A DNA stretch of 58,636 bases from Armatimonadota bacterium (GTDB lineage: Bacteria > Armatimonadota > Armatimonadia > Armatimonadales > Capsulimonadaceae). The notes under the pieces were generated by a model. That model saw nothing but the letters and a program-made list of their open reading frames with translations, was not told where the DNA came from and did no database searches. Where the stretch lies: the NCBI GenBank assembly GCA_019239955.1, contig JAFAZD010000110.1, forward strand, positions 1 through 58,636, read 5' to 3'. Of this stretch, positions 1 to 58,636 are shown piece after piece; the first letter of the stretch is position 1; each line of letters starts with the position of its first letter. A program made the position numbers and the translations under genes.

Positions 1-1704
1 CCCCAATTCTGGGGGGGCCGGATTGATCGTCAGTTTGTTGTCAGGGGCGATGGTCAGGTCCAGCGTCTTGCCCCGGAAGCGGATGCCCTTGATGGTCAAT
101 CTCCCCCAGCCCGGCGGCAGGTGCGGGTCGGCATACAGGGCGGCGACCCCGTCCCCGGCCAGCCTCGTCCCCTGCGGCGTTTCCCCCGCCTCAGAGACCC
201 GCAGGCCGGCGAAGCCGTAGAGGATGCTCTGCAGGCAGCCGGCCATGCCCGTCAGAAAGTAGACGTTGTTGGTAGTACGCTTCTCCGAGAAGGCGTCCCA
301 CGGGGCGCGCTCAAAGGGACGGTAGGAGTCGCGGAACGCATCCAAGGACGACTGGGCCAGACCGAGGCGAGCGGCGACCACAGCCTCAATGCTGCTGGTC
401 ATCGCCGGGCCTTCCTTGATCGTGTGGGCCGCATAGAAGTCCAGCATCTTCCGCTGCGTCGCCACGTCATAGGTGGCATTCAGCGGGTGCAGGAGCAGCA
501 GCGTGTCGGCCTGCTTGGCGGCGAAGCGGTCGGTGAGCGGCTTGCCGTTCTCGGCGGGGATAGCGCGCGCCTTGTCATAGGGGATGAAGAGGACATGAGC
601 GATGGCGGGCCAGCGCGGGTCGGCGGCCTGCCCGACGAGCCGGGCGGCGCGGGCGGCGGCTTGCAGGTTATAACGCACGACTGCATTGGTGTAGGCGTCA
701 TCGTCCACCGGCCCCGCCGTCTCGTCGGGCGACAGGACGCCTTTGATGTGCCATTTGCCGTCAGTCCCCTTCGTGACCCGGCTCGTCCAATACTGCGCCG
801 TTGCCTGCAAGAGCGGCCAGCCCTCGCGCTTCAAGTAGGCGGCGTCGCCCGTCCAGAGGTAATACTGCCAGGCGGCGAAGGCGACATCGGCGGTGATGTG
901 GCGCTCCTTGGCGAATTCAGGCGGGGCCTCCTCCCTGCCGGTGTCCGCGCTCTCCCAGGGGAACTCCGCGCCCGCAGAGCCGTGCGCCCGCGCGTTCTTC
1001 TTTGCCTGCGCCAGCAGCTTGAACCGATAGTCCACGATGGGCTTGGCATAGTCCGGGTGCTGGACGATGAGCGCGGGCAGCATCCACACATCGGCGTCCC
1101 AGAAGATGTGCCCGCCGTAGGCGTTGGAGGACAGCCCCATCGGCGGGATGGACCAGGTGCTGCCGGGGTAGGTGGAGGAGAGCAGGTAGAACAGGTTCGC
1201 GTGCGTCACCTGCTGCGCCTCCGCGTCGCCGTCAATGACAACGTCTGAGGTCTGCCAGAGGTGGGGCCATTTTAGTGGCTTCCTCATCCCAACTGGATTG
1301 AGTCGCTTGAATTCGTCCCTTCGTTCTGTCGTAATGGCCCCTTGATAGATGTTGAGTGTCTGCTGGATTGCCCCGAGGTCGCTCGGCGGGGAGGCGACGT
1401 TCTGCTCCTCCAACTGGCCGTTGTGATAATCACCCGCCTGCATTAACTGAGACACTGCGCCGTTCCCCAAGCTGAGCCACCCATACTTCCCCGTGCTGCT
1501 GTAAAGGGGGATTGAGGTGTGAGAGCCAGATGACTTCAGCACCCACGGGTCAAAGGTCTTCTGCGAGAGGAAGGCTTGGTTGGCGGCCTGGGCGAGTTGG
1601 ACGGGCGACTGAGCAGACGCGTTGGCGGGCGGCGTGTTGGGGCGATGGCAACCGGTCAGGAGGAGGCCGGCGGCGAGCAGGAGTGATTTGGGGCGGGCGG
1701 TCAT
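1..1704 (-). CDS. Glycoside hydrolase family 65-like lipoprotein (C-terminus runs off the window)
   Basis: Own reverse translation from ATG at 1704: MTARPKSLLLAAGLLLTGCHRP (lipobox LTGC), then GGHIFWDADVWMLPAL, the GH65 'GHIFWD' signature. Open to position 1 in the same frame (568 codons). Confidence 0.8.
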   Translation of the reverse strand, partial: MTARPKSLLLAAGLLLTGCHRPNTPPANASAQSPVQLAQAANQAFLSQKTFDPWVLKSSGSHTSIPLYSSTGKYGWLSLGNGAVSQLMQAGDYHNGQLEEQNVASPPSDLGAIQQTLNIYQGAITTERRDEFKRLNPVGMRKPLKWPHLWQTSDVVIDGDAEAQQVTHANLFYLLSSTYPGSTWSIPPMGLSSNAYGGHIFWDADVWMLPALIVQHPDYAKPIVDYRFKLLAQAKKNARAHGSAGAEFPWESADTGREEAPPEFAKERHITADVAFAAWQYYLWTGDAAYLKREGWPLLQATAQYWTSRVTKGTDGKWHIKGVLSPDETAGPVDDDAYTNAVVRYNLQAAARAARLVGQAADPRWPAIAHVLFIPYDKARAIPAENGKPLTDRFAAKQADTLLLLHPLNATYDVATQRKMLDFYAAHTIKEGPAMTSSIEAVVAARLGLAQSSLDAFRDSYRPFERAPWDAFSEKRTTNNVYFLTGMAGCLQSILYGFAGLRVSEAGETPQGTRLAGDGVAALYADPHLPPGWGRLTIKGIRFRGKTLDLTIAPDNKLTINPAPPELG

Positions 1705-1794
1705 GCGGATAGGTTCGCGGGCAGGGGCGGGGAGTCCTGCACAGCCGTAGGGCGCGAACCTTGTGTTCGCCCCCGGCCCCCAATTCCGGGGGAG

Positions 1795-4182
1795 TCAGAG
1801 GGTGACGACGGCGGCGATGGCGAGCGGATCCCAGGTGAGACGGGCATTTTCGGGTGTGGCGTCGGTCTCTTCAAAGAGCACCAGCTCGTTGTGCTCGCGC
1901 AGCCAGCACTTGGGGACGTAGTAGCGGGTGTGGCCGTTGATGCACCAGTAGCGGCCCAGATTGCGCCCGTTGACGTAGAGGACGCCTTTGCCGAGGCCGT
2001 CCAGATGGGCGATGAGTTCCCGGTCAGACACGGCCAGTTCGTCGGAGGGGAGGGCGAAGGGGGCGCGGAAGAGGCGCATCGGGCGGGGTTCAGTCTCCAT
2101 GGAACCCCAGGCAACCTCCTGCGGGGCGACTTCCCAGCCGGGCTTGGGACGGAAGGCCCAGTTGTTGACGGTCTCGCTGTAGTCCAGAAGGACGGGGCCG
2201 AAGAGTCCCTTTTTGTCTTCCTCCAGGGGGCGGCCCCGGAACTGCCACGCGCCCTTGAGGTGGCCCAGGTTATCGCTGAGGACGGCGACGGCGTTGGGGC
2301 CGGGTTTCAGATGAATGGGCGCGGTCAGCGAGGGGTCGGCGCTGCGCTCCTCGGCCGGGGTGGCGCTGGTGGCGACATACTCTCCGTTGACGAACAGCAG
2401 GGCGCGGTCGGCGAGGGCGGTCAGGGTCAGCGCGGCATCGCGCTCGCGGTCGCTGGAAATGGTTGCGCGGTACCAGGCATAGCCGGCCTTGTCGCCGAGC
2501 AGGACGCGGTTGAGCGGGGCGTACATCCGCGTCCAGTCCGCGTCCTCAAAATCGGGCTGCGCCTCGTCGTCGGCGGGGGCGGACTGCCAGTTTTCCAGCA
2601 CCGGGGCCGGCGGCAGTGCGCCTGCTTCCAGGTTCAGGTTTGTCCAGGCCTGGTCGGAATATCTCCACACGTCGGTCGTGTCCGGGGAGAGTTCCAGCGT
2701 GATCACGCCGTTCTCCTCCCGCAATAGATATGGGCCGAGGTAGATCGTGCTGTCACTGGCAAACCAGGTGACGGCCATCTGCGCCTCGGTGAGCGTCAGG
2801 AAGGTTTGCGTCTTTCCATCGGGGGCGGTGGTGCGGCGGACATGAACGGGTTCGCCGGGGGTAGCGGCCCACTTGGGATCGTTGTCCGGGTCATAGGCGA
2901 CGACGATGGTTTCGCCAGGTGTCTTGATAACGCGGGTGATGATCGGCGCATAGAAGTCTATCGTCGTGCCGCCGATGGTCCAATCCCGCAGGACGGGGCG
3001 GACGCCGTTGGCGGGGACGCGGACGCGGTGCGGCAGGCCGTCGCCGAGCTGCGACAGGTCCGCCTCCACCGGGTCGTCCGACCCGTTTTCCAGGAACCAC
3101 AACTTGCCCTGCGCCGTCTCGCGCCGGTGCAGCAGGACGCCCTCCGCCAGCGTTTGAAGGTGCAGGGCGGGATCGTAGACGGGGGCGTTGAGCAGGATGT
3201 CCTGGAACGTCTGAGCGAACAGCGCGACGGCGCGGGTGCGGTGGTATTTTTCGCCGAGTCCGCCCGTTTCCGTGAGCGGAGCCGTGTCGTAATAAGAGGT
3301 CGTCTGGTCGTGCATGGTGGTGTAGGCGAAGTTGGTGCCGCCATGCCACATGTAGTAGTCGTAGCCCGCCCCGCCCATCGCCAGAATGCGCCACGTCTCG
3401 CGCTCGGTGAACGCGGGGTCAAAGGGGTCGCCGCCGCCCCAGGCGGGGGCGGAGTTGTAGGGCTTGTCCCAGACGTTGTACCAGCCCGGCCAGAACTCGG
3501 TGCAGTGCAGGGGCTTGTCCGGCTGGCGTCGCCGGTAATCGGCAAACCGGTCCGCCGGCTTGTGCGCGTTGACGCACTCAATCGCGCCGGGAATCTGCCC
3601 CTCGCAGGTGATGAGCGGCACGTCAATCCCGTTGCGGCGGGCGATGCCGATCAGGGCGTCCATGTATAACTCTTGGGGCCGCCCCTGATTGCCGCCCAGA
3701 TTCAGCTCGTTCTCGATCTGGCACAGGATGATCCTGCCGCCTCGCGTGATCTGGCGGGGCGCGAAGATCGGGAGCAGTCGGTTCCAGTAATTCTCCACGT
3801 ACCGCAAGTAGATCGGGTTGAAGGTGCGGGTCTGCAAGCCTTTTTTCGTGTAGAGCCAGGCCGGGAAGCCGCCGCCGTCCCACTCAGCGCAGATGTAGGG
3901 GCCGGGGCGGACGACGATGAACAGGCCGGCGTCGGCGATCAGGTCTAGAAAGTGGGCGACGTCGGCGCTGCCGTCAAAGACGAAGTTCCCCTCCTCCGGC
4001 TCGTGGACGTTCCAGAAGAAGTAAAGCTGCAGGGTATTGAGGCCGGCGGCTTTGGCCTTGGTGATGCGGTCCTGCCACAACTCGCGCGGGATGCGGGGAT
4101 AATGGATCGCGCCGCTGGTCAGGAAAGTGCGCTCGCCGTGAATGACGAAGGATTGGGCGTCGTAGGTGATTGGTCCAGGCAA
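1795..4182 (-). CDS. Beta-galactosidase, glycoside hydrolase family 35
   Basis: ITYDAQSFVIHGERTFLTSGAIHYPRIPRELW...WNVHEPEEG...RPGPYICAEWDGGGFPAWL is typical GH35. Track ORF starts at 4230, but a TTG at 4182 preceded by GGAG is a more likely start. Confidence 0.88.
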   Translation of the reverse strand: MPGPITYDAQSFVIHGERTFLTSGAIHYPRIPRELWQDRITKAKAAGLNTLQLYFFWNVHEPEEGNFVFDGSADVAHFLDLIADAGLFIVVRPGPYICAEWDGGGFPAWLYTKKGLQTRTFNPIYLRYVENYWNRLLPIFAPRQITRGGRIILCQIENELNLGGNQGRPQELYMDALIGIARRNGIDVPLITCEGQIPGAIECVNAHKPADRFADYRRRQPDKPLHCTEFWPGWYNVWDKPYNSAPAWGGGDPFDPAFTERETWRILAMGGAGYDYYMWHGGTNFAYTTMHDQTTSYYDTAPLTETGGLGEKYHRTRAVALFAQTFQDILLNAPVYDPALHLQTLAEGVLLHRRETAQGKLWFLENGSDDPVEADLSQLGDGLPHRVRVPANGVRPVLRDWTIGGTTIDFYAPIITRVIKTPGETIVVAYDPDNDPKWAATPGEPVHVRRTTAPDGKTQTFLTLTEAQMAVTWFASDSTIYLGPYLLREENGVITLELSPDTTDVWRYSDQAWTNLNLEAGALPPAPVLENWQSAPADDEAQPDFEDADWTRMYAPLNRVLLGDKAGYAWYRATISSDRERDAALTLTALADRALLFVNGEYVATSATPAEERSADPSLTAPIHLKPGPNAVAVLSDNLGHLKGAWQFRGRPLEEDKKGLFGPVLLDYSETVNNWAFRPKPGWEVAPQEVAWGSMETEPRPMRLFRAPFALPSDELAVSDRELIAHLDGLGKGVLYVNGRNLGRYWCINGHTRYYVPKCWLREHNELVLFEETDATPENARLTWDPLAIAAVVTL

Positions 4183-4251
4183 AGGCGATCTCCAGAGAGG
4201 CCCCCCAGCCCACCCCAATAAAGCCCTCAATTCTGGGGGAGCCGGAGGAAA

Positions 4252-5151
4252 TCAACGTGAGGCGGCGGCCAGTTTGGGCACGGGGAAGTAGCCGTCGGCC
4301 CGCAAGGCTTCGGTGACGCGCAGGGACGATGGGGAGCGGTTCAGGGTGTAGAAGTGAATGCCGGGGACGCCGTGTTCCAGCAGGTCGCGGCACTGGCGGT
4401 GGGCGTACTGGACGCCCCGGTCGACGATGTCATCGCCCGTGCCCAGGAAGTCCAGCAGGGACTGCGGGACGCCGGTGCCGGAGCGCTGGCAGATGCCGTC
4501 CGGGGCCAGTTGAGCCAGGGATGTAACGGGCAGGATGCCGGCGACCAGCGGCAGGGTGACGCCCATCCGCGCGGCCTTGTCCCGGAACCGGTAGAACGTG
4601 TCGTTGTCGAAAAAGATCTGGGAGACGGCGAAGTCCGCGCCGCTGTCCTGCTTGAGCCTCAGCACCTCGATGTCGCGCTCCGGCGACTCGGCCTCCGGGT
4701 GCGTCTCCGGGTAGAACGAGCAGCCGAGATGGAAGTCGAAATGGTCCTTGATGAAGGCGATCAGGTCGCTGGCATACGCAAAGCCGCACTCGTGGGCGAC
4801 GAACTTTGTCTGGCCCTTCGGCGGGTCGCCGCGCAGGGCCATGATGTATTTGATGCCGGCGGCCTGCAAGGAGGACAGTATCTCGGTCAGCTCATCGCGG
4901 GAGTGGCCGACGCAGGTGAGGTGGGCCATCGCCTCGATGCCCAGCTCGTCCTGAATGCGGCTGACCAAATCCACGGTCTTCCGGCGCGTGGAGCCGCCCG
5001 CGCCGTAGGTGACGGTGACGTAGTCGGGGTTGCGCCGGGCGATGTTGCCCAGCGTCTGATAGAGCGTGCTCCAGCCGTCGGGGTTCTTGGGCGGGAAGAA
5101 CTCGAACGACAGGGTCGGCGTTCCATTATGCAGTTTATCGAGGAAGGACAT
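4252..5151 (-). CDS. metF: Methylenetetrahydrofolate reductase
   Basis: MSFLDKLHNGTPTLSFEFFPPKNPDG...VTYGAGGSTR...LTCVGHSRDEL...ALRGDPPKG. Start taken as MSFLDKL rather than the longer track ORF. Confidence 0.92.
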   Translation of the reverse strand: MSFLDKLHNGTPTLSFEFFPPKNPDGWSTLYQTLGNIARRNPDYVTVTYGAGGSTRRKTVDLVSRIQDELGIEAMAHLTCVGHSRDELTEILSSLQAAGIKYIMALRGDPPKGQTKFVAHECGFAYASDLIAFIKDHFDFHLGCSFYPETHPEAESPERDIEVLRLKQDSGADFAVSQIFFDNDTFYRFRDKAARMGVTLPLVAGILPVTSLAQLAPDGICQRSGTGVPQSLLDFLGTGDDIVDRGVQYAHRQCRDLLEHGVPGIHFYTLNRSPSSLRVTEALRADGYFPVPKLAAASR

Positions 5152-5251
5152 GAGGCCCCCACCCCGGCCTGCGGCCACCCCTTCCCCATCGGAATGGGAG
5201 AGGGGCCAATGCCTGAGGCGGGTTCGTTTTAACCATTTCGTGCTGGCTTCA

Positions 5252-5818
5252 TTATAACCCAAGAATCGCGCGCTCGACGCGCTCGCAGAGGACATGGAGC
5301 AAAAACTGGTGACATTCCTGGACTCGCATGGAGGAAGGGTTGTCGCTGCGGACGATGATCTCCCAATCGGCCAGCCCTTTGGCCCGGCCGCCGGTCTTGC
5401 CGGAGAAGACGGCGGTGACCAGGCCGCGATCCCGGCCCGCGCGCAGGGCGCGGACGACGTTCTCGGAGTTGCCGCTGGTGGTGAAGGCGATCAGCACATC
5501 GCCCGGCTGTCCCAGCGACTGCACCTGGCGGGCGAACACGTCGTCAAAGCCGTAGTCGTTGGCAATGCAGGTCAGCGCCGTCCCGTCAATGGACAGGCAG
5601 AGGCCGGGCAGGGACTGCCGCTCGCGGTAGAAGCGCCCGGTGAACTCCTCAGCCAGATGGGCCGCCTCCGCCGCCGAGCCGCCGTTGCCGCAGGTGAGCA
5701 GCTTGCCGCCGCTCCCGAAGCAGTGCAGCACGGCGTCGGCCAGCGCGTTCAGTGTCGCCTCGTGCGCCAGCAGGCCATCTAGGTCGCGCTTAAGTTCAGC
5801 GATGTGTTCCGCAAGCAT
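5252..5818 (-). CDS. gmhA: SIS-domain phosphoheptose isomerase (D-sedoheptulose 7-phosphate isomerase family)
   Basis: LLTCGNGGSAAEAAHLAEEFTGRFYRERQSLPGLCLS...ANDYGFDDVFARQV...TSGNSENVVRA. Confidence 0.85.
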   Translation of the reverse strand: MLAEHIAELKRDLDGLLAHEATLNALADAVLHCFGSGGKLLTCGNGGSAAEAAHLAEEFTGRFYRERQSLPGLCLSIDGTALTCIANDYGFDDVFARQVQSLGQPGDVLIAFTTSGNSENVVRALRAGRDRGLVTAVFSGKTGGRAKGLADWEIIVRSDNPSSMRVQECHQFLLHVLCERVERAILGL

Positions 5819-5842
5819 GGGTCAGGATACCGAGGAAGACAG

Positions 5843-5961
5843 CGAATGAATTCGCCGCTAGGTGGCGCTTCGCGCCGAATGTCCGCCTACGCGGACAGGA
5901 AAGCGTCTCCGCGCAGGCGGAGACTCGGCCGAAGGCCCGGAGCGGCGAATTCATTCGCTGA
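5843..5961. repeat. Family B hairpin element, copy 1
   Basis: AGCGAATGAATTCGCCGCT ... GTCCGCctacGCGGAC ... TCTCCGCgcagGCGGAGA ... AGCGGCGAATTCATTCGCT: inverted termini around two internal hairpins. Related copies at 44290 and 45540. Confidence 0.85.
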
Positions 5962-5980
5962 CGCCTTCGCGCCATGTTCA

Positions 5981-7270
5981 TTACGTGGTCTCCGCCAGCG
6001 CCTCGGCCAGCAGCGTGACGGGGTGGGCGAGGCGAATGTCCAGGCCGTGCGCCTTGACGCCGGATTCGATCCAGGCGAGGCAGCCGGGGTTGGCGGCGGC
6101 GACGATGCTCGCGCCGGTGTCCAAGATATGGTCCAGCTTGCGGGACTGCAATCTTTGGGCCATGTCCGGCTCGGTGAAGTTGTAGATGCCCGCCGAGCCG
6201 CAGCAGATTTCGCTTTCGGGCAGGGGAACCAATGTAACGCCGGGGATCTTTGCCAGCAGGGCGCGGGGCTGGTCCCGGATTCCCTGGCCATGAGCGAGAT
6301 GGCAGGCGTCATGGTAGGCGACGGACACGGGCTGATCGGAAAGGGGCCGGAGGGAGGCGGTCCAGCCGAGGTCGTCCAGGAACTCGCTGACGTCGCGGAC
6401 TTTGGCGGCGAAGGCGGCGGCGCGGGCGGCGTAGGCGGGGTCGTCGGCCAGCAGGTGGCCGTACTCTTTGAGGGTACTCCCGCAGCCGGCGGAGTTGGTG
6501 ACGATGGCGTCCAGGCCGTCAAAGGGCGTGAAGGCGTCAACAAGGGCGCGGGCCATGTCGTCGGCGTCTCGGACGAAGCCGTTGTGCCGGTGCAGCGCGC
6601 CGCAGCAGCCCTGACGGCGGTTGGTGAGCACTTCGCAGCCGTTGGCGGCGAGGACGCGGGCCGTGTCGGCGTTGATGTCGCCGTAGAGGACGCGCATGAC
6701 GCAGCCGGTGAGCATCCCGACGCGCGCGCGTTTCGGGCTGACGGCGGGGGTGAAGGCCGGAAGAGGCTGCCCTGCGGCGGCCCCCACCCGGCTCGCCGAG
6801 GCTCGCCACCCTCCCCCGCTTCGCAGGAGAGGGTTATTTCCCGCCAGGGCGTTGGCGACGGGGGCGGGGATCGCGCCGCCGGTGAGGGCGTCGGCCATCT
6901 TCAGGGTCATCGCCAGGCGGCGGGGGCGTGCGAGCGTATCTAAAAAGGCACGGCGGGACTGGTCCGTGACGACGGGGCGCGCCCGGTCGGCGTTGAGGCG
7001 GGCGCGCGCGACTTCCAATATGCTGCTGTAGGGGACGCCGGAGGGGCAGGCGGTCTCGCAGGCGCGGCAGCCCAGGCAGAGGTCCAGGTGCCGGACCACG
7101 TCGGGATCGGACGGGGAGAGGCGGCCTTCATGGAGGCCGCGCATCAGGACGATGCGGCCGCGCGGGCTGTCGGCCTCGCTGCCGGTCTCCAGATAGGTGG
7201 GACAGGCGCTCAGGCACAGGCCGCAGTGAACGCAGGTCATCAGGTCTTGCTCGTGCTGGCGATCGTTCAT
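5981..7270 (-). CDS. glcF: Glycolate oxidase iron-sulfur subunit-like protein (GlcF family)
   Basis: CVHCGLCLSACPTYLETGSEADSPRGRI...CLGCRACETACPSGV; C-terminal CCGSAGIYN, YHDACHLAHGQGI. Start MNDRQHEQD at 7270. Confidence 0.85.
   Translation of the reverse strand: MNDRQHEQDLMTCVHCGLCLSACPTYLETGSEADSPRGRIVLMRGLHEGRLSPSDPDVVRHLDLCLGCRACETACPSGVPYSSILEVARARLNADRARPVVTDQSRRAFLDTLARPRRLAMTLKMADALTGGAIPAPVANALAGNNPLLRSGGGWRASASRVGAAAGQPLPAFTPAVSPKRARVGMLTGCVMRVLYGDINADTARVLAANGCEVLTNRRQGCCGALHRHNGFVRDADDMARALVDAFTPFDGLDAIVTNSAGCGSTLKEYGHLLADDPAYAARAAAFAAKVRDVSEFLDDLGWTASLRPLSDQPVSVAYHDACHLAHGQGIRDQPRALLAKIPGVTLVPLPESEICCGSAGIYNFTEPDMAQRLQSRKLDHILDTGASIVAAANPGCLAWIESGVKAHGLDIRLAHPVTLLAEALAETT
6770..6840. 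repeat. Family C GC-rich palindromic repeat inside the glcF-like CDS
   Basis: Reverse strand CCCTCTCCTGCGAAGCGGGGGAGGGTGGCGAGCCTCGGCGAGCCGGGTGGGGG matches the repeat at 7370-7418; read in frame as NNPLLRSGGGWRASASRVGAA. Confidence 0.7.
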
Positions 7271-7291
7271 AAGATACCAACTGTCCGGCCA

Positions 7292-7418
7292 AAGAACCCC
7301 TCCGGCTCGCCCCAGGCTCGCCACCTCCCCGAAACGGGAAGGATGGAGAGGCATTTGCCACTGTTCCCCTCCCGCTCCGGGAGGGGTGGCGAGGCTTGCC
7401 GAGCCGGGGTGGGTTCTT
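7292..7418. repeat. Family C palindromic element with long inverted termini, between the glcE-like and glcF-like genes
   Basis: aagaacccctccggctcgccccaggctcgccacctcccc ... ggaggggtggcgaggcttgccgagccggggtgggttctt are imperfect inverted repeats. Confidence 0.75.
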
Positions 7419-7436
7419 CGGCTGGGGTGGGTTTCC

Positions 7437-8654
7437 TCACAGCCTCCCGACAAATCTTCCGGGGTTCCACATCCGGCGCGGGTCCAACTTCTCCTTCAGG
7501 CGGGCCATCAGGTCGAAGTCGGGCAGCAGGGGCGACCAGATGGGGATGTCCAGCGCGCGCAGCGCGTCCGGCATCCGCTCGATGATGCAGCTGCCGCCGA
7601 CACGCAGCGCCTTGTCCTGGAAGTCGGCGGCGAAGGCGGCCCAGTCGGCGTTTTCGCCGGGGAAGAAGTGGGCCCGGAGCATCCCCAGGGCGGCGTCGGC
7701 GGCGACGGAGGCGGCGAGGCCGGCGCGGCGGGCGGTCCACTCCATCATCCGGGCGAACGCGCCGACCTGCGAGGAGAGGATGTGGAACGAGGCCGTCATG
7801 GGCGCGTCGGCCAGGGCGAAGTCGCGCAGGCGGGCGCGGGCGGCGGCGGCCCCATCGGTCTCCAGCGCAGGCGCGCCCAGCGTCTCAAGCTGCCAGGCGA
7901 CCGCCTCAGTGGAACCGTCAAAGCCGAGGACGAGATACTGCGCGTCCTCGGCATCGGACAAGATGGCATGGGCCGCCGAGGGGTTGAGAAGGAACAGGAA
8001 GCTTGGCTCCAGTTCCGAGGCCAACAGGCGGTCCAGCGCGTCCTCGCTGTTGCGCCCGGCGGGCAGGGGCAGAGCGGCGGTGGCCGAGGCCTCCGGGAGC
8101 GGGGCGACCTTGAACGTCGCGTCCACAATCAGGCCGAGCGTCCCCCAGGAGCCGCAGTAGAGCTTGGGCAGGTCGTAGCCGGAGACGTTCTTGACGACCC
8201 GGCCGCCGCCCTTCACCAGTTCCCCGGCGTGATTGACGACGGTGACGCCGATCAGCGAGTCGCGGACGGAGCCGCAGGCGAGGCGGCGCAGGCTGTCGGC
8301 GCGGGCGGCGACGAGGCCGCCGACCGTCTGCCGCTCCGGGGCGGCGACATCCAGCGGCAGCCACTGGCCGCGCTCGGCCAGCGTCGCCTGCAGCCGCGCC
8401 ACGGTGACGCCCGCCTGGGCGGTGACGGTCAGGTCGGCGGGGTGGTAGTCGGTGACGGCGTCGAGATTTTCGGTGGAGACGGCAAGGTCGTACCGCTCCG
8501 GCGGGTAGCCGACGTGCTGGCGCGTCCCCCCGCCCCACGGGACGATGCTTCGCCCCTGCGCCCCGCGCACGACCTCCTGCGCCTCGGCCACCGTGGACGG
8601 GGCGGCGATGTCCGCCGGTGTTTGGCCGAGCACGGCGAAGCGGGAGGCGTTCAT
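7437..8654 (-). CDS. glcE: FAD-binding oxidase subunit, GlcE-like
   Basis: IVPWGGGTRQHVGYPPERYDLAVSTENLDAVTDYHPADLTVTAQAGVTVARLQATLAERGQWLPLD; immediately upstream of the glcF-like gene. Start MNASRFAVLG. Confidence 0.8.
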   Translation of the reverse strand: MNASRFAVLGQTPADIAAPSTVAEAQEVVRGAQGRSIVPWGGGTRQHVGYPPERYDLAVSTENLDAVTDYHPADLTVTAQAGVTVARLQATLAERGQWLPLDVAAPERQTVGGLVAARADSLRRLACGSVRDSLIGVTVVNHAGELVKGGGRVVKNVSGYDLPKLYCGSWGTLGLIVDATFKVAPLPEASATAALPLPAGRNSEDALDRLLASELEPSFLFLLNPSAAHAILSDAEDAQYLVLGFDGSTEAVAWQLETLGAPALETDGAAAARARLRDFALADAPMTASFHILSSQVGAFARMMEWTARRAGLAASVAADAALGMLRAHFFPGENADWAAFAADFQDKALRVGGSCIIERMPDALRALDIPIWSPLLPDFDLMARLKEKLDPRRMWNPGRFVGRL

Positions 8655-8711
8655 GGGGCTATTGTACCTCAGAACCCCGCAGAGATTCCCGCGCGGGGCG
8701 GGCCGGGTACA

Positions 8712-9395
8712 ATGACTGCCATGCGACGAGTCTGGGCCATCGCCGACACCCACCTGTCGTTCGCCCGGCCCAAGCCCATGGATGTGTTCGGGGAGCACTG
8801 GCGCGACCACCCTGCGCGGATCGAGGCCGCATGCCGGGCGGTGATTGCGCCGGAGGACCTGCTGCTAATGCCGGGCGACCTGTCCTGGGCCCTGCGGCGC
8901 GCCGAGGCCGAACCCGACCTGGCATGGCTGGCGGCGCTGCCGGGAATCAAGGTGCTGGCCAAGGGCAACCACGACTACTGGTGGGACTCGGACCGGCCAT
9001 TGAATTCCCCCGGCCTGCACGACACGCCGTTCGTGTCGGACGATGGCTGGGTCGGGGTGGCCGGGACGCGCGGCTGGTACGCGCCGTCCGGGGAGATGGC
9101 GGCTGCGGAGCGGGCGCAGTGCGAGAAGATCATCGCGCGCGAGATCGGCCGACTGGAGCGGCGTCTGGAGGCGATCCGGGACTGCCCGCACAAGTTCGCG
9201 CTGATCCACTACCCCCCATTGGAGGCATTCGCGCCGCTCCTGAAGGCGCACGGCGTCGGGACGGTGCTGTACGGGCACCTGCACCTGGACGGCGGCGAAA
9301 GCCCCCTGCCGGAGCGGTGGCACGGCCTGCGCGCGCTGTGCGTCGCCTGTGACCGCCTGCTCTTCCGGCCCCGCCTGGTGGCGACATTGGGATGA
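8712..9395 (+). CDS. Metallophosphoesterase
   Basis: IADTHLSF...LLLMPGDLSWAL...KVLAKGNHDYWW...HYPPLEAF...LYGHLHLDGG: calcineurin-like phosphoesterase motifs. Confidence 0.85.
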   Translation: MTAMRRVWAIADTHLSFARPKPMDVFGEHWRDHPARIEAACRAVIAPEDLLLMPGDLSWALRRAEAEPDLAWLAALPGIKVLAKGNHDYWWDSDRPLNSPGLHDTPFVSDDGWVGVAGTRGWYAPSGEMAAAERAQCEKIIAREIGRLERRLEAIRDCPHKFALIHYPPLEAFAPLLKAHGVGTVLYGHLHLDGGESPLPERWHGLRALCVACDRLLFRPRLVATLG

Positions 9396-9485
9396 CCCTC
9401 GGTGCGCCGCTTTTCGCAGGAAGCCGGCAATTATGCTATACTATCAGTAGAATTTGCCGCTTCTCCCCACCGGAGGTTTTTCATC

Positions 9486-10499
9486 ATGCCGCAACTTGTG
9501 ATCACGACCGTGATCGTCATTGTCGCCTTGATCGTCATCTCGCTGTTCTTCCAGTTCGTGCCGATCGGCCTCTGGATCACCTCCGTTTCCGCCGGAGTCA
9601 GCGGAGTCACTCCGGGTACGCTGTTCGGGATGCGGCTGCGGCGCGTGCCGCAGGATCGGGTCGTGCTGCCGCTGATCGCGGCCAGCAAGGCCGGCATCAA
9701 CGTCAACGCCAACCAGTTGGAGACGCACTACCTGGCGGGGGGGAACGTGGACCGGGTGGTCAACGCGCTCATCAGCGCGCACCGGGCGCAAATTCCCCTC
9801 ACCTTCGAGAAGGCGGCGGCCATTGACCTGGCGGGGCGCAACGTGCTGGAGGCCGTCCAGATGTCCGTCAACCCGAAGGTGATCGAGACGCCCAACGTCG
9901 CCGGGGTCGCCAGGAACGGGGTGGAGATGAAGGCGTTCGCGCGCGTCACCGTGCGGGCCAACATTGACCAGTTCGTCGGCGGGGCGGGCGAGCAGACCGT
10001 GCTGGCGCGCGTCGGCGAGGGCATCGTCACCACCATCGGCTCGGCCAACACGCATCTGGAAGTGATGGAAAAGCCGGACGCCATCTCCAAGACCGTGCTG
10101 GCCAAGGGATTGGACGCGGGAACGGCCTTTGAGATTCTGTCCATCGACATTGCGGACGTGGTGGTCGGGCAGAACATCGGCGCGCGGCTGCAGACGGACC
10201 AGGCCGAGGCGGACAAGCGGATCGCGCAGGCCAAGGCCGAGGAGCGGCGCGTGATGGCGGTCGCCCGCGAGCAGGAGATGAAGGCCTACACGCAGGAGAT
10301 GCAGGCCAAGGTGGTCGAGTCGCAGGCGCAGGTGCCGCAGGCGCTGGCGGACGCGCTGCGGGGCGGCAACCTGGGCGTGATGGATTACTACAGCCTCCGC
10401 AACCTACAGGCGGACACGGCGATGCGCTCCGGCATCAGCCGCATGGCCGGCGGCGGCGACGACGCGGGCGCGGGCAGCCTGCCGGGGTCCGGGGTGTAG
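9486..10499 (+). CDS. floA: Flotillin-like protein FloA (SPFH family)
   Basis: [16 protein letters not shown]...[12 protein letters not shown]...[32 protein letters not shown]...[46 protein letters not shown]. Confidence 0.92.
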
Positions 10500-10552
10500 G
10501 CGGGGGAACAAGCGATCAGTGCCGGTCGTCCAACGCCCGGCTGTGAACGATC

Positions 10553-11014
10553 ATGCAGGGATTGGAATTCCTAGTCTTCGCGCTGGTGGTGCTGTTTTAC
10601 ATCATCCGCGCGATCTATCAGGGGATCAAGCGTCTGTCCGCGGCGGCACGCAAAGCCTTCGGGGCGGCCGGCCTGACGCCGATGGAGCAGCGGACGGCGG
10701 CGCGGCAGGTGCAAGGGCCAAGTCCGCGCCCGGAGGTGCGCCCGCGCCGGCCTGAGTTCGGGGGGCCGGCGGTGACGGGCCGGGCGGACAGCGCCCAGTT
10801 CCGGGCGCAGATGGCCCAGATCGAGGCGCAGGAGTCGCCTGGTCTGTCGGACGACGCGAGGCCCGCCGGTGCGGACGGCGGGAACGCCCCGCCTTTCGCT
10901 GCGCCCTTGTTCGCCAGCGGGGACGACCTCGTTCGGGCGGTGATTCTGCAAGAGATATTTGCCAGGCCGCTGTCGCAGCGGCGGCGCCCCACCGGGCTGC
11001 CGCCGGCCTCGTAA
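10553..11014 (+). CDS. Hypothetical single-pass membrane protein downstream of floA
   Basis: MQGLEFLVFALVVLFYIIRAIYQGIKRL N-terminal transmembrane segment; Pro/Arg-rich middle; conserved-looking DLVRAVILQEIF tail. Confidence 0.7.
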   Translation: MQGLEFLVFALVVLFYIIRAIYQGIKRLSAAARKAFGAAGLTPMEQRTAARQVQGPSPRPEVRPRRPEFGGPAVTGRADSAQFRAQMAQIEAQESPGLSDDARPAGADGGNAPPFAAPLFASGDDLVRAVILQEIFARPLSQRRRPTGLPPAS

Positions 11015-11203
11015 GAAAACCGGCCTTTTTTGCTTTCATTTCCCCGATTCATCTGGAATAATACTGGTTTTCCGCTGTTTTCCCACAAATTCGGTGGGTT
11101 AATCACGTCAACCAGCGAGAGTTTGGGTATACTCCGTCAGTAAGCAAGCGTGCTAACGTAAAATTAACAGGAAGGGCAGCACATCGCTGCATTGAGATGA
11201 GGA

Positions 11204-11920
11204 ATGCAATCGAACTCATTGCAATCTATTTTCGCGCAGGTGCCGAGCCTGCGCAGCCTGCCGGATGAGGCGCGGCGTCGGCTGGAACGGGCCGCCGAGC
11301 AGCGGCAGTACCGTCGCCGCCAGGTGATTCATTTTGCGGACCAGCCGGGGGATTATGTTTACCTCCTTTGCAGCGGCCGGGTCAAGATCTCGCGGGTGTC
11401 GGAGCAGGGGCGCGAGGTGACGCTGTATCTGGTGGAACCCGGCCAGCTGTTCGGCGAGGCGGCTCTGTCCGGTGCGGGCGAGCCGTATGGCGTGATGGCG
11501 GAGACGCAGGACGAGTCGCTCGTCTGCGCCTTCCGCCGGTCGGACTTCCTGGAGGCCTTCCATCCAATGCCGCAGGCGGTCATGGAATTACTTAAGGTGG
11601 TCAACGACCGCCGCGCGACGGCGGAGTCGAAGATCGCCGATCTGGTGTTTCTGGACGTGCCCAAGCGGCTGGCAAAGCTGCTGCTGCGGCTGTACGACCG
11701 GGCGAATGGCGAGGCCGGCAACGGGCTGATTTCGTCCAAATTCACGCACCAGGAGCTGGCGAACATGATCGGCAGCACACGGGAGACGACCACGCTCGTC
11801 CTGAATGAGTTCAAGCGCCGGGGCAGCATTGATTTCGCGGGGCGCAGGATCGTGATCCGCCGCCGGTCCGACCTGGAATCGCTGCTGAACCGCGAAACCG
11901 GCGAGAGCATGGCCGCGTGA
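11204..11920 (+). CDS. Crp/Fnr family transcriptional regulator
   Basis: cNMP-binding-like domain (YVYLLCSGRVKISRVSEQGREVTLYLVEPGQLFGEAAL) followed by an HTH (TRETTTLVLNEFKRRGSIDFAGRRIVI). Confidence 0.88.
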   Translation: MQSNSLQSIFAQVPSLRSLPDEARRRLERAAEQRQYRRRQVIHFADQPGDYVYLLCSGRVKISRVSEQGREVTLYLVEPGQLFGEAALSGAGEPYGVMAETQDESLVCAFRRSDFLEAFHPMPQAVMELLKVVNDRRATAESKIADLVFLDVPKRLAKLLLRLYDRANGEAGNGLISSKFTHQELANMIGSTRETTTLVLNEFKRRGSIDFAGRRIVIRRRSDLESLLNRETGESMAA

Positions 11921-11993
11921 GCGCCACCGTAGGGGTGAGCCTTGTGTCCACCCCTTCCGCGCCTATGTGCCCGTCCGGGTATAATCAGCCGGC

Positions 11994-12638
11994 ATGGAAC
12001 TCATTCTGGTCCGACACGGGCAGTCGGAGTACAACATCGGGCTGACACTGAATCTGGACAGTGCGCTGACACCGCTGGGGCGGGCGCAGGCGGAGCGGAC
12101 GGCGCGGCGGCTGATGGACGAGGGGCTGACCTTAGCCTATGCATCGCCGCTGCGTCGAACGCTGGAGACCATCCGTCCGATCTGCGCGGCCTGCCGGCTG
12201 CGGGCGGAAGTGTCCGCCGACGTCTGCGAGTTCTTTTCCAAGGATAACCTCGGCTATCACAGTTTTCAGGGCCTCAGCCCCAAGCAGATTGAGCGTGAAT
12301 TCCCCTTCGCCTACTTTGCCGACACCTTCCCCCGCGACCTGGTCTGGTGGCCGCAGCAGCTGGAGGACGGCGCGATGCTGTCGGCGCGGGCGGAGCGGGT
12401 CCGCGACGTGCTGCTGCGCCGGTACGCGGCGACCGACCATCGGACGCTGATCGTCTCCCACGCCGACACCGTCGGGCGGCTGATGGAGGCCTTCCTGCGC
12501 GTCTCCCCCTACCCCGAAAACCCGTCCTGGGTGGACAACTGCGCCGTGACGCGCCTGCACTGTCCCTCGGACATGGCCCAGCCGGCGACACTCCTCTACG
12601 CCAACGACACATCCCACCTGGCCGACCTGGAGGCCTGA
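11994..12638 (+). CDS. Histidine phosphatase family protein (phosphoglycerate mutase-like)
   Basis: MELILVRHGQSEYN...TPLGRAQAERTARRL...YASPLRRTLETI...LIVSHADTVGRLM. Confidence 0.88.
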   Translation: MELILVRHGQSEYNIGLTLNLDSALTPLGRAQAERTARRLMDEGLTLAYASPLRRTLETIRPICAACRLRAEVSADVCEFFSKDNLGYHSFQGLSPKQIEREFPFAYFADTFPRDLVWWPQQLEDGAMLSARAERVRDVLLRRYAATDHRTLIVSHADTVGRLMEAFLRVSPYPENPSWVDNCAVTRLHCPSDMAQPATLLYANDTSHLADLEA

Positions 12639-13483
12639 TGCCCATCGAGCGTCTGGACCGGGCGCTGGCGACGCGGGGGCTGGCGCGCAGCCGCACGGAG
12701 GCGCAGGCATTGATCCTCGCCGGTCAGGTGCGGGTGGACGGCCGGCCCGCCGAGAAGGCCGGTCAGAAAGTCACGGACGGGGCCGCGCTGTCGGTGGAGG
12801 GGGAGCGCCTGCCCTACGTCTCGCGCGGCGGCCTTAAACTGGCGGCGGCGCTGGACGCCTTCGGCGTCCCGGTCGCGGGTAGGATGGCGCTGGACGTGGG
12901 GGCCTCGACCGGCGGCTTCACGGACTGCCTGTTGCAGGGCGGGGCGGCGCGCGTGGCGGCCCTGGACGCCGGGCACGGGCAGATGGCCCCGGAAATCGCC
13001 GCCGATTCGCGCGTCCAGTCGCGCGAGGGCGTCAACGCTCGCTCCCTGTCCCCCGCCGACTTTGACGCCCCCTTTGATCTGGTCGTCGCCGACCTCTCCT
13101 TCATCTCCCTGACCCTGGTGCTGCCCGCGCTCGCCCCGCTGCTGCGGCCCGATGGCGACATGATCCTCCTGGTCAAGCCGCAGTTCGAGGTCGGGCAGGG
13201 CGGCGTGGGCAAGGGCGGCGTTGTCCGCGACCCATCGCTTCGGGAGGGGGCCGTCCGCCGCGTCTCCGAGGCCGCCGCCACGCTGGGGCTGGCAACGCGG
13301 GGCCGCATCAGCAGCCCGATCAAAGGCGGCGACGGCAACGAGGAATACCTGCTGTGGCTACAATCGCGTCCCGAAGGGGTCATCGGGGACGTGGCCGAGG
13401 CCGAGGCGGCGCAGGAGCCAGTAGACGGGGAGGGCGAGGACCATGTTGTAGAGGGTCTCGCCGCCGACCTTGTAGAGCCATAG
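12638..13483 (+). CDS. tlyA: TlyA family rRNA (cytidine-2'-O)-methyltransferase
   Basis: S4-like N-terminus (RLDRALATRGLARSRTEAQALILAGQVRVDG) plus ALDVGASTGGFTDCLLQGGA...VADLSFISLTLVLPAL...LVKPQFE. Start overlaps the upstream stop (TGATG). Confidence 0.88.
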   Translation: MPIERLDRALATRGLARSRTEAQALILAGQVRVDGRPAEKAGQKVTDGAALSVEGERLPYVSRGGLKLAAALDAFGVPVAGRMALDVGASTGGFTDCLLQGGAARVAALDAGHGQMAPEIAADSRVQSREGVNARSLSPADFDAPFDLVVADLSFISLTLVLPALAPLLRPDGDMILLVKPQFEVGQGGVGKGGVVRDPSLREGAVRRVSEAAATLGLATRGRISSPIKGGDGNEEYLLWLQSRPEGVIGDVAEAEAAQEPVDGEGEDHVVEGLAADLVEP

Positions 13484-13873
13484 GCGGAACGGGTGGCGGG
13501 CGATGCCGGGGGCCATCAGGACGTAGACGACCTCGGCGGTCAGCGTGGTCGCCAGCACGGCCAGGGGCGGGACCAGCGGGCTGTCGCGGATCAGGAAGCG
13601 CTGCAAGAATCCGGCCAGCGCGCCCGCCAGCGTCCGGCTGGCTAGGAAGGTGCCGAAGGTGGCGGGGATTAAAGCCGCGGTGAGCAGGCCGGCCCAGAGG
13701 CCCAGGAACGTGCCCCGACCGCCGCCCAGGAGCGTGGCCGCGCAGCCCAGCGTCACCAGCACGAAGTCCGGCTGCGCCCAGCGCAGGTGAACGGCGTGCG
13801 CCGCCCGGCCCTGTAGGCCGGCGGCCAGCAGGAGGGCGAGTATGCCCCAGGCCAGGGGACGCAGCGCGGTCAT
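13358..13873 (-). CDS. mreD: Rod shape-determining protein MreD
   Basis: Hydrophobic 171-aa protein immediately after mreC (4-nt overlap) and mreB. Confidence 0.8.
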   Translation of the reverse strand: MTALRPLAWGILALLLAAGLQGRAAHAVHLRWAQPDFVLVTLGCAATLLGGGRGTFLGLWAGLLTAALIPATFGTFLASRTLAGALAGFLQRFLIRDSPLVPPLAVLATTLTAEVVYVLMAPGIARHPFRLWLYKVGGETLYNMVLALPVYWLLRRLGLGHVPDDPFGTRL

Positions 13874-14715
13874 GGCGCCAGGAAGGCCTCTTCCAGATGG
13901 TCAAAGTCCACGGCCGGGCGGAGGGCGGCGGTCTTGACGGAGCGTGTCCGGTCCGACGAGACGGAGACCACGACGCCGAGGAGCAGGCCCTTGGGGAACA
14001 CCGTCCCCAGCCCCGACGTGACGACCCGGTCGCCGGGGCGCACGTCGGCGTCAATGCGCGGGAAGGTCAGCAGCAGGTGGCCCGCGCGGTCGCCCTGACA
14101 GATGCCGATGCGCGGCGTCCCTTTCTTGAGCGGCTGGCCGGGGCGCACGATTTCGGCCCCGGCGGAACTGCCGGTGTCGGTGAGCAGCAGGACGCTGCAC
14201 GCGCGCGGAGAGACGTCCAGTACCTGGCCGACCAACGCGCCGTCGGGAGACAGCACGATCTGCTGGGGGCGGACGCCGTCGCGTCCGCCCCGACCGAGAA
14301 TCAGGGTGTCGGTCTGGGGGGTGGGCTTGAGGGCGATGACCTCGGCGGCCAGCAGGCGGCGCGGGGAGCGCCTCTCGAAGCCGAGCAGGCGTCGCAGGCG
14401 GTCGTTCTCGGCCTGGGCCGCCATCAGCGCCGTGTTCTGAGCCTGCAGCGTCTCCGCCTCGGCCTGCAGCCGGGCGTTCTCGCGGGCCAGGCGCGGCCCC
14501 TGCGCCAGCGCCGTGACGTGCCCCTGCCACCACTGGCCCACCCCGAACAGCAGAGATTGCGTCGGCACCAGGGCGGCGTCGCGCACCACGCCGACGACGG
14601 GGTCGGCGCGGCCCGTGTGCGTCCGCTGCCGGTGCAGGGCCGTCAGGCCGGCGCACAGCAGCAGCGCCGCCGCCAGCCCCTGCCACTCCCTCCTCCCGCG
14701 CGCGCGATGCATCAT
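13870..14715 (-). CDS. mreC: Rod shape-determining protein MreC
   Basis: Coiled coil ENARLQAEAETLQAQNTALMAAQAENDRLRRLLGF, then VIALKPTPQTDTLILGRGGRDGV...GDRVVTSGLGTVFPKGLLLGVV. Confidence 0.88.
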   Translation of the reverse strand: MMHRARGRREWQGLAAALLLCAGLTALHRQRTHTGRADPVVGVVRDAALVPTQSLLFGVGQWWQGHVTALAQGPRLARENARLQAEAETLQAQNTALMAAQAENDRLRRLLGFERRSPRRLLAAEVIALKPTPQTDTLILGRGGRDGVRPQQIVLSPDGALVGQVLDVSPRACSVLLLTDTGSSAGAEIVRPGQPLKKGTPRIGICQGDRAGHLLLTFPRIDADVRPGDRVVTSGLGTVFPKGLLLGVVVSVSSDRTRSVKTAALRPAVDFDHLEEAFLAP

Positions 14716-14731
14716 CTTGGCCCCCGATCCC

Positions 14732-15799
14732 TCACCGGCCCGACAGCAGGAAGCCGTCGCCGTTGCTCTCCTCGCGGCGCAGGGACGGGTTGCGGTGGAT
14801 CATCTCCAGGTACTTGCCCGTGCCCAGCACGACGCAGGAGAGCGGGTCGGGCGCGATGTGGACGGGCATCCCGGTCTCCCGGCAGATCAGCCGGTCCAGG
14901 CCGCGCAGCAGCGCCCCCCCGCCGGCCAGCACGATGCCGTGGTCCATGATGTCGGCGGCGAGCTCGGGCGGCGTGTCCTCCAGGGTCTCCTTGACGGTCT
15001 CCACGATCGCGCCGACGGGCTCGCTGATGGCCTCCCGAATCTCGCAGGACGAGACGACGGCGGAGCGGGGCAGCCCGGAGACCAGGTCGCGCCCGCGCAG
15101 CTCCAGGGTCAGCTCCTCCCCCAGCGGGTAGGCCGAGCCGATGCTGATCTTGCAGTCCTCGGCGGTGCGGTCGCCGATGAACAGACTGAAGGCCTGGCGG
15201 ACGTAGGAGACGATGGCCTCGTCAATTTCGTCGCCCGCCACCCGGATGGAGCGGGCGGCGACGATGCCGCCCAGAGAAATGACGGCCACCTCGGACGTGC
15301 CGCCGCCGATGTCCACGATCATGGAGCCGACCGGCTCCTCGACGGGCAGCCCGGCCCCGATGGCGGCGGCGAACGGCTCCTCGATGGTGAAGGCCTCCTT
15401 GGCCCCCGCCTTCTTGGCGGCCTCGATGACGGCCATCTTCTCGACCTCGGTGATGCCCGAGGGAATGCCGACGACGACCGTGGGGTGGACGAACCCCTTG
15501 CGCCGGTGGACCTTCTCGATGAAGTAGCGCATCATGCGCTCGGTCTGGTCGAAGTCGGCGATGACGCCGTCTTTGAGGGGGCGGATGGCGACGATGGAGC
15601 CGGGGGTGCGCCCCAGCATCCGCTTGGCCTCCTCGCCGACGCTGAGGACCTCGTTGGTCTGCTTCTTGATGGCGACCACGCTCGGCTCGCGCAGCAGGAT
15701 GCCGCGCCCCTGGACGTGGACCAGGGTGTTGGCCGTGCCCAGGTCAATGCCCATGTCGCGGGAGAAATGGCCGAAGTAGCGCCGGAGAAAATTAAACAT
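14732..15799 (-). CDS. mreB: Rod shape-determining protein MreB
   Basis: [29 protein letters not shown]...[26 protein letters not shown]...[21 protein letters not shown]...[18 protein letters not shown]. Confidence 0.95.
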
Positions 15800-15868
15800 G
15801 AATGAGGACGGGTCTCCTGATCCGGGCAGCGCGCCCACAAGGATGTCTGCTACGGACGCACCGCCTCT

Positions 15869-15874
15869 ATTATA
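15869..15874 (-). promoter_or_regulatory. Candidate extended -10 of the mreBCD promoter
   Basis: Reverse strand TGTGCTATAATAG (TGN-TATAAT) about 70 nt upstream of the mreB ATG. Confidence 0.45.
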
Positions 15875-15918
15875 GCACAAATGCCGGCGGCCCGCCATTG
15901 CCATTTGTCCACGCTCCG

Positions 15919-15946
15919 TTTACACATTCCCCCTAGCGGGTATGCT
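15919..15946 (+). promoter_or_regulatory. Candidate sigma70-type promoter
   Basis: TTTACA - 16 nt - TATGCT, upstream of a GGAGGAG ribosome-binding site and the ATG at 15975. Confidence 0.55.
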
Positions 15947-15974
15947 CTTTGTACCTATCGGGAGGAGTTCAAAC

Positions 15975-17045
15975 ATGGCTGCCCAGCGAGTGTATGCGCT
16001 GTTTCAGGACGTGGCCGATGCCGAGCGGGCCATCGGCGCTTTGGAGGATCACGGCGTCCCGCGCGCCAACGTTGGCGTCGCCGCCCGCCGACCCGCCGAG
16101 GGCGACGAGGCCGCCCGCGTCCGCGAGGGTTTCACCCGTGTCACCGACCGCCAGGACGAGCGCCTGGGCCAGCCGGTGGCCGCGTATGAGCCCCAGCCCG
16201 GCACCCTGCCGCCGCCGGCCCTGGCCCCCACCGCCGCGCCCGCGTCCAGCGTGGACACGCCGCAGAACGTGGAGGCGGTCGGCAAGGAGGGCCTCACCAC
16301 CACGACGCCGCAGGACGCCGCCGCCGGGGCCGCCGTGGGAACCGGGGTCGGCCTGGTCACGGGCCTGCTCGCGGCGGCCGCCGCCCTGACCATTCCCGGC
16401 CTGGGGCTGGTCCTGGCCGGCGGCGCGCTGGCCGCCGCCGCCGGGGCCGCCGTCGGCACCACGGTCGCCGGCGCGGCCGTCGGCGGCGTGGTCGGCTACC
16501 TGCGCGACATGGGGATGCCGGAGCAGGCCGCCTCCCGCTACGCCGACCGCATCGCCGAGGGCGACTACCTGGTCACCGCGCTCATTGACTCGGCGCAGTA
16601 CGACGACGTCAAGCGCCTGCTGCTCAAGTACAACGCCGCCGGGGTGGACGTCGATGTCCTCGCCGCCGGGGAGGCGATCACCGAGGCGCGCGGGGCCGAC
16701 CCGGCCATCGCCGAGGAGCTGCGCCAGCCGCCCGTCCGGCCGATGACTGCCGCCGAGGCCGCCGCCGCCGGCGAGCTGAACCCGCCCGCCCCCTCCAACA
16801 CGGTCCTCACGCCCGCCCCTGCCGACACCGTTGTCACCGCGCCCCCTGCCGGCCCGCGCATCGTCACCGAGGCCCTGGACGGCACGCCCCTCATTCCCGC
16901 CCAGGTCGTGGACACCCCGGCGGAAACACCCGTGACGGTCCCGGTCGGGCGCACGCCCGACGAGGAGGCCGCGCACCAGGAGCGCCTCCGCCAAGTCGAG
17001 CAGGCCCGCATCGAACGCGCCCGTCAGGGCGAGTCGCCGTCCTAA
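15975..17045 (+). CDS. Stress-protein-like protein with glycine-zipper segment (YflT/general stress-like N-terminus)
   Basis: MAAQRVYALFQDVADAERAIGALEDHGVPRANVGVAAR; central Gly/Ala-rich hydrophobic AAGAAVGTGVGLVTGLLAAAAALTIPGLGLVLAGGALAAAAGAAVGTTVAGAAVGGVVGYL; strong RBS. Confidence 0.65.
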   Translation: MAAQRVYALFQDVADAERAIGALEDHGVPRANVGVAARRPAEGDEAARVREGFTRVTDRQDERLGQPVAAYEPQPGTLPPPALAPTAAPASSVDTPQNVEAVGKEGLTTTTPQDAAAGAAVGTGVGLVTGLLAAAAALTIPGLGLVLAGGALAAAAGAAVGTTVAGAAVGGVVGYLRDMGMPEQAASRYADRIAEGDYLVTALIDSAQYDDVKRLLLKYNAAGVDVDVLAAGEAITEARGADPAIAEELRQPPVRPMTAAEAAAAGELNPPAPSNTVLTPAPADTVVTAPPAGPRIVTEALDGTPLIPAQVVDTPAETPVTVPVGRTPDEEAAHQERLRQVEQARIERARQGESPS

Positions 17046-17050
17046 TGATC

Positions 17051-17081
17051 TGGCAGGGGCGGCCCGTCGGGTCGCCCCTGC
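17051..17081. terminator. Hairpin after the stress-like gene, candidate terminator (family D repeat)
   Basis: ggcaggggcggcccgtcgggtcgcccctgcc begins just after the stop at 17045; no U-tract. Confidence 0.45.
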
Positions 17082-17153
17082 CGATCCTGTGCCTGTCTCC
17101 ATATAATGCACAAAAAGGGCACGGTGCTCCGTGCCCTGGATAACAAAACATCT

Positions 17154-17260
17154 ATAGACCTCTTGCAGAAGGGCAACCACGCAGGGTTGCCCCTCCCCAC
17201 CCGCCACCGTAGGGGCGGTCCTGCGTGGCCGCCCTCTTCCTCCTTATGCAAGAGGTCTTA
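17154..17260. repeat. Palindromic element with AGACCTCTTGCA / TGCAAGAGGTCTT termini, abutting tRNA-Glu
   Basis: Outer inverted repeat agacctcttgca...tgcaagaggtctta enclosing two GTAGGGGC/GGGTTGCCCC-like units. Confidence 0.65.
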
Positions 17261-17264
17261 TGAA

Positions 17265-17337
17265 TAGCCCGTGCGGGACTCGAACCCGCGATCTTCTCCT
17301 TGAAAGGGAGACGTCCTAACCGCTAGACTAACGGGCC
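17265..17337 (-). tRNA. tRNA-Glu (anticodon UUC)
   Basis: Reverse strand GGCCCGTTAGTCTAGCGGTTAGGACGTCTCCCTTTCAAGGAGAAGATCGCGGGTTCGAGTCCCGCACGGGCTA folds as a cloverleaf; anticodon loop CTTTCAA. Confidence 0.93.
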
Positions 17338-17981
17338 GTAAGTGCCAAGTCCATCCATGCGGATAACTTCTGGCGGATTACCGTTGTGTTAGAGCGTAAC
17401 TGACACGTTCCGTATGGCTGCAAGTTCCCCTTCTGGCCGCTGCTTGCCCGACTCACCGCATCACGGGTCATGTGGAACTGCGACTCTGGCAAGCCTGTCA
17501 CTTTCCGCCAGTAGCCTTCCGCAACATCTTTAGACAGACCTGGGTGAAGGTGAATAGCGACGCGGACATTTTCGCGTGGTATGCCGATCTTGAGGAAGAA
17601 TTGCAACCCCTTCTGAATGACGCGGGGATCACAGTTGGTGATACGAACCTCGTTCTGTTTGGTTTTCGATCCTTCTCCGATATAGAGGGCCAACCCGAAC
17701 ATGAAGTCCGCATCGAACCGTAAGTGCTGAAACTCTTCTTCCGCCTCCCGGTGATGCTGCGACCAGCGTTGGTCGCGCTTTGCCCGCATGATGACGCGGA
17801 ACTTCTCACGCCCGGCGTTACGAGCGCCCTTCAGCCGCAGTTGCTGTTCTTCCGTCAGGAAGATGTCCCGTAGCCAGAGGCTCAGTGTCCCTTTGGAGAC
17901 AGGAATCTGCTCCAAGATTTCCCGGTAACTGTGGCCCTGCAAGCGCATCTCGCGCGCCCGCTGCTTTTCCTCCGCTTTCAT
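17328..17981 (-). CDS. HTH plus LAGLIDADG-like fold hypothetical protein overlapping tRNA-Glu
   Basis: MKAEEKQRAREMRLQGHSYREILEQIPVSKGTLSLWL (HTH) then FMFGLALYIGEGSKTKQNEVRITNCDPRVIQKGLQFFLKIGI, resembling LAGLIDADG-type 'GLYxGEG...NSDP' segments. TAG stop at 17330-17328 lies inside the tRNA. Confidence 0.65.
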   Translation of the reverse strand: MKAEEKQRAREMRLQGHSYREILEQIPVSKGTLSLWLRDIFLTEEQQLRLKGARNAGREKFRVIMRAKRDQRWSQHHREAEEEFQHLRFDADFMFGLALYIGEGSKTKQNEVRITNCDPRVIQKGLQFFLKIGIPRENVRVAIHLHPGLSKDVAEGYWRKVTGLPESQFHMTRDAVSRASSGQKGNLQPYGTCQLRSNTTVIRQKLSAWMDLALTAR

Positions 17982-18103
17982 GCCATCCGCCCCTCCCTGG
18001 ACGGGGGTATCATACCCGAACCGCCCGGCCGTTGTCAACTCTGGCGGCTGACCTTGGCCGGGCGGCGGGCGTGCGGGCGCATATCCGCAAGAGGAAAGAA
18101 TGA

Positions 18104-18892
18104 TCAGCGCAGGGGCAGGGCGGCCAGCGCGCGCATCTGCTCGGGCAGGACGCGGCGGGCGCCGGCGAAGTGGTGCTGATAATAGGCGCTGTTCAGGTCG
18201 TCCATCCGGACGCCCCGGTGCGGGTTGGCGGCATGGATGAACCGCCCGCTGCCGGCGTAGATGCCGACGTGGGAGATGCCGCGCTTGTACGTGTTCTTGA
18301 AGAACACCAGGTCGCCCGGCTCCATGTCCTGCGGCGCGACGGGCTGGGCGTGCCAGAACTGATCCGCCGCGGTGCGCGGCAGCGAGACGCCGCCGGCGTT
18401 GCCCAGGATGTAGCGCACGAAGCCGGAGCAGTCGAAGCCCGAGCGGGACGTGCCGCCCATCACGTAGCGCGTCCCCCGAAACGCATAGGCGGCCATCACC
18501 ACGTTGCCGCTGGTCAGCGCCTGGTTCTGGGTCGCCAGGCGGGCCCGCGCGACCTGCTGCCGGGCCTGGATGGTCGCCAGATGCGCCGCGTGGGCCGCCT
18601 GGCGGGCCTGTATGTGCTGCTCATGCCGCGCCAGGCGGACCAGGCGGTTGGCGACATGCTCCTCACGGCGCGTCATCGGCCGCGCCTGGACGGCGGCCAG
18701 GGAGATCAGCAGCGACGCCGCCGCGCCCAGCGCGACGAGGGAGCCGCCGAGGCGGCGGGAGGAACAGAGGGAAGAAGGACGGGACGAGTTGGAAGCCGGG
18801 AGCGGCTTGGAGAGCAGCGCGGTCAAGACTCGGAGCGACAAAGGCCGGAGTTCCTTTCGGATGCATCTTTGGATCGCCGGGCGGTGTTCCAC
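18104..18892 (-). CDS. C40 family peptidase (NlpC/P60 cell-wall hydrolase)
   Basis: YVMGGTSRSGFDCSGFVRYILGNAGGVSLPRTAADQF...PGDLVFFKNTYKRGISHVGIYAGSGRFIHAANPHRGV. Start uncertain: the GTG at 18892 overlaps a hairpin; an in-frame TTG preceded by AAGGAA is an alternative about 50 nt downstream. Confidence 0.85.
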   Translation of the reverse strand: MEHRPAIQRCIRKELRPLSLRVLTALLSKPLPASNSSRPSSLCSSRRLGGSLVALGAAASLLISLAAVQARPMTRREEHVANRLVRLARHEQHIQARQAAHAAHLATIQARQQVARARLATQNQALTSGNVVMAAYAFRGTRYVMGGTSRSGFDCSGFVRYILGNAGGVSLPRTAADQFWHAQPVAPQDMEPGDLVFFKNTYKRGISHVGIYAGSGRFIHAANPHRGVRMDDLNSAYYQHHFAGARRVLPEQMRALAALPLR

Positions 18893-18979
18893 CGGCCCGG
18901 TGTGGGAAAGACTTTCGAGAAAGGCTTTCAGGATACGGGGTGCGTCCCGGCAAATCTTTCAGGAGCGCATCGCCTCAGT

Positions 18980-19008
18980 ATCTTAACGCAGGTCCGAAAA
19001 TTTGTCAA
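18980..19008 (-). promoter_or_regulatory. Strong sigma70-type promoter for the NlpC/P60 gene
   Basis: Reverse strand TTGACA - 17 nt - TAAGAT. Confidence 0.75.
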
Positions 19009-19169
19009 GCGGCAGAGAGCGCGGCGCGGCCACAAAAACGCGCCGCTTCAGACATTCCCCATCTAAAGCTACTCGCACTATGGGCAGCAAAAATTTTTTG
19101 GAGGCGAAAAAAGCGCCGGGCCTCCCGATGAGAGGCCGGGCGCTTCGGGCAGAAACCTGTGGAGGGGAG

Positions 19170-19367
19170 TTACTCCTGCGAAGGGGCCAGAGAATGGTCC
19201 GGGACGGCGGCATCGGCTTCGCGGGCATAGTAGCCCAGCTCGACCAGCAGGTCGTCGGGATCGGTGTCGAGAAACTCTGAGATGGCGTGGATAAAGTCGG
19301 CGGAGGGGGCTTCTGTCAGCGGCGGCGTCCGCGCGTCCAGGTCAAGCATCTCTGGTTCAGTGTTCAT
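19170..19367 (-). CDS. Small acidic hypothetical protein (65 aa)
   Basis: MNTEPEMLDLDARTPPLTEAPSADFIHAISEFLDTDPDDLLVELGYYAREADAAVPDHSLAPSQE; good promoter upstream. Confidence 0.6.
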   Translation of the reverse strand: MNTEPEMLDLDARTPPLTEAPSADFIHAISEFLDTDPDDLLVELGYYAREADAAVPDHSLAPSQE

Positions 19368-19429
19368 GGTGGTCTCCTCGGCGCTGTGTCTGGGCGGCCG
19401 TCTTGGCCGCTGTTCGGCAAAACCGTAAC

Positions 19430-19457
19430 ACTATACCATAGATTCGCTCCGAGTCAA
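19430..19457 (-). promoter_or_regulatory. Candidate promoter of the 65-aa protein
   Basis: Reverse strand TTGACT - 16 nt - TATAGT. Confidence 0.6.
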
Positions 19458-19624
19458 CCCTCGCCCGAAAATTTCTTGCGCCGTCGCGTCCCAATCCGGT
19501 ATACTGAGGACGCGGGCGGCGACGTCATTGACAACGCACCCCGGAGAGGCGCGCTCTGGAGGGCGCATCCACGCCAAGCTTGGCACTAACCGGGTATGGG
19601 GAGGAACAGGAGAGTGCGCCGGGG

Positions 19625-19834
19625 ATGGCCGGGGTAGGCGTGACCGGCTCCAACAACCTAGCGCTGGAAGTGGAGGCGCGCATGACGGAGTTGAACCTGA
19701 TCGTGCGCGACCCGGACAGCGTCCGCACGCCCGCCCGATGGTACCAGGGGCTGCGGGACGCCTCGCATGACTTTCAGCGGGGACTCTTCGACGAACTGTG
19801 CCGGTCCTGGGCACTGGCCGCCTGCGGGGTCTGA
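19625..19834 (+). CDS. Small hypothetical protein
   Basis: MAGVGVTGSNNLALEVEARMTELNLIVRDPDSVRTPARWYQGLRDASHDFQRGLFDELCRSWALAACGV; TATACT -10 upstream; start uncertain (TTG at 19580 possible). Confidence 0.45.
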   Translation: MAGVGVTGSNNLALEVEARMTELNLIVRDPDSVRTPARWYQGLRDASHDFQRGLFDELCRSWALAACGV

Positions 19835-19986
19835 GGCAGAAGCAGGTCGTCCTCGGCCCACTCCCCCGCGCTCGGCCAACCCGGCATGGCCGACGCCTCC
19901 CGGCGCCCGCGCGGCACGTCTTCCAGCGCCGCGTCATACAGCGCCTCCGCCTGCGCCGGCGGAATCAACATGGGCGACTTTTTCAT
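19774..19986 (-). CDS. Small hypothetical protein convergent with the preceding one
   Basis: MKKSPMLIPPAQAEALYDAALEDVPRGRREASAMPGWPSAGEWAEDDLLLPQTPQAASAQDRHSSSKSPR; AGGAGGTCTC upstream of the ATG. Confidence 0.5.
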   Translation of the reverse strand: MKKSPMLIPPAQAEALYDAALEDVPRGRREASAMPGWPSAGEWAEDDLLLPQTPQAASAQDRHSSSKSPR

Positions 19987-20163
19987 GAGACCTCCTCGTC
20001 TCGGATGAGCCTGAAGTGAAACAGACCGTCACGCCCGATCCGGGCCGTCGCTCCCTTGCGACGCTCCCATGCTATTGTCACACGTTTTTTCACAGAATGC
20101 AAGGGGCGGACTCTCTTTGGAAGCCATTTTCGGCAAAATTGTTCCTCCGCCTCACCCCAAAAT

Positions 20164-21261
20164 ATGCCGGACGCTGACGCTCTCACCTGCGAACAGGCGC
20201 AGGCGCGCCTGATGGGCCTGCCGGCCGGCGCGACGGTACTGCTGCTGGGCGGGACCGACACCGGCAAGACCACGTTCGCCCTCGCCGCCGCCACGGCGCT
20301 CGCCCAGGCCGGGCGGAGCGTCGCGCTGCTCGACGGTGACCTGGGCCAGAGCGAGATCGGGCCTCCCGGCACCGTCGCCGCCGCCCTCGCCGCGCCGGGG
20401 GGGCCGGACCCGATCCGCTCCGGGCGCGACCTGGAGACCCTGGCCGCCTACTTCGTCGGCGCGACCTCGCCCGCCCGCCACCTGTTGGAGACCGCCGTGG
20501 GCCTCTGCCAGATGGCGCGCGTCGCCAAGAAGCGCCGGCCCGCCCTGCTGCTGGCGGACACCGCCGGATGGGTGCAGGGGCCGGCGGCACGGCAGCTCGC
20601 CCGCCGGCTGGCCGAGCTGCTGCTGCCGCAGACCGTCCTCGCCTTCGCCCGGGGCGACGAGGTGGACCCGCTCCTGAGCGTGTTCGCCCATTTGAAGTCC
20701 CCGGAGGTCCGACGCGTGACTCCCGCCGAGGGCGTCGTCCGAAAGTCCCCCGCCGTCCGCGCCACCCGCCGCGCGGCCCGCTTCGCCGCCGCGCTGGAGG
20801 GCGCGTCCGAGATCACCCTGCGCCTGGACGACGTCGCGCTCTGGGGGACGGAGTTGGGCCAGGGTGAGCCTCTGCCGCATCACCTGCAGCAGTTCGTCGC
20901 CGGCTCCCTGGGCGTGCCCGTGCTGTACGCCGCGCGGCCGACCGGCGGCAGGCTGTACGTGGTCGTGGACGGGGGGCGTTGGAACGCGGGTGGGCTGGCC
21001 GCCATCGAGGGGCACTTCCAGGTACGCGCCACGACGATTGTTCCTGCCGAGAGGTTCGCCGGCCTGCTGGTCGGCCTGGTCAGCGACCGGGGCGCGCTGC
21101 TGGACGTCGGCCTGATCGCGCGCCTGGACTTCGCGCGTCGCGCCCTGACCCTGCACACCCCCTGCCGCCGCCCCGCCGCTATCGCCCAGGTCTGGTGCGG
21201 CTCCGTCCGCCTGCGACCCGACGGCTTGGAGCTCGGCCAGATCAAGCCGGGCGAGCTCTGA
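20164..21261 (+). CDS. Clp1/Grc3-like P-loop protein (putative polynucleotide 5'-kinase family)
   Basis: VLLLGGTDTGKTTFALAAATALAQAGRSVALLDGDLGQSEIGPPGTV...LLADTAGWVQGPAARQL: Walker A plus the DxDxGQSE/PG pattern of Clp1 P-loop domains. Confidence 0.75.
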   Translation: MPDADALTCEQAQARLMGLPAGATVLLLGGTDTGKTTFALAAATALAQAGRSVALLDGDLGQSEIGPPGTVAAALAAPGGPDPIRSGRDLETLAAYFVGATSPARHLLETAVGLCQMARVAKKRRPALLLADTAGWVQGPAARQLARRLAELLLPQTVLAFARGDEVDPLLSVFAHLKSPEVRRVTPAEGVVRKSPAVRATRRAARFAAALEGASEITLRLDDVALWGTELGQGEPLPHHLQQFVAGSLGVPVLYAARPTGGRLYVVVDGGRWNAGGLAAIEGHFQVRATTIVPAERFAGLLVGLVSDRGALLDVGLIARLDFARRALTLHTPCRRPAAIAQVWCGSVRLRPDGLELGQIKPGEL

Positions 21262-21264
21262 CGC

Positions 21265-21305
21265 GAGAACGCCGCCGCGCGGACGGTCCGCGCGGCGGCG
21301 TTCTC
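21265..21305. terminator. Perfect 20-bp stem, candidate bidirectional terminator between convergent genes
   Basis: gagaacgccgccgcgcggac g gtccgcgcggcggcgttctc between the stops at 21261(+) and 21307(-). Confidence 0.7.
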
Positions 21306-21306
21306 T

Positions 21307-22017
21307 TCAGCCGCGGCCTCCGGGGCCGGGCGGCATCCCCGGCCCCGGCGCAAGGTTGACCCCGACTTGGGTGGCGGTCAATGCGCCGCTGGCGTCCGTC
21401 TGCCCTGACGCCGCCACCCGGTCCCCGACCTTCACGTCACCGAGCTTGAGGGGCGTGAACTCAGTGATTTTCGCGTCCGTCGCCGTCTGCACCGTGAGCG
21501 TGACGCCGTCGCTGATGGTGATGGTCAGCGGGCTGGCGGCGGTGACCTTCCCCGTCGCCACCGCGAACGTCCCCGGCCGACCGCCGGGGCCGCCAGGCGG
21601 GGGCATTCGGCCCGGCCCGCCGGGTCCGAAGCCTGGCGGCGGGCCCATTTTAGGCGGCTGGCCGTCGGTGATCGCCGACGCCGTGATGCCCGTAGGGACG
21701 CCCCGCACCTGCACCTGGTCGCCGACCTGGAGGTCGGCGACGCCGATGGTCTTCTGGGTGACGATCTGCGCGTCCGAGGCGACGCTGACCTTCTGGCTGC
21801 CGCCGTCCGGCGTCGTGAGCGTCAGAGTCGCCGCGCCCGCGTCCACGGCGCTGACCGTCCCGAAGGCGACCGGGGGGCGGCCCGGCATCGGGCCGCCGGG
21901 GAAGGGGGGCGGCGGGCCGCCCGGGGCCTGGGTGCGGGCCGGGATCGAAAGCACGCCCAGGATCGCCGCGCCGCCGACCAGCGCCAGCGCGGACCAGACT
22001 GTCTTGTTGTGTCTCAT
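21307..22017 (-). CDS. DUF5666-like secreted protein
   Basis: Signal peptide, Pro/Gly-rich linker, two repeated beta modules (GTVSAVDAGAATLTLTTPDGGSQKVSVASDAQI.. and GKVTAASPLTITISDGVTLTVQTATDAKI..LKLGDVKVGDRVAASGQTDASGALTATQV). Confidence 0.7.
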   Translation of the reverse strand: MRHNKTVWSALALVGGAAILGVLSIPARTQAPGGPPPPFPGGPMPGRPPVAFGTVSAVDAGAATLTLTTPDGGSQKVSVASDAQIVTQKTIGVADLQVGDQVQVRGVPTGITASAITDGQPPKMGPPPGFGPGGPGRMPPPGGPGGRPGTFAVATGKVTAASPLTITISDGVTLTVQTATDAKITEFTPLKLGDVKVGDRVAASGQTDASGALTATQVGVNLAPGPGMPPGPGGRG

Positions 22018-22129
22018 CGCAACTCTCCTCCGATGGATAGAATGGGAGGCGGCGGGCTATTTTGTCGCCTCCATCCTCATCATAGCCATCAAAGGTGAAA
22101 AAGTCGTGAATAAGAAGCAATATTTTATT

Positions 22130-23566
22130 TCAGGCGCAGGGGAGGGTGACGCGGACCGTCGCGCCTCGACCGGCGGCGCTCTCAATGCTGATCTCGCCCC
22201 CGTGGGCGTCCACGATGCTCTTGCAGATCGCCAGCCCCAGCCCGGTCCCCCCCTGCCGACTGGACCGTGCGGCGTCGGCGCGATAGAATCGCTCGAAGAC
22301 GTGCGGCAGGTGCTCCGGCGCGATGCCCTCGCCGGTGTCCGCCACCGTGACGACCGCCCGGCCCCCCTGCGGCGCGGCAGTGATGGTGATCTGCCCCTCG
22401 GCGGGTGTGTGGCGGACGGCGTTGGCGAGCAGGTTGCTGAACAGGCGGGCCAGGGCGTCGGCGTCGCCGAGCACGCACAGGTTGGGGATATTTCTCTCCA
22501 GACGGATCTTGGGGCTATCCGGGGCGCAGACGGTGGCGACGGCCTGCTCCAGCACATCGTCCAGCGGCGTCGGCGTCCGCGCGAAGCCCGTCTGGCCAGT
22601 GTCGGCGCGGGCCAGCAGCAGCAGGTCCTGCACCAGCCGGCCCGTGCGGTCGGCGGCGTGGTCCACGGCCTCCAGCGCCTCCCGATACCCGGCGGCGTCG
22701 CGGGGCGCCGCCAGCGCCAGGCTCGTGTTGGCCTTGATCACCGTCAGCGGCGTCCGCAGCTCGTGCGAGGCGTCGGCGGTGAAGCGCCGCTGCTGCTCAA
22801 AGGCCGCTTCCAGCCGTGCCAGCATCGCGTTGAAGGTGATTGCCAGCGCCGCCAGTTCGTCGTCCCCCGCCACGGGCAGGCGGCCCGACAGGTTCTCGGC
22901 GCTGATGCGCCCCGCCGCCCGCGTGATGTCACGCACGGGCCGCAACGCCCGGTCGGTCAGGAACGACCCGCCGAGCGCCGCCGCCAGCAGCGCCAGCGGG
23001 ATCAGGGTCAATAGCGTGCGCGTCAGCCGGTTCACCTCCTGCGTGACCGCGTCCAGGGGCCGCACGTCCTGGACCACGCCCACCACCCGCCCCTCCCGGC
23101 GGATCGGCAGGGCCAAGACGCGCAGCGCCTTGGCCCCGTAGGAGACGGTCGTGGCGACGGTCTGCCCCCGCGCGGCCAGCCGGAACGTCTCCGGGTCCCA
23201 CGGGAACGCCGGATGATCCGGGTGCAGGCCGCGCCCGTCCAGGCCCAGGATGCGGGGGCCGAACCCGCCGGCAGGATGGTCGTGATGAGGGTGAGGGCCG
23301 AGCAGACCCAGCGAGTCTAGTCCGAGCGGGGGCAGGCCGAGCGGGGAGAGGCCCGGCGGGGGTAGTCCGGGAGGGGGGCCGTGATCCTCAGACATCATCT
23401 GCGCGTGGCGCTCCATGTCCTGGTCCATGGAGCGCAGCAGGTTTTGCTGCACCGCGTAGCGCAACGCCGCGCCGAGAGCGATCAGGGTGAAGGCGAGGAC
23501 GCCGACGTTCCACAGGGTCAGCCGCAGGCGGACGGAGCGCAGGCGCGGCGCGGGCCACGGGATCAT
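22130..23566 (-). CDS. Sensor histidine kinase
   Basis: HAMP-like region, FTADASHELRTPLTVIKANTSLAL H-box, NLLANAVRHTP N-box, VADTGEGIAPEHLPHVFERFYR, GGTGLGLAICKSIVDAHGGEI. Confidence 0.92.
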   Translation of the reverse strand: MIPWPAPRLRSVRLRLTLWNVGVLAFTLIALGAALRYAVQQNLLRSMDQDMERHAQMMSEDHGPPPGLPPPGLSPLGLPPLGLDSLGLLGPHPHHDHPAGGFGPRILGLDGRGLHPDHPAFPWDPETFRLAARGQTVATTVSYGAKALRVLALPIRREGRVVGVVQDVRPLDAVTQEVNRLTRTLLTLIPLALLAAALGGSFLTDRALRPVRDITRAAGRISAENLSGRLPVAGDDELAALAITFNAMLARLEAAFEQQRRFTADASHELRTPLTVIKANTSLALAAPRDAAGYREALEAVDHAADRTGRLVQDLLLLARADTGQTGFARTPTPLDDVLEQAVATVCAPDSPKIRLERNIPNLCVLGDADALARLFSNLLANAVRHTPAEGQITITAAPQGGRAVVTVADTGEGIAPEHLPHVFERFYRADAARSSRQGGTGLGLAICKSIVDAHGGEISIESAAGRGATVRVTLPCA

Positions 23567-24247
23567 CTACCGAGCCTCCTCCGGCGCGACGAGCCGGTAG
23601 CCGACGCCATGCACCGTCTGGATCAGGCGCTGCGGACGCCCGGCGTCAATTTTGCGGCGCAGCGACCCGACATAGACGTCCACGGTGTTGGAAAAGCTAT
23701 CCTCGTCCATCCAGATCTGTTCCTGGATCAGTTCACGGGTGAGCGTCTGCCCCTCCCGCCCGGCGAGCGCCTCCAGCAGCGAATACTCGCGCGGCGTCAG
23801 CGCGATCTCCTGTCCGCCGCGCGTGACGCGCCGCGTGGCGGTGTCGATCTCCATGTCGGCCACCCGGATCCGCCGGCTCTTGTGGATGCGGTCCCGCCGG
23901 AGCAGCGCGCCGACCCGCGCCAGCAGTTCAGGGAATTCAAAGGGCTTGGGCAGGTAATCGTCCGCCCCGGTCTCCAGCCCCCGCACGCGGTCCGGGACGG
24001 CGTCGCGCGCCGTCAGCATCAGGATGGGCGTCGTGCGCCGCCGCTCCCGCAGTCCGCGGCAGACCTCCAGGCCGTCCAGCCCCGGCAGCATCAGGTCCAG
24101 CACGATCAGCGAGAACTGCTCCTCCAGCGCCCGCCGCAGTCCCTCCCGTCCGTCCTCCGCCGTCTCCACCAGGTACTGCGCCTGCCGCAGCCCCTGCGCG
24201 ACCACCGCGGCGATGGCCGGCTCGTCTTCCACCAGCAGGATTTTCAT
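23567..24247 (-). CDS. OmpR-family response regulator
   Basis: MKILLVEDEPAIAAVVAQGL...LIVLDLMLPGLDGLEV...MLTARDAV...GADDYLPKPFEFPELLARV plus winged-helix ALTPREYSLLEAL...VDVYVGSLRRKID. Confidence 0.95.
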   Translation of the reverse strand: MKILLVEDEPAIAAVVAQGLRQAQYLVETAEDGREGLRRALEEQFSLIVLDLMLPGLDGLEVCRGLRERRRTTPILMLTARDAVPDRVRGLETGADDYLPKPFEFPELLARVGALLRRDRIHKSRRIRVADMEIDTATRRVTRGGQEIALTPREYSLLEALAGREGQTLTRELIQEQIWMDEDSFSNTVDVYVGSLRRKIDAGRPQRLIQTVHGVGYRLVAPEEAR

Positions 24248-24327
24248 TTTATCACCCCTTCGGCAGCATGAGTGTACTGGAGGAACATGAAAAAATGATG
24301 AATGAGACGGAGCAGCCGCGCCCCCGA

Positions 24328-26115
24328 TTATCCCGCGCCGAACGGCGGCAGTGGGGCCGGCGCGGCCCAGCCGGGGACGCCGGGGATCAGCATCGTGCGC
24401 CTATAGATTGTGCCGCCGCAGACGATGTACAGCGTGCCAAAATGCTCGCCGCCGAAGCAGAGACTGGTGACCTGACCCGGCGGCAGGGTCAGGATGCCCT
24501 CCACGCGGCCATTGCGGTCGCAGACCTGGACGCCCATTCGGGTGGCGACGTACAGATCGCCCTGCGTGTCTTCCGCCATGTCGGTGGCGTCGCTGCCATC
24601 CCCCGCATCGTCCGCGCTTTCGGCCGTGTGCAGCCAGTAAAAGCGCTGTTTCTCCTGTAGCGTGCCGTCCGATTGAAGGACGTAGCTGTAAACCCAGTGC
24701 GTGCGCCCCTCGGCGGCGAAGAGCAGGTTGTGGTCGGGCGTCATGATGATGCCGGTCGCGTGGCGCAGGCCGGTGTCAATGACCCTCTTGGAGCCGTTCG
24801 GCCGGATCAGCCAGATTTTACTCGGCACGTCGTCATGCGCCCCCGGTTCCGTCGCGTAGATGCTGCCGTCGCTGGAGACGAAAATCCCATGGGCGTACAC
24901 CCCATGGGCAACCGCCGTCGCCTTTCCCGGAGCGGTGTAGGCGAGGAGCCTTCCGTCGGCCGTCGCCGCATACAGCCGCCCGTCCGGTCCGAACGCCTGG
25001 GCGGTGAGCGGCACGGCGCTGCGGGCGAAGACGCTCGCTGCCCCGTCCGCGCCGACCCTGTAAATAGCGCCCATCACAGCGTCGTCAAAGTAAACGTCGC
25101 CGGAGGGGCTGACGGCCAGGCCAGTTGCGGCCCGATAAGCGCCGGCCACGGGACGCCAATCCTCCCCCCGCTTCAAGATCGTCCGCAGCATGCTGTTGCC
25201 GGACCACCCGGCCTCAATCGGCTGCGGGTAGTCCCGCCAGAGCCATCTCACCACGTCCGGGAAAATGGACTGCGCGTGCGATCCCTCATGGCCGAGCGTC
25301 CCCCAGTTGTGGTTGACATCGTAGCCGGCGAAACTCAGCGACTCCTCCATGGAGCGGTTCTGCGTGTACCAGTTGTCGAACAGGGGGTTCCAGGTGTCCT
25401 GGGAGCCGTCCTGTAGGAAGATGCGGCTCGGCTTCGGCTCGGTCTTTCGCACCAGCGTCGGGTACATGTCCGCGCCGCGCATCCCGACGTAGGTGCCGAT
25501 GGCGGTGAAGACCCGGCGGAACAGGTCCGGGCGTAGCCAGGCCGCCGTGAACGCGCAGACGCCGCCGCTGCTGGCCCCGTAGATCATGTGGTCGTTCGGG
25601 TCTGTGGAGATATGAATGGCCCGCCCGTCGGGGGTTTTGCGGCGCCCGACCGCCGGCAGGACCTCTTCCAACAAAAACCGTGCGAAGGTGTCGTTGGTGC
25701 TATCGAACTCGTAGCAGCGGTCGAAGCGCGGCGGCTGGTCCGTGCCCGGCTTGGTCACGGTCCCGGAGGAGACGAACACGCCGATCGTGACCGGCATCTG
25801 CCTCTTGGCGATCAGGTTGTCGAACACGGTCTGCGGCAGGTAGTTTGGCCCGTCCAGCCCCACGCAGAGGCACGCCGGCTTGTCGGGCGCGTACTGCGCC
25901 GGCACATACACCCAGACCGTGGATTTCGCGCCGGGATAATACTTCGTGGAGGCCGTCAGGTCGAACTGGAACGTTTTGCCCTGCGGCACGCCGGGCTGAG
26001 GCCGGGAATCAGGCCCGATGGGGTACGGGGTCTGGGCGGCGCAAAGGGAGATGACGCTGCAAAGGAGCGCGGCCCAGACAAGAACGAGAAGCAGAGACGG
26101 CAGAAGTTGTTTCAT
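24328..26115 (-). CDS. Enterochelin esterase-like hydrolase fused to an SMP-30/gluconolactonase-like beta-propeller
   Basis: N-terminal VWVYVPAQYAPDKPACLCVGLDG...MIYGASSGGVCAFTAAWLRPDLF; C-terminal GLAVSPSGDVYFDDAVMGAIYRV...GIFVSSDGSIYATEPG. Start MKQLLPSLLL (signal peptide). Confidence 0.82.
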   Translation of the reverse strand: MKQLLPSLLLVLVWAALLCSVISLCAAQTPYPIGPDSRPQPGVPQGKTFQFDLTASTKYYPGAKSTVWVYVPAQYAPDKPACLCVGLDGPNYLPQTVFDNLIAKRQMPVTIGVFVSSGTVTKPGTDQPPRFDRCYEFDSTNDTFARFLLEEVLPAVGRRKTPDGRAIHISTDPNDHMIYGASSGGVCAFTAAWLRPDLFRRVFTAIGTYVGMRGADMYPTLVRKTEPKPSRIFLQDGSQDTWNPLFDNWYTQNRSMEESLSFAGYDVNHNWGTLGHEGSHAQSIFPDVVRWLWRDYPQPIEAGWSGNSMLRTILKRGEDWRPVAGAYRAATGLAVSPSGDVYFDDAVMGAIYRVGADGAASVFARSAVPLTAQAFGPDGRLYAATADGRLLAYTAPGKATAVAHGVYAHGIFVSSDGSIYATEPGAHDDVPSKIWLIRPNGSKRVIDTGLRHATGIIMTPDHNLLFAAEGRTHWVYSYVLQSDGTLQEKQRFYWLHTAESADDAGDGSDATDMAEDTQGDLYVATRMGVQVCDRNGRVEGILTLPPGQVTSLCFGGEHFGTLYIVCGGTIYRRTMLIPGVPGWAAPAPLPPFGAG

Positions 26116-26135
26116 GGGGACAATCCGCAAGAGAT

Positions 26136-27419
26136 TTATCGTTGCGCGATGTAGGGAATCACGTAGGGGCCTTTGGGGATGACGGCGACCGTCGCGCCCG
26201 GCCCGTGGACGGCCAGGGCGTCCGAGACGGCCGCCTCCACGGTCGGCGCGGGGGCCGCAAACAGACGCCCCATGACGTCGTCGGAGATGCCCTCGGACAC
26301 GCACACGACGGGGTTGTTCCGGGTCGCCTTCGCCAGTTCCTCGACCTGCCATTGATCGGGGATCGGCTCCCAATCGGGCTGCTGCATGGCCCGCACCAGG
26401 CTCTGGAGGTCCCGCGTCCCCAGCAGCGTCCGGGAGAAGTCCGGGCCGCCGATGCCCTCGGCGCAGGCGCTGGCGATGATGATGTGGCCGCCGGGCTTGA
26501 CGATGGGCAGCGCGCCCACCATGCCCTTGACGGTCTGGTAGTAGGTGAGATCCAGGGGCCAGCCGGCGCTGGTCGTCACCACGATGTCCACCGGCTCCGG
26601 GACGGGCGCGCGCACATGGGCCTCCACGAACGCCACGCCGGCCTCCCAGGCCTGTACCATCTCGCCGGCAAAGACGCCCGTGACCCGCCGCGCCGTGTCC
26701 AGCACGACGTCCACGATCATGTCCGGCGGCGCGAGGCAGGCGATGCGCGTGTTCTCCTCATGCACCGGATTCCCCCGCGTGATTCCGTTGGTAGCGTTGG
26801 GGTGCTCCAGAAATCGGGGGCTGTGCCAGTCCTGAATGGCCGACAGGGAGGCGATGCCCGGCATGACCATCTTCCGGCCCCCGGAGTAGCCGGCCATGAA
26901 GTGCGGCTCGATGAGGCCGCAGGTGATCCGCAAGTCGGCGTCCAGGTAGTGCGTGTTCAGCGCGACGGGCACCCCCCCGCTGGTCGTGCCGACGCGCCGC
27001 AGGGACGCCTCATCGGTGCAGACGTGGTTGACGACCCGGCAGCCGCTCGTCCGCACGGCCTCGCCCAGAATCGTCCCCAGCTCGTCCCCGGTGTTGGGCC
27101 GGTGCGTCCCGGTCGCCACCAGGATGGTGACGCGCTCCGCCGGAATCCCGCCGTCCGCCAGCGCCGCCAGCAGCGGCGGGAGCACGGTCGCGTTCGGCAC
27201 GGGGCGGGTGATGTCGCAGACGACGATGCAGGCGTTGCCACGCCCGCGCGCGATCTCTGTCAGGGGCCGCGTCCCCAGGGGACGGGAGATCGCGGCCCGC
27301 ACCGCCCCGGCGGGATCGCCCAGCGGCTGGGCCGGGGTCAGGTCAAGAACGCCGACGACGTTCTCCGACGGCAGTTCCACGTCCAGGCCGGTCCGGCCGT
27401 AATCCAGATGTATGTTCAT
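26136..27419 (-). CDS. larA: LarA-family nickel-dependent lactate racemase-like protein
   Basis: CDITRPVPNATVLPPLLAAL...ILVATGTHRPN...GLIEPHFMAGYSGGRKMVMPGIAS...FLEHPNATNGITRGNPVHEE. Confidence 0.85.
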   Translation of the reverse strand: MNIHLDYGRTGLDVELPSENVVGVLDLTPAQPLGDPAGAVRAAISRPLGTRPLTEIARGRGNACIVVCDITRPVPNATVLPPLLAALADGGIPAERVTILVATGTHRPNTGDELGTILGEAVRTSGCRVVNHVCTDEASLRRVGTTSGGVPVALNTHYLDADLRITCGLIEPHFMAGYSGGRKMVMPGIASLSAIQDWHSPRFLEHPNATNGITRGNPVHEENTRIACLAPPDMIVDVVLDTARRVTGVFAGEMVQAWEAGVAFVEAHVRAPVPEPVDIVVTTSAGWPLDLTYYQTVKGMVGALPIVKPGGHIIIASACAEGIGGPDFSRTLLGTRDLQSLVRAMQQPDWEPIPDQWQVEELAKATRNNPVVCVSEGISDDVMGRLFAAPAPTVEAAVSDALAVHGPGATVAVIPKGPYVIPYIAQR

Positions 27420-27638
27420 CGTTTTTCCTTGATGTTCAGAGGTCCCTGTTGTCCCGCTGGGTGATGGCCGCGCTGCCGCTCTGGATGGTCACGCCGCTCG
27501 CGCAGAAGTTGCCGGTCGCCGGGAACTGCCGCGGGGCGGGGCTGGAATAGAAGTCGGGCCGGCCGTCCAGCCGGAAGTCGCACCCCATGACCCGCACGTC
27601 GCCCCATCAATCCTGTTCGCCTGCGTGTCGGGTCGCCG

Positions 27639-28619
27639 TCAGAGCGGGGCGGGGGGCTGGAGGTGTTCGAAGCGCTCGCGGCGGAGCGTGACCCGACGGA
27701 GATGCGCGGCGGCCGCGGCGGCCTGGCGGGGCCGGCCGAGCCGGGTGAGGCAGGTGACGCGCTGCAACAGCGCCTCCGCATTATCCGGGGAGCGCCGCAG
27801 CACGGCCACGCAGACGCCCAGGGCGTCCCGCACACGGCCTGCCTCCAGGTACAACTGGCCCAGCAGCAGCGACGCCCGCAGCAAGCCCCGGCCGCCGCTG
27901 GCGGCGCGCGCGGCGTAGGCCGTCGCCGCCTTCAGGGAGGCGGGGGTGCGCGGCTTGAGGGTGCAGACCACCGCCATCAGGTAGCACCATTCGGGGTCGC
28001 CGGGGCCGCCATGCGGGTCGGCGGCCAGGGCGCGCTCGGCCCCCGCCAGGTCCCGCAGGTCAATCTCCAGGCCCGTCAGGTCCCGCGCATAGCGGCTCTC
28101 GGTGGGGGCCAGGCGGTGCGCGCGCCGCAGCGCCGCCAGGGCCTGCGGCCACTGGGACTGCCGGCGGGCGAGGTCGCCATAGGCCCATGCCGCCGCCGCG
28201 TCGTCCGGGAGCAGCCGGGTGGCCCGTGCCGCCGACGCCAGCGCGCCCCGCTCGTCGCCCGCCGCCCTTTGTGCCTCGGCCAGCTTCAGCAACAACGGGC
28301 CATCGTCGGGCCGCAGCCGCGCGGCGGCCTGGTAGTCGGCGGCGGCCCCGGACGCATCGCGCACCTGCTGGGCGAGGTCGCCCAGCCGCTCCCAGCAGTC
28401 GGGAAAGGCCGGATCCTCCCGCGCACCCGCCTCCCACTCCCGCTGCGCCTCCGCGAACTGGCCTCGGGCGGCGGCCTCCTCGCCGCGCGCCAGGTGAGTC
28501 CGGCCCGGACGCGCGTACCGGCATGCCTGCCAGGCCCTCGCGCCCAGGGCCGCGATCAGCCCAGCCGCCGCTAGGCGCGCGGCCAGGCGCCGCCAGGGAC
28601 GCTCACTCACCGCGATCAC
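27639..28619 (-). CDS. Tetratricopeptide repeat protein
   Basis: Repeated helical motifs (GQFAEAQREWEAGAREDPAFPDCWERLGDLAQ, ASGAAADYQAAARLRPDDGPLLLKLAEAQRAAGD...). Confidence 0.75.
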   Translation of the reverse strand: MIAVSERPWRRLAARLAAAGLIAALGARAWQACRYARPGRTHLARGEEAAARGQFAEAQREWEAGAREDPAFPDCWERLGDLAQQVRDASGAAADYQAAARLRPDDGPLLLKLAEAQRAAGDERGALASAARATRLLPDDAAAAWAYGDLARRQSQWPQALAALRRAHRLAPTESRYARDLTGLEIDLRDLAGAERALAADPHGGPGDPEWCYLMAVVCTLKPRTPASLKAATAYAARAASGGRGLLRASLLLGQLYLEAGRVRDALGVCVAVLRRSPDNAEALLQRVTCLTRLGRPRQAAAAAAHLRRVTLRRERFEHLQPPAPL

Positions 28620-28893
28620 CCCCCGCGATCACTCGTCCCGGTGCAACCCGGCCTCGTGCGTGGGCAGCAGGCCGGTGCCGCCCTCCACCTGAGGCGCACG
28701 GGTCCAGCTGGCCGTCCCGCGACAGCAGGCGCAGGGCCTCCTCCTGGCAGGTCCTGGGGCGGAACGATCGTCCTCATGGCTTCCTCCGGGTTTCCCCGAC
28801 GGGGCCGAGGCGCGGCCCGTTCAGGGAGCGCCAGCCCGGCGCTGCTTCACACTCCGACCCCTTCCGGCACCCGGATGATGGACGGCCGCGCGC

Positions 28894-29421
28894 TCAGGGC
28901 AGCACCTCCACAAAGATGGTGCTCATCGGCTGCGTCTGGGGCTGGTTGACCCGCACCCGCACCGCGTAGCCGGGCGTCCACCGGAGGAACGTGGAGCGGC
29001 GCTGGCGGTTCGAGACGTCCGTGTCGATGTGGCCGGCCCCCGCCGGGCCCTGGACGGCCCATGATCCGCTCAACTCCGGCAGCGGTCCGTCTCCGGCGCG
29101 CGGGATCCCGGCAAGCGCGGCGTAGAAGCGCCAGACTCGCCTCTGCCCCCCCCGCACGCTCATCGCCCGCCACGTCGGCTCGTCGCTCATCACCGTGACT
29201 CCGGGGAAGCTCCAGCGCTCCAGCACCGCCTGGGCGATGGCCGGCGGGAGCGGGCGCGCCGCCGCGGCCCGTTTCGGCGACATGACGCCCGCTGGCCGGT
29301 GGAACAGCCCCGCCCGGCCCAGGATCAGGCCGGCGGCGGCGGCCGCGACGGCCAGGAAGGCCCCCTGCGCCAGCCGCCGCGGCACCCTGTCCGTCACCGG
29401 CCCCTCCTGCTCGTGTCCCAA
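28894..29421 (-). CDS. Hypothetical membrane-anchored protein
   Basis: N-terminal TM (GAFLAVAAAAAGLILGRAGLF); 175-aa uninterrupted ORF. Start uncertain. Confidence 0.55.
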   Translation of the reverse strand: MGHEQEGPVTDRVPRRLAQGAFLAVAAAAAGLILGRAGLFHRPAGVMSPKRAAAARPLPPAIAQAVLERWSFPGVTVMSDEPTWRAMSVRGGQRRVWRFYAALAGIPRAGDGPLPELSGSWAVQGPAGAGHIDTDVSNRQRRSTFLRWTPGYAVRVRVNQPQTQPMSTIFVEVLP

Positions 29422-29722
29422 GTGCTCCCCTCGGCGCTCTGTTCGCCCCCGCTGCCGGCTTCTCCTCCCTGGCGCGCAAGGATGCGCCCCGGGGTCGTTC
29501 CGCTCTCGCGCCGGGCGACCGAAGTTTCGCCCAGGGGACTGAACTCACGGCTCACACAGCGCACCGTCCGCCCGAGCGGGCGTGCTGGCTTTGCATCGGC
29601 GCAGGCCGAGAGCGCACTGAATCTTCCAGCGAGCAAAGGCAGAGATGGAACTTTCGGGGGCCGGGGAATGTAGATTTTCTCAGAACTCCGCGCTAACGCC
29701 GCGGATCAGGAGTGTTTCTTAT

Positions 29723-30403
29723 ATGACAGACACAAGACAGTCCCGCAAGCCGTTTCTTCCCCCACTGCTGCTCGCCGTCCTGATGGCCGGTCTGGCCTAT
29801 GCGACGCTCACCGTGCCCGGACGCACGGCGCCGGGCGTGACGCAGGCGGTGACGGCCCCCCCGCCGCCGGGCCGGGACATGGCGACCTTCGCCGCCGGGT
29901 GCTTCTGGAGCATGGAGGCCATCTTCCAGCAGCTCAGGGGCGTCGAGAAGGTCGAGCCGGGCTACGCCGGCGGGACCCTGCCCCATCCCCGCTACGAGCA
30001 GGTGGAGACGGGAACGACGGGCTACGCGGAGACGGTCAACATCACATTTGACCCCAAGGTGATCTCGTACCGCGATCTGCTGCGGGTGCTGCTGACGGTG
30101 CGCGACCCCACCACGCTCAACCAGCAGGGGCCGGACGCGGGGCCGCAGTACCGGTCGGTGATCTTCTACCGCAGCGAGGGGCAGAAGCGGGCCGCCGAGA
30201 TGATGATCCGGCAGATCACGACAGAGCATCTCTGGAATCAGCCGATCGTCACGGCCATAGCGCCCTTCACCACCTTCTACCGCGCCGAGGACTACCACCT
30301 GGACTACTACCGCCATCACCCGAACGAGCCGTACTGCCAGTACGTCATCGCCCCGGAGATCGCCCAGTTCCGGGCCGAGTTCAAGTCCAAGCTGAAGCGA
30401 TAG
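29723..30403 (+). CDS. msrA: Peptide methionine sulfoxide reductase MsrA (membrane/secreted form)
   Basis: TFAAGCFWSMEAIFQQLRGVEKVEPGYAGG...GYAETVNITFDPKVISYRDLL...DAGPQYRSVIFY...FYRAEDYHLDYY; N-terminal hydrophobic anchor. Confidence 0.93.
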   Translation: MTDTRQSRKPFLPPLLLAVLMAGLAYATLTVPGRTAPGVTQAVTAPPPPGRDMATFAAGCFWSMEAIFQQLRGVEKVEPGYAGGTLPHPRYEQVETGTTGYAETVNITFDPKVISYRDLLRVLLTVRDPTTLNQQGPDAGPQYRSVIFYRSEGQKRAAEMMIRQITTEHLWNQPIVTAIAPFTTFYRAEDYHLDYYRHHPNEPYCQYVIAPEIAQFRAEFKSKLKR

Positions 30404-30431
30404 CGTCAGGCCGCGCGCCGAATGCCGAATA

Positions 30432-30556
30432 ACCGTTCAGCCTTCACGGGGCTGAAGCCTCATGCTGCCAAGTTCAAATGCCCGCCTGCCCGCGCAGGCG
30501 GGCATTTGCCCTTCACAGCCCGGCGTTTCAACGCCGGGAACGTTCAGCGCCGGGTG
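30432..30556. repeat. Three consecutive perfect hairpins (composite palindromic element)
   Basis: TTCAGCCttcacgGGCTGAA-type, AAATGCCCGCCTGCccgcGCAGGCGGGCATTT and CCCGGCGTTtcAACGCCGGG in the msrA downstream region. Confidence 0.7.
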
Positions 30557-30675
30557 AGATCGTCCCTAAGAACATTTCCGTGATCCCGTTCGTCTTTGAT
30601 GATGTCGCTGCTATAGCGATTGTATTTGACGCAGGAGGCGGAACCGGCGCAGGAGGCGCCTAGGAAAGCACAACA

Positions 30676-31185
30676 TTGGAGATGAACATGAACCGAAGAA
30701 CGTTTGCGAGCAGGGCGCTGGCGAAGTGCCTGGCACCTGCGGTGCTGGTGGGGGCGCTGCTGCCGGGGACGGCGCTGCTGCCGACGGTGGCGCAGGCTGA
30801 CCCGCCGCGCTTCTATGATGACAATGGGCCGGATCGGGACTGGGACCGGGGGGCGGCGCGGGGCGAGTTGAATTGGAGCGGGGATGTGGATGACACGGTC
30901 ATCGTTTACGTCCACGGGCGGGACGTGCGGACGCGGACCGTGCGCGGCAAGTCCGCCAACAACATCAACACCCAACTCTCCGGCCGCCTGCCGCGCGGCC
31001 CCATCTCCGTCTTCCTGCGGGAGCGGGACGGGCGGGGCAGCGTCCGCGTCGTCCAGCAGCCGACCCCCGACAACGACTTCACGGCCGCCGTGCGCATCCA
31101 TGACCCGCAGCGGGGCCGCAGTCACTACAACTTCGTACTGGCGTGGCGGCCCCTGTCCCCGCCGCCGGGGGCATTCGGCTATTAG
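30676..31185 (+). CDS. Hypothetical exported protein
   Basis: MNRRTFASRALAKCLAPAVLVGALLPGTALLPTVAQA signal (Tat-like NRRTFA) then a beta-rich domain TVIVYVHGRDVRTRTVRGKSANNINTQLSGRLPRGPISVFLRERDGRGSVRVVQQPT. Confidence 0.65.
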   Translation: MEMNMNRRTFASRALAKCLAPAVLVGALLPGTALLPTVAQADPPRFYDDNGPDRDWDRGAARGELNWSGDVDDTVIVYVHGRDVRTRTVRGKSANNINTQLSGRLPRGPISVFLRERDGRGSVRVVQQPTPDNDFTAAVRIHDPQRGRSHYNFVLAWRPLSPPPGAFGY

Positions 31186-31202
31186 GGCCGGGAGCGGCGA
31201 AT

Positions 31203-31433
31203 TCAGGCGTCGCGATCGGGCGGGGAGAGGTCGGGGGGGACGGCGTGGCCGTTCCAGACGGCCCGCTCGAACTCGTAGGCGGTCCGGGCCAGCTGCTGCA
31301 GCGCCTGGGCCGCCTCGCTCAACGGCTCGGCCTCCGGCGTGATGCGCCAGGCGCGCGGCCTGGCGGGGAGGACCGTCTCCTCGTCCGCCGGAGACTCGGC
31401 GGCCGGAGGCGCCTTGCGGGGTTTGCTGCTCAT
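31203..31433 (-). CDS. Small hypothetical protein whose stop codon lies in a family B repeat end
   Basis: MSSKPRKAPPAAESPADEETVLPARPRAWRITPEAEPLSEAAQALQQLARTAYEFERAVWNGHAVPPDLSPPDRDA; reverse strand GCC TGA ATTCGCCGCT. Confidence 0.5.
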   Translation of the reverse strand: MSSKPRKAPPAAESPADEETVLPARPRAWRITPEAEPLSEAAQALQQLARTAYEFERAVWNGHAVPPDLSPPDRDA

Positions 31434-31509
31434 GGTTCTGGCTCGCATTCGTGCGGGTTCGCTGGGTCCAGTATACTGCAAAATCGCCGACGACGACAAG
31501 GGGCGGCGG

Positions 31510-32796
31510 TCAGGCCGCGTTCAGTGCGGCGATCGCCGCCCCCAACAGAAAGCAGAACGGCCGGAGGTACCCGCTGATCTCGTCCCTGTGCCGGTCGCTG
31601 TCGCCGAAGATGTTCGGCGCGCTGGACTGTATGTTCAATACCCCGACCGGCGCGCTCTGATACACGCAGGGCCAGCTGGCGAAGCTGCGGAAGGAGGCCG
31701 CCGCGAAGTAGGCGCGCACGTCCCCGGCGACCGCCTCCGGCTGGTTGACGAGCAGCCGGGTCAGCTCCTCGGCGTTCCGCACGTCGCCGACGACCTGGGC
31801 CTCGCCGCTCAGGAAGGCGCGCGGCGCGCCGAAGAGGGCGGCAGGCGCGCTGCGGTGGACGGGCAGGGCGAGGTGCTGCGGGACGCGGTTGGACTGCTCG
31901 GCCCACTGCCGCAGGATGAGGACGTGCGAGTAGGCGTCGGGACGCCACCGCGCGCCGGTGAAGGCCAGGCCGGGGTAGTCGGCACGCCGCCGGGAGCGGA
32001 CCGGGACGACGCTCATGACGTTGGCGTTGATCTCCAGGCCGCTCTTGTCGCCGTAGAAGGCCGCCGCCACGGAGCGGACCGTCTTCAGAAGCAGGGCAAA
32101 TGTCGTCTCCAGGTCCTTCGGGCCGTAGTCCCCCAGGTAATGCGTCACGTGGACCGCCTCGGCGACGGAGCGGGTGTAGAAGCTCAGGAAGGCGGCACTG
32201 GCGGAGGGTGCGGCCGGGGTCGCCTCGGCCGGCTCGTCAGGAGGCTTCGCCGGCTCCGGCCCGGCGGCAGGCGGCGGATCGGCGGGCGGCGGGACGCTGC
32301 GGATCGTCCCCAGCGGCCCCTTGCGATTCCCCTCCTGATGCGTCAGGCGCAGATAGAGCCGGTCGTAGTCCCCCGGCAGCAGGTAGTAGGTGTGTCCCTG
32401 GATCGGGTCGGGGATGAATTTGACGTCCTCGGCTTGAAAGAGCACGGGGATGAAGCGGACGTCCACCGCGCCCGCCCGGTAGAGCGCGTTGTAGATCAGG
32501 TTGGCCTCCCAGACGACGCCCAGGCCGACGCCCGGCTGTTCCTGATTGGCGACCCGGCGGTAATAGGTCTCGGTGCAGACCATCAGGACGAAGTCGGCCC
32601 GGCGAATCTGCGCCTCCATCCAGCGGGGCCAGCCCTCCGGCGGGTGCGGCTCGTACTGGTCAATGCTCGCGTCCACGCCCTCGCCCCGCAAACGCTCGGA
32701 CAGCCGGTACACCCGATCCGCATGAGCCCCGCCGTCATTCTCATGGGCGTAGCTGATCAGCACGCGCGGCGGCTTGGAGTGTTCCGGGGTCATCAT
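31510..32796 (-). CDS. SEFIR-domain protein with C-terminal GAF-like domain
   Basis: PRVLISYAHENDGGAHADRVYRLSERLRGEGVDASIDQYEPHPPEGWPRWMEAQIRRADFVLMVCTETYYRRV (SEFIR); Pro-rich linker; FRSFASWPCVYQSAPVGVLNIQSSAPNIFGDS (GAF-like). True start MMTPEHSK at 32796. Confidence 0.82.
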   Translation of the reverse strand: MMTPEHSKPPRVLISYAHENDGGAHADRVYRLSERLRGEGVDASIDQYEPHPPEGWPRWMEAQIRRADFVLMVCTETYYRRVANQEQPGVGLGVVWEANLIYNALYRAGAVDVRFIPVLFQAEDVKFIPDPIQGHTYYLLPGDYDRLYLRLTHQEGNRKGPLGTIRSVPPPADPPPAAGPEPAKPPDEPAEATPAAPSASAAFLSFYTRSVAEAVHVTHYLGDYGPKDLETTFALLLKTVRSVAAAFYGDKSGLEINANVMSVVPVRSRRRADYPGLAFTGARWRPDAYSHVLILRQWAEQSNRVPQHLALPVHRSAPAALFGAPRAFLSGEAQVVGDVRNAEELTRLLVNQPEAVAGDVRAYFAAASFRSFASWPCVYQSAPVGVLNIQSSAPNIFGDSDRHRDEISGYLRPFCFLLGAAIAALNAA

Positions 32797-33356
32797 CCTC
32801 TCAGCGTATTCGCGCCGGGAGGCGCGGGAATGATCAGCGAGGGGACGGAGGCGACGGCGGCGAGCAGGTCGGCGAAGGCGATCAGGGAGCCGCGAGCCGA
32901 CGCCAGCGCCCGGCGCAGCTCGGCGTTTTGATCCCACCGCTTCTCCCACTTTACGGCGGACACGTCGGCGGGCTTGCGGCTCTCGTAGTCGAGCAGCAGC
33001 GGGTGCCAGTGGGCGAGAAGGGGACGCAGGACGGCGTTGAGCACGGCGACGGCCAGGTAGCCGAAGCTGAATTTGCCCTGGCCCTTGGGCTGGGCCACGA
33101 CCGGGCCGTGCGCGCGCAGGATGCCGCGCGTGATGTTGAAGAGGGCGTACAGAGACGACAGGGCCTCGCGCAACAGTCCCTCCTCCGGCCCCAGCTCGGC
33201 CACGGAGATGCGCGTGACCAACTCCACGTACATCTCCCAGGCGGCGTTGCGCTCGTTCTCGTCGGGCTGCCACTTGCCGGAGACTTTCCCCAGGAACGGC
33301 AGGGTCAACTCGACATTGACTTCGGACAGGTTCACGCGGTCGGTCAGCTTGTTCAT
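32793..33356 (-). CDS. Hypothetical alpha-helical protein, partner of the SEFIR protein
   Basis: MNKLTDRVNLSEVNVELTLPFLGKVSGKWQPDENERNAAWEMYVELVTRISVAELGPEEGLLREALSSLYALFNITRGIL...; ATGA overlap with the SEFIR gene. Confidence 0.75.
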   Translation of the reverse strand: MNKLTDRVNLSEVNVELTLPFLGKVSGKWQPDENERNAAWEMYVELVTRISVAELGPEEGLLREALSSLYALFNITRGILRAHGPVVAQPKGQGKFSFGYLAVAVLNAVLRPLLAHWHPLLLDYESRKPADVSAVKWEKRWDQNAELRRALASARGSLIAFADLLAAVASVPSLIIPAPPGANTLRG

Positions 33357-33429
33357 GGGCGGCCTCCTTCCTCACGGACGTGGGCCATGTTTCCGCACCC
33401 GCCCACCGTTTTCCTGCCTGGAAGTCTGT

Positions 33430-36400
33430 TCAGGGATGGCTGGCGCTGACCGTGAGGGCCTGCGGCGCGGCGGTGGCGACGCGCTCCGGGTTGTAGTAGG
33501 GGTAGACCCGGCTCAGGGACGTGCGCGTCTTGATCGGGTACTTCGCCTTGATCTGATAGGTCAGCGTGACCGTCCGGCCCGCCTCCAGCTTCTCCATGTA
33601 GACGATGATCTGCCGCGCGGCGACCGTGTACTTGCTGATGGTCCCGCCCTGCACGGCGGCGTCCAGGGCGTCCGTCAGCGGCGTGAAGCCGGGCGGCAGG
33701 CCCAGGTCAATCAGCGGCATCTCGGCGGTCTTGTCCGTGTTGTTGCGGACGGTGGCCGTGACGGTCGCCGTGTCGTCCTGGGCCAGCGTCGTCTTGTCAT
33801 AGGCAACCCGGATGGAGAGCGGCGCGATTGCCTCCGGCCCCGACGGGACTTTGTCCCAGGGCAGGTAGTAGCGCCCGACGATCTGGTACAGCGGCGCGCC
33901 CTCGCCCTGATAGCGCAGGCCGATCTGATTGTCGCCGCCGTGGACGAACTTGGCAAGGTCCGCCTGCCGCATCACGTCGCTGTCCTCGGGCGTGAGCGCA
34001 AAGGTGGCCGCCGTCTGGCCGTTGGCGAGCACTGTGACCGTGCCGTTGCCGCCGCCCAGGGCGTTGCCGCTGGCGGAGAGCAGGGCCTTGAGCGACCAGA
34101 CCGTGCCCTGCGTGCTGCCCCAGACGCCGAAGCTGTTCTTGCTCTGGACCAGGTACGTCAGCGCCTTGCTGACGAAGCCGGCGTTTCGCCCCCAGCGGAC
34201 CAGGCCGTAGGCGGCCAGGCCGGTCGTCTCCAGGTCGGCCCCCTGCCCCTCCGCGCCCGTGAAGGTCTGCGTGTCGCTCTTCCAGTAGGCGGTCTTGTCG
34301 GTCTGGGTCGCCAGGGCGATCAGGCCGTTCGCGGCCTGCGCGGCGGCGTCGCCCCCCGGCTCCGCCTGCGTCAAGAGGTTCAGGATGACGGCCAGCGTGT
34401 ACGGGTCCTTGGCCTCGCCCAGATGGGCCTTGACGTAGTCCACGCCGCGCGCCACCTCCGGCCCTGAGTACCCGCTCTCGGCCAGCGCCCACGCGACATA
34501 GGCCGTCGTTCGCAGCGCCCCCGTCTGGCGGTTGATGATGCCCTCCGCGATGCCCTGGCCCGTCTCCTCCCAGGTTCCGTCGGCCTTCTGCCGGCCCGCC
34601 AGCCACTGCTGCGTCCGGGTGATGAGCGCGGGGTCCACGTCATGCACCTTCGCCATGTCGCCGAATTCCAGCAGGCCGTAGGCGGTCAGGATTTGATGCG
34701 CCGGCGCGCTGCCGAACCAGGAGAAGCCGCCGCCCGGCGTCTCAAACGTGACCAGGCGCTGGTAGCCGACGTTGATGTACCCCTCGGCCTTCATCTGCAA
34801 CTCCGGGTTGATGTGCTTGGTCTGCTTCAAATAGTCCAAAATCAGCACGTCCGGGTAGGTGGTGGAGCTGGTCTGCTCGAAGCAGCCGTTGGGCATCTGC
34901 AGCAGGCCGTCCAGCCCGTCCACGACCTGGCTGAACGTGCCGGGGTAGAGCTTGACCCAGACCGTGCTCGCCCCCGCGACGGCGTCGGCGGGGATGGTGA
35001 CGACGGTGTCCGCGCTGCCGTCCAGCCGGTCATTGACCGACGTGCGAACCTCCTTGCCGTTCGGCAGCACGTCTATGGTGCGGCGGACGGCATCGGAGAG
35101 GCTTGTCCCGCGCGCCGTGACCGTCAGCGGGAAGTGGCCGATGGTGTTCACGGTGAGGGGGTAGTAGACGACCGTGACCTGGTTCGGCCCGACGTGCGTG
35201 ACCTGCCGCGACGGCCCTTGCAGGGTGAACCAGGGCTGCGGGTCCAGGGTCAGCGTCACGTCCTGCGCCTGCGGCAGATAGTTGTAGACGGACACGGGGA
35301 TCTGCACGCTGTCGCCCTGGGTCAGCGCGACGGGCAGGTCCAGGTCCACGAAGAAGTCCTGGAAGACCTTGATCGGCGCGTCGCCGCTGCCGAGCTGCCC
35401 GGCGGCGCTGCTGCCCAGGGTGCTGACGCGCCAGGTGGTGATGGAGTCCGCCAGCGGCACGCGCGCCTCGGCCTGGCCGTTCGCGTCGGTGATGAGGGCC
35501 GGGTTCCAGTAGAGGGTCTCCGGGAAGAACTGGCGCACGCGCGGCGGCTCGCCGCCGATGGCGGCGGTTTTGGAGAACAGCCCCGCGTCCACCGCCCCCG
35601 CAAGGACGACTCCCATCGAATTGGCCGCGCGGCCATGAACTTCATCGGCAGCGCCGCCGGGGAAGCCGCCACCGCCGCCCCCAAACCCACCGAATCCACC
35701 CCCTGCAACGGCTCCCAGCGCCCTGAAGCGCATCATCGGCGGCTGCGGTCTCTCGTTGATGTCGTCCGCCGTGCCCCACAGGCCATCCGGGCCGGCGCTG
35801 CTCAGGGTCCAGTAGCCGTCATAGTCAGTCCGGCCGTACAGTTCGGCCTTGTACGGACGGCCCCAGGGGTCACGCAAGTCCGCTTCATGCAGGTAGCCCC
35901 GTTCGGCCAGCAAGTACAAGGGTTGCCCGGCAGCCAGCGCCTGGCTGGTATCGGCCCGGTACTTCCCCAGTGCCTGCGCGATTCTCTGATGAGTCCGGGC
36001 CATCGCCTCCGCCACCTGCGCCTTCACTTTCTCCCAGCGCGCCTGGTAGGTGTTCACCTGGAAGTCAAAATCGGTGCGGGGCGGCACGGCGGCGAGCAGC
36101 ATCGCCGCAGCCCGCTGGCGCGCCGGCTCCGGGGCCTTGACCTGGGCCGGCTCCATCAGCCCCGTCGGCGATAGGCCGTGAATCTCATACTTCGGCTCCA
36201 TCAGCTCTTTTTCCAGGGTGAAGTAAATCTTTTCCAGCCCCGGCTTCAGCTCCGAGAGCGCGAACACGCTCTCGTCAACAATTGCCACTCCCAGCGCGGT
36301 GCTGACGGGGCTTCCCTTCTGGTCATGGACGGCGAAGCGAAGCGTGGCGTCCGTGCCCGGCCCGTACACGCCTCTGTCGGCGGCGACCCGGACGCTCAGA

Positions 36401-38049
36401 TCGTCCGCCGGTGAGACGATGACGGTGCGGGTGTCCCGGACGATATCCTCATTGGGGAGAATCTTGTAGGCGTGGATCTCCAGCGTGCCGACCATGTCCG
36501 GCGTCACGTTCAGCGGAACCTGCGCCGCCCCGTTCTGCATGTCGGTAGCCTGGGTCAAGATGGTCTGACCGTCGCGGATGACGTCAATGTAGAGTGTGCC
36601 GGTCTTGACGGTGGACACGGCGGCGAGGGTGAGCCGGTCGCCGACCTTCGCCAGCGGCTTGTCCACGCGCAGCAGGACCCCCTCCTCGGCGGGCGCGGCG
36701 GCCAGCTGCTGGAGGGTCGTCGCCACGTGTCCGTCGGCGTCCGTCGCCTGGACGCTGAGAACTACGGGGCCATTTCCCGGAACAAAGGAATATGTCGCCA
36801 GCCCCAGATCGTCCGTGGCGAGCACGGTGGGCGCGGCGCCGCCGTCGGACACCCGCAGGAGGGCGCGCCGGAGCGGCTGGCCGTCCGGCGTGGCGGCGGC
36901 GATGTAGACGCGGTTCTGCACGCCGGCCACGAGGCCGCGGCTTTCGGGGACCACCGCCAGCAGGATGGGATCCTTGACGACGGGCACCGTGACATGCACC
37001 TCCTGTGCGTGGTCGGCGGTGTCCTTCAGCGTCCCCGCGAACTCCACCACCGCCCTGCCCTGCTCGAACGGCTGGCCGACGAACGAGTCCGGCAGCGTGT
37101 ATTGGAATGGGTAGCTGCCCTCGGCGTCCGTCGTCCCGTTGACCATGCCCAATTCGGTGACGCCGATGTCGACCGTGTTGACGGCGACCGTGACCTGCCC
37201 GCCCGCGACCGGCTTGCCGAAGAAGTAATGCGCCTGGACGGTGCCGTGGACGGTCTCGCCGGGCAAGTAATAGGGCCTGTCGGTCGTCAGCGCGACCTTG
37301 AACTTGGGCAGGACGTAGCGCTCCACGCGCACCTTCTTCTCCGTCTGCCCTTCCGGCAGGACGGCGCGCAGCGCGAACGTGCCCATGTTCACCTCGTCCG
37401 CCAGCACGAAGTCGGCGGACGCAACGCCGAACGGCGACAGCGTCCGGCGCTGCTTGAAGACCTTGTTGCCGCGCGCGTCCTCCGCCTCGAACACCAGCGA
37501 CTCCTCGGCGACGGCCCGCCGGGTCCCCATGTCCAGGGCCAGCGCGCGCAGGTGGATGGTCTGCCCCGGCTGGTAGACCGGCTTGTCCGCCGTCAGCAGG
37601 ATTTGCGTTGCCTCGGCCACGTCGATCGGCTGCGTGACCTCGTCCGCGCCGAGCGGGGAACTCACGGACACAGTCAGCCGGTACGGCCCGGCGGCCCCGG
37701 CGGGCGCACGGAACCGGGCGTCCAGCGTACCCAGCGGCGTCGTCCGGCCGGAGAACAGGGGGAGGGGCGTCCCCGCCGGCTTGCCGTCGTCCAGGCGGAC
37801 GAGCGACAGGCTCACGCGGGCGCGGGCCGGCAGGCCGCTCCGGTGGTCCGAGACCACCACGCGCAGGGCCGCCGGGCCGCCGCGCAGCCAGCGCCTCTGG
37901 CCGAGTACGCGCGTCTCCAGCGGCGACAGCGTGACATCGCGCTTGACGAGGGTTTCCGTGGCCCGCGCGGGCGGCGTATCGGCCAGTCCGGCGGGGAGCG
38001 CCGCGAAGCAAAGCGCGAGGCAAAGGACTCGGAGTCGGGAGCGGGACAT
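33430..38049 (-). CDS. Alpha-2-macroglobulin family protein with GspG-like insert
   Basis: MG-type N-terminal repeats (ADKPVYQPGQTIHLRALALD), thioester-like MPNGCFEQTSSTTYPDVL, TED helices, C-terminal receptor-binding-like domain; MSRSRL start with signal peptide. Confidence 0.9.
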   Translation of the reverse strand: MSRSRLRVLCLALCFAALPAGLADTPPARATETLVKRDVTLSPLETRVLGQRRWLRGGPAALRVVVSDHRSGLPARARVSLSLVRLDDGKPAGTPLPLFSGRTTPLGTLDARFRAPAGAAGPYRLTVSVSSPLGADEVTQPIDVAEATQILLTADKPVYQPGQTIHLRALALDMGTRRAVAEESLVFEAEDARGNKVFKQRRTLSPFGVASADFVLADEVNMGTFALRAVLPEGQTEKKVRVERYVLPKFKVALTTDRPYYLPGETVHGTVQAHYFFGKPVAGGQVTVAVNTVDIGVTELGMVNGTTDAEGSYPFQYTLPDSFVGQPFEQGRAVVEFAGTLKDTADHAQEVHVTVPVVKDPILLAVVPESRGLVAGVQNRVYIAAATPDGQPLRRALLRVSDGGAAPTVLATDDLGLATYSFVPGNGPVVLSVQATDADGHVATTLQQLAAAPAEEGVLLRVDKPLAKVGDRLTLAAVSTVKTGTLYIDVIRDGQTILTQATDMQNGAAQVPLNVTPDMVGTLEIHAYKILPNEDIVRDTRTVIVSPADDLSVRVAADRGVYGPGTDATLRFAVHDQKGSPVSTALGVAIVDESVFALSELKPGLEKIYFTLEKELMEPKYEIHGLSPTGLMEPAQVKAPEPARQRAAAMLLAAVPPRTDFDFQVNTYQARWEKVKAQVAEAMARTHQRIAQALGKYRADTSQALAAGQPLYLLAERGYLHEADLRDPWGRPYKAELYGRTDYDGYWTLSSAGPDGLWGTADDINERPQPPMMRFRALGAVAGGGFGGFGGGGGGFPGGAADEVHGRAANSMGVVLAGAVDAGLFSKTAAIGGEPPRVRQFFPETLYWNPALITDANGQAEARVPLADSITTWRVSTLGSSAAGQLGSGDAPIKVFQDFFVDLDLPVALTQGDSVQIPVSVYNYLPQAQDVTLTLDPQPWFTLQGPSRQVTHVGPNQVTVVYYPLTVNTIGHFPLTVTARGTSLSDAVRRTIDVLPNGKEVRTSVNDRLDGSADTVVTIPADAVAGASTVWVKLYPGTFSQVVDGLDGLLQMPNGCFEQTSSTTYPDVLILDYLKQTKHINPELQMKAEGYINVGYQRLVTFETPGGGFSWFGSAPAHQILTAYGLLEFGDMAKVHDVDPALITRTQQWLAGRQKADGTWEETGQGIAEGIINRQTGALRTTAYVAWALAESGYSGPEVARGVDYVKAHLGEAKDPYTLAVILNLLTQAEPGGDAAAQAANGLIALATQTDKTAYWKSDTQTFTGAEGQGADLETTGLAAYGLVRWGRNAGFVSKALTYLVQSKNSFGVWGSTQGTVWSLKALLSASGNALGGGNGTVTVLANGQTAATFALTPEDSDVMRQADLAKFVHGGDNQIGLRYQGEGAPLYQIVGRYYLPWDKVPSGPEAIAPLSIRVAYDKTTLAQDDTATVTATVRNNTDKTAEMPLIDLGLPPGFTPLTDALDAAVQGGTISKYTVAARQIIVYMEKLEAGRTVTLTYQIKAKYPIKTRTSLSRVYPYYNPERVATAAPQALTVSASHP

Positions 38050-38126
38050 GACAGTTTCCTCGATCCGGCGCGGCGGCGTCAAGTTTGGAGTTCCGCGCCG
38101 TCTCATTAGACACAGGAACGCCCGCC

Positions 38127-38162
38127 CCCTTCAAATTTCCGGCAGGAAATCCGAAGGGGAGT
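38127..38162. repeat. Hairpin CCCCCTTCAAATTTCC-ggca-GGAAATCCGAAGGGG
   Basis: Near-perfect inverted repeat in the intergenic region upstream of the alpha-2-macroglobulin gene. Confidence 0.6.
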
Positions 38163-38472
38163 CCTCGGCCAGTTAGGGCACGCCCATTGGGAGCGGGACG
38201 ATGTTCATGGAGGCGAGGGTGGACGGGGGTGAGGTCTTCCGAGGCTGCGCGATGTCTACCCGGCACCTTGCAGGCCATTTTTGAGGCCCCTGTCAGCATT
38301 GGAGGAATAAGGTAAACCGTTATGCATTGTGTCAGAATCTTGGCAAAAAATTGGGGTATAATGCGATTCCCATCACAAGCCTGCTCAGTTCGACTATCCG
38401 CAGTCCGGGGGCGATGGCACGGTGCATTCCAGGCCGTTTTCCGCGCGCCTCTCGGATATCAAGGAGAACCCT

Positions 38473-39303
38473 ATGGCGGGATACCTGGACCATTTCGGCC
38501 TCGCGCTGGCCCCGTTTGCGACCGCGCCCGACCCCCGCTTCGCCTTCGCCACGCGGGCGCATGAGCTCGCGCTGCTGCGACTGCAAGACTCGGTGGAGCA
38601 GCGACTCGGTCTGTGCATGCTCAAGGGGCCGGTCGGGACCGGCAAGAGCACCATCGCGCACTTGCTGTTGCAGACGTGGGCAGGTGACCCCGAACGGTTC
38701 GCCGTCGCCTACCTGGCGGATCCGTCGGCGCAGACGCAGTCCCAGTTCCTCCGGCTCGTCCTGGCCGGATTCGGCCTGGAGCCGTCCCGCTACCTGCTGG
38801 AGAACAAGGAGCGCCTGCGGGCGTTCCTGATGGACAACCTGGCGGCGGGGCGCGTCGTCGTCCTGCTGCTGGACGAGGCGCAGACGATCAGCGGCCCCAA
38901 CCTGGCGACCCTGCAGCAGCTCTCCAACGAACAGACCAGCGACACGAAATTGATTCAGATCGCGCTGCTGGCCCAGCCGACGATTGACCGGCGGCTCGCC
39001 AACCATCCGGCCCTGCAGAGCCGCATCGCCCGCCGCAGTCATCTGGAGCCGTTGCAGTTCGCCGACGTCGTCCAGTTGATGCGCCACCGGGTCGCCGTGG
39101 CCGGCGGGGATTTTGATGCGCTGTTCCCCCTGCCGCTCCACCGGCTGATCTACCGGGCCTCGCGGGGCATCCCCCGCCGCGTCTGCGTGGTGTGCGACAA
39201 TGCCCTGTTCAACGCCTACGCCGCCGGATGCCCGCATGTGGATGAGGCGGCGGTGGTCTCGGCCATCGAGGCCTGCGAATACACGCTGGAGGAGGAAAAG
39301 TGA
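38473..39303 (+). CDS. ExeA/GspA-like AAA ATPase
   Basis: YLDHFGLALAPFATAPDPRFAFATRAHELALLRL...LKGPVGTGKSTIAHLLL...VVVLLLDEAQTISGPNLATLQQLSNEQTSDTKLIQIALLAQPTI; AAGGAGA RBS. Confidence 0.85.
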   Translation: MAGYLDHFGLALAPFATAPDPRFAFATRAHELALLRLQDSVEQRLGLCMLKGPVGTGKSTIAHLLLQTWAGDPERFAVAYLADPSAQTQSQFLRLVLAGFGLEPSRYLLENKERLRAFLMDNLAAGRVVVLLLDEAQTISGPNLATLQQLSNEQTSDTKLIQIALLAQPTIDRRLANHPALQSRIARRSHLEPLQFADVVQLMRHRVAVAGGDFDALFPLPLHRLIYRASRGIPRRVCVVCDNALFNAYAAGCPHVDEAAVVSAIEACEYTLEEEK

Positions 39304-39794
39304 TGTCCTCTGAAAAGAACGGGGCCGAGGCGGGGGACACCCAACCGCCGTCGCCGCGGCCCCTGACGACGCGCTCGCTCACGGCGGCGGCCGATCCGGG
39401 CCGCCGTCTGCGGGAGTTGCTTCGGGAACAAGAGAACGGCGACCAAGCCGAACCGAACGCCGCTGCGGCTGCGCCCGCCGCGCGGGAACAGCCCGCGCCT
39501 CCACCCCCCACCGCCTTCGTGCGCCCGGAGCCGCCCGCCGCACCTCCGCCTGACCCAACGCCCGCCATTCCCAGCCCAACGCCTGCCGCGCCCGCCACGC
39601 CAGTGGAAACGGTCCGGCTCTTCGTCATGCTGGACGGGGCGCGGATGGATCCCGTCGAGTATCCGGGGCGCGAGGCCCTGCCGACGCGGGCGCAGCTGGA
39701 GCAGACTCACCGCGCCTACGTCCTGCGCGACCAGTGGTCGAGAACTGACTCCACGCCGACGTGGATCGTCCACATGAAGCGTAAGACGCGCTGA
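39303..39794 (+). CDS. Pro/Ala-rich hypothetical protein translationally coupled to the ExeA-like gene
   Basis: TGATG overlap with the upstream stop; MSSEKNGAEAG...Pro-rich...VRLFVMLDGARMDPVEYPGREALPTRAQLEQTHRAYVLRDQW. Confidence 0.65.
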   Translation: MSSEKNGAEAGDTQPPSPRPLTTRSLTAAADPGRRLRELLREQENGDQAEPNAAAAAPAAREQPAPPPPTAFVRPEPPAAPPPDPTPAIPSPTPAAPATPVETVRLFVMLDGARMDPVEYPGREALPTRAQLEQTHRAYVLRDQWSRTDSTPTWIVHMKRKTR

Positions 39795-39813
39795 GACGGC
39801 GGACAATCGCCTA

Positions 39814-40617
39814 TCAACCCGCGATGAACAGGCCCGTGACCTTGCCGATGCGGAACGCGCCCTTGTCCCTGATCTCCGCCTCCACTTGCGCCCGCAGCCT
39901 GTTCAGCTGCTCCGCGGTGAACGCCGCGCCGTCGCCCATGGAGCGGACATAGGCGATCAGCGGCTCCGCCTCCGCGACCCGCAGCTCCTCCTCCTGGCGG
40001 CGCAGTTCCACGTGGGGGAACCAGGCCGCCAATTCGGCCTCGCCCCGCTCCAAGTCGAAGAAGTCGGGCGAGGCCGTGAAGTCCGCCGCGCCCGCGATGC
40101 CGAGCGCCCGCTCCAGAGCCTTGAGCTCGGCCATGCTGTCCCGCCCGTTGGTGGCGGCGTAGAGGCGGCCCCCCGGCGCGAGGACGCGCCGCACCTCGGC
40201 ATAGGTCCTTGGCCTGTCGGGGACGTGGTAGAGCATGTGGTTGGCGATCACGGCGTCGAAGCGACTGTCGGCGAACGGGAGGGCCTGCGCGCCGCACTGA
40301 ACGCAGGAGAACAGAGGGGCACTGTCCGCCAGGTTCCGGCGGGCCTGCTCGACCATGCCCCCGGAGAGATCGCTGAGCGTCACAGCCCAGCCGCCGGGCA
40401 GGCGGTCCCGGTTCTGGATCCAGAGCTGCCCCGGCCCGCAGCCCAGCTCCAGCACGCGTGCCTGGGGCGGCAGGTCCATCTGCTCGAACACCCAGCGGTG
40501 CCAGGGCACCTCCCCCGTGCCGAACCGCTGGTGCAGCGCGATGCGGGCGTTCAGGTTCGCGGCGTCGCGGTACTGCTCGTCCGCGAGGTAGTTCCGGTCG
40601 GTGGCTTTGACCATCAT
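39814..40617 (-). CDS. Class I SAM-dependent methyltransferase
   Basis: RVLELGCGPGQLWIQNRDRLPGGWAVTLSDLSGGMVEQARRNL...FDAVIANHMLYHVPDRPRTYAEVRRVLAPGGRLYAATNG. Confidence 0.88.
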   Translation of the reverse strand: MMVKATDRNYLADEQYRDAANLNARIALHQRFGTGEVPWHRWVFEQMDLPPQARVLELGCGPGQLWIQNRDRLPGGWAVTLSDLSGGMVEQARRNLADSAPLFSCVQCGAQALPFADSRFDAVIANHMLYHVPDRPRTYAEVRRVLAPGGRLYAATNGRDSMAELKALERALGIAGAADFTASPDFFDLERGEAELAAWFPHVELRRQEEELRVAEAEPLIAYVRSMGDGAAFTAEQLNRLRAQVEAEIRDKGAFRIGKVTGLFIAG

Positions 40618-40639
40618 CGTCCCGGGCGACACGCCTTGT

Positions 40640-40671
40640 TGTAGGGGCAACCCACCGGGTCGCCCCTACAT
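40640..40671. repeat. Family D repeat GTAGGGGCAACCCaccGGGTCGCCCCTAC
   Basis: Imperfect palindrome between the methyltransferase and acetyltransferase genes; similar units near 1751, 11927, 17051, 17176 and 17210. Confidence 0.65.
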
Positions 40672-40672
40672 T

Positions 40673-41140
40673 TCAGCTACTCCTCTGACGTTGACCGGGG
40701 CGGGCGACGAAGCCGGTCTTCTCCCCGCGCACGAAACCGGCCCGTTCGTAGAAGCGCAGCGTCGGCTCGTCGGCGCGGCCCGTCAGCAGCATGACCTTGT
40801 AGCAGTTTGCTTCCCAGGCCAGGTCCAGGGCGTAGTGGAGCACCGACGTACCGATGCCTTGTCGGCGCCAGTCCGGATGCGTCACCACGTTCTCGATGAG
40901 GCCGTAGGGACGCGCGGCGCGCGTCAGGTTGGGCACCAGCGTGAGGGCGCAGGTCGAGACCGGCTCGCCCCGGGCGCGGGCGACCACGTAGCGCAGCAGC
41001 AGATTGGCGAGGATAGCGTCCCAGTGGCCCACCAGGGCGTCCGCCGACAGCACGGGGTCACGGGCGTGCAGGTGCCGGTACAGGGCCAGGAGCGCGGACA
41101 GGTCGCCGCGCTCCGCCAGGCCGATGGTCGGTGGTGTCAT
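40673..41140 (-). CDS. GNAT family N-acetyltransferase
   Basis: IENVVTHPDWRRQGIGTSVLHYALDLAWEANCYKVMLLTGRADEPTLRFYERAGF. Confidence 0.85.
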   Translation of the reverse strand: MTPPTIGLAERGDLSALLALYRHLHARDPVLSADALVGHWDAILANLLLRYVVARARGEPVSTCALTLVPNLTRAARPYGLIENVVTHPDWRRQGIGTSVLHYALDLAWEANCYKVMLLTGRADEPTLRFYERAGFVRGEKTGFVARPGQRQRSS

Positions 41141-41151
41141 GGCGTTCGCCG

Positions 41152-42009
41152 TCAGGCGGCCTGGGCGAACAGGGGCTGCTCGGCCTGGGCCTGGGCGCGG
41201 ACGGCGGCCAGTTCCGTGGCCGAGAGCGGCGTGAAGGCGTCGGCGATGTCCAGGGCCAGGCGGAACAGGCGGATGTCGCCGGGCGGGATGGCGGCGGTAA
41301 TGGGCAAGGAGAGGGCGTAGCGCAGGGCCATCTCCGCCTCGGCGCGATCGGCCAGCGGTTCGTACCACGCCTTGGGGTACTCGGCGCGGTGCGGGTCGCC
41401 CTCGCGCCAGGGGCCGCGCGCCATGCCCTTCAGGGCGAGGCGGGCGACGCCCTTCGCCTGCGCGGCCTCCATCACCTGCGGCCCGAAGCCCGCATGTTCG
41501 TAGGTGACGTAGTTGAACGGGAAGAGGATGCTGTCGAAGGAGAACTGATCCAGCGCGGCCAGGGCGGCGTGGACGCTGTGGGCGCTGAAGCCCAGGTGCC
41601 GGACCTTGCCCTCCTCGCGGGCCTTCAGAAAAGTCTCCATCGCGCCGCCGGGGCCGAACGCCCGCTGCACGTCCTCGTCGGACGTGATCGCGTGCAGCTG
41701 GTACAGGTCGAAGTGGCCCGTCTGCATCCGCCGCAGCGACCGTTCGAGTTCCTCACGCGCGCCGGCGGCGTCGCGCCGGCCCGTCTTGCAGGCGAGAAAT
41801 ACCCCGTCGCGGTAGGGATGCAGCGCCGGGCCGAGCCGCTCCTCGGCGTTGCCGTAGGACGGCGCGACATCAAAATAGTTGATGCCCCGGTCAATGGCCT
41901 CGCCGACGTAACGGTCGGCCTCCGCCGGGTCAACGTCCGTGACGATGATGCCGCCGAAGCCGAGAACGCTCAGTTCCCAGCCGGTGCTGCCGTAAGCGCG
42001 TTTCTCCAT
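41152..42009 (-). CDS. Aldo/keto reductase
   Basis: ELSVLGFGGIIVTDVDPAEADRYVGEAIDRGINYFDVAPSYGNAEERLGPAL...FDLYQLHAI...VRHLGFSAHS. Confidence 0.88.
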   Translation of the reverse strand: MEKRAYGSTGWELSVLGFGGIIVTDVDPAEADRYVGEAIDRGINYFDVAPSYGNAEERLGPALHPYRDGVFLACKTGRRDAAGAREELERSLRRMQTGHFDLYQLHAITSDEDVQRAFGPGGAMETFLKAREEGKVRHLGFSAHSVHAALAALDQFSFDSILFPFNYVTYEHAGFGPQVMEAAQAKGVARLALKGMARGPWREGDPHRAEYPKAWYEPLADRAEAEMALRYALSLPITAAIPPGDIRLFRLALDIADAFTPLSATELAAVRAQAQAEQPLFAQAA

Positions 42010-42023
42010 GATGTCCCCACTTT

Positions 42024-43562
42024 TTACGAAGAGTTGCGCTCAGTATACCCAATGGCGGCGGTTTGGGCGGGGAGTTCCAGGCGAAAACAACTCCCCTGCC
42101 CCGGCACGCTGGTGACATACAGCGCGCCCTGATGCGCGGCGGCGATCTCGGCGCAGATCGCCAGGCCCAAGCCGCTGCCCTCGCTGGAGCGGGACTTGTC
42201 CGCCCGCCAGAAGCGGTCGAAGACGTGCGGCAGGTCGGCCTCGGCAATGCCGACGCCCGTGTCGCGGACCGTCAACTCCGCTTCCTGTCCCGCCTGACCG
42301 ACGGCGACCGTGACCTGTCCGCCCGGCGGCGTGTATTTCAGGGCGTTGTCCACCAGATTAATGAGAAGCTGCTGCAACTGATCGGCGCTGCCCCGGGCGA
42401 CCACGGGGAGCGGCGCCTCGCACCGTAACCCGATCTGCTTGCTTTCCGCCTGGGGAATGAACTCGTCCGCGACGCGGCGGCAGAGCGCCGCCAGGTCCAC
42501 GTCTTCCGGGACAAAACCGCCCTGCATCTGTCCGGCGTCCCGGCGCGCGAGAAAACCCAGGCCCTCCACGATGCGCGTCATCCGGGCGATCTCCTGCATG
42601 GCGCTTCGCAAGGTCGCCTGATAATTCTCCAGCGGGCGCGGGCGCGATAGGGCCAGCTCCATCTCCCCGCGCAGGATCGTCAGCGGCGTCCGCAGTTCGT
42701 GGGAGGCGTCGGCGGCGAATCGCTGCTGGGCCTCGGCGAAGCGGCGCTGGGCCTCAAAGGCGCGGCGCAGGCGCGTGGTCATCCGGTTCAGCGTCGCCAC
42801 CAACTGCCCGATCTCCGTGTCCGTCTCGGCCGCGTGGGGCAGCAGCGCCTCCGGCAAGGCGGCCGCGTCCAGGTGCTCCGCCTCGGTGACGATGCGGCCG
42901 ATGGGCTGGAGGGTCTGCCCGATCAGCACCCATCCCCCCAGCGCGGCGAGCAGCAGCACCGACGGAACGAACAGCAGGAGCAACGCGCCGAGTCGTTCCA
43001 GGATGTCGGCATTGTGATCCCACGGCACGGCGACCTGAATGGCCCCATCGCCCGCTCCGAGGCGTAGCGGCGCGGTGAAGACGCGCATCGTCCGCTCCTC
43101 GTCCGGCCCCGCGAACGCGAACCGGCCCGATGCCGGCAGCCGCCCCCGCAGCAGCGGGTCCAGGGAGGCGATGAGCGCGGGCTGACGGATCAGGGCGGGG
43201 GAAGCCGCCAGGGTGTCCCCGTGGGGGTTCTTCACGAGGCGCGTGTAGACGACGTCGAAAAACAGCAGGCCCTCCCCGCGCCCAACTCTCGGCGGGCGGG
43301 AGGGCGCGGCAACCCCTTCATCCAGATCGGCGGGCACGAGCGGGTCGCCGGGGCGGCCGACGGCGATGGCGGCGATCCGGTGCGCCTGGCCGGCCAGAAA
43401 ACCGTCCGTCTCCGCGCACAGGGCGTGGCGCGCGCCCAGGTAGACCAAGCCCGCCGCGCCCGCCAGGATCACCGCCAGCACGCCGGTGTACCAGGCAGTC
43501 AGCCGGAAGCGCAGGGAGCGGGACCAGCGCCGTCCCGTTCCAAGTTCATTCCCCGTGTTCAT
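42024..43562 (-). CDS. Sensor histidine kinase
   Basis: RLTAWYTGVLAVILAGAAGLVYL TM, RFAADASHELRTPLTILRGEMELAL, NLVDNALKYTPPGG, VRDTGVGIAEADLPHVFDRFWR, EGSGLGLAICAEIAAAHQG. Confidence 0.92.
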   Translation of the reverse strand: MNTGNELGTGRRWSRSLRFRLTAWYTGVLAVILAGAAGLVYLGARHALCAETDGFLAGQAHRIAAIAVGRPGDPLVPADLDEGVAAPSRPPRVGRGEGLLFFDVVYTRLVKNPHGDTLAASPALIRQPALIASLDPLLRGRLPASGRFAFAGPDEERTMRVFTAPLRLGAGDGAIQVAVPWDHNADILERLGALLLLFVPSVLLLAALGGWVLIGQTLQPIGRIVTEAEHLDAAALPEALLPHAAETDTEIGQLVATLNRMTTRLRRAFEAQRRFAEAQQRFAADASHELRTPLTILRGEMELALSRPRPLENYQATLRSAMQEIARMTRIVEGLGFLARRDAGQMQGGFVPEDVDLAALCRRVADEFIPQAESKQIGLRCEAPLPVVARGSADQLQQLLINLVDNALKYTPPGGQVTVAVGQAGQEAELTVRDTGVGIAEADLPHVFDRFWRADKSRSSEGSGLGLAICAEIAAAHQGALYVTSVPGQGSCFRLELPAQTAAIGYTERNSS

Positions 43563-44220
43563 CCAGGCGATACCCGACTCCACGTACCGTGTGGATCAAC
43601 TTGACACCATGGCCGCGATCCACCTTGTTGCGCAGGTAGTTGATGTACACGTCCACCACGTTGGTGCCGCTGTCGAAGTCGAAGTCCCAGACGTGTTCCA
43701 TGATGAGCGACCGCGTGACGGTGTTTCCGGCGTGACGCATCAAGTATTCCAGCAGCGCGTACTCCTTGGCGGACAGGATGATCTCCCGGCCGCCGCGCCG
43801 GACGTGGCGCGTCGCCGGGTCGAGCGTCAGGTCGCCCGCCCGCAGCGTGGGCAGTGCGGGGCCGCCGCGCCGCAGCAGGGCGCGCGCGCGGGCCAGCAGC
43901 TCGCCGAGGGCGAACGGCTTGACCAGATAATCGTCGGCCCCAGCGTCCAGCCCCACGATCCGATCCTCCACGGCGTCGCGGGCGGTCAACATCAGGATGG
44001 GCAGCCGATTGCCCGCCTCACGCAGCGCGCGGCAGACGGCCGGCCCGTCGCGGCCCGGGAGCAACCAGTCGAGCACGAGCAGATCGTACTCGGAGAGGCA
44101 GGCGAGTTTCAGCCCCGCCTCGCCGTCGTGGGCCACGTCCACGGCGTGGCCCTCTTCTTCCAGCGCCTGCCGCACGAACGCAGCCACCTTTACCTCATCC
44201 TCGACGACCAGTATGCGCAT
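43546..44220 (-). CDS. OmpR-family response regulator
   Basis: MRILVVEDEVKVAAFVRQALEEEGH...LLVLDWLLPGRDGPAV...MLTARDAVEDRIVGLDAGADDYLVKPFALGELLAR plus winged helix. Confidence 0.95.
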   Translation of the reverse strand: MRILVVEDEVKVAAFVRQALEEEGHAVDVAHDGEAGLKLACLSEYDLLVLDWLLPGRDGPAVCRALREAGNRLPILMLTARDAVEDRIVGLDAGADDYLVKPFALGELLARARALLRRGGPALPTLRAGDLTLDPATRHVRRGGREIILSAKEYALLEYLMRHAGNTVTRSLIMEHVWDFDFDSGTNVVDVYINYLRNKVDRGHGVKLIHTVRGVGYRLDEHGE

Positions 44221-44289
44221 TTCGCTCTCCCGCATTGTGTACGCTTCCCCTGGCGCGAGCGTCACAAGTGAGCGTCAGTCAATAAGAGT

Positions 44290-44417
44290 CAGCGAATGAA
44301 TTCGCCGCTGATAGCCTTCGGCTGGATGTCCGCCTCCGCGGACGTAAGACGACATTCCCGTGTCCTTACCCTCGGACACTCGGCGTCCTGGCCGAGAGCG
44401 GCGAATTCATTCGCTGG
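44290..44417. repeat. Family B hairpin element, copy 2
   Basis: agcgaatgaattcgccgct...gtccgcctccgcggac...gtgtccttaccctcggacac...gagcggcgaattcattcgct. Confidence 0.85.
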
Positions 44418-44450
44418 TATTGTTCTGGTATTATTCGCTGGCATTATCGG

Positions 44451-45488
44451 TTACGGGGCGTACTCCAGGACGACGAAGGAGCCGGGGGCGTAGGAACGGC
44501 GGAAGCGGGGAGCGCCCGGGGCGGAGGGCAGTGCCGTCGCCGTCACCGTGAAGATGTGATGTGTCTTCTCATCCAGCGCCATCGTCCGCGCGCCGGCCTG
44601 GGTGGTGAGGGTCTGCACCGTCTCGTACTGATCCGGCGTGACCTGCCGCAAGATCGTCATCGTCCCGTCCTGCCCGTTCGGGCTGAAGACCAGGTGCGTC
44701 CCCAGATCGTAGGCGCAGGCGTCGGGGCCGTTGCCGATGGACGGCGTGGCGACGACCTTGCCCGTATCGGCGTCCGTCACAGCCATCTTCTGGCCGTCGC
44801 AGACCGAGAAGAGGCGGCGGCCCCGGGTGTCCATGGCGATGCCGGAGGGGCTTTCGCCGGGGGCGATGGGCCAGACGTGGTCCACCGCCAGAGTGCGCGC
44901 GTTCACGTCCGCGATCTCGCTCTTGTCCTCGATGTTGTCGAAGAGGTGGCCCTTGCCGTCGGCCACCGGGAACTCGGGGCGGCCCGGCAGCGTGACCGTG
45001 CCGGCGACCTTGCCGCTGGCGGCGTCAATCGCCGTGGCGGTCCCGGCGCGGCCATTGAACGTGAAGACGCGCTCCGTGACCGGCTCGAAGACGATGGCGT
45101 CCGGCCCCTCGCCGACGGACACCTCGCCGATCTTCTTGAGCGTCTTGGTGTCGAAGATGGTCACGGTGTTCGCGCGCCCGTTGCTGGTGAAGCCGCGCCC
45201 GCTCTTGGGGTCAATGGCGACGCCGTGGACGCCGTCGGTGTCCGGGATGTCGCCGGCCAGCCGGCCGGTGTCCGTGTTGACGACGGCGACGTGGGTGCCG
45301 CGCGAGATGTAGAGCCGGTGGGCGCGGCTGTCGTCGAAGAGGTAGTCCCAGCCGCCCTCGCCGCCGAGGTGAATCGTTCGGACGAGGTGGTAGTGGGGTG
45401 CGGGCGGGGCGGCCGTGGCCGCCAGGCCGGGGAGCCAGAGCGCGAGGGCGCTCAACAGGCAGGGCATCGGTTTCATTGTCAGTTTCAT
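44451..45488 (-). CDS. YncE-like beta-propeller protein (secreted)
   Basis: MKLTMKPMPCLLSALALWLPGLAATA signal; blades VAVVNTDTGRLAGDIPDTDGVHGVAIDPKSGRGFTSNGRANTVTIFDTKTLKKIGEVSVGEGPDAIVFEP. Confidence 0.82.
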   Translation of the reverse strand: MKLTMKPMPCLLSALALWLPGLAATAAPPAPHYHLVRTIHLGGEGGWDYLFDDSRAHRLYISRGTHVAVVNTDTGRLAGDIPDTDGVHGVAIDPKSGRGFTSNGRANTVTIFDTKTLKKIGEVSVGEGPDAIVFEPVTERVFTFNGRAGTATAIDAASGKVAGTVTLPGRPEFPVADGKGHLFDNIEDKSEIADVNARTLAVDHVWPIAPGESPSGIAMDTRGRRLFSVCDGQKMAVTDADTGKVVATPSIGNGPDACAYDLGTHLVFSPNGQDGTMTILRQVTPDQYETVQTLTTQAGARTMALDEKTHHIFTVTATALPSAPGAPRFRRSYAPGSFVVLEYAP

Positions 45489-45539
45489 GGGTCGGTGTCC
45501 TTTCGAGTTCATGAATCGGTGTCCTTTCGAGAGAGGGTC

Positions 45540-45664
45540 AGCGAATGAATTCGCCGCTTCCGGCGAAGACGCCGATTGTCCGCCTGCGCGGACAGAAGAA
45601 GGGCCAGTCCTGTCTCCGCGAAGGCGGAGACTCGGCGCTTGCGCCATCAGCGGCGAATTCATTC
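45540..45664. repeat. Family B hairpin element, copy 3, with an extra half-copy at about 45685-45706
   Basis: agcgaatgaattcgccgct...gtccgcctgcgcggac...tctccgcgaaggcggaga...agcggcgaattcattcgct, then gcggcgaattcattcgctgg. Confidence 0.85.
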
Positions 45665-45695
45665 GCTGACCCGACGACGCGGCGACGCGGCGAAT

Positions 45696-48600
45696 TCATT
45701 CGCTGGCTCCGATGAGCTCCTTCTGCACCGCCGCGAATTCCTGCTGCTCGGCCAGGGCGGAGCGGCTGGGGCGCAGGTTTTCCAGCGCAACGTAGAGCAC
45801 GGGGGCGACGAGCAGGGTGAAAAAGACGGACACGGACAGGCCGCCGATGACGGCGACGGCGAGCGGCTTCTGCAACGCGGCCCCCGCCCCCAATCCGAGA
45901 GCCATTGGGAACAGGGCGAGGATCGCGCCGATGGTGGTCATCAGGATAGGCCGCAGGCGCTGCTCGCCCGCCTCGGCCATCAGCGTCGCCAGATCGCCGT
46001 CCGGGTTCTCTTCGCGCAGGCGGTTGAAGAACTCGAACAGCACGATGCCATTCTCCGTGATGATGCCCACGATCATGATCGCGCCCGTTCGGGAGGAGAT
46101 GTTGAGTTCGGTGCCTGTCAGATGCAGAGCCAGCACCACGCCAGAGAGGGACAGGAGGGCGGCCAGCAGCAGGGCGATGGCCTGACGCAAGGAGCGGAAC
46201 TGGATGGTCAGCAGCGTCAACACGAACAGCGCCGCGACGGCCAGTACCAGGTTGAGCTCGGCGGACGACTGCTGCTGGCTCTCATAGAGGCCGCCGTACT
46301 CGATGCTGTATCCCGGCGGCAGCGTTACCCCCTTGCGGATGCTCTGCTGGATGTCCGCGGTGGCGCTGCCCAGGTCGCGCCCGGAGAGGCTGGCGGTGAC
46401 GGCGATCATCAGGCGCTGGTTCTCGCGGGTCGGCTGCGCCGTACCGGGGCGCGTCTCAATCTGGGCCACCTGCCCCAGCGGAACATTGCCCCCCGTCACC
46501 GGCGAGGCGACCGGGACATTGGGCAGCGCGTTCTGGTCCAGCGCCGCGCCCTGCGGGCCGGCGAGCGTGACTCGGACCGGCACGGCCTCCTCGCCCTGCT
46601 GCACCGCCGTCGGTTCGGCCCCCAAGAGCGCGGCCGTCGCCGCCTGCGTCACATCGTCCGTAGTCAGTCCATAGCGCTGCGCCCGCTCGCTGTCCACGGC
46701 AATCACTGTCTCCGGGTTGGAATGCACGATGCCGGCGTTGTCGTCCACCACGCCGGGCGTCTTGGAGACGATGTCATCCACCTTCCGGGCCAGAGCCTCC
46801 AGCTCGGCTTGGTCGGGGCCGAAAATCTTGACCTGCACGGGCGAGGGCGAGCCGGCGATGTCGCCAATGTTGTCCTGCAGAATCTGGTGGAAGTCCACCT
46901 GCGCGGCGGGTATCTGCGCCGGGATGTGCTGCTGGTCGTCGCCTGCGATCTGGGTGCGGATATCATCCATGATCTCCTGGATGTCGCGCGAACGGCGGGC
47001 CTTGAGGCGCACGGAGATGTCGCCGGTGTTCTGAGTGGTGATGTCGAAGCCGAGCTGCGCCCCCGTCCGGCGCGACCAGGCCGCCACCTCAGGCGTCCGC
47101 GCCAGCACACCCTCGATCTGCCCGGCGACGGCGCTGGATTCGGCCAGCGATGTGCCGGGAGGCAGCTGGTAGTCCAGGATGAAGCCGCCCTCGTCGAACT
47201 CCGGGAAGAAGCCGGTCTCCAGACTGCGGCCCAGCAGCCACGCGCCGACGGCCAGGGGCAGGAGCAGCAGGAGGACGATTGTGCGGTGCGCGAGGCACCA
47301 GCCCAGCAGCCGCGCGTAGACGCGGCGGACTTTCTCGAATTGCCGGGGGAAGAAGGACAGGAGGCGCGCGCCCATCCCATTCCGCCCCCCTCTCCCCGGC
47401 GGCAAGCCGCCGACCCTCTCCCTCACGGGGGAGAGGGTTCTTGTGGCCGTTGCCATCTCTGTCCTCCCCCTCGCCCCTTCCGAGGGAGAGGGGGCCAGGG
47501 GGTGAGGGGGGCCAGGGGGTGAGGTGCCCCGGCGGGGCCCCACCCGCTCCGGCAGCAGCCATTCGGCCAGCAGGGGCGTCAGGAGAAGCGCGAGGGCGAG
47601 CGAGACGGCCAGCGTGGCGATCATCACCAGCGCCAGCGGGCCGAAGAACTGGCCGGTCAGGTCCTTCAAGAACGTCAGCGGCAGGAAGGCGGCCATCGTG
47701 GTCAGGGACGAGCCGATCATGGCCGGCGTGATGGCGCGCAGGCCGGCGGCGACGGCGGCGGGCCGCGACCGGCCCCGCTCTAATTCGTGGAAGATGTTCT
47801 CCACGACCACGATGCCGTCGTCAATGACCAGGCCGAGCGCGATGGCGAGCGCGCCCAGGGTCATGATGTTCATGGTCTGCCCCAGCGCCTTCATCAGCCC
47901 GAACGTGATGACAATGGTGAGCGGCAGGATGACCAGCACGATGGCGGCCGTCCGCAGGTTGCCCAAGAAGAGCATCAGGACCAGCAGGGCCAGCACGCCG
48001 CCGACCAGGATGGCCTCCAGGACGCTGGCCTGCGACTCCTTGACGATCTCCGACTGGTCGTAGAAGTTGGAGACGGCGATGCCGGGCGGCAGATCCGCCC
48101 GGGCGGCGTCCAGCGCCCGCTTGATGCCGTCGGCGACCTGCACGGTGTTGCCGGACGGCTGCTTGACCACGTTGAGGAGCACGGCCGGCCGGCCGTCGCC
48201 GCTGGTCTCGATGGCGTGCGGCTCCACGCCCGCCGTCACCGTCCCCAGCTCGCCGACGGTGACGGGGATGCGGTTCTTGACGGCGACGGTGACGTTGGCG
48301 ATGTCGCGTGCGCCCCCGAACAGTCCGGAAACGAGGATCTGGTAGCGCAGGAAGGACTTGTCGTAGTAGCCGACCGAGTTGATCTCGTTGGTCTTGGTCA
48401 GCGCCGTCTCCACGTCCCCGACGGCGACGCCGCGCGCCAGCAGGGCCTGCGGGTCCAGCCGGACCAGGTAGTCCGGGGCGTCGCCGCCCAGCACGGCGAT
48501 CTGCTGGACGCCGGGGACGCGCAGCAGGCGCGGGCGCAGGGCGTAGAGGGCGGCGCGGCGGAGCGCCTGCGGGCTGACCGTCGGCGAGGTGAGGCTGTAG

Positions 48601-49016
48601 CCCATGATCGGGAAGACCGAGGGGTTAAGCCGCTCCGCCGTCACCTGCGTGTTCGGCGGCAGATTCCCCTGCGCCTGGGCGATCTTGGCGTTGACCAGCT
48701 GCAAGGTGGTCTGCATGTCCGTGCCCCAGGCGAAGTTGACGTCCAGCTCGTCCTCGCCGCGCTGGGTCAGGGAGCCGATACGGGTGACGCCGGGGACGCC
48801 CGCAACGGCGTTTTCCAGTGGGCGCGTGATGTTCGCCAGCACGGTCGGGATGGGCGTGTCGCCCGCCGATGCGGTGACGATGATGCGCGGGGCGGTCAGG
48901 TCGGGGAAGATGGCGACCGGCAGGCTTCCCGCGCTGTACAGCCCGGCGGCGCAGAGCACGACCACGAACAGCAGCGCCGCCTTGCGGTAGCGCCAGACAA
49001 AGAGGCTAAGGCCCAT
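45696..49016 (-). CDS. RND efflux transporter permease (AcrB/CzcA family)
   Basis: AIFPDLTAPRIIVTASAGDTPIPTVLANITRPLENAVAGVPGV...ALAIALGLVIDDGIVVVENIFHEL...TMAAFLPLTFL...GFFPEFDEGGFILDYQLPPGTSL...AGEQRLRPILMTTIGAILALFPMALG. Confidence 0.92.
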   Translation of the reverse strand: MGLSLFVWRYRKAALLFVVVLCAAGLYSAGSLPVAIFPDLTAPRIIVTASAGDTPIPTVLANITRPLENAVAGVPGVTRIGSLTQRGEDELDVNFAWGTDMQTTLQLVNAKIAQAQGNLPPNTQVTAERLNPSVFPIMGYSLTSPTVSPQALRRAALYALRPRLLRVPGVQQIAVLGGDAPDYLVRLDPQALLARGVAVGDVETALTKTNEINSVGYYDKSFLRYQILVSGLFGGARDIANVTVAVKNRIPVTVGELGTVTAGVEPHAIETSGDGRPAVLLNVVKQPSGNTVQVADGIKRALDAARADLPPGIAVSNFYDQSEIVKESQASVLEAILVGGVLALLVLMLFLGNLRTAAIVLVILPLTIVITFGLMKALGQTMNIMTLGALAIALGLVIDDGIVVVENIFHELERGRSRPAAVAAGLRAITPAMIGSSLTTMAAFLPLTFLKDLTGQFFGPLALVMIATLAVSLALALLLTPLLAEWLLPERVGPRRGTSPPGPPHPLAPSPSEGARGRTEMATATRTLSPVRERVGGLPPGRGGRNGMGARLLSFFPRQFEKVRRVYARLLGWCLAHRTIVLLLLLPLAVGAWLLGRSLETGFFPEFDEGGFILDYQLPPGTSLAESSAVAGQIEGVLARTPEVAAWSRRTGAQLGFDITTQNTGDISVRLKARRSRDIQEIMDDIRTQIAGDDQQHIPAQIPAAQVDFHQILQDNIGDIAGSPSPVQVKIFGPDQAELEALARKVDDIVSKTPGVVDDNAGIVHSNPETVIAVDSERAQRYGLTTDDVTQAATAALLGAEPTAVQQGEEAVPVRVTLAGPQGAALDQNALPNVPVASPVTGGNVPLGQVAQIETRPGTAQPTRENQRLMIAVTASLSGRDLGSATADIQQSIRKGVTLPPGYSIEYGGLYESQQQSSAELNLVLAVAALFVLTLLTIQFRSLRQAIALLLAALLSLSGVVLALHLTGTELNISSRTGAIMIVGIITENGIVLFEFFNRLREENPDGDLATLMAEAGEQRLRPILMTTIGAILALFPMALGLGAGAALQKPLAVAVIGGLSVSVFFTLLVAPVLYVALENLRPSRSALAEQQEFAAVQKELIGASE
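47373..47552. repeat. GC-rich palindromic repeat block read in frame within the RND permease gene
   Basis: cctctccccggcggcaagccgccgaccctctccctcacgggggagagg ... ccctcgccccttccgagggagagggggccagggggtgaggggggccagggggtgagg, encoding GTSPPGPPHPLAPSPSEGARGRTEMATATRTLSPVRERVGGLPPGRGG. Confidence 0.8.
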
Positions 49017-50511
49017 TCGGCTTGCCTCCCGATGGGCTGGCACTGGGCGATGGCGTCTGTTCCGTCGGCGGCTGCACTCCCGGCGTCCCCGCGCCCTGGA
49101 CATCCAGAGGCGCGCGCGTGGGCGCGGGGGGCGACGACTTGGCGTTCCGGACGCGGACCTTCGCGCCGTCCGGCAGGCCGTACTGCCCGGCGACGGCGAC
49201 CTTCTGGCCCGCCTTGACTCCGTCGGTGATCTCCACCCGGCCGCCCGCTGACAGGCCCGTCTTGACCTCGGTGACGTGGGCGACCCCATCCTCGCCGACG
49301 ACCGCCACGCTGGTCTTGCCCGTGTCCGGGTCGGTCAGCAGGGCGGCCTGGGGCACGAGCAGGACGTTCGGGCGTCGCTCGGTCACGATCTGGACCTTCG
49401 CCGTCGAGTCGTCCCGCAGCAGGCGGCGGGGGTTGGCGACGGTGGCGAACACGGGCACGGTTCCCGTCGCGGCGTCCACCTGCGCGGCCACCGTGCTGAC
49501 CGTGGTGCGGAGCGTCTCGCCCGGCAGGCTGGAGACGGAAAAGGTGACGGGTTGGCCCGGACGCACCTGGCGCGCCGCGCTGCCGGGCAGGCTGATCTGC
49601 AATTGCAGTGTACTGAGGTCGGCGATTGTCGCCAGCTTCGTGGCCGTGTCCACGGTCTCGCCGGTTGCCGCCCCCACCTGCGTCACCTGCCCCGACAGCG
49701 GCGCGCGGACTGTGTAGAGGGCCACCTGCGCCCGCGCCGTCGCCAGTGCGCCGCGCGCATTCTGGACCTGCTGGCGGGCGACCTGTACGTCCTGGCGCTT
49801 GACGACGTCCTGCAAGGATGCCGCCCGCGCCGCCGCGACCGCCTGCCGCTGGCCGGCGACGGTCTGCGCCTGCGCCGCCACCGTCTGCCGCTGGGCGTCC
49901 GCCTGCGCCTGCGCCGTGCGGACGGCCAGCTCGGCGGCCTCCACGTCCTTCTGCGCCACCAACCCCTCGGCGAGCAGCGTCTTCTGGCGGGCCAGAGTCT
50001 GTTCCGCATTATGCAGGGCGGCCTCATCTCCGAACAACGTGGCGCGCGCGCCGGACAGCGTCGCCGCCGCCCCGGACACGGCCGACTGCGCCTGCAAGAT
50101 GGCCGTCCGTGTCTGCGCCTGCTGCTGGATGGCGTTGGCCTGCGCCTGCTGCACCTGCACCAGATTCTGGCCGATGGTCGCCTGCGCCTGCTGAATCTGC
50201 CCCTGCAGCTGGCGGGTGGACAGGTGGGCGATGACCTGCCCCGTTCGGACGCTCTGCCCGTAGCGGATCGGCAGTTCGTCCAGGACTCCGGCGACCGGCG
50301 GGCTGAGGGTGGCCTCGCGGTCGCGCAGCGCCATCAAGATCCCCGTCGCCGGCAGCGTCCGCTCCAGCGTCCCCGTCGTCACCGGAACCACCTGCACGAC
50401 CGGCAGTGGCGCGTCCCCCCCCGGCCCCAATTCTGGGGGAGCCGCTTGCTTGTGCCCGCAGCCGGCCAGCAGCAGGGGCAGCAGCCAGGTCCAGCGCGTC
50501 ATCACCCTCAC
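49006..50511 (-). CDS. RND efflux periplasmic adaptor (HlyD/MFP family) lipoprotein
   Basis: WLLPLLLAGCGHK lipobox; DELPIRYGQSVRTGQVIAHL; long coiled coil of Gln/Ala-rich repeats; VRAPLSGQVTQVGAATGETVDTATKLATIADLS. Confidence 0.9.
   Translation of the reverse strand: MRVMTRWTWLLPLLLAGCGHKQAAPPELGPGGDAPLPVVQVVPVTTGTLERTLPATGILMALRDREATLSPPVAGVLDELPIRYGQSVRTGQVIAHLSTRQLQGQIQQAQATIGQNLVQVQQAQANAIQQQAQTRTAILQAQSAVSGAAATLSGARATLFGDEAALHNAEQTLARQKTLLAEGLVAQKDVEAAELAVRTAQAQADAQRQTVAAQAQTVAGQRQAVAAARAASLQDVVKRQDVQVARQQVQNARGALATARAQVALYTVRAPLSGQVTQVGAATGETVDTATKLATIADLSTLQLQISLPGSAARQVRPGQPVTFSVSSLPGETLRTTVSTVAAQVDAATGTVPVFATVANPRRLLRDDSTAKVQIVTERRPNVLLVPQAALLTDPDTGKTSVAVVGEDGVAHVTEVKTGLSAGGRVEITDGVKAGQKVAVAGQYGLPDGAKVRVRNAKSSPPAPTRAPLDVQGAGTPGVQPPTEQTPSPSASPSGGKPNGP
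50421..50441. repeat. Family A palindrome in the adaptor gene just after the lipobox
   Basis: Reverse strand CTCCCCCAGAATTGGGGCCGGGGGG read as APPELGPGG. Confidence 0.75.
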
Positions 50512-52052
50512 GGGCCGCCCCTCCCGCCCATGTTGGCTCCGTTGGGACCGTTGCCGGTCGTGCTGTTGCCGGCGGGCGGCGTCCCCGGCGCGTTCGCGCC
50601 CGCCGGGCTCGTGCCCGCGTTGCCCGCGCCGGGCGCGGCCTGTCCGACTCCCCCATTATTGGGGGCGGGGGGAACCACTGCTCCCCCATTATTGGGGGCG
50701 GGGGGAACCATCAAGCCACCGTTGAGGGCGGCGCTGAGCGTGCCGACGGCGACGGCGGCGTTGTACACCGCCTGCGTGTAGGCGATCCGCGCCTGCGTCA
50801 AGGCCGCCTGCGCGTTCAGCACGTCGCTGAGGGGAAATAGGCCATTCTGGTAGCCCAGCCTGGTCTTTTCATAGCTGATCTGGGCGACGTCGCGCGTCAC
50901 CTGGGCGGCGGCGATCTGGCGGCGGGCGCTCCGGGCGTTCAGGTACGCGGCGCTGACGCCCGCGAGCACGGTGCGGCGGGCCGTCTCCGCCTGCGCCTGC
51001 GCCTGCGCCAAGGCGGCCTCGGCCTCGCGCACCTGCGCCCGGCCCAGCCCGCCGTCGGACAGCGGCACAGTCACCGCCGCCTGCACGGTGTCTTCCCGCG
51101 AGAACGACGTCTGGTCGTTGCTGCGGATGTCAATGGCCTGCACGGAAAACGTCGGCTCCCGGAACAGCCGCGCGGACGCCAGCGCCGCCCGGTCGGCCCG
51201 CACGGTCGCCTCCGCCGCCCGGATGTCCGGGGAGAATTCCAAGGCCCGCGCGCGGGCCTGCTCCAGCGTCAGCGGCAACGCGGTCGCGTCCGGGGGGACT
51301 TCGGCGACGGCCATGGGCGCATCCAGGTCCTGGCCGATCAGGCTGTTGAGAGTCTGCCGCGCCACGGCCTCATCGCTCTCCGCCCCGATCTGCTGGGCCT
51401 CGGCGGAGGCGACTGGAACCTGCGCCCGGATCACGTCCAGCTGCGGCACGTCCCCCGCGCTGTTGCGCCGCCGGGTTTCCTCAAGTTGGCGCTGGGCCTG
51501 CGCCAGCGTCTCCTGGGCGATCAGCCGCAGGGCCTGCTTGCGCAGCAGATCATAGTACGCGGTCCCCACCTGGGCTGCGAGGCCGAACCGAGCGCTGTCG
51601 TACTGCGCCTGAGCGGCGGCAAGTTGTTCCTGCGCCTGCCGCACCGCCAGCCCCGGCCTCGCCCCGGCCGGCAGCGGCACGGTCAGGGTGTTCTGGAGCG
51701 TGCCGAAGGTCTCGTGAGCCGGTGGGGGCTGGATGACGTCCGCGTTGGAGCCGCCGGCGGTGCTGTTGAAGGTGATCTGGAAGTGGCGCTGCGCCTCGGC
51801 CTGCGCGACCCGCGCCTGCGCCTGGGCCAGTTGCTGGGACGCCGACCGCGACGCCGGGTTGACGGCCAGTGCCATCGCCACCGCCGATGACAGCGTCAGC
51901 GGCGACGCAGTCGGCACAGGGTCCTGCGCCTGCCCAAATGCCGCCCCCGCCAGGCACACGCCCACAGCGATCACGCCGCACCGGGACAAGCGGCCATTGC
52001 CTGCATGGAGGAACACACCCAGTATTATACTGGGCCGAGATGAAAGCGCCAC
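50508..52052 (-). CDS. TolC-family outer membrane efflux protein
   Basis: LTLSSAVAMALAVNPASRSASQQLAQAQARVAQAEAQRHFQ...ARARALEFSPDIRAAEATVRADRAAL...VTVPLSDGGLGRAQVREAEAALAQAQAQAE. Start uncertain; a TTG near 51989 (MSRCGVIAVGVCLAG) lies downstream of the palindrome at 52018. Confidence 0.88.
   Translation of the reverse strand: MALSSRPSIILGVFLHAGNGRLSRCGVIAVGVCLAGAAFGQAQDPVPTASPLTLSSAVAMALAVNPASRSASQQLAQAQARVAQAEAQRHFQITFNSTAGGSNADVIQPPPAHETFGTLQNTLTVPLPAGARPGLAVRQAQEQLAAAQAQYDSARFGLAAQVGTAYYDLLRKQALRLIAQETLAQAQRQLEETRRRNSAGDVPQLDVIRAQVPVASAEAQQIGAESDEAVARQTLNSLIGQDLDAPMAVAEVPPDATALPLTLEQARARALEFSPDIRAAEATVRADRAALASARLFREPTFSVQAIDIRSNDQTSFSREDTVQAAVTVPLSDGGLGRAQVREAEAALAQAQAQAETARRTVLAGVSAAYLNARSARRQIAAAQVTRDVAQISYEKTRLGYQNGLFPLSDVLNAQAALTQARIAYTQAVYNAAVAVGTLSAALNGGLMVPPAPNNGGAVVPPAPNNGGVGQAAPGAGNAGTSPAGANAPGTPPAGNSTTGNGPNGANMGGRGGP
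50653..50718. repeat. Two tandem family A units inside the TolC-like gene (33-bp period)
   Basis: ctcccccattattgggggcggggggaaccactg ctcccccattattgggggcggggggaaccatca, encoding PPAPNNGGAVV PPAPNNGGV. Confidence 0.85.
52018..52034. promoter_or_regulatory. Perfect palindrome overlapping a -10-like TATAAT upstream of the efflux operon
   Basis: CCCAGTATTATACTGGG; a second palindrome agagaaaaattaattttctct lies at about 52053-52074. Confidence 0.5.
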
Positions 52053-52119
52053 GAGAGAAAAATTAATTTTCTCTAAGAATCGCGCCGATCGCCCCGGGCC
52101 CCGATTATGATGGGCGCGG

Positions 52120-52617
52120 CTACCACTCTGGGCAGTGCAGCTCGATGGACACGACCTGCTGATACATCTCGTAGACTCCGGGGACCTCCTTCAGCAGCCG
52201 CTCGATCTCGGAGACCCACTCCGGGTCGTGGTCCAGCCGCGTGTAGAAGTAGTCCTCCAGCATCCGGGGCGTCACGTCCGCGGGGCGCATCGGGAAGTTC
52301 GGCCTCGCGGCGAGGGGCGTCCGAGGAGGCGCAGCGGGAGTCAAATCGCCGGCCGGATCGGCGGGAAGGCCAGGCGTCGTGATCGTCACCTGCACCCCGC
52401 CCGTCTGGAGCAACTCCTCTACCAGAGTGCAGTACTGCTCATACAGCGTCGGGTCCGAGAAGATGCGCCTCTCCATGGACGCCATCTGCTCGGCTTCCAG
52501 CCGATTTTCGACGTACCCCTGGAGCAGGCGCAGGTCTTCCTCTGCAGCGTTGGGAGCGACTTCACCGCCGGGAACCGGCCGCTTCTCCCCTGGTTGTTGG
52601 TGCTGATGAATGCCCAT
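52120..52617 (-). CDS. Hypothetical protein
   Basis: MGIHQHQQPGEKRPVPGGEVAPNAAEEDLRLLQGYVENRLEAEQMASMERRIFSDPTLYEQYCTLVEELLQ...; two similar acidic helical segments. Confidence 0.65.
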   Translation of the reverse strand: MGIHQHQQPGEKRPVPGGEVAPNAAEEDLRLLQGYVENRLEAEQMASMERRIFSDPTLYEQYCTLVEELLQTGGVQVTITTPGLPADPAGDLTPAAPPRTPLAARPNFPMRPADVTPRMLEDYFYTRLDHDPEWVSEIERLLKEVPGVYEMYQQVVSIELHCPEW

Positions 52618-52949
52618 GGCTTTGAGCCTCCGTCTCGTATTAATCGTGTCCCCCTCTATCCAAGGCCTTCCCTTCTTCGGCCCTGATGGCAGGGGACTCT
52701 TCCGCCCGCGGGCAGGTATTTCCTGCTCGCCGAATGGCGTAAGGGCCTTGCGTTTACGCAGGGAGACATGAAGCACGTCCTGCGGAGCCGGGCTTCTTCG
52801 GCCTTTCGGGTATAGTATAATACGGGCAAGCGTCTCTGCTCCCGAAAATTGGGAAGCACCCAATCACTCAACGCCGCCTGCGTCCAGGCCGAGCGGCCCG
52901 CGCTCCCGGCGGACAGCGGCGTGATGCGCTGAAGAAGGAGAGACACGCC

Positions 52950-53678
52950 GTGGATTTCTCAGGGCGGGTCGTCATCATCACCGGCGGGGCGGGCGGGGTC
53001 GGGCAGACCGTGACCCGGCGCTGGCTGGCGGCGGGGGCGTCCGTGCTGGTGGCGGACGCGGCGGAGCGTGCGCTGGACAACCTGCGCGACGCCTGCGCCG
53101 CCGAGGCGGGCGAGGCCGTGTCCCGCCTGGCCACAGTCGCCGCTGACGTGACCACAGAGCAGGGCGCGGGCGACATCGTTGCCGACGCCGTCCGCGCCTT
53201 CGGACGCCCGCCTGACACGCTGCTGCACCTGGTCGGCGCGTTCGCGGCTGGGCCGCTGGGCGCGCCCGACGCACCCGCCATCTGGAACAAGATGCTGTCC
53301 CTCAACCTCACGTCCGCCTTCCACTGCTTCCGCGCCGTCCTCCCGACCCTGCGCGAGCGGGGCGGCGGCTGGATCGTCGCTCTCGGCTCGCGCGACGCCC
53401 TCGCGCCCCCGGCGCGGGTGGCCGCCTACGCCGCCGCCAAGGCCGGGATGGTGGCCCTGGCGCAGTCGCTCTCCCAGGAGGTCCGCGTCGAGGGCATCCA
53501 CGTCAACCTCATCCTCGCCTCCACGATTGACACGCCCGCCAACCGCCGCGCGATGGGCGAGGACGACGCCCCGCGCTGGGTCACGCCCGACGACATCGCC
53601 GACGCCACCTTCTACCTCTGCTCCGACGCCGCCCGCGCCGTGCATGGCGCGACGCTGGAAGTCTACGCCCATGCCTGA
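52950..53678 (+). CDS. SDR family oxidoreductase
   Basis: GTG start after AAGGAGAG; VVIITGGAGGVGQTVTRRWLAAGASVLVADA...NLTSAFHCFRAVLPTLRERGGGWIVALGSRDAL...YAAAKAGMVALAQSLSQEV. Confidence 0.88.
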   Translation: MDFSGRVVIITGGAGGVGQTVTRRWLAAGASVLVADAAERALDNLRDACAAEAGEAVSRLATVAADVTTEQGAGDIVADAVRAFGRPPDTLLHLVGAFAAGPLGAPDAPAIWNKMLSLNLTSAFHCFRAVLPTLRERGGGWIVALGSRDALAPPARVAAYAAAKAGMVALAQSLSQEVRVEGIHVNLILASTIDTPANRRAMGEDDAPRWVTPDDIADATFYLCSDAARAVHGATLEVYAHA

Positions 53679-53690
53679 GGCTGCTCGCCC

Positions 53691-54611
53691 GTGAGTTTTT
53701 TGTCCTGGAAACCCGTGCTGGACGCAGTGAGCTTTGTGATTGCCGCCTCCGGCGGCGTCACTTTAGCCGCACGGTTGTTCAAACGATGGCAGACGGCCGA
53801 CATCGCGCACGTCGTGTGGGCCATCTTCTCCTTGATCGGGGTGGCATTCTTCAGCGCCTTCCTGGTGCTCGGCTACGCCCCTCTCCGGTTCTGGCCCATG
53901 ACACTGCTCGGGACCGCATTCACTGGCCTTGTCCTGTACCGATCCGCCGACCGCATTCGGCGGTGGCGTCACGGACAGATCATCCGGCCCAGCCGACGAT
54001 TGAACGTGTTGATCATCGCCCTCTACATCGCCTGTCTCCACGCCGGGGCCGTTACCGTATGGACCATCCCCCCGCCCAACCCGCCCCTTGCCTCCGTGCC
54101 GATCTGGAAACCCTCCCCTGGCCTGGTCAACCAGCTCGCCCCGGAGACCGGCTGGGAGGGATACAATTTTCGCCAGCCGCCCGGCTTCGCGCTGACGATG
54201 CGCCAGAATCGAGTGCTCCGTTCCGTGGCGGACATTTATGAATGGGACGGACCGATCCGTCCGGACGAGACCCGCGCCATCTTTGTGGTCAGAATTATTC
54301 ACCCTCAACCGGGCTATTACCCAAATGACAACCTAACAGAGCTGCTGTCGCAGAGGTCTGAGGCCTACAGCGACACCCACCGAAACTACACCGCTTCCGG
54401 CATTCAATTCGGCAACCTGAACGGCCTAGAGTTCAGCCGCCTGCATTGGCAGGGCTTCTGGCCGCGGACCCGCAAGGTGGACAACGGACTGATCTACCTC
54501 ACGACCATTCCGGAGGCGATCATCACAATCACGGCATCGGACGCAGAGCCTTACCAGCAGACGACGCTCCCGCTCTGCGAGGCCGCGGCCCTGACATTCC
54601 ATAAGACCTGA
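53691..54611 (+). CDS. Hypothetical membrane protein
   Basis: GTG start; about four predicted TM segments in the N-terminal half; soluble C-terminal domain with YNFRQPPGFALTMRQNRV. Confidence 0.65.
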   Translation: MSFLSWKPVLDAVSFVIAASGGVTLAARLFKRWQTADIAHVVWAIFSLIGVAFFSAFLVLGYAPLRFWPMTLLGTAFTGLVLYRSADRIRRWRHGQIIRPSRRLNVLIIALYIACLHAGAVTVWTIPPPNPPLASVPIWKPSPGLVNQLAPETGWEGYNFRQPPGFALTMRQNRVLRSVADIYEWDGPIRPDETRAIFVVRIIHPQPGYYPNDNLTELLSQRSEAYSDTHRNYTASGIQFGNLNGLEFSRLHWQGFWPRTRKVDNGLIYLTTIPEAIITITASDAEPYQQTTLPLCEAAALTFHKT

Positions 54612-54625
54612 GACCAGGAGAACCC

Positions 54626-55813
54626 ATGTCCCTGACATTCCTGCTGCCGGCGTCGTTGCTGGCCTTGAGTCTGGCCCCCGACGTTCAGCCGCCGCAGCCA
54701 GTATCCATTCCCGTCGTGCAGACGCGGGAGGGGCTGGCGCACGTCTTCACCAAACTGAAGGCGCGCAAGCCCGTCACCGTCGCCTGGTTTGGCGGGTCCA
54801 TTACCGAGGGGGCGGGGGCGAGCAATGGCGACGAGACCTCCTACCGGGGGCTGGTCGGCCACTGGTTCACTACCACGTTCCCGCAATCCCACGTCACCAA
54901 CGTCAACGCGGCCATCGGGGGCACGGGGTCGGATTTGGGGGCGTTCCGGCTGGGGCGGGACGTGCTGGCGCACAGGCCCGACCTGGTGTTTGTGGAGTTC
55001 GCGGTCAACGACGGAGGCGCACCGGAGGCGATGATTGACCGGGCGATGGAGGGCATCGTCCGTCAGATACGGCGTGCGGACCCCGATACGGACATCTGCT
55101 TCGTCTACACCTTTGTGGTCGGGTGGCTGCCGGAATTTCAGGCGGGACGCTTAGTTCACAGCGTCCAGCGCGATGAGATCGTCGCCGCCCACTACGGCCT
55201 CCCCAGCGTCAACATGGCCGTCCCCGCCGCCCGGAAGTTGATTGACGGCGCGATGACCGCCGCCGAGTTCAGCAAGGACGGCGTCCACCCGACCGACGCC
55301 GGCTACCGAATCTACGCCGACGCGCTGATCGCCTTTCTGACCCAGCAGCGGGACGACCGCGCGAGGCCGCACAAGCGCCGTCTGCCCCCGGCATTGCGGC
55401 CCGACTCGTTGGAACACGCTCGCATGATCGGCGCGGACACCATCACGCCCGCCCCCGGTTGGGCCGTCACCGACAGGGACTCGACGGGCCGCTTCCCCCA
55501 CCTGCTCGCCAGCGACACCCCCGGCGCGACCCAGACCGTTGGTTTCTCCGGCCCGATTCTGGCGATGTTCTACGTGCTCGGCCCGGACACCGGTGCGTTC
55601 GACTACAAGATAGATGACGGCCCCTGGCAGACCCTCGACCCATTCGACGTGTTCGCCAAGGGCTACGCCCGCGCCCACTACCGCCTGCTCGCCGACGGCC
55701 TCCCCGACACGCCACACACACTGACCCTGAAAATCCGGGCCGACCACAACCCGGACAGCAAGGGCACATACACGCGCATCGGGTATCTGCTGACCAGCCC
55801 CGGTCATGGCTAA
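54626..55813 (+). CDS. SGNH/GDSL hydrolase family protein
   Basis: VTVAWFGGSITEGAGAS...GLVGHWF...NAAIGGTGSDLGAFRLGRDVLAHRPDLVFVEFAVND...KDGVHPTDAGYRIYADAL. Confidence 0.85.
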   Translation: MSLTFLLPASLLALSLAPDVQPPQPVSIPVVQTREGLAHVFTKLKARKPVTVAWFGGSITEGAGASNGDETSYRGLVGHWFTTTFPQSHVTNVNAAIGGTGSDLGAFRLGRDVLAHRPDLVFVEFAVNDGGAPEAMIDRAMEGIVRQIRRADPDTDICFVYTFVVGWLPEFQAGRLVHSVQRDEIVAAHYGLPSVNMAVPAARKLIDGAMTAAEFSKDGVHPTDAGYRIYADALIAFLTQQRDDRARPHKRRLPPALRPDSLEHARMIGADTITPAPGWAVTDRDSTGRFPHLLASDTPGATQTVGFSGPILAMFYVLGPDTGAFDYKIDDGPWQTLDPFDVFAKGYARAHYRLLADGLPDTPHTLTLKIRADHNPDSKGTYTRIGYLLTSPGHG

Positions 55814-55938
55814 GTACCCCCGGCCCTGAACGGCTGGGCTACGGCCAAAACAAGCCTGCTGAAGCAGGCTGACAATCGGCCCGGCAGCCCCATTCATGGG
55901 CTTCTTCTGGGCCTAATCCGACCCTTCAGGGCCGGGGA
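55814..55938. repeat. Composite hairpin element with 13-bp inverted termini
   Basis: ccccggccctgaa ... agcctgctgaagcaggct ... ttcagggccgggg. Confidence 0.75.
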
Positions 55939-55954
55939 ACGCGGAAACGAACCC

Positions 55955-56371
55955 ATGCCACTTCATCTGGATGAACAACTCGCCGACGCCATCCGCGCCC
56001 ACGCCGCGCGGGACTACCCGCACGAGTGCTGCGGCTTCCTCGTGGGTAAATCCGGGGGAGACGCCGTCACCGTCGCCCGCGTCGTGCCGGCGGCCAACAC
56101 GCGGGAGGACTCGCCGCGCAACCGATTTGAGATCAACCCTGGTGAACTGGTCAAGGTAGATAAGGCGGCGCGGGCGGAGGGGCTGGGCGTCGTAGGCTTT
56201 TATCACAGCCACCCGGACGCCCCGGCGCGACCCTCGGAATACGACCGGGAACACGCCTGGCCCGGATACTGTTACGTGATTGTCTCGGTCATTGCCACGC
56301 AGCCCCGCGAGATACGCAACTGGCTGCTGCGCGACGACCGCACGCAGTTTGACGAAGACGCCATCCTCTGA
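55955..56371 (+). CDS. M67 family metallopeptidase (JAMM/MPN+ protease)
   Basis: HECCGFLVGK...GVVGFYHSHPDAPARPSEYD: HxHPx(7)SxxD JAMM motif. Confidence 0.92.
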   Translation: MPLHLDEQLADAIRAHAARDYPHECCGFLVGKSGGDAVTVARVVPAANTREDSPRNRFEINPGELVKVDKAARAEGLGVVGFYHSHPDAPARPSEYDREHAWPGYCYVIVSVIATQPREIRNWLLRDDRTQFDEDAIL

Positions 56372-56397
56372 ACTCCCCCAGGATTGGGGGCAGGGGG
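56372..56397. repeat. Family A element flanked by a perfect 12-bp direct repeat
   Basis: GCCATCCTCTGA [actcccccaggattgggggcaggggg] GCCATCCTCTGA (56360-56371 and 56398-56409). Confidence 0.85.
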
Positions 56398-56424
56398 GCC
56401 ATCCTCTGAGGAGAGAACCATACC

Positions 56425-57903
56425 ATGCCCGTGAAGATCATCGTGCCGACCCCCATGCAGCGGTACACCATGAACCATGAGGAAGTCGAGGTCGGCGGCG
56501 CGACCGTGGACTCGGCCCTGCACCACCTGGTCGAGAACTACCCCGACCTGCGCAAGCACCTGTTCTCCGATGACGGCAAGCTGCGCTCGTTCGTCAATGT
56601 CTATGTCAATGACGACGACAGCCGCCACCTCCAGGGTGGCGAGACGCCGGTGAAGGACGGGGACACGCTCACCATCGTCCCCAGCATCGCTGGCGGCCTG
56701 GACGCGGTCGGCGCGGGCGGCGCGCCCTCCTTTCACTTGCAGCAGAACCCGGACATGATGGACCTGTCCAACTACGAAGTTTTGCGCTACTCCCGGCACC
56801 TGATCATGCCGGAGGTGACGATGGAGGGCCAGAAGCGGCTTAAGGCCGCCAAAGTCCTCTGCGTCGGCACCGGCGGCCTCGGCGCGCCGCTGACCATGTA
56901 CCTGGCGGCGGCGGGCGTCGGCACCATCGGCCTGGTGGACTTTGACACGGTGGACCTGACCAATTTGCAGCGCCAGATCGTCCACCGGCAGAGCACCGTC
57001 GGCAAGCCCAAGATTGACAGCGCGGAGCAGACCCTGAAGGAAATCAACCCGCACGTCAACATCGTCAAGCACGAAGTCATGCTCACGTCGGAGAACGCGC
57101 TGGACATCCTGAAGGACTACGACATCATCGCCGATGGCACGGACAACTTTCAGACCCGTTACCTGGTGAACGACGCCTGCGTGCTGCTGGGCAAGCCCAA
57201 CGTCTACGGCTCTATCTTCCGCTTCGAGGGCCAGGCGAGCGTGTTTTATGCCACCGACGGCCCTTGCTACCGCTGCCAGTACCCGGAGCCGCCCCCGCCG
57301 GGCATGGTCCCCTCCTGCGCCGAGGGCGGCGTGCTGGGCGTCCTGCCCGGCATCATCGGCGTCATCCAGGCCATCGAGACCGTCAAGCTCATTCTGGGCG
57401 AGGGCCAGCCGCTGATCGGCCGCCTGCTGATGTTTAACGCCCTGAAGATGTCCTTCCGCGAATTCAAAGTCCGCAAGGACCCGAACTGCCCCATCTGCGG
57501 CGAACACCCGACCGTGACACACCTGATTGACTACGACGAGTTCTGCGGCATCGGGCGCGGCAACGAGGGCGAGGCGCTGACCACGGGCGAGGAGATCTCG
57601 GCCCGCGAGGTGAAGGCGAAGATGGACCGGGGCGACAAGTTCACCCTGGTGGACGTGCGCGAGCCGTACGAGTACGCCATTGCCAAGATCCCCGGCGCGA
57701 AGTTGGTCCCCCTGGCGACGGTGAAGGATCGGCTGCACGAGTTCGACTCGTCGGACGAGATCGTGTTGCACTGCAAGTCGGGCCGCCGCTCCGCCGACGC
57801 CCTGCAGATTTTGAAGCAGGCCGGGTTCAAGAAGGTGAAGAACCTCGTCGGCGGCATCAACGCCTGGTCGGAGGACGTGGACCCATCGGTGGCGAAGTAT
57901 TGA
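56425..57903 (+). CDS. MoaD/ThiS-like sulfur carrier - MoeB/ThiF-like E1 - rhodanese fusion protein
   Basis: N-terminal beta-grasp domain ending DTLTIVPSIAGG; E1 domain VLCVGTGGLGAPLTMYLAAAGVGTIGLVDFDTVDLTNLQRQIVH, CYRCQYP/CPICGEHP Zn motifs, SCAEGGVLGVLPG; C-terminal rhodanese VDVREPYEYAIAKIPGA...LHCKSGRRSADA. Confidence 0.93.
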   Translation: MPVKIIVPTPMQRYTMNHEEVEVGGATVDSALHHLVENYPDLRKHLFSDDGKLRSFVNVYVNDDDSRHLQGGETPVKDGDTLTIVPSIAGGLDAVGAGGAPSFHLQQNPDMMDLSNYEVLRYSRHLIMPEVTMEGQKRLKAAKVLCVGTGGLGAPLTMYLAAAGVGTIGLVDFDTVDLTNLQRQIVHRQSTVGKPKIDSAEQTLKEINPHVNIVKHEVMLTSENALDILKDYDIIADGTDNFQTRYLVNDACVLLGKPNVYGSIFRFEGQASVFYATDGPCYRCQYPEPPPPGMVPSCAEGGVLGVLPGIIGVIQAIETVKLILGEGQPLIGRLLMFNALKMSFREFKVRKDPNCPICGEHPTVTHLIDYDEFCGIGRGNEGEALTTGEEISAREVKAKMDRGDKFTLVDVREPYEYAIAKIPGAKLVPLATVKDRLHEFDSSDEIVLHCKSGRRSADALQILKQAGFKKVKNLVGGINAWSEDVDPSVAKY

Positions 57904-57958
57904 GAGGATGCCCCCTCACCCCGGCGGCAAGCCGCCGGGGTGGGGATACTCCCTCCCC

Positions 57959-57988
57959 TTGACACGCTTATCTTCCAGCGGGTATAGT
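57959..57988 (+). promoter_or_regulatory. Strong sigma70-type promoter for the NIL-domain/sulfurtransferase genes
   Basis: TTGACA - 18 nt - TATAGT. Confidence 0.7.
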
Positions 57989-57996
57989 CCCCGTCA

Positions 57997-58025
57997 ACAA
58001 TGTCCTCTAAAGGACTAGACATTGT
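57997..58025 (+). promoter_or_regulatory. Nested palindrome/hairpin at the predicted transcription start
   Basis: ACAATG TCCT ctaa AGGA ctaga CATTGT. Confidence 0.5.
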
Positions 58026-58044
58026 GGACAAAAGGAGCGACGCG

Positions 58045-58317
58045 ATGGCCGCCAACACGCCCGATACTCCGCAGCACGTCCGCCTCAACCTGACATTCCC
58101 CGTCGAGCGCGTCCACCAGCCGCTGCTGGCGCAGGCGATCAAGAACTTCGGCGTGGTCGCCGACATCCGCCGCGCCCAGATCGAGCCGGCGACCGGCGGC
58201 TACATCATGCTGGAGCTGACCGGCACGGAGAAACAGATCGACGACAGCATCGCCTTCTGGAAATCCTTCGGCGTCGGCGTCGGCTTCATCGGCACCGAAG
58301 AGGCCCAGGCATATTGA
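58045..58317 (+). CDS. NIL domain-containing protein
   Basis: VRLNLTFPVERVHQPLLAQAIKNFGVVADIRRAQIEPATGGYIMLELTGTEKQIDDSIAFWKSFGVGV. Confidence 0.85.
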   Translation: MAANTPDTPQHVRLNLTFPVERVHQPLLAQAIKNFGVVADIRRAQIEPATGGYIMLELTGTEKQIDDSIAFWKSFGVGVGFIGTEEAQAY

Positions 58318-58349
58318 CCCCCCACACATCCGATAGGAGAACACCAACG

Positions 58350-58636
58350 ATGGCAGACGGCAACTACGCCCACCCGGAAGTCCTGGTCGAGACCGACTGG
58401 GTCGCCGAACACCTGGGCAGCAATGAGTTCAAGCTGGTCGAGATTGACGTGGACACTGAGGCCTACGCTCAGGGCCACATCCAGGGCGCGATCGGCTTCA
58501 ACTGGCAGACCCAATTGGAAGACACCCTGCGCCGGGACATCCCCGACCGCCAGCAGTGGGAGAAGCTGCTCGGTGAGGCCGGCATCTCCAACGATGACAC
58601 GCTGATCCTCTACGGCGACAACAACAACTGGTTCGC
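58350..58636 (+). CDS. Thiosulfate sulfurtransferase (rhodanese), partial at window end
   Basis: MADGNYAHPEVLVETDWVAEHLGSNEFKLVEIDVDTEAYAQGHIQGAIGFNWQTQLEDTLRRDIPDRQQWEKLLGEAGISNDDTLILYGDNNNWF. Confidence 0.85.
   Translation, partial: MADGNYAHPEVLVETDWVAEHLGSNEFKLVEIDVDTEAYAQGHIQGAIGFNWQTQLEDTLRRDIPDRQQWEKLLGEAGISNDDTLILYGDNNNWF

Follow-up and report, generated by a model that had tools for sequence, protein, structure and literature searches.

Nucleotide-centred conflict systems, as reportedly set out by Burroughs in 2015, involve SLOG, SLATT and pYEATS. bSEFIR is a single-gene system. Bacterial SEFIR is listed among the NAD+-depleting defences (PMC11559045, PMC12322248), the TIR and receptor genes of Thoeris are carried in one operon (PMC12847820), and a conflict system of two genes with variable C-termini, EACC1-caspase, has been described (PMC7159879). 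Here we analysed a gene pair found in 58,636 nucleotides of Armatimonadota DNA (this whole stretch is called the window below), in which a SEFIR protein is preceded by a small helical protein. Our main reading, to which we give a probability of about 0.62, is that the pair forms a TIR-superfamily immune module, made of a SEFIR NADase with an exchangeable GAF-like sensor and of a dedicated partner that would couple it to abortive infection.

Both genes lie on the minus strand. Gene 1 (32793..33356) encodes the 187-aa helical partner (family A1), which belongs to no curated family, and gene 2 (31510..32796) encodes a 428-aa protein with a SEFIR domain, a linker and a GAF-like region. The original prediction had described two ORFs at these coordinates and on this strand, the second starting within the stop of the first, and had called them tightly coupled. 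Sequence and codon usage agree with all of this, as the TGA of gene 1 is embedded in the ATGA at the start of gene 2 (32793..32796, minus strand). Indeed, the codon-position GC of gene 1 (0.68/0.45/0.90) and gene 2 (0.70/0.49/0.91) matches the pattern of the real genes of the window, which indicates that both are coding; the 621-aa ORF in the frame of gene 2 is only its upstream extension across gene 1. Just downstream of gene 2, a 75-aa ORF (31203..31430, minus strand, codon-position GC 0.75/0.61/0.93), assigned to no family and without Pfam or PADLOC match, is a possible third gene near the module. The window is no defence island, the flanks coding for MsrA, LarA, alpha-2-macroglobulin and TPR proteins. 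The bacterial alpha-2-macroglobulin gene (33430-38106) precedes gene 1 on this strand, its end 73 bp away, and is probably unrelated to the pair. The source genome, a draft in 409 contigs, has an estimated contamination of 5.6%.

The AlphaFold2 model of the gene 1 protein (pLDDT 81) consists of a beta hairpin (residues 13-29, 33270..33320, minus strand) and a four-helix bundle (residues 33-169, 32850..33260, minus strand) which carries the conserved motifs AAWxMYVEL, LREALSSLY and LRPxLAKWH. The "mainly helical" protein first proposed is therefore nearly right, the bundle being there but accompanied by a modelled hairpin. The original prediction did not recognise the pair as a named system, and an uncatalogued partner is supported: neither gene 1 nor 14 of its relatives has a significant match in Pfam, PADLOC or NCBIfam, nothing in the PDB matches gene 1 by sequence or fold, and Foldseek returned no structural homologue of the model at E<=0.001 in the PDB or BFVD. 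Gene 1 does not match PF19953 (EACC1) and has no TM helix. We found no earlier account of the helical family in the literature searched, which left out some key papers, among them the 2015 paper on nucleotide-centred systems. The R-x6-H of LRPFLAKWH resembles the HEPN ribonuclease motif; this assignment was rejected, its histidine being a glutamine in one subgroup and Foldseek giving no significant match.

The strongest evidence on the role of gene 1 comes from the neighbours of its relatives. At 27 chromosomal loci of the family, distributed over 26 genomes, we counted TIR-superfamily domains within 2 kb and compared them with the numbers expected from the density of the same domains in the same genomes. 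Such a domain was found at 21 of the 27 loci versus 0.32 expected (P ~1e-35, an optimistic value because a few loci are close relatives, the effect being very large nonetheless). For ThsB_TIR the figures were 18/27 versus 0.08, and for TIR_2 9/27 versus 0.24. As TIR genes played no role in finding the loci, this association is not built in. Moreover, in 11 of the 13 genomes with exactly one ThsB_TIR match, this match and the family gene are 141-917 bp apart; the two exceptions are G765 and the genome of the window, where SEFIR stands in place of ThsB_TIR. Gaps between family genes and their neighbours are short, or replaced by overlaps. No Pfam-detectable TIR lies within 2 kb at 6 of the 27 loci (G108, G295, G296, G322, G473 and G765). 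The original prediction had made its own survival depend on a link of the 187-aa family to SEFIR/TIR genes elsewhere. Such a link is strongly present, at the 21 loci. No second SEFIR pairing was found, the partner elsewhere being a TIR protein. The tight coupling and the uncatalogued partner are supported, and the prediction as a whole is supported in part. Since members of the family adjoin TIR-type immune genes in both bacteria and archaea, the helical protein probably is a regular partner of immune enzymes of this class.

Relatives of gene 1 occur in Bacteroidota, Actinomycetota, Pseudomonadota, Bacillota, one Methanophagales archaeon and elsewhere in the phylum of the window, and some are borne on plasmids of Streptomyces, Calothrix, Photobacterium, Vibrio, Ruegeria and rhizobia. 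By profile the family is rare and patchy, being found in 6/291, 5/399, 7/346, 2/397 and 4/58 genomes (about 1,500 surveyed, each count including the seed genome). None of 50,697 phage records carries it, and one IMG/VR contig does. Hydropathy indicates an N-terminal TM segment in about 11 of 39 members; most members, that of the window included, are soluble and devoid of an effector domain. One Calothrix plasmid (L011) carries two copies of the family (2431-2949 and 5971-6468), with four TIR proteins nearby.

Where the family gene comes first, the enzyme encoded downstream is often a TIR or SEFIR protein with variable extras; in the remaining arrangements a short ThsB_TIR gene usually lies upstream. 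A TIR-WD40 protein adjoins the Streptomyces members, and the downstream enzyme of Photobacterium has a long C-terminal region that looks STAND/TPR-like by sequence. TIR and SLOG cluster2 are fused beside the helical gene at one locus (L056, 6422-8743) and encoded separately at another (L057, 6405-8581). An Oscillospiraceae member adjoins a SLATT protein (SLATT_1), and a pYEATS protein lies beside a family member. In three rhizobial plasmid proteins the family domain is fused to the N-terminus of a patatin-like phospholipase, and TIR genes lie close by; the Pfam patatin score was just below the cut-off in the one fusion tested, and the Mesorhizobium record annotates patatin. The rhizobial plasmid clusters (L015, L017 and L019) contain several TIR genes around the helical-domain/patatin fusion and have the look of a multi-TIR system. 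At L007 and L008 the helical gene follows genes for an HSP90-like ATPase and a TPR-like protein, with no recognised TIR nearby. At L003, L005 and L033 the ThsB_TIR neighbours have a further match, to PADLOC PDC-M50B, a candidate component of phage defence.

Gene 1 of the window belongs to a clade of nine members (support 100/98), up to 65% identical, with archaeal, Bacteroidota and Actinomycetota representatives. ThsB_TIR is found beside the other eight, and SEFIR-GAF only at the window locus, which is also the one place where we saw the helical family paired with a SEFIR protein. As the rest of the clade pairs with ThsB_TIR, we consider, from the sequences, that SEFIR-GAF has probably replaced the original partner here. 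Gene 1 would thus work with different enzymes of the TIR superfamily, which suggests that it recognises either the fold or a product that they have in common.

The N-terminal SEFIR domain attributed to gene 2 in the original prediction is clearly there (residues 11-151, 32344..32766, minus strand; Pfam PF08357, 2.1e-12). TIR_2 is matched as well (9e-12), and PADLOC bSEFIR matches gene 2 at 2.7e-40 within the SEFIR domain only (profile positions 37-196 of 412). Glu97 of the GVVWE motif (32506-32508, minus strand) is by analogy the candidate catalytic residue, and is invariant, within GVxWE, in the 5/5 SEFIR proteins compared, including a second one from the same genome. In this second protein (L001, C368:25041-25406) SEFIR is fused to a STAND-like NTPase region, by eye of STAND/NB-ARC type, and to a C-terminus that looks TPR-like, an NLR-like architecture. 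In gene 2, a Pro/Ala-rich linker (residues 168-196, 32209..32295, minus strand) leads to the C-terminal domain (31513..32211, minus strand). Its GAF-like nature, as first proposed, has to be qualified: gene 2 alone matches GAF at E 0.011, below the cut-off, but its C-terminus (196-428) is 35% identical (E 6.8e-41) to that of a caspase-like protein of the same phylum which matches GAF at 0.0016, and we kept the label on this account. The caspase match of this relative is 0.00065, just below the cut-off, and the gene next to its own is EACC1-like (E 0.00095, again short of the curated cut-off). A second, more distant match is to another caspase-like protein; on plasmids this C-terminus was not found. 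That SEFIR and caspase-like proteins both carry the GAF-like part supports taking it for an exchangeable module, the simplest role of which would be that of a sensor. The single-sequence model of gene 2 (pLDDT 39) was left unused.

Our best reading is that the two genes form a TIR-type abortive-infection module in which the helical partner is constant and the sensor exchangeable. The GAF-like domain would detect an infection cue, making activation ligand-gated, and SEFIR would then cleave NAD+. Gene 1 would bind the TIR/SEFIR protein, or respond to its product, to control or relay its activity and couple it to growth arrest or death; the solubility of the stand-alone members favours an adaptor and the patatin fusions a receptor. 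The pair may act in phage defence. In support are the TIR linkage, the short gaps and overlaps, the partner swap, the patatin fusions beside TIR genes, the SLATT and SLOG neighbours, the conserved Glu97, the GAF-like domain shared with caspase-like proteins, and the listing of SEFIR among NAD+-depleting defences (PMC11559045, PMC12322248). The reading is weakened by the lack of a defence island in the window, by the 6 of 27 loci without a Pfam-detectable TIR within 2 kb, by the single SEFIR pairing and by the assignment of Glu97 by analogy.

Three other readings have to be weighed. Gene 1 could be a receptor or effector of an ADP-ribose-type signal that the TIR/SEFIR enzyme produces; its family would then mark a Thoeris-like type whose output is patatin, SLATT or of a membrane kind. 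The fusions to patatin parallel the Thoeris effectors that carry SLOG or macro receptors, the N-terminal TM helix of about 11/39 members and the common operon of Thoeris TIR and receptor genes (PMC12847820) point the same way, and partner swapping agrees with a chemical signal common to the enzymes. However, most members, like that of the window, are soluble without an effector domain, two loci already have SLOG, and the conserved KWH histidine is replaced by Gln in one subgroup; we thus hold this reading to be possible but rather unlikely. We are equally tentative about its boldest form, in which gene 1 would found a new family of receptors or effectors of TIR-made ADP-ribose signals, one more Thoeris-like class, with outputs that are soluble, anchored in the membrane or fused to a phospholipase, re-wired here to a SEFIR protein with a GAF-like sensor.

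It is unlikely that gene 2 is a bSEFIR-type NADase working by itself, with gene 1 as no more than its inhibitor or antitoxin-like partner: many toxin-antitoxin pairs do have overlapping genes with the small one first, and the bSEFIR match is strong (2.7e-40), but it is limited to the SEFIR part, and conservation across unrelated TIR partners and fusion to a phospholipase would be unusual for an antitoxin. A GAF-gated module of host signalling or stress response, unrelated to phages, seems improbable. GAF domains commonly bind small molecules, and the surroundings of the pair are housekeeping genes; yet the patchy cross-domain spread and plasmid carriage of the family suggest a transferable accessory system. 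We prefer the immune-module reading. A conserved protein family that no curated model describes is linked to immune genes of TIR type, in archaea as well as in several bacterial phyla. Should it be the regulator of these genes or the receptor of their signal, a partner open to testing would be at hand for many "orphan" TIR genes, and the patatin fusions together with the SEFIR swap would illustrate how outputs and enzymes are exchanged.

The gene pair corresponds fully to none of the systems Thoeris, bSEFIR and EACC1. Like bSEFIR (PADLOC PDLC03957, a single-gene defence protein), gene 2 has an N-terminal SEFIR domain (E 2.7e-40), but its C-terminus is outside the profile match (37-196 of 412) and it is overlapped through ATGA by a second gene, of a TIR-linked family. 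As in Thoeris (types I, II and IV), an enzyme of the TIR superfamily has an operon partner, and most relatives of gene 1 adjoin ThsB_TIR. However, gene 1 is of an unrelated helical family and not ThsA, and none of ten nearby genes encodes a ThsA effector (SIR2-SLOG, TM-macro or caspase). The enzyme of the pair matches SEFIR/TIR_2 in place of ThsB_TIR, the only PF08937 match of the genome being on another contig. Family members lie beside SLOG cluster2, SLATT_1 and pYEATS proteins as in the nucleotide-centred conflict systems, but these three have Pfam models and the helical family has none. As for EACC1-caspase, gene 1 is not EACC1, gene 2 is a SEFIR protein and neither a caspase nor a cyclase, and the C-terminus alone is common to the two; nevertheless both combine a small 5' gene with a 3' enzyme of variable C-terminus, and that of gene 2 recurs on a caspase-like protein whose gene has an EACC1-like neighbour.
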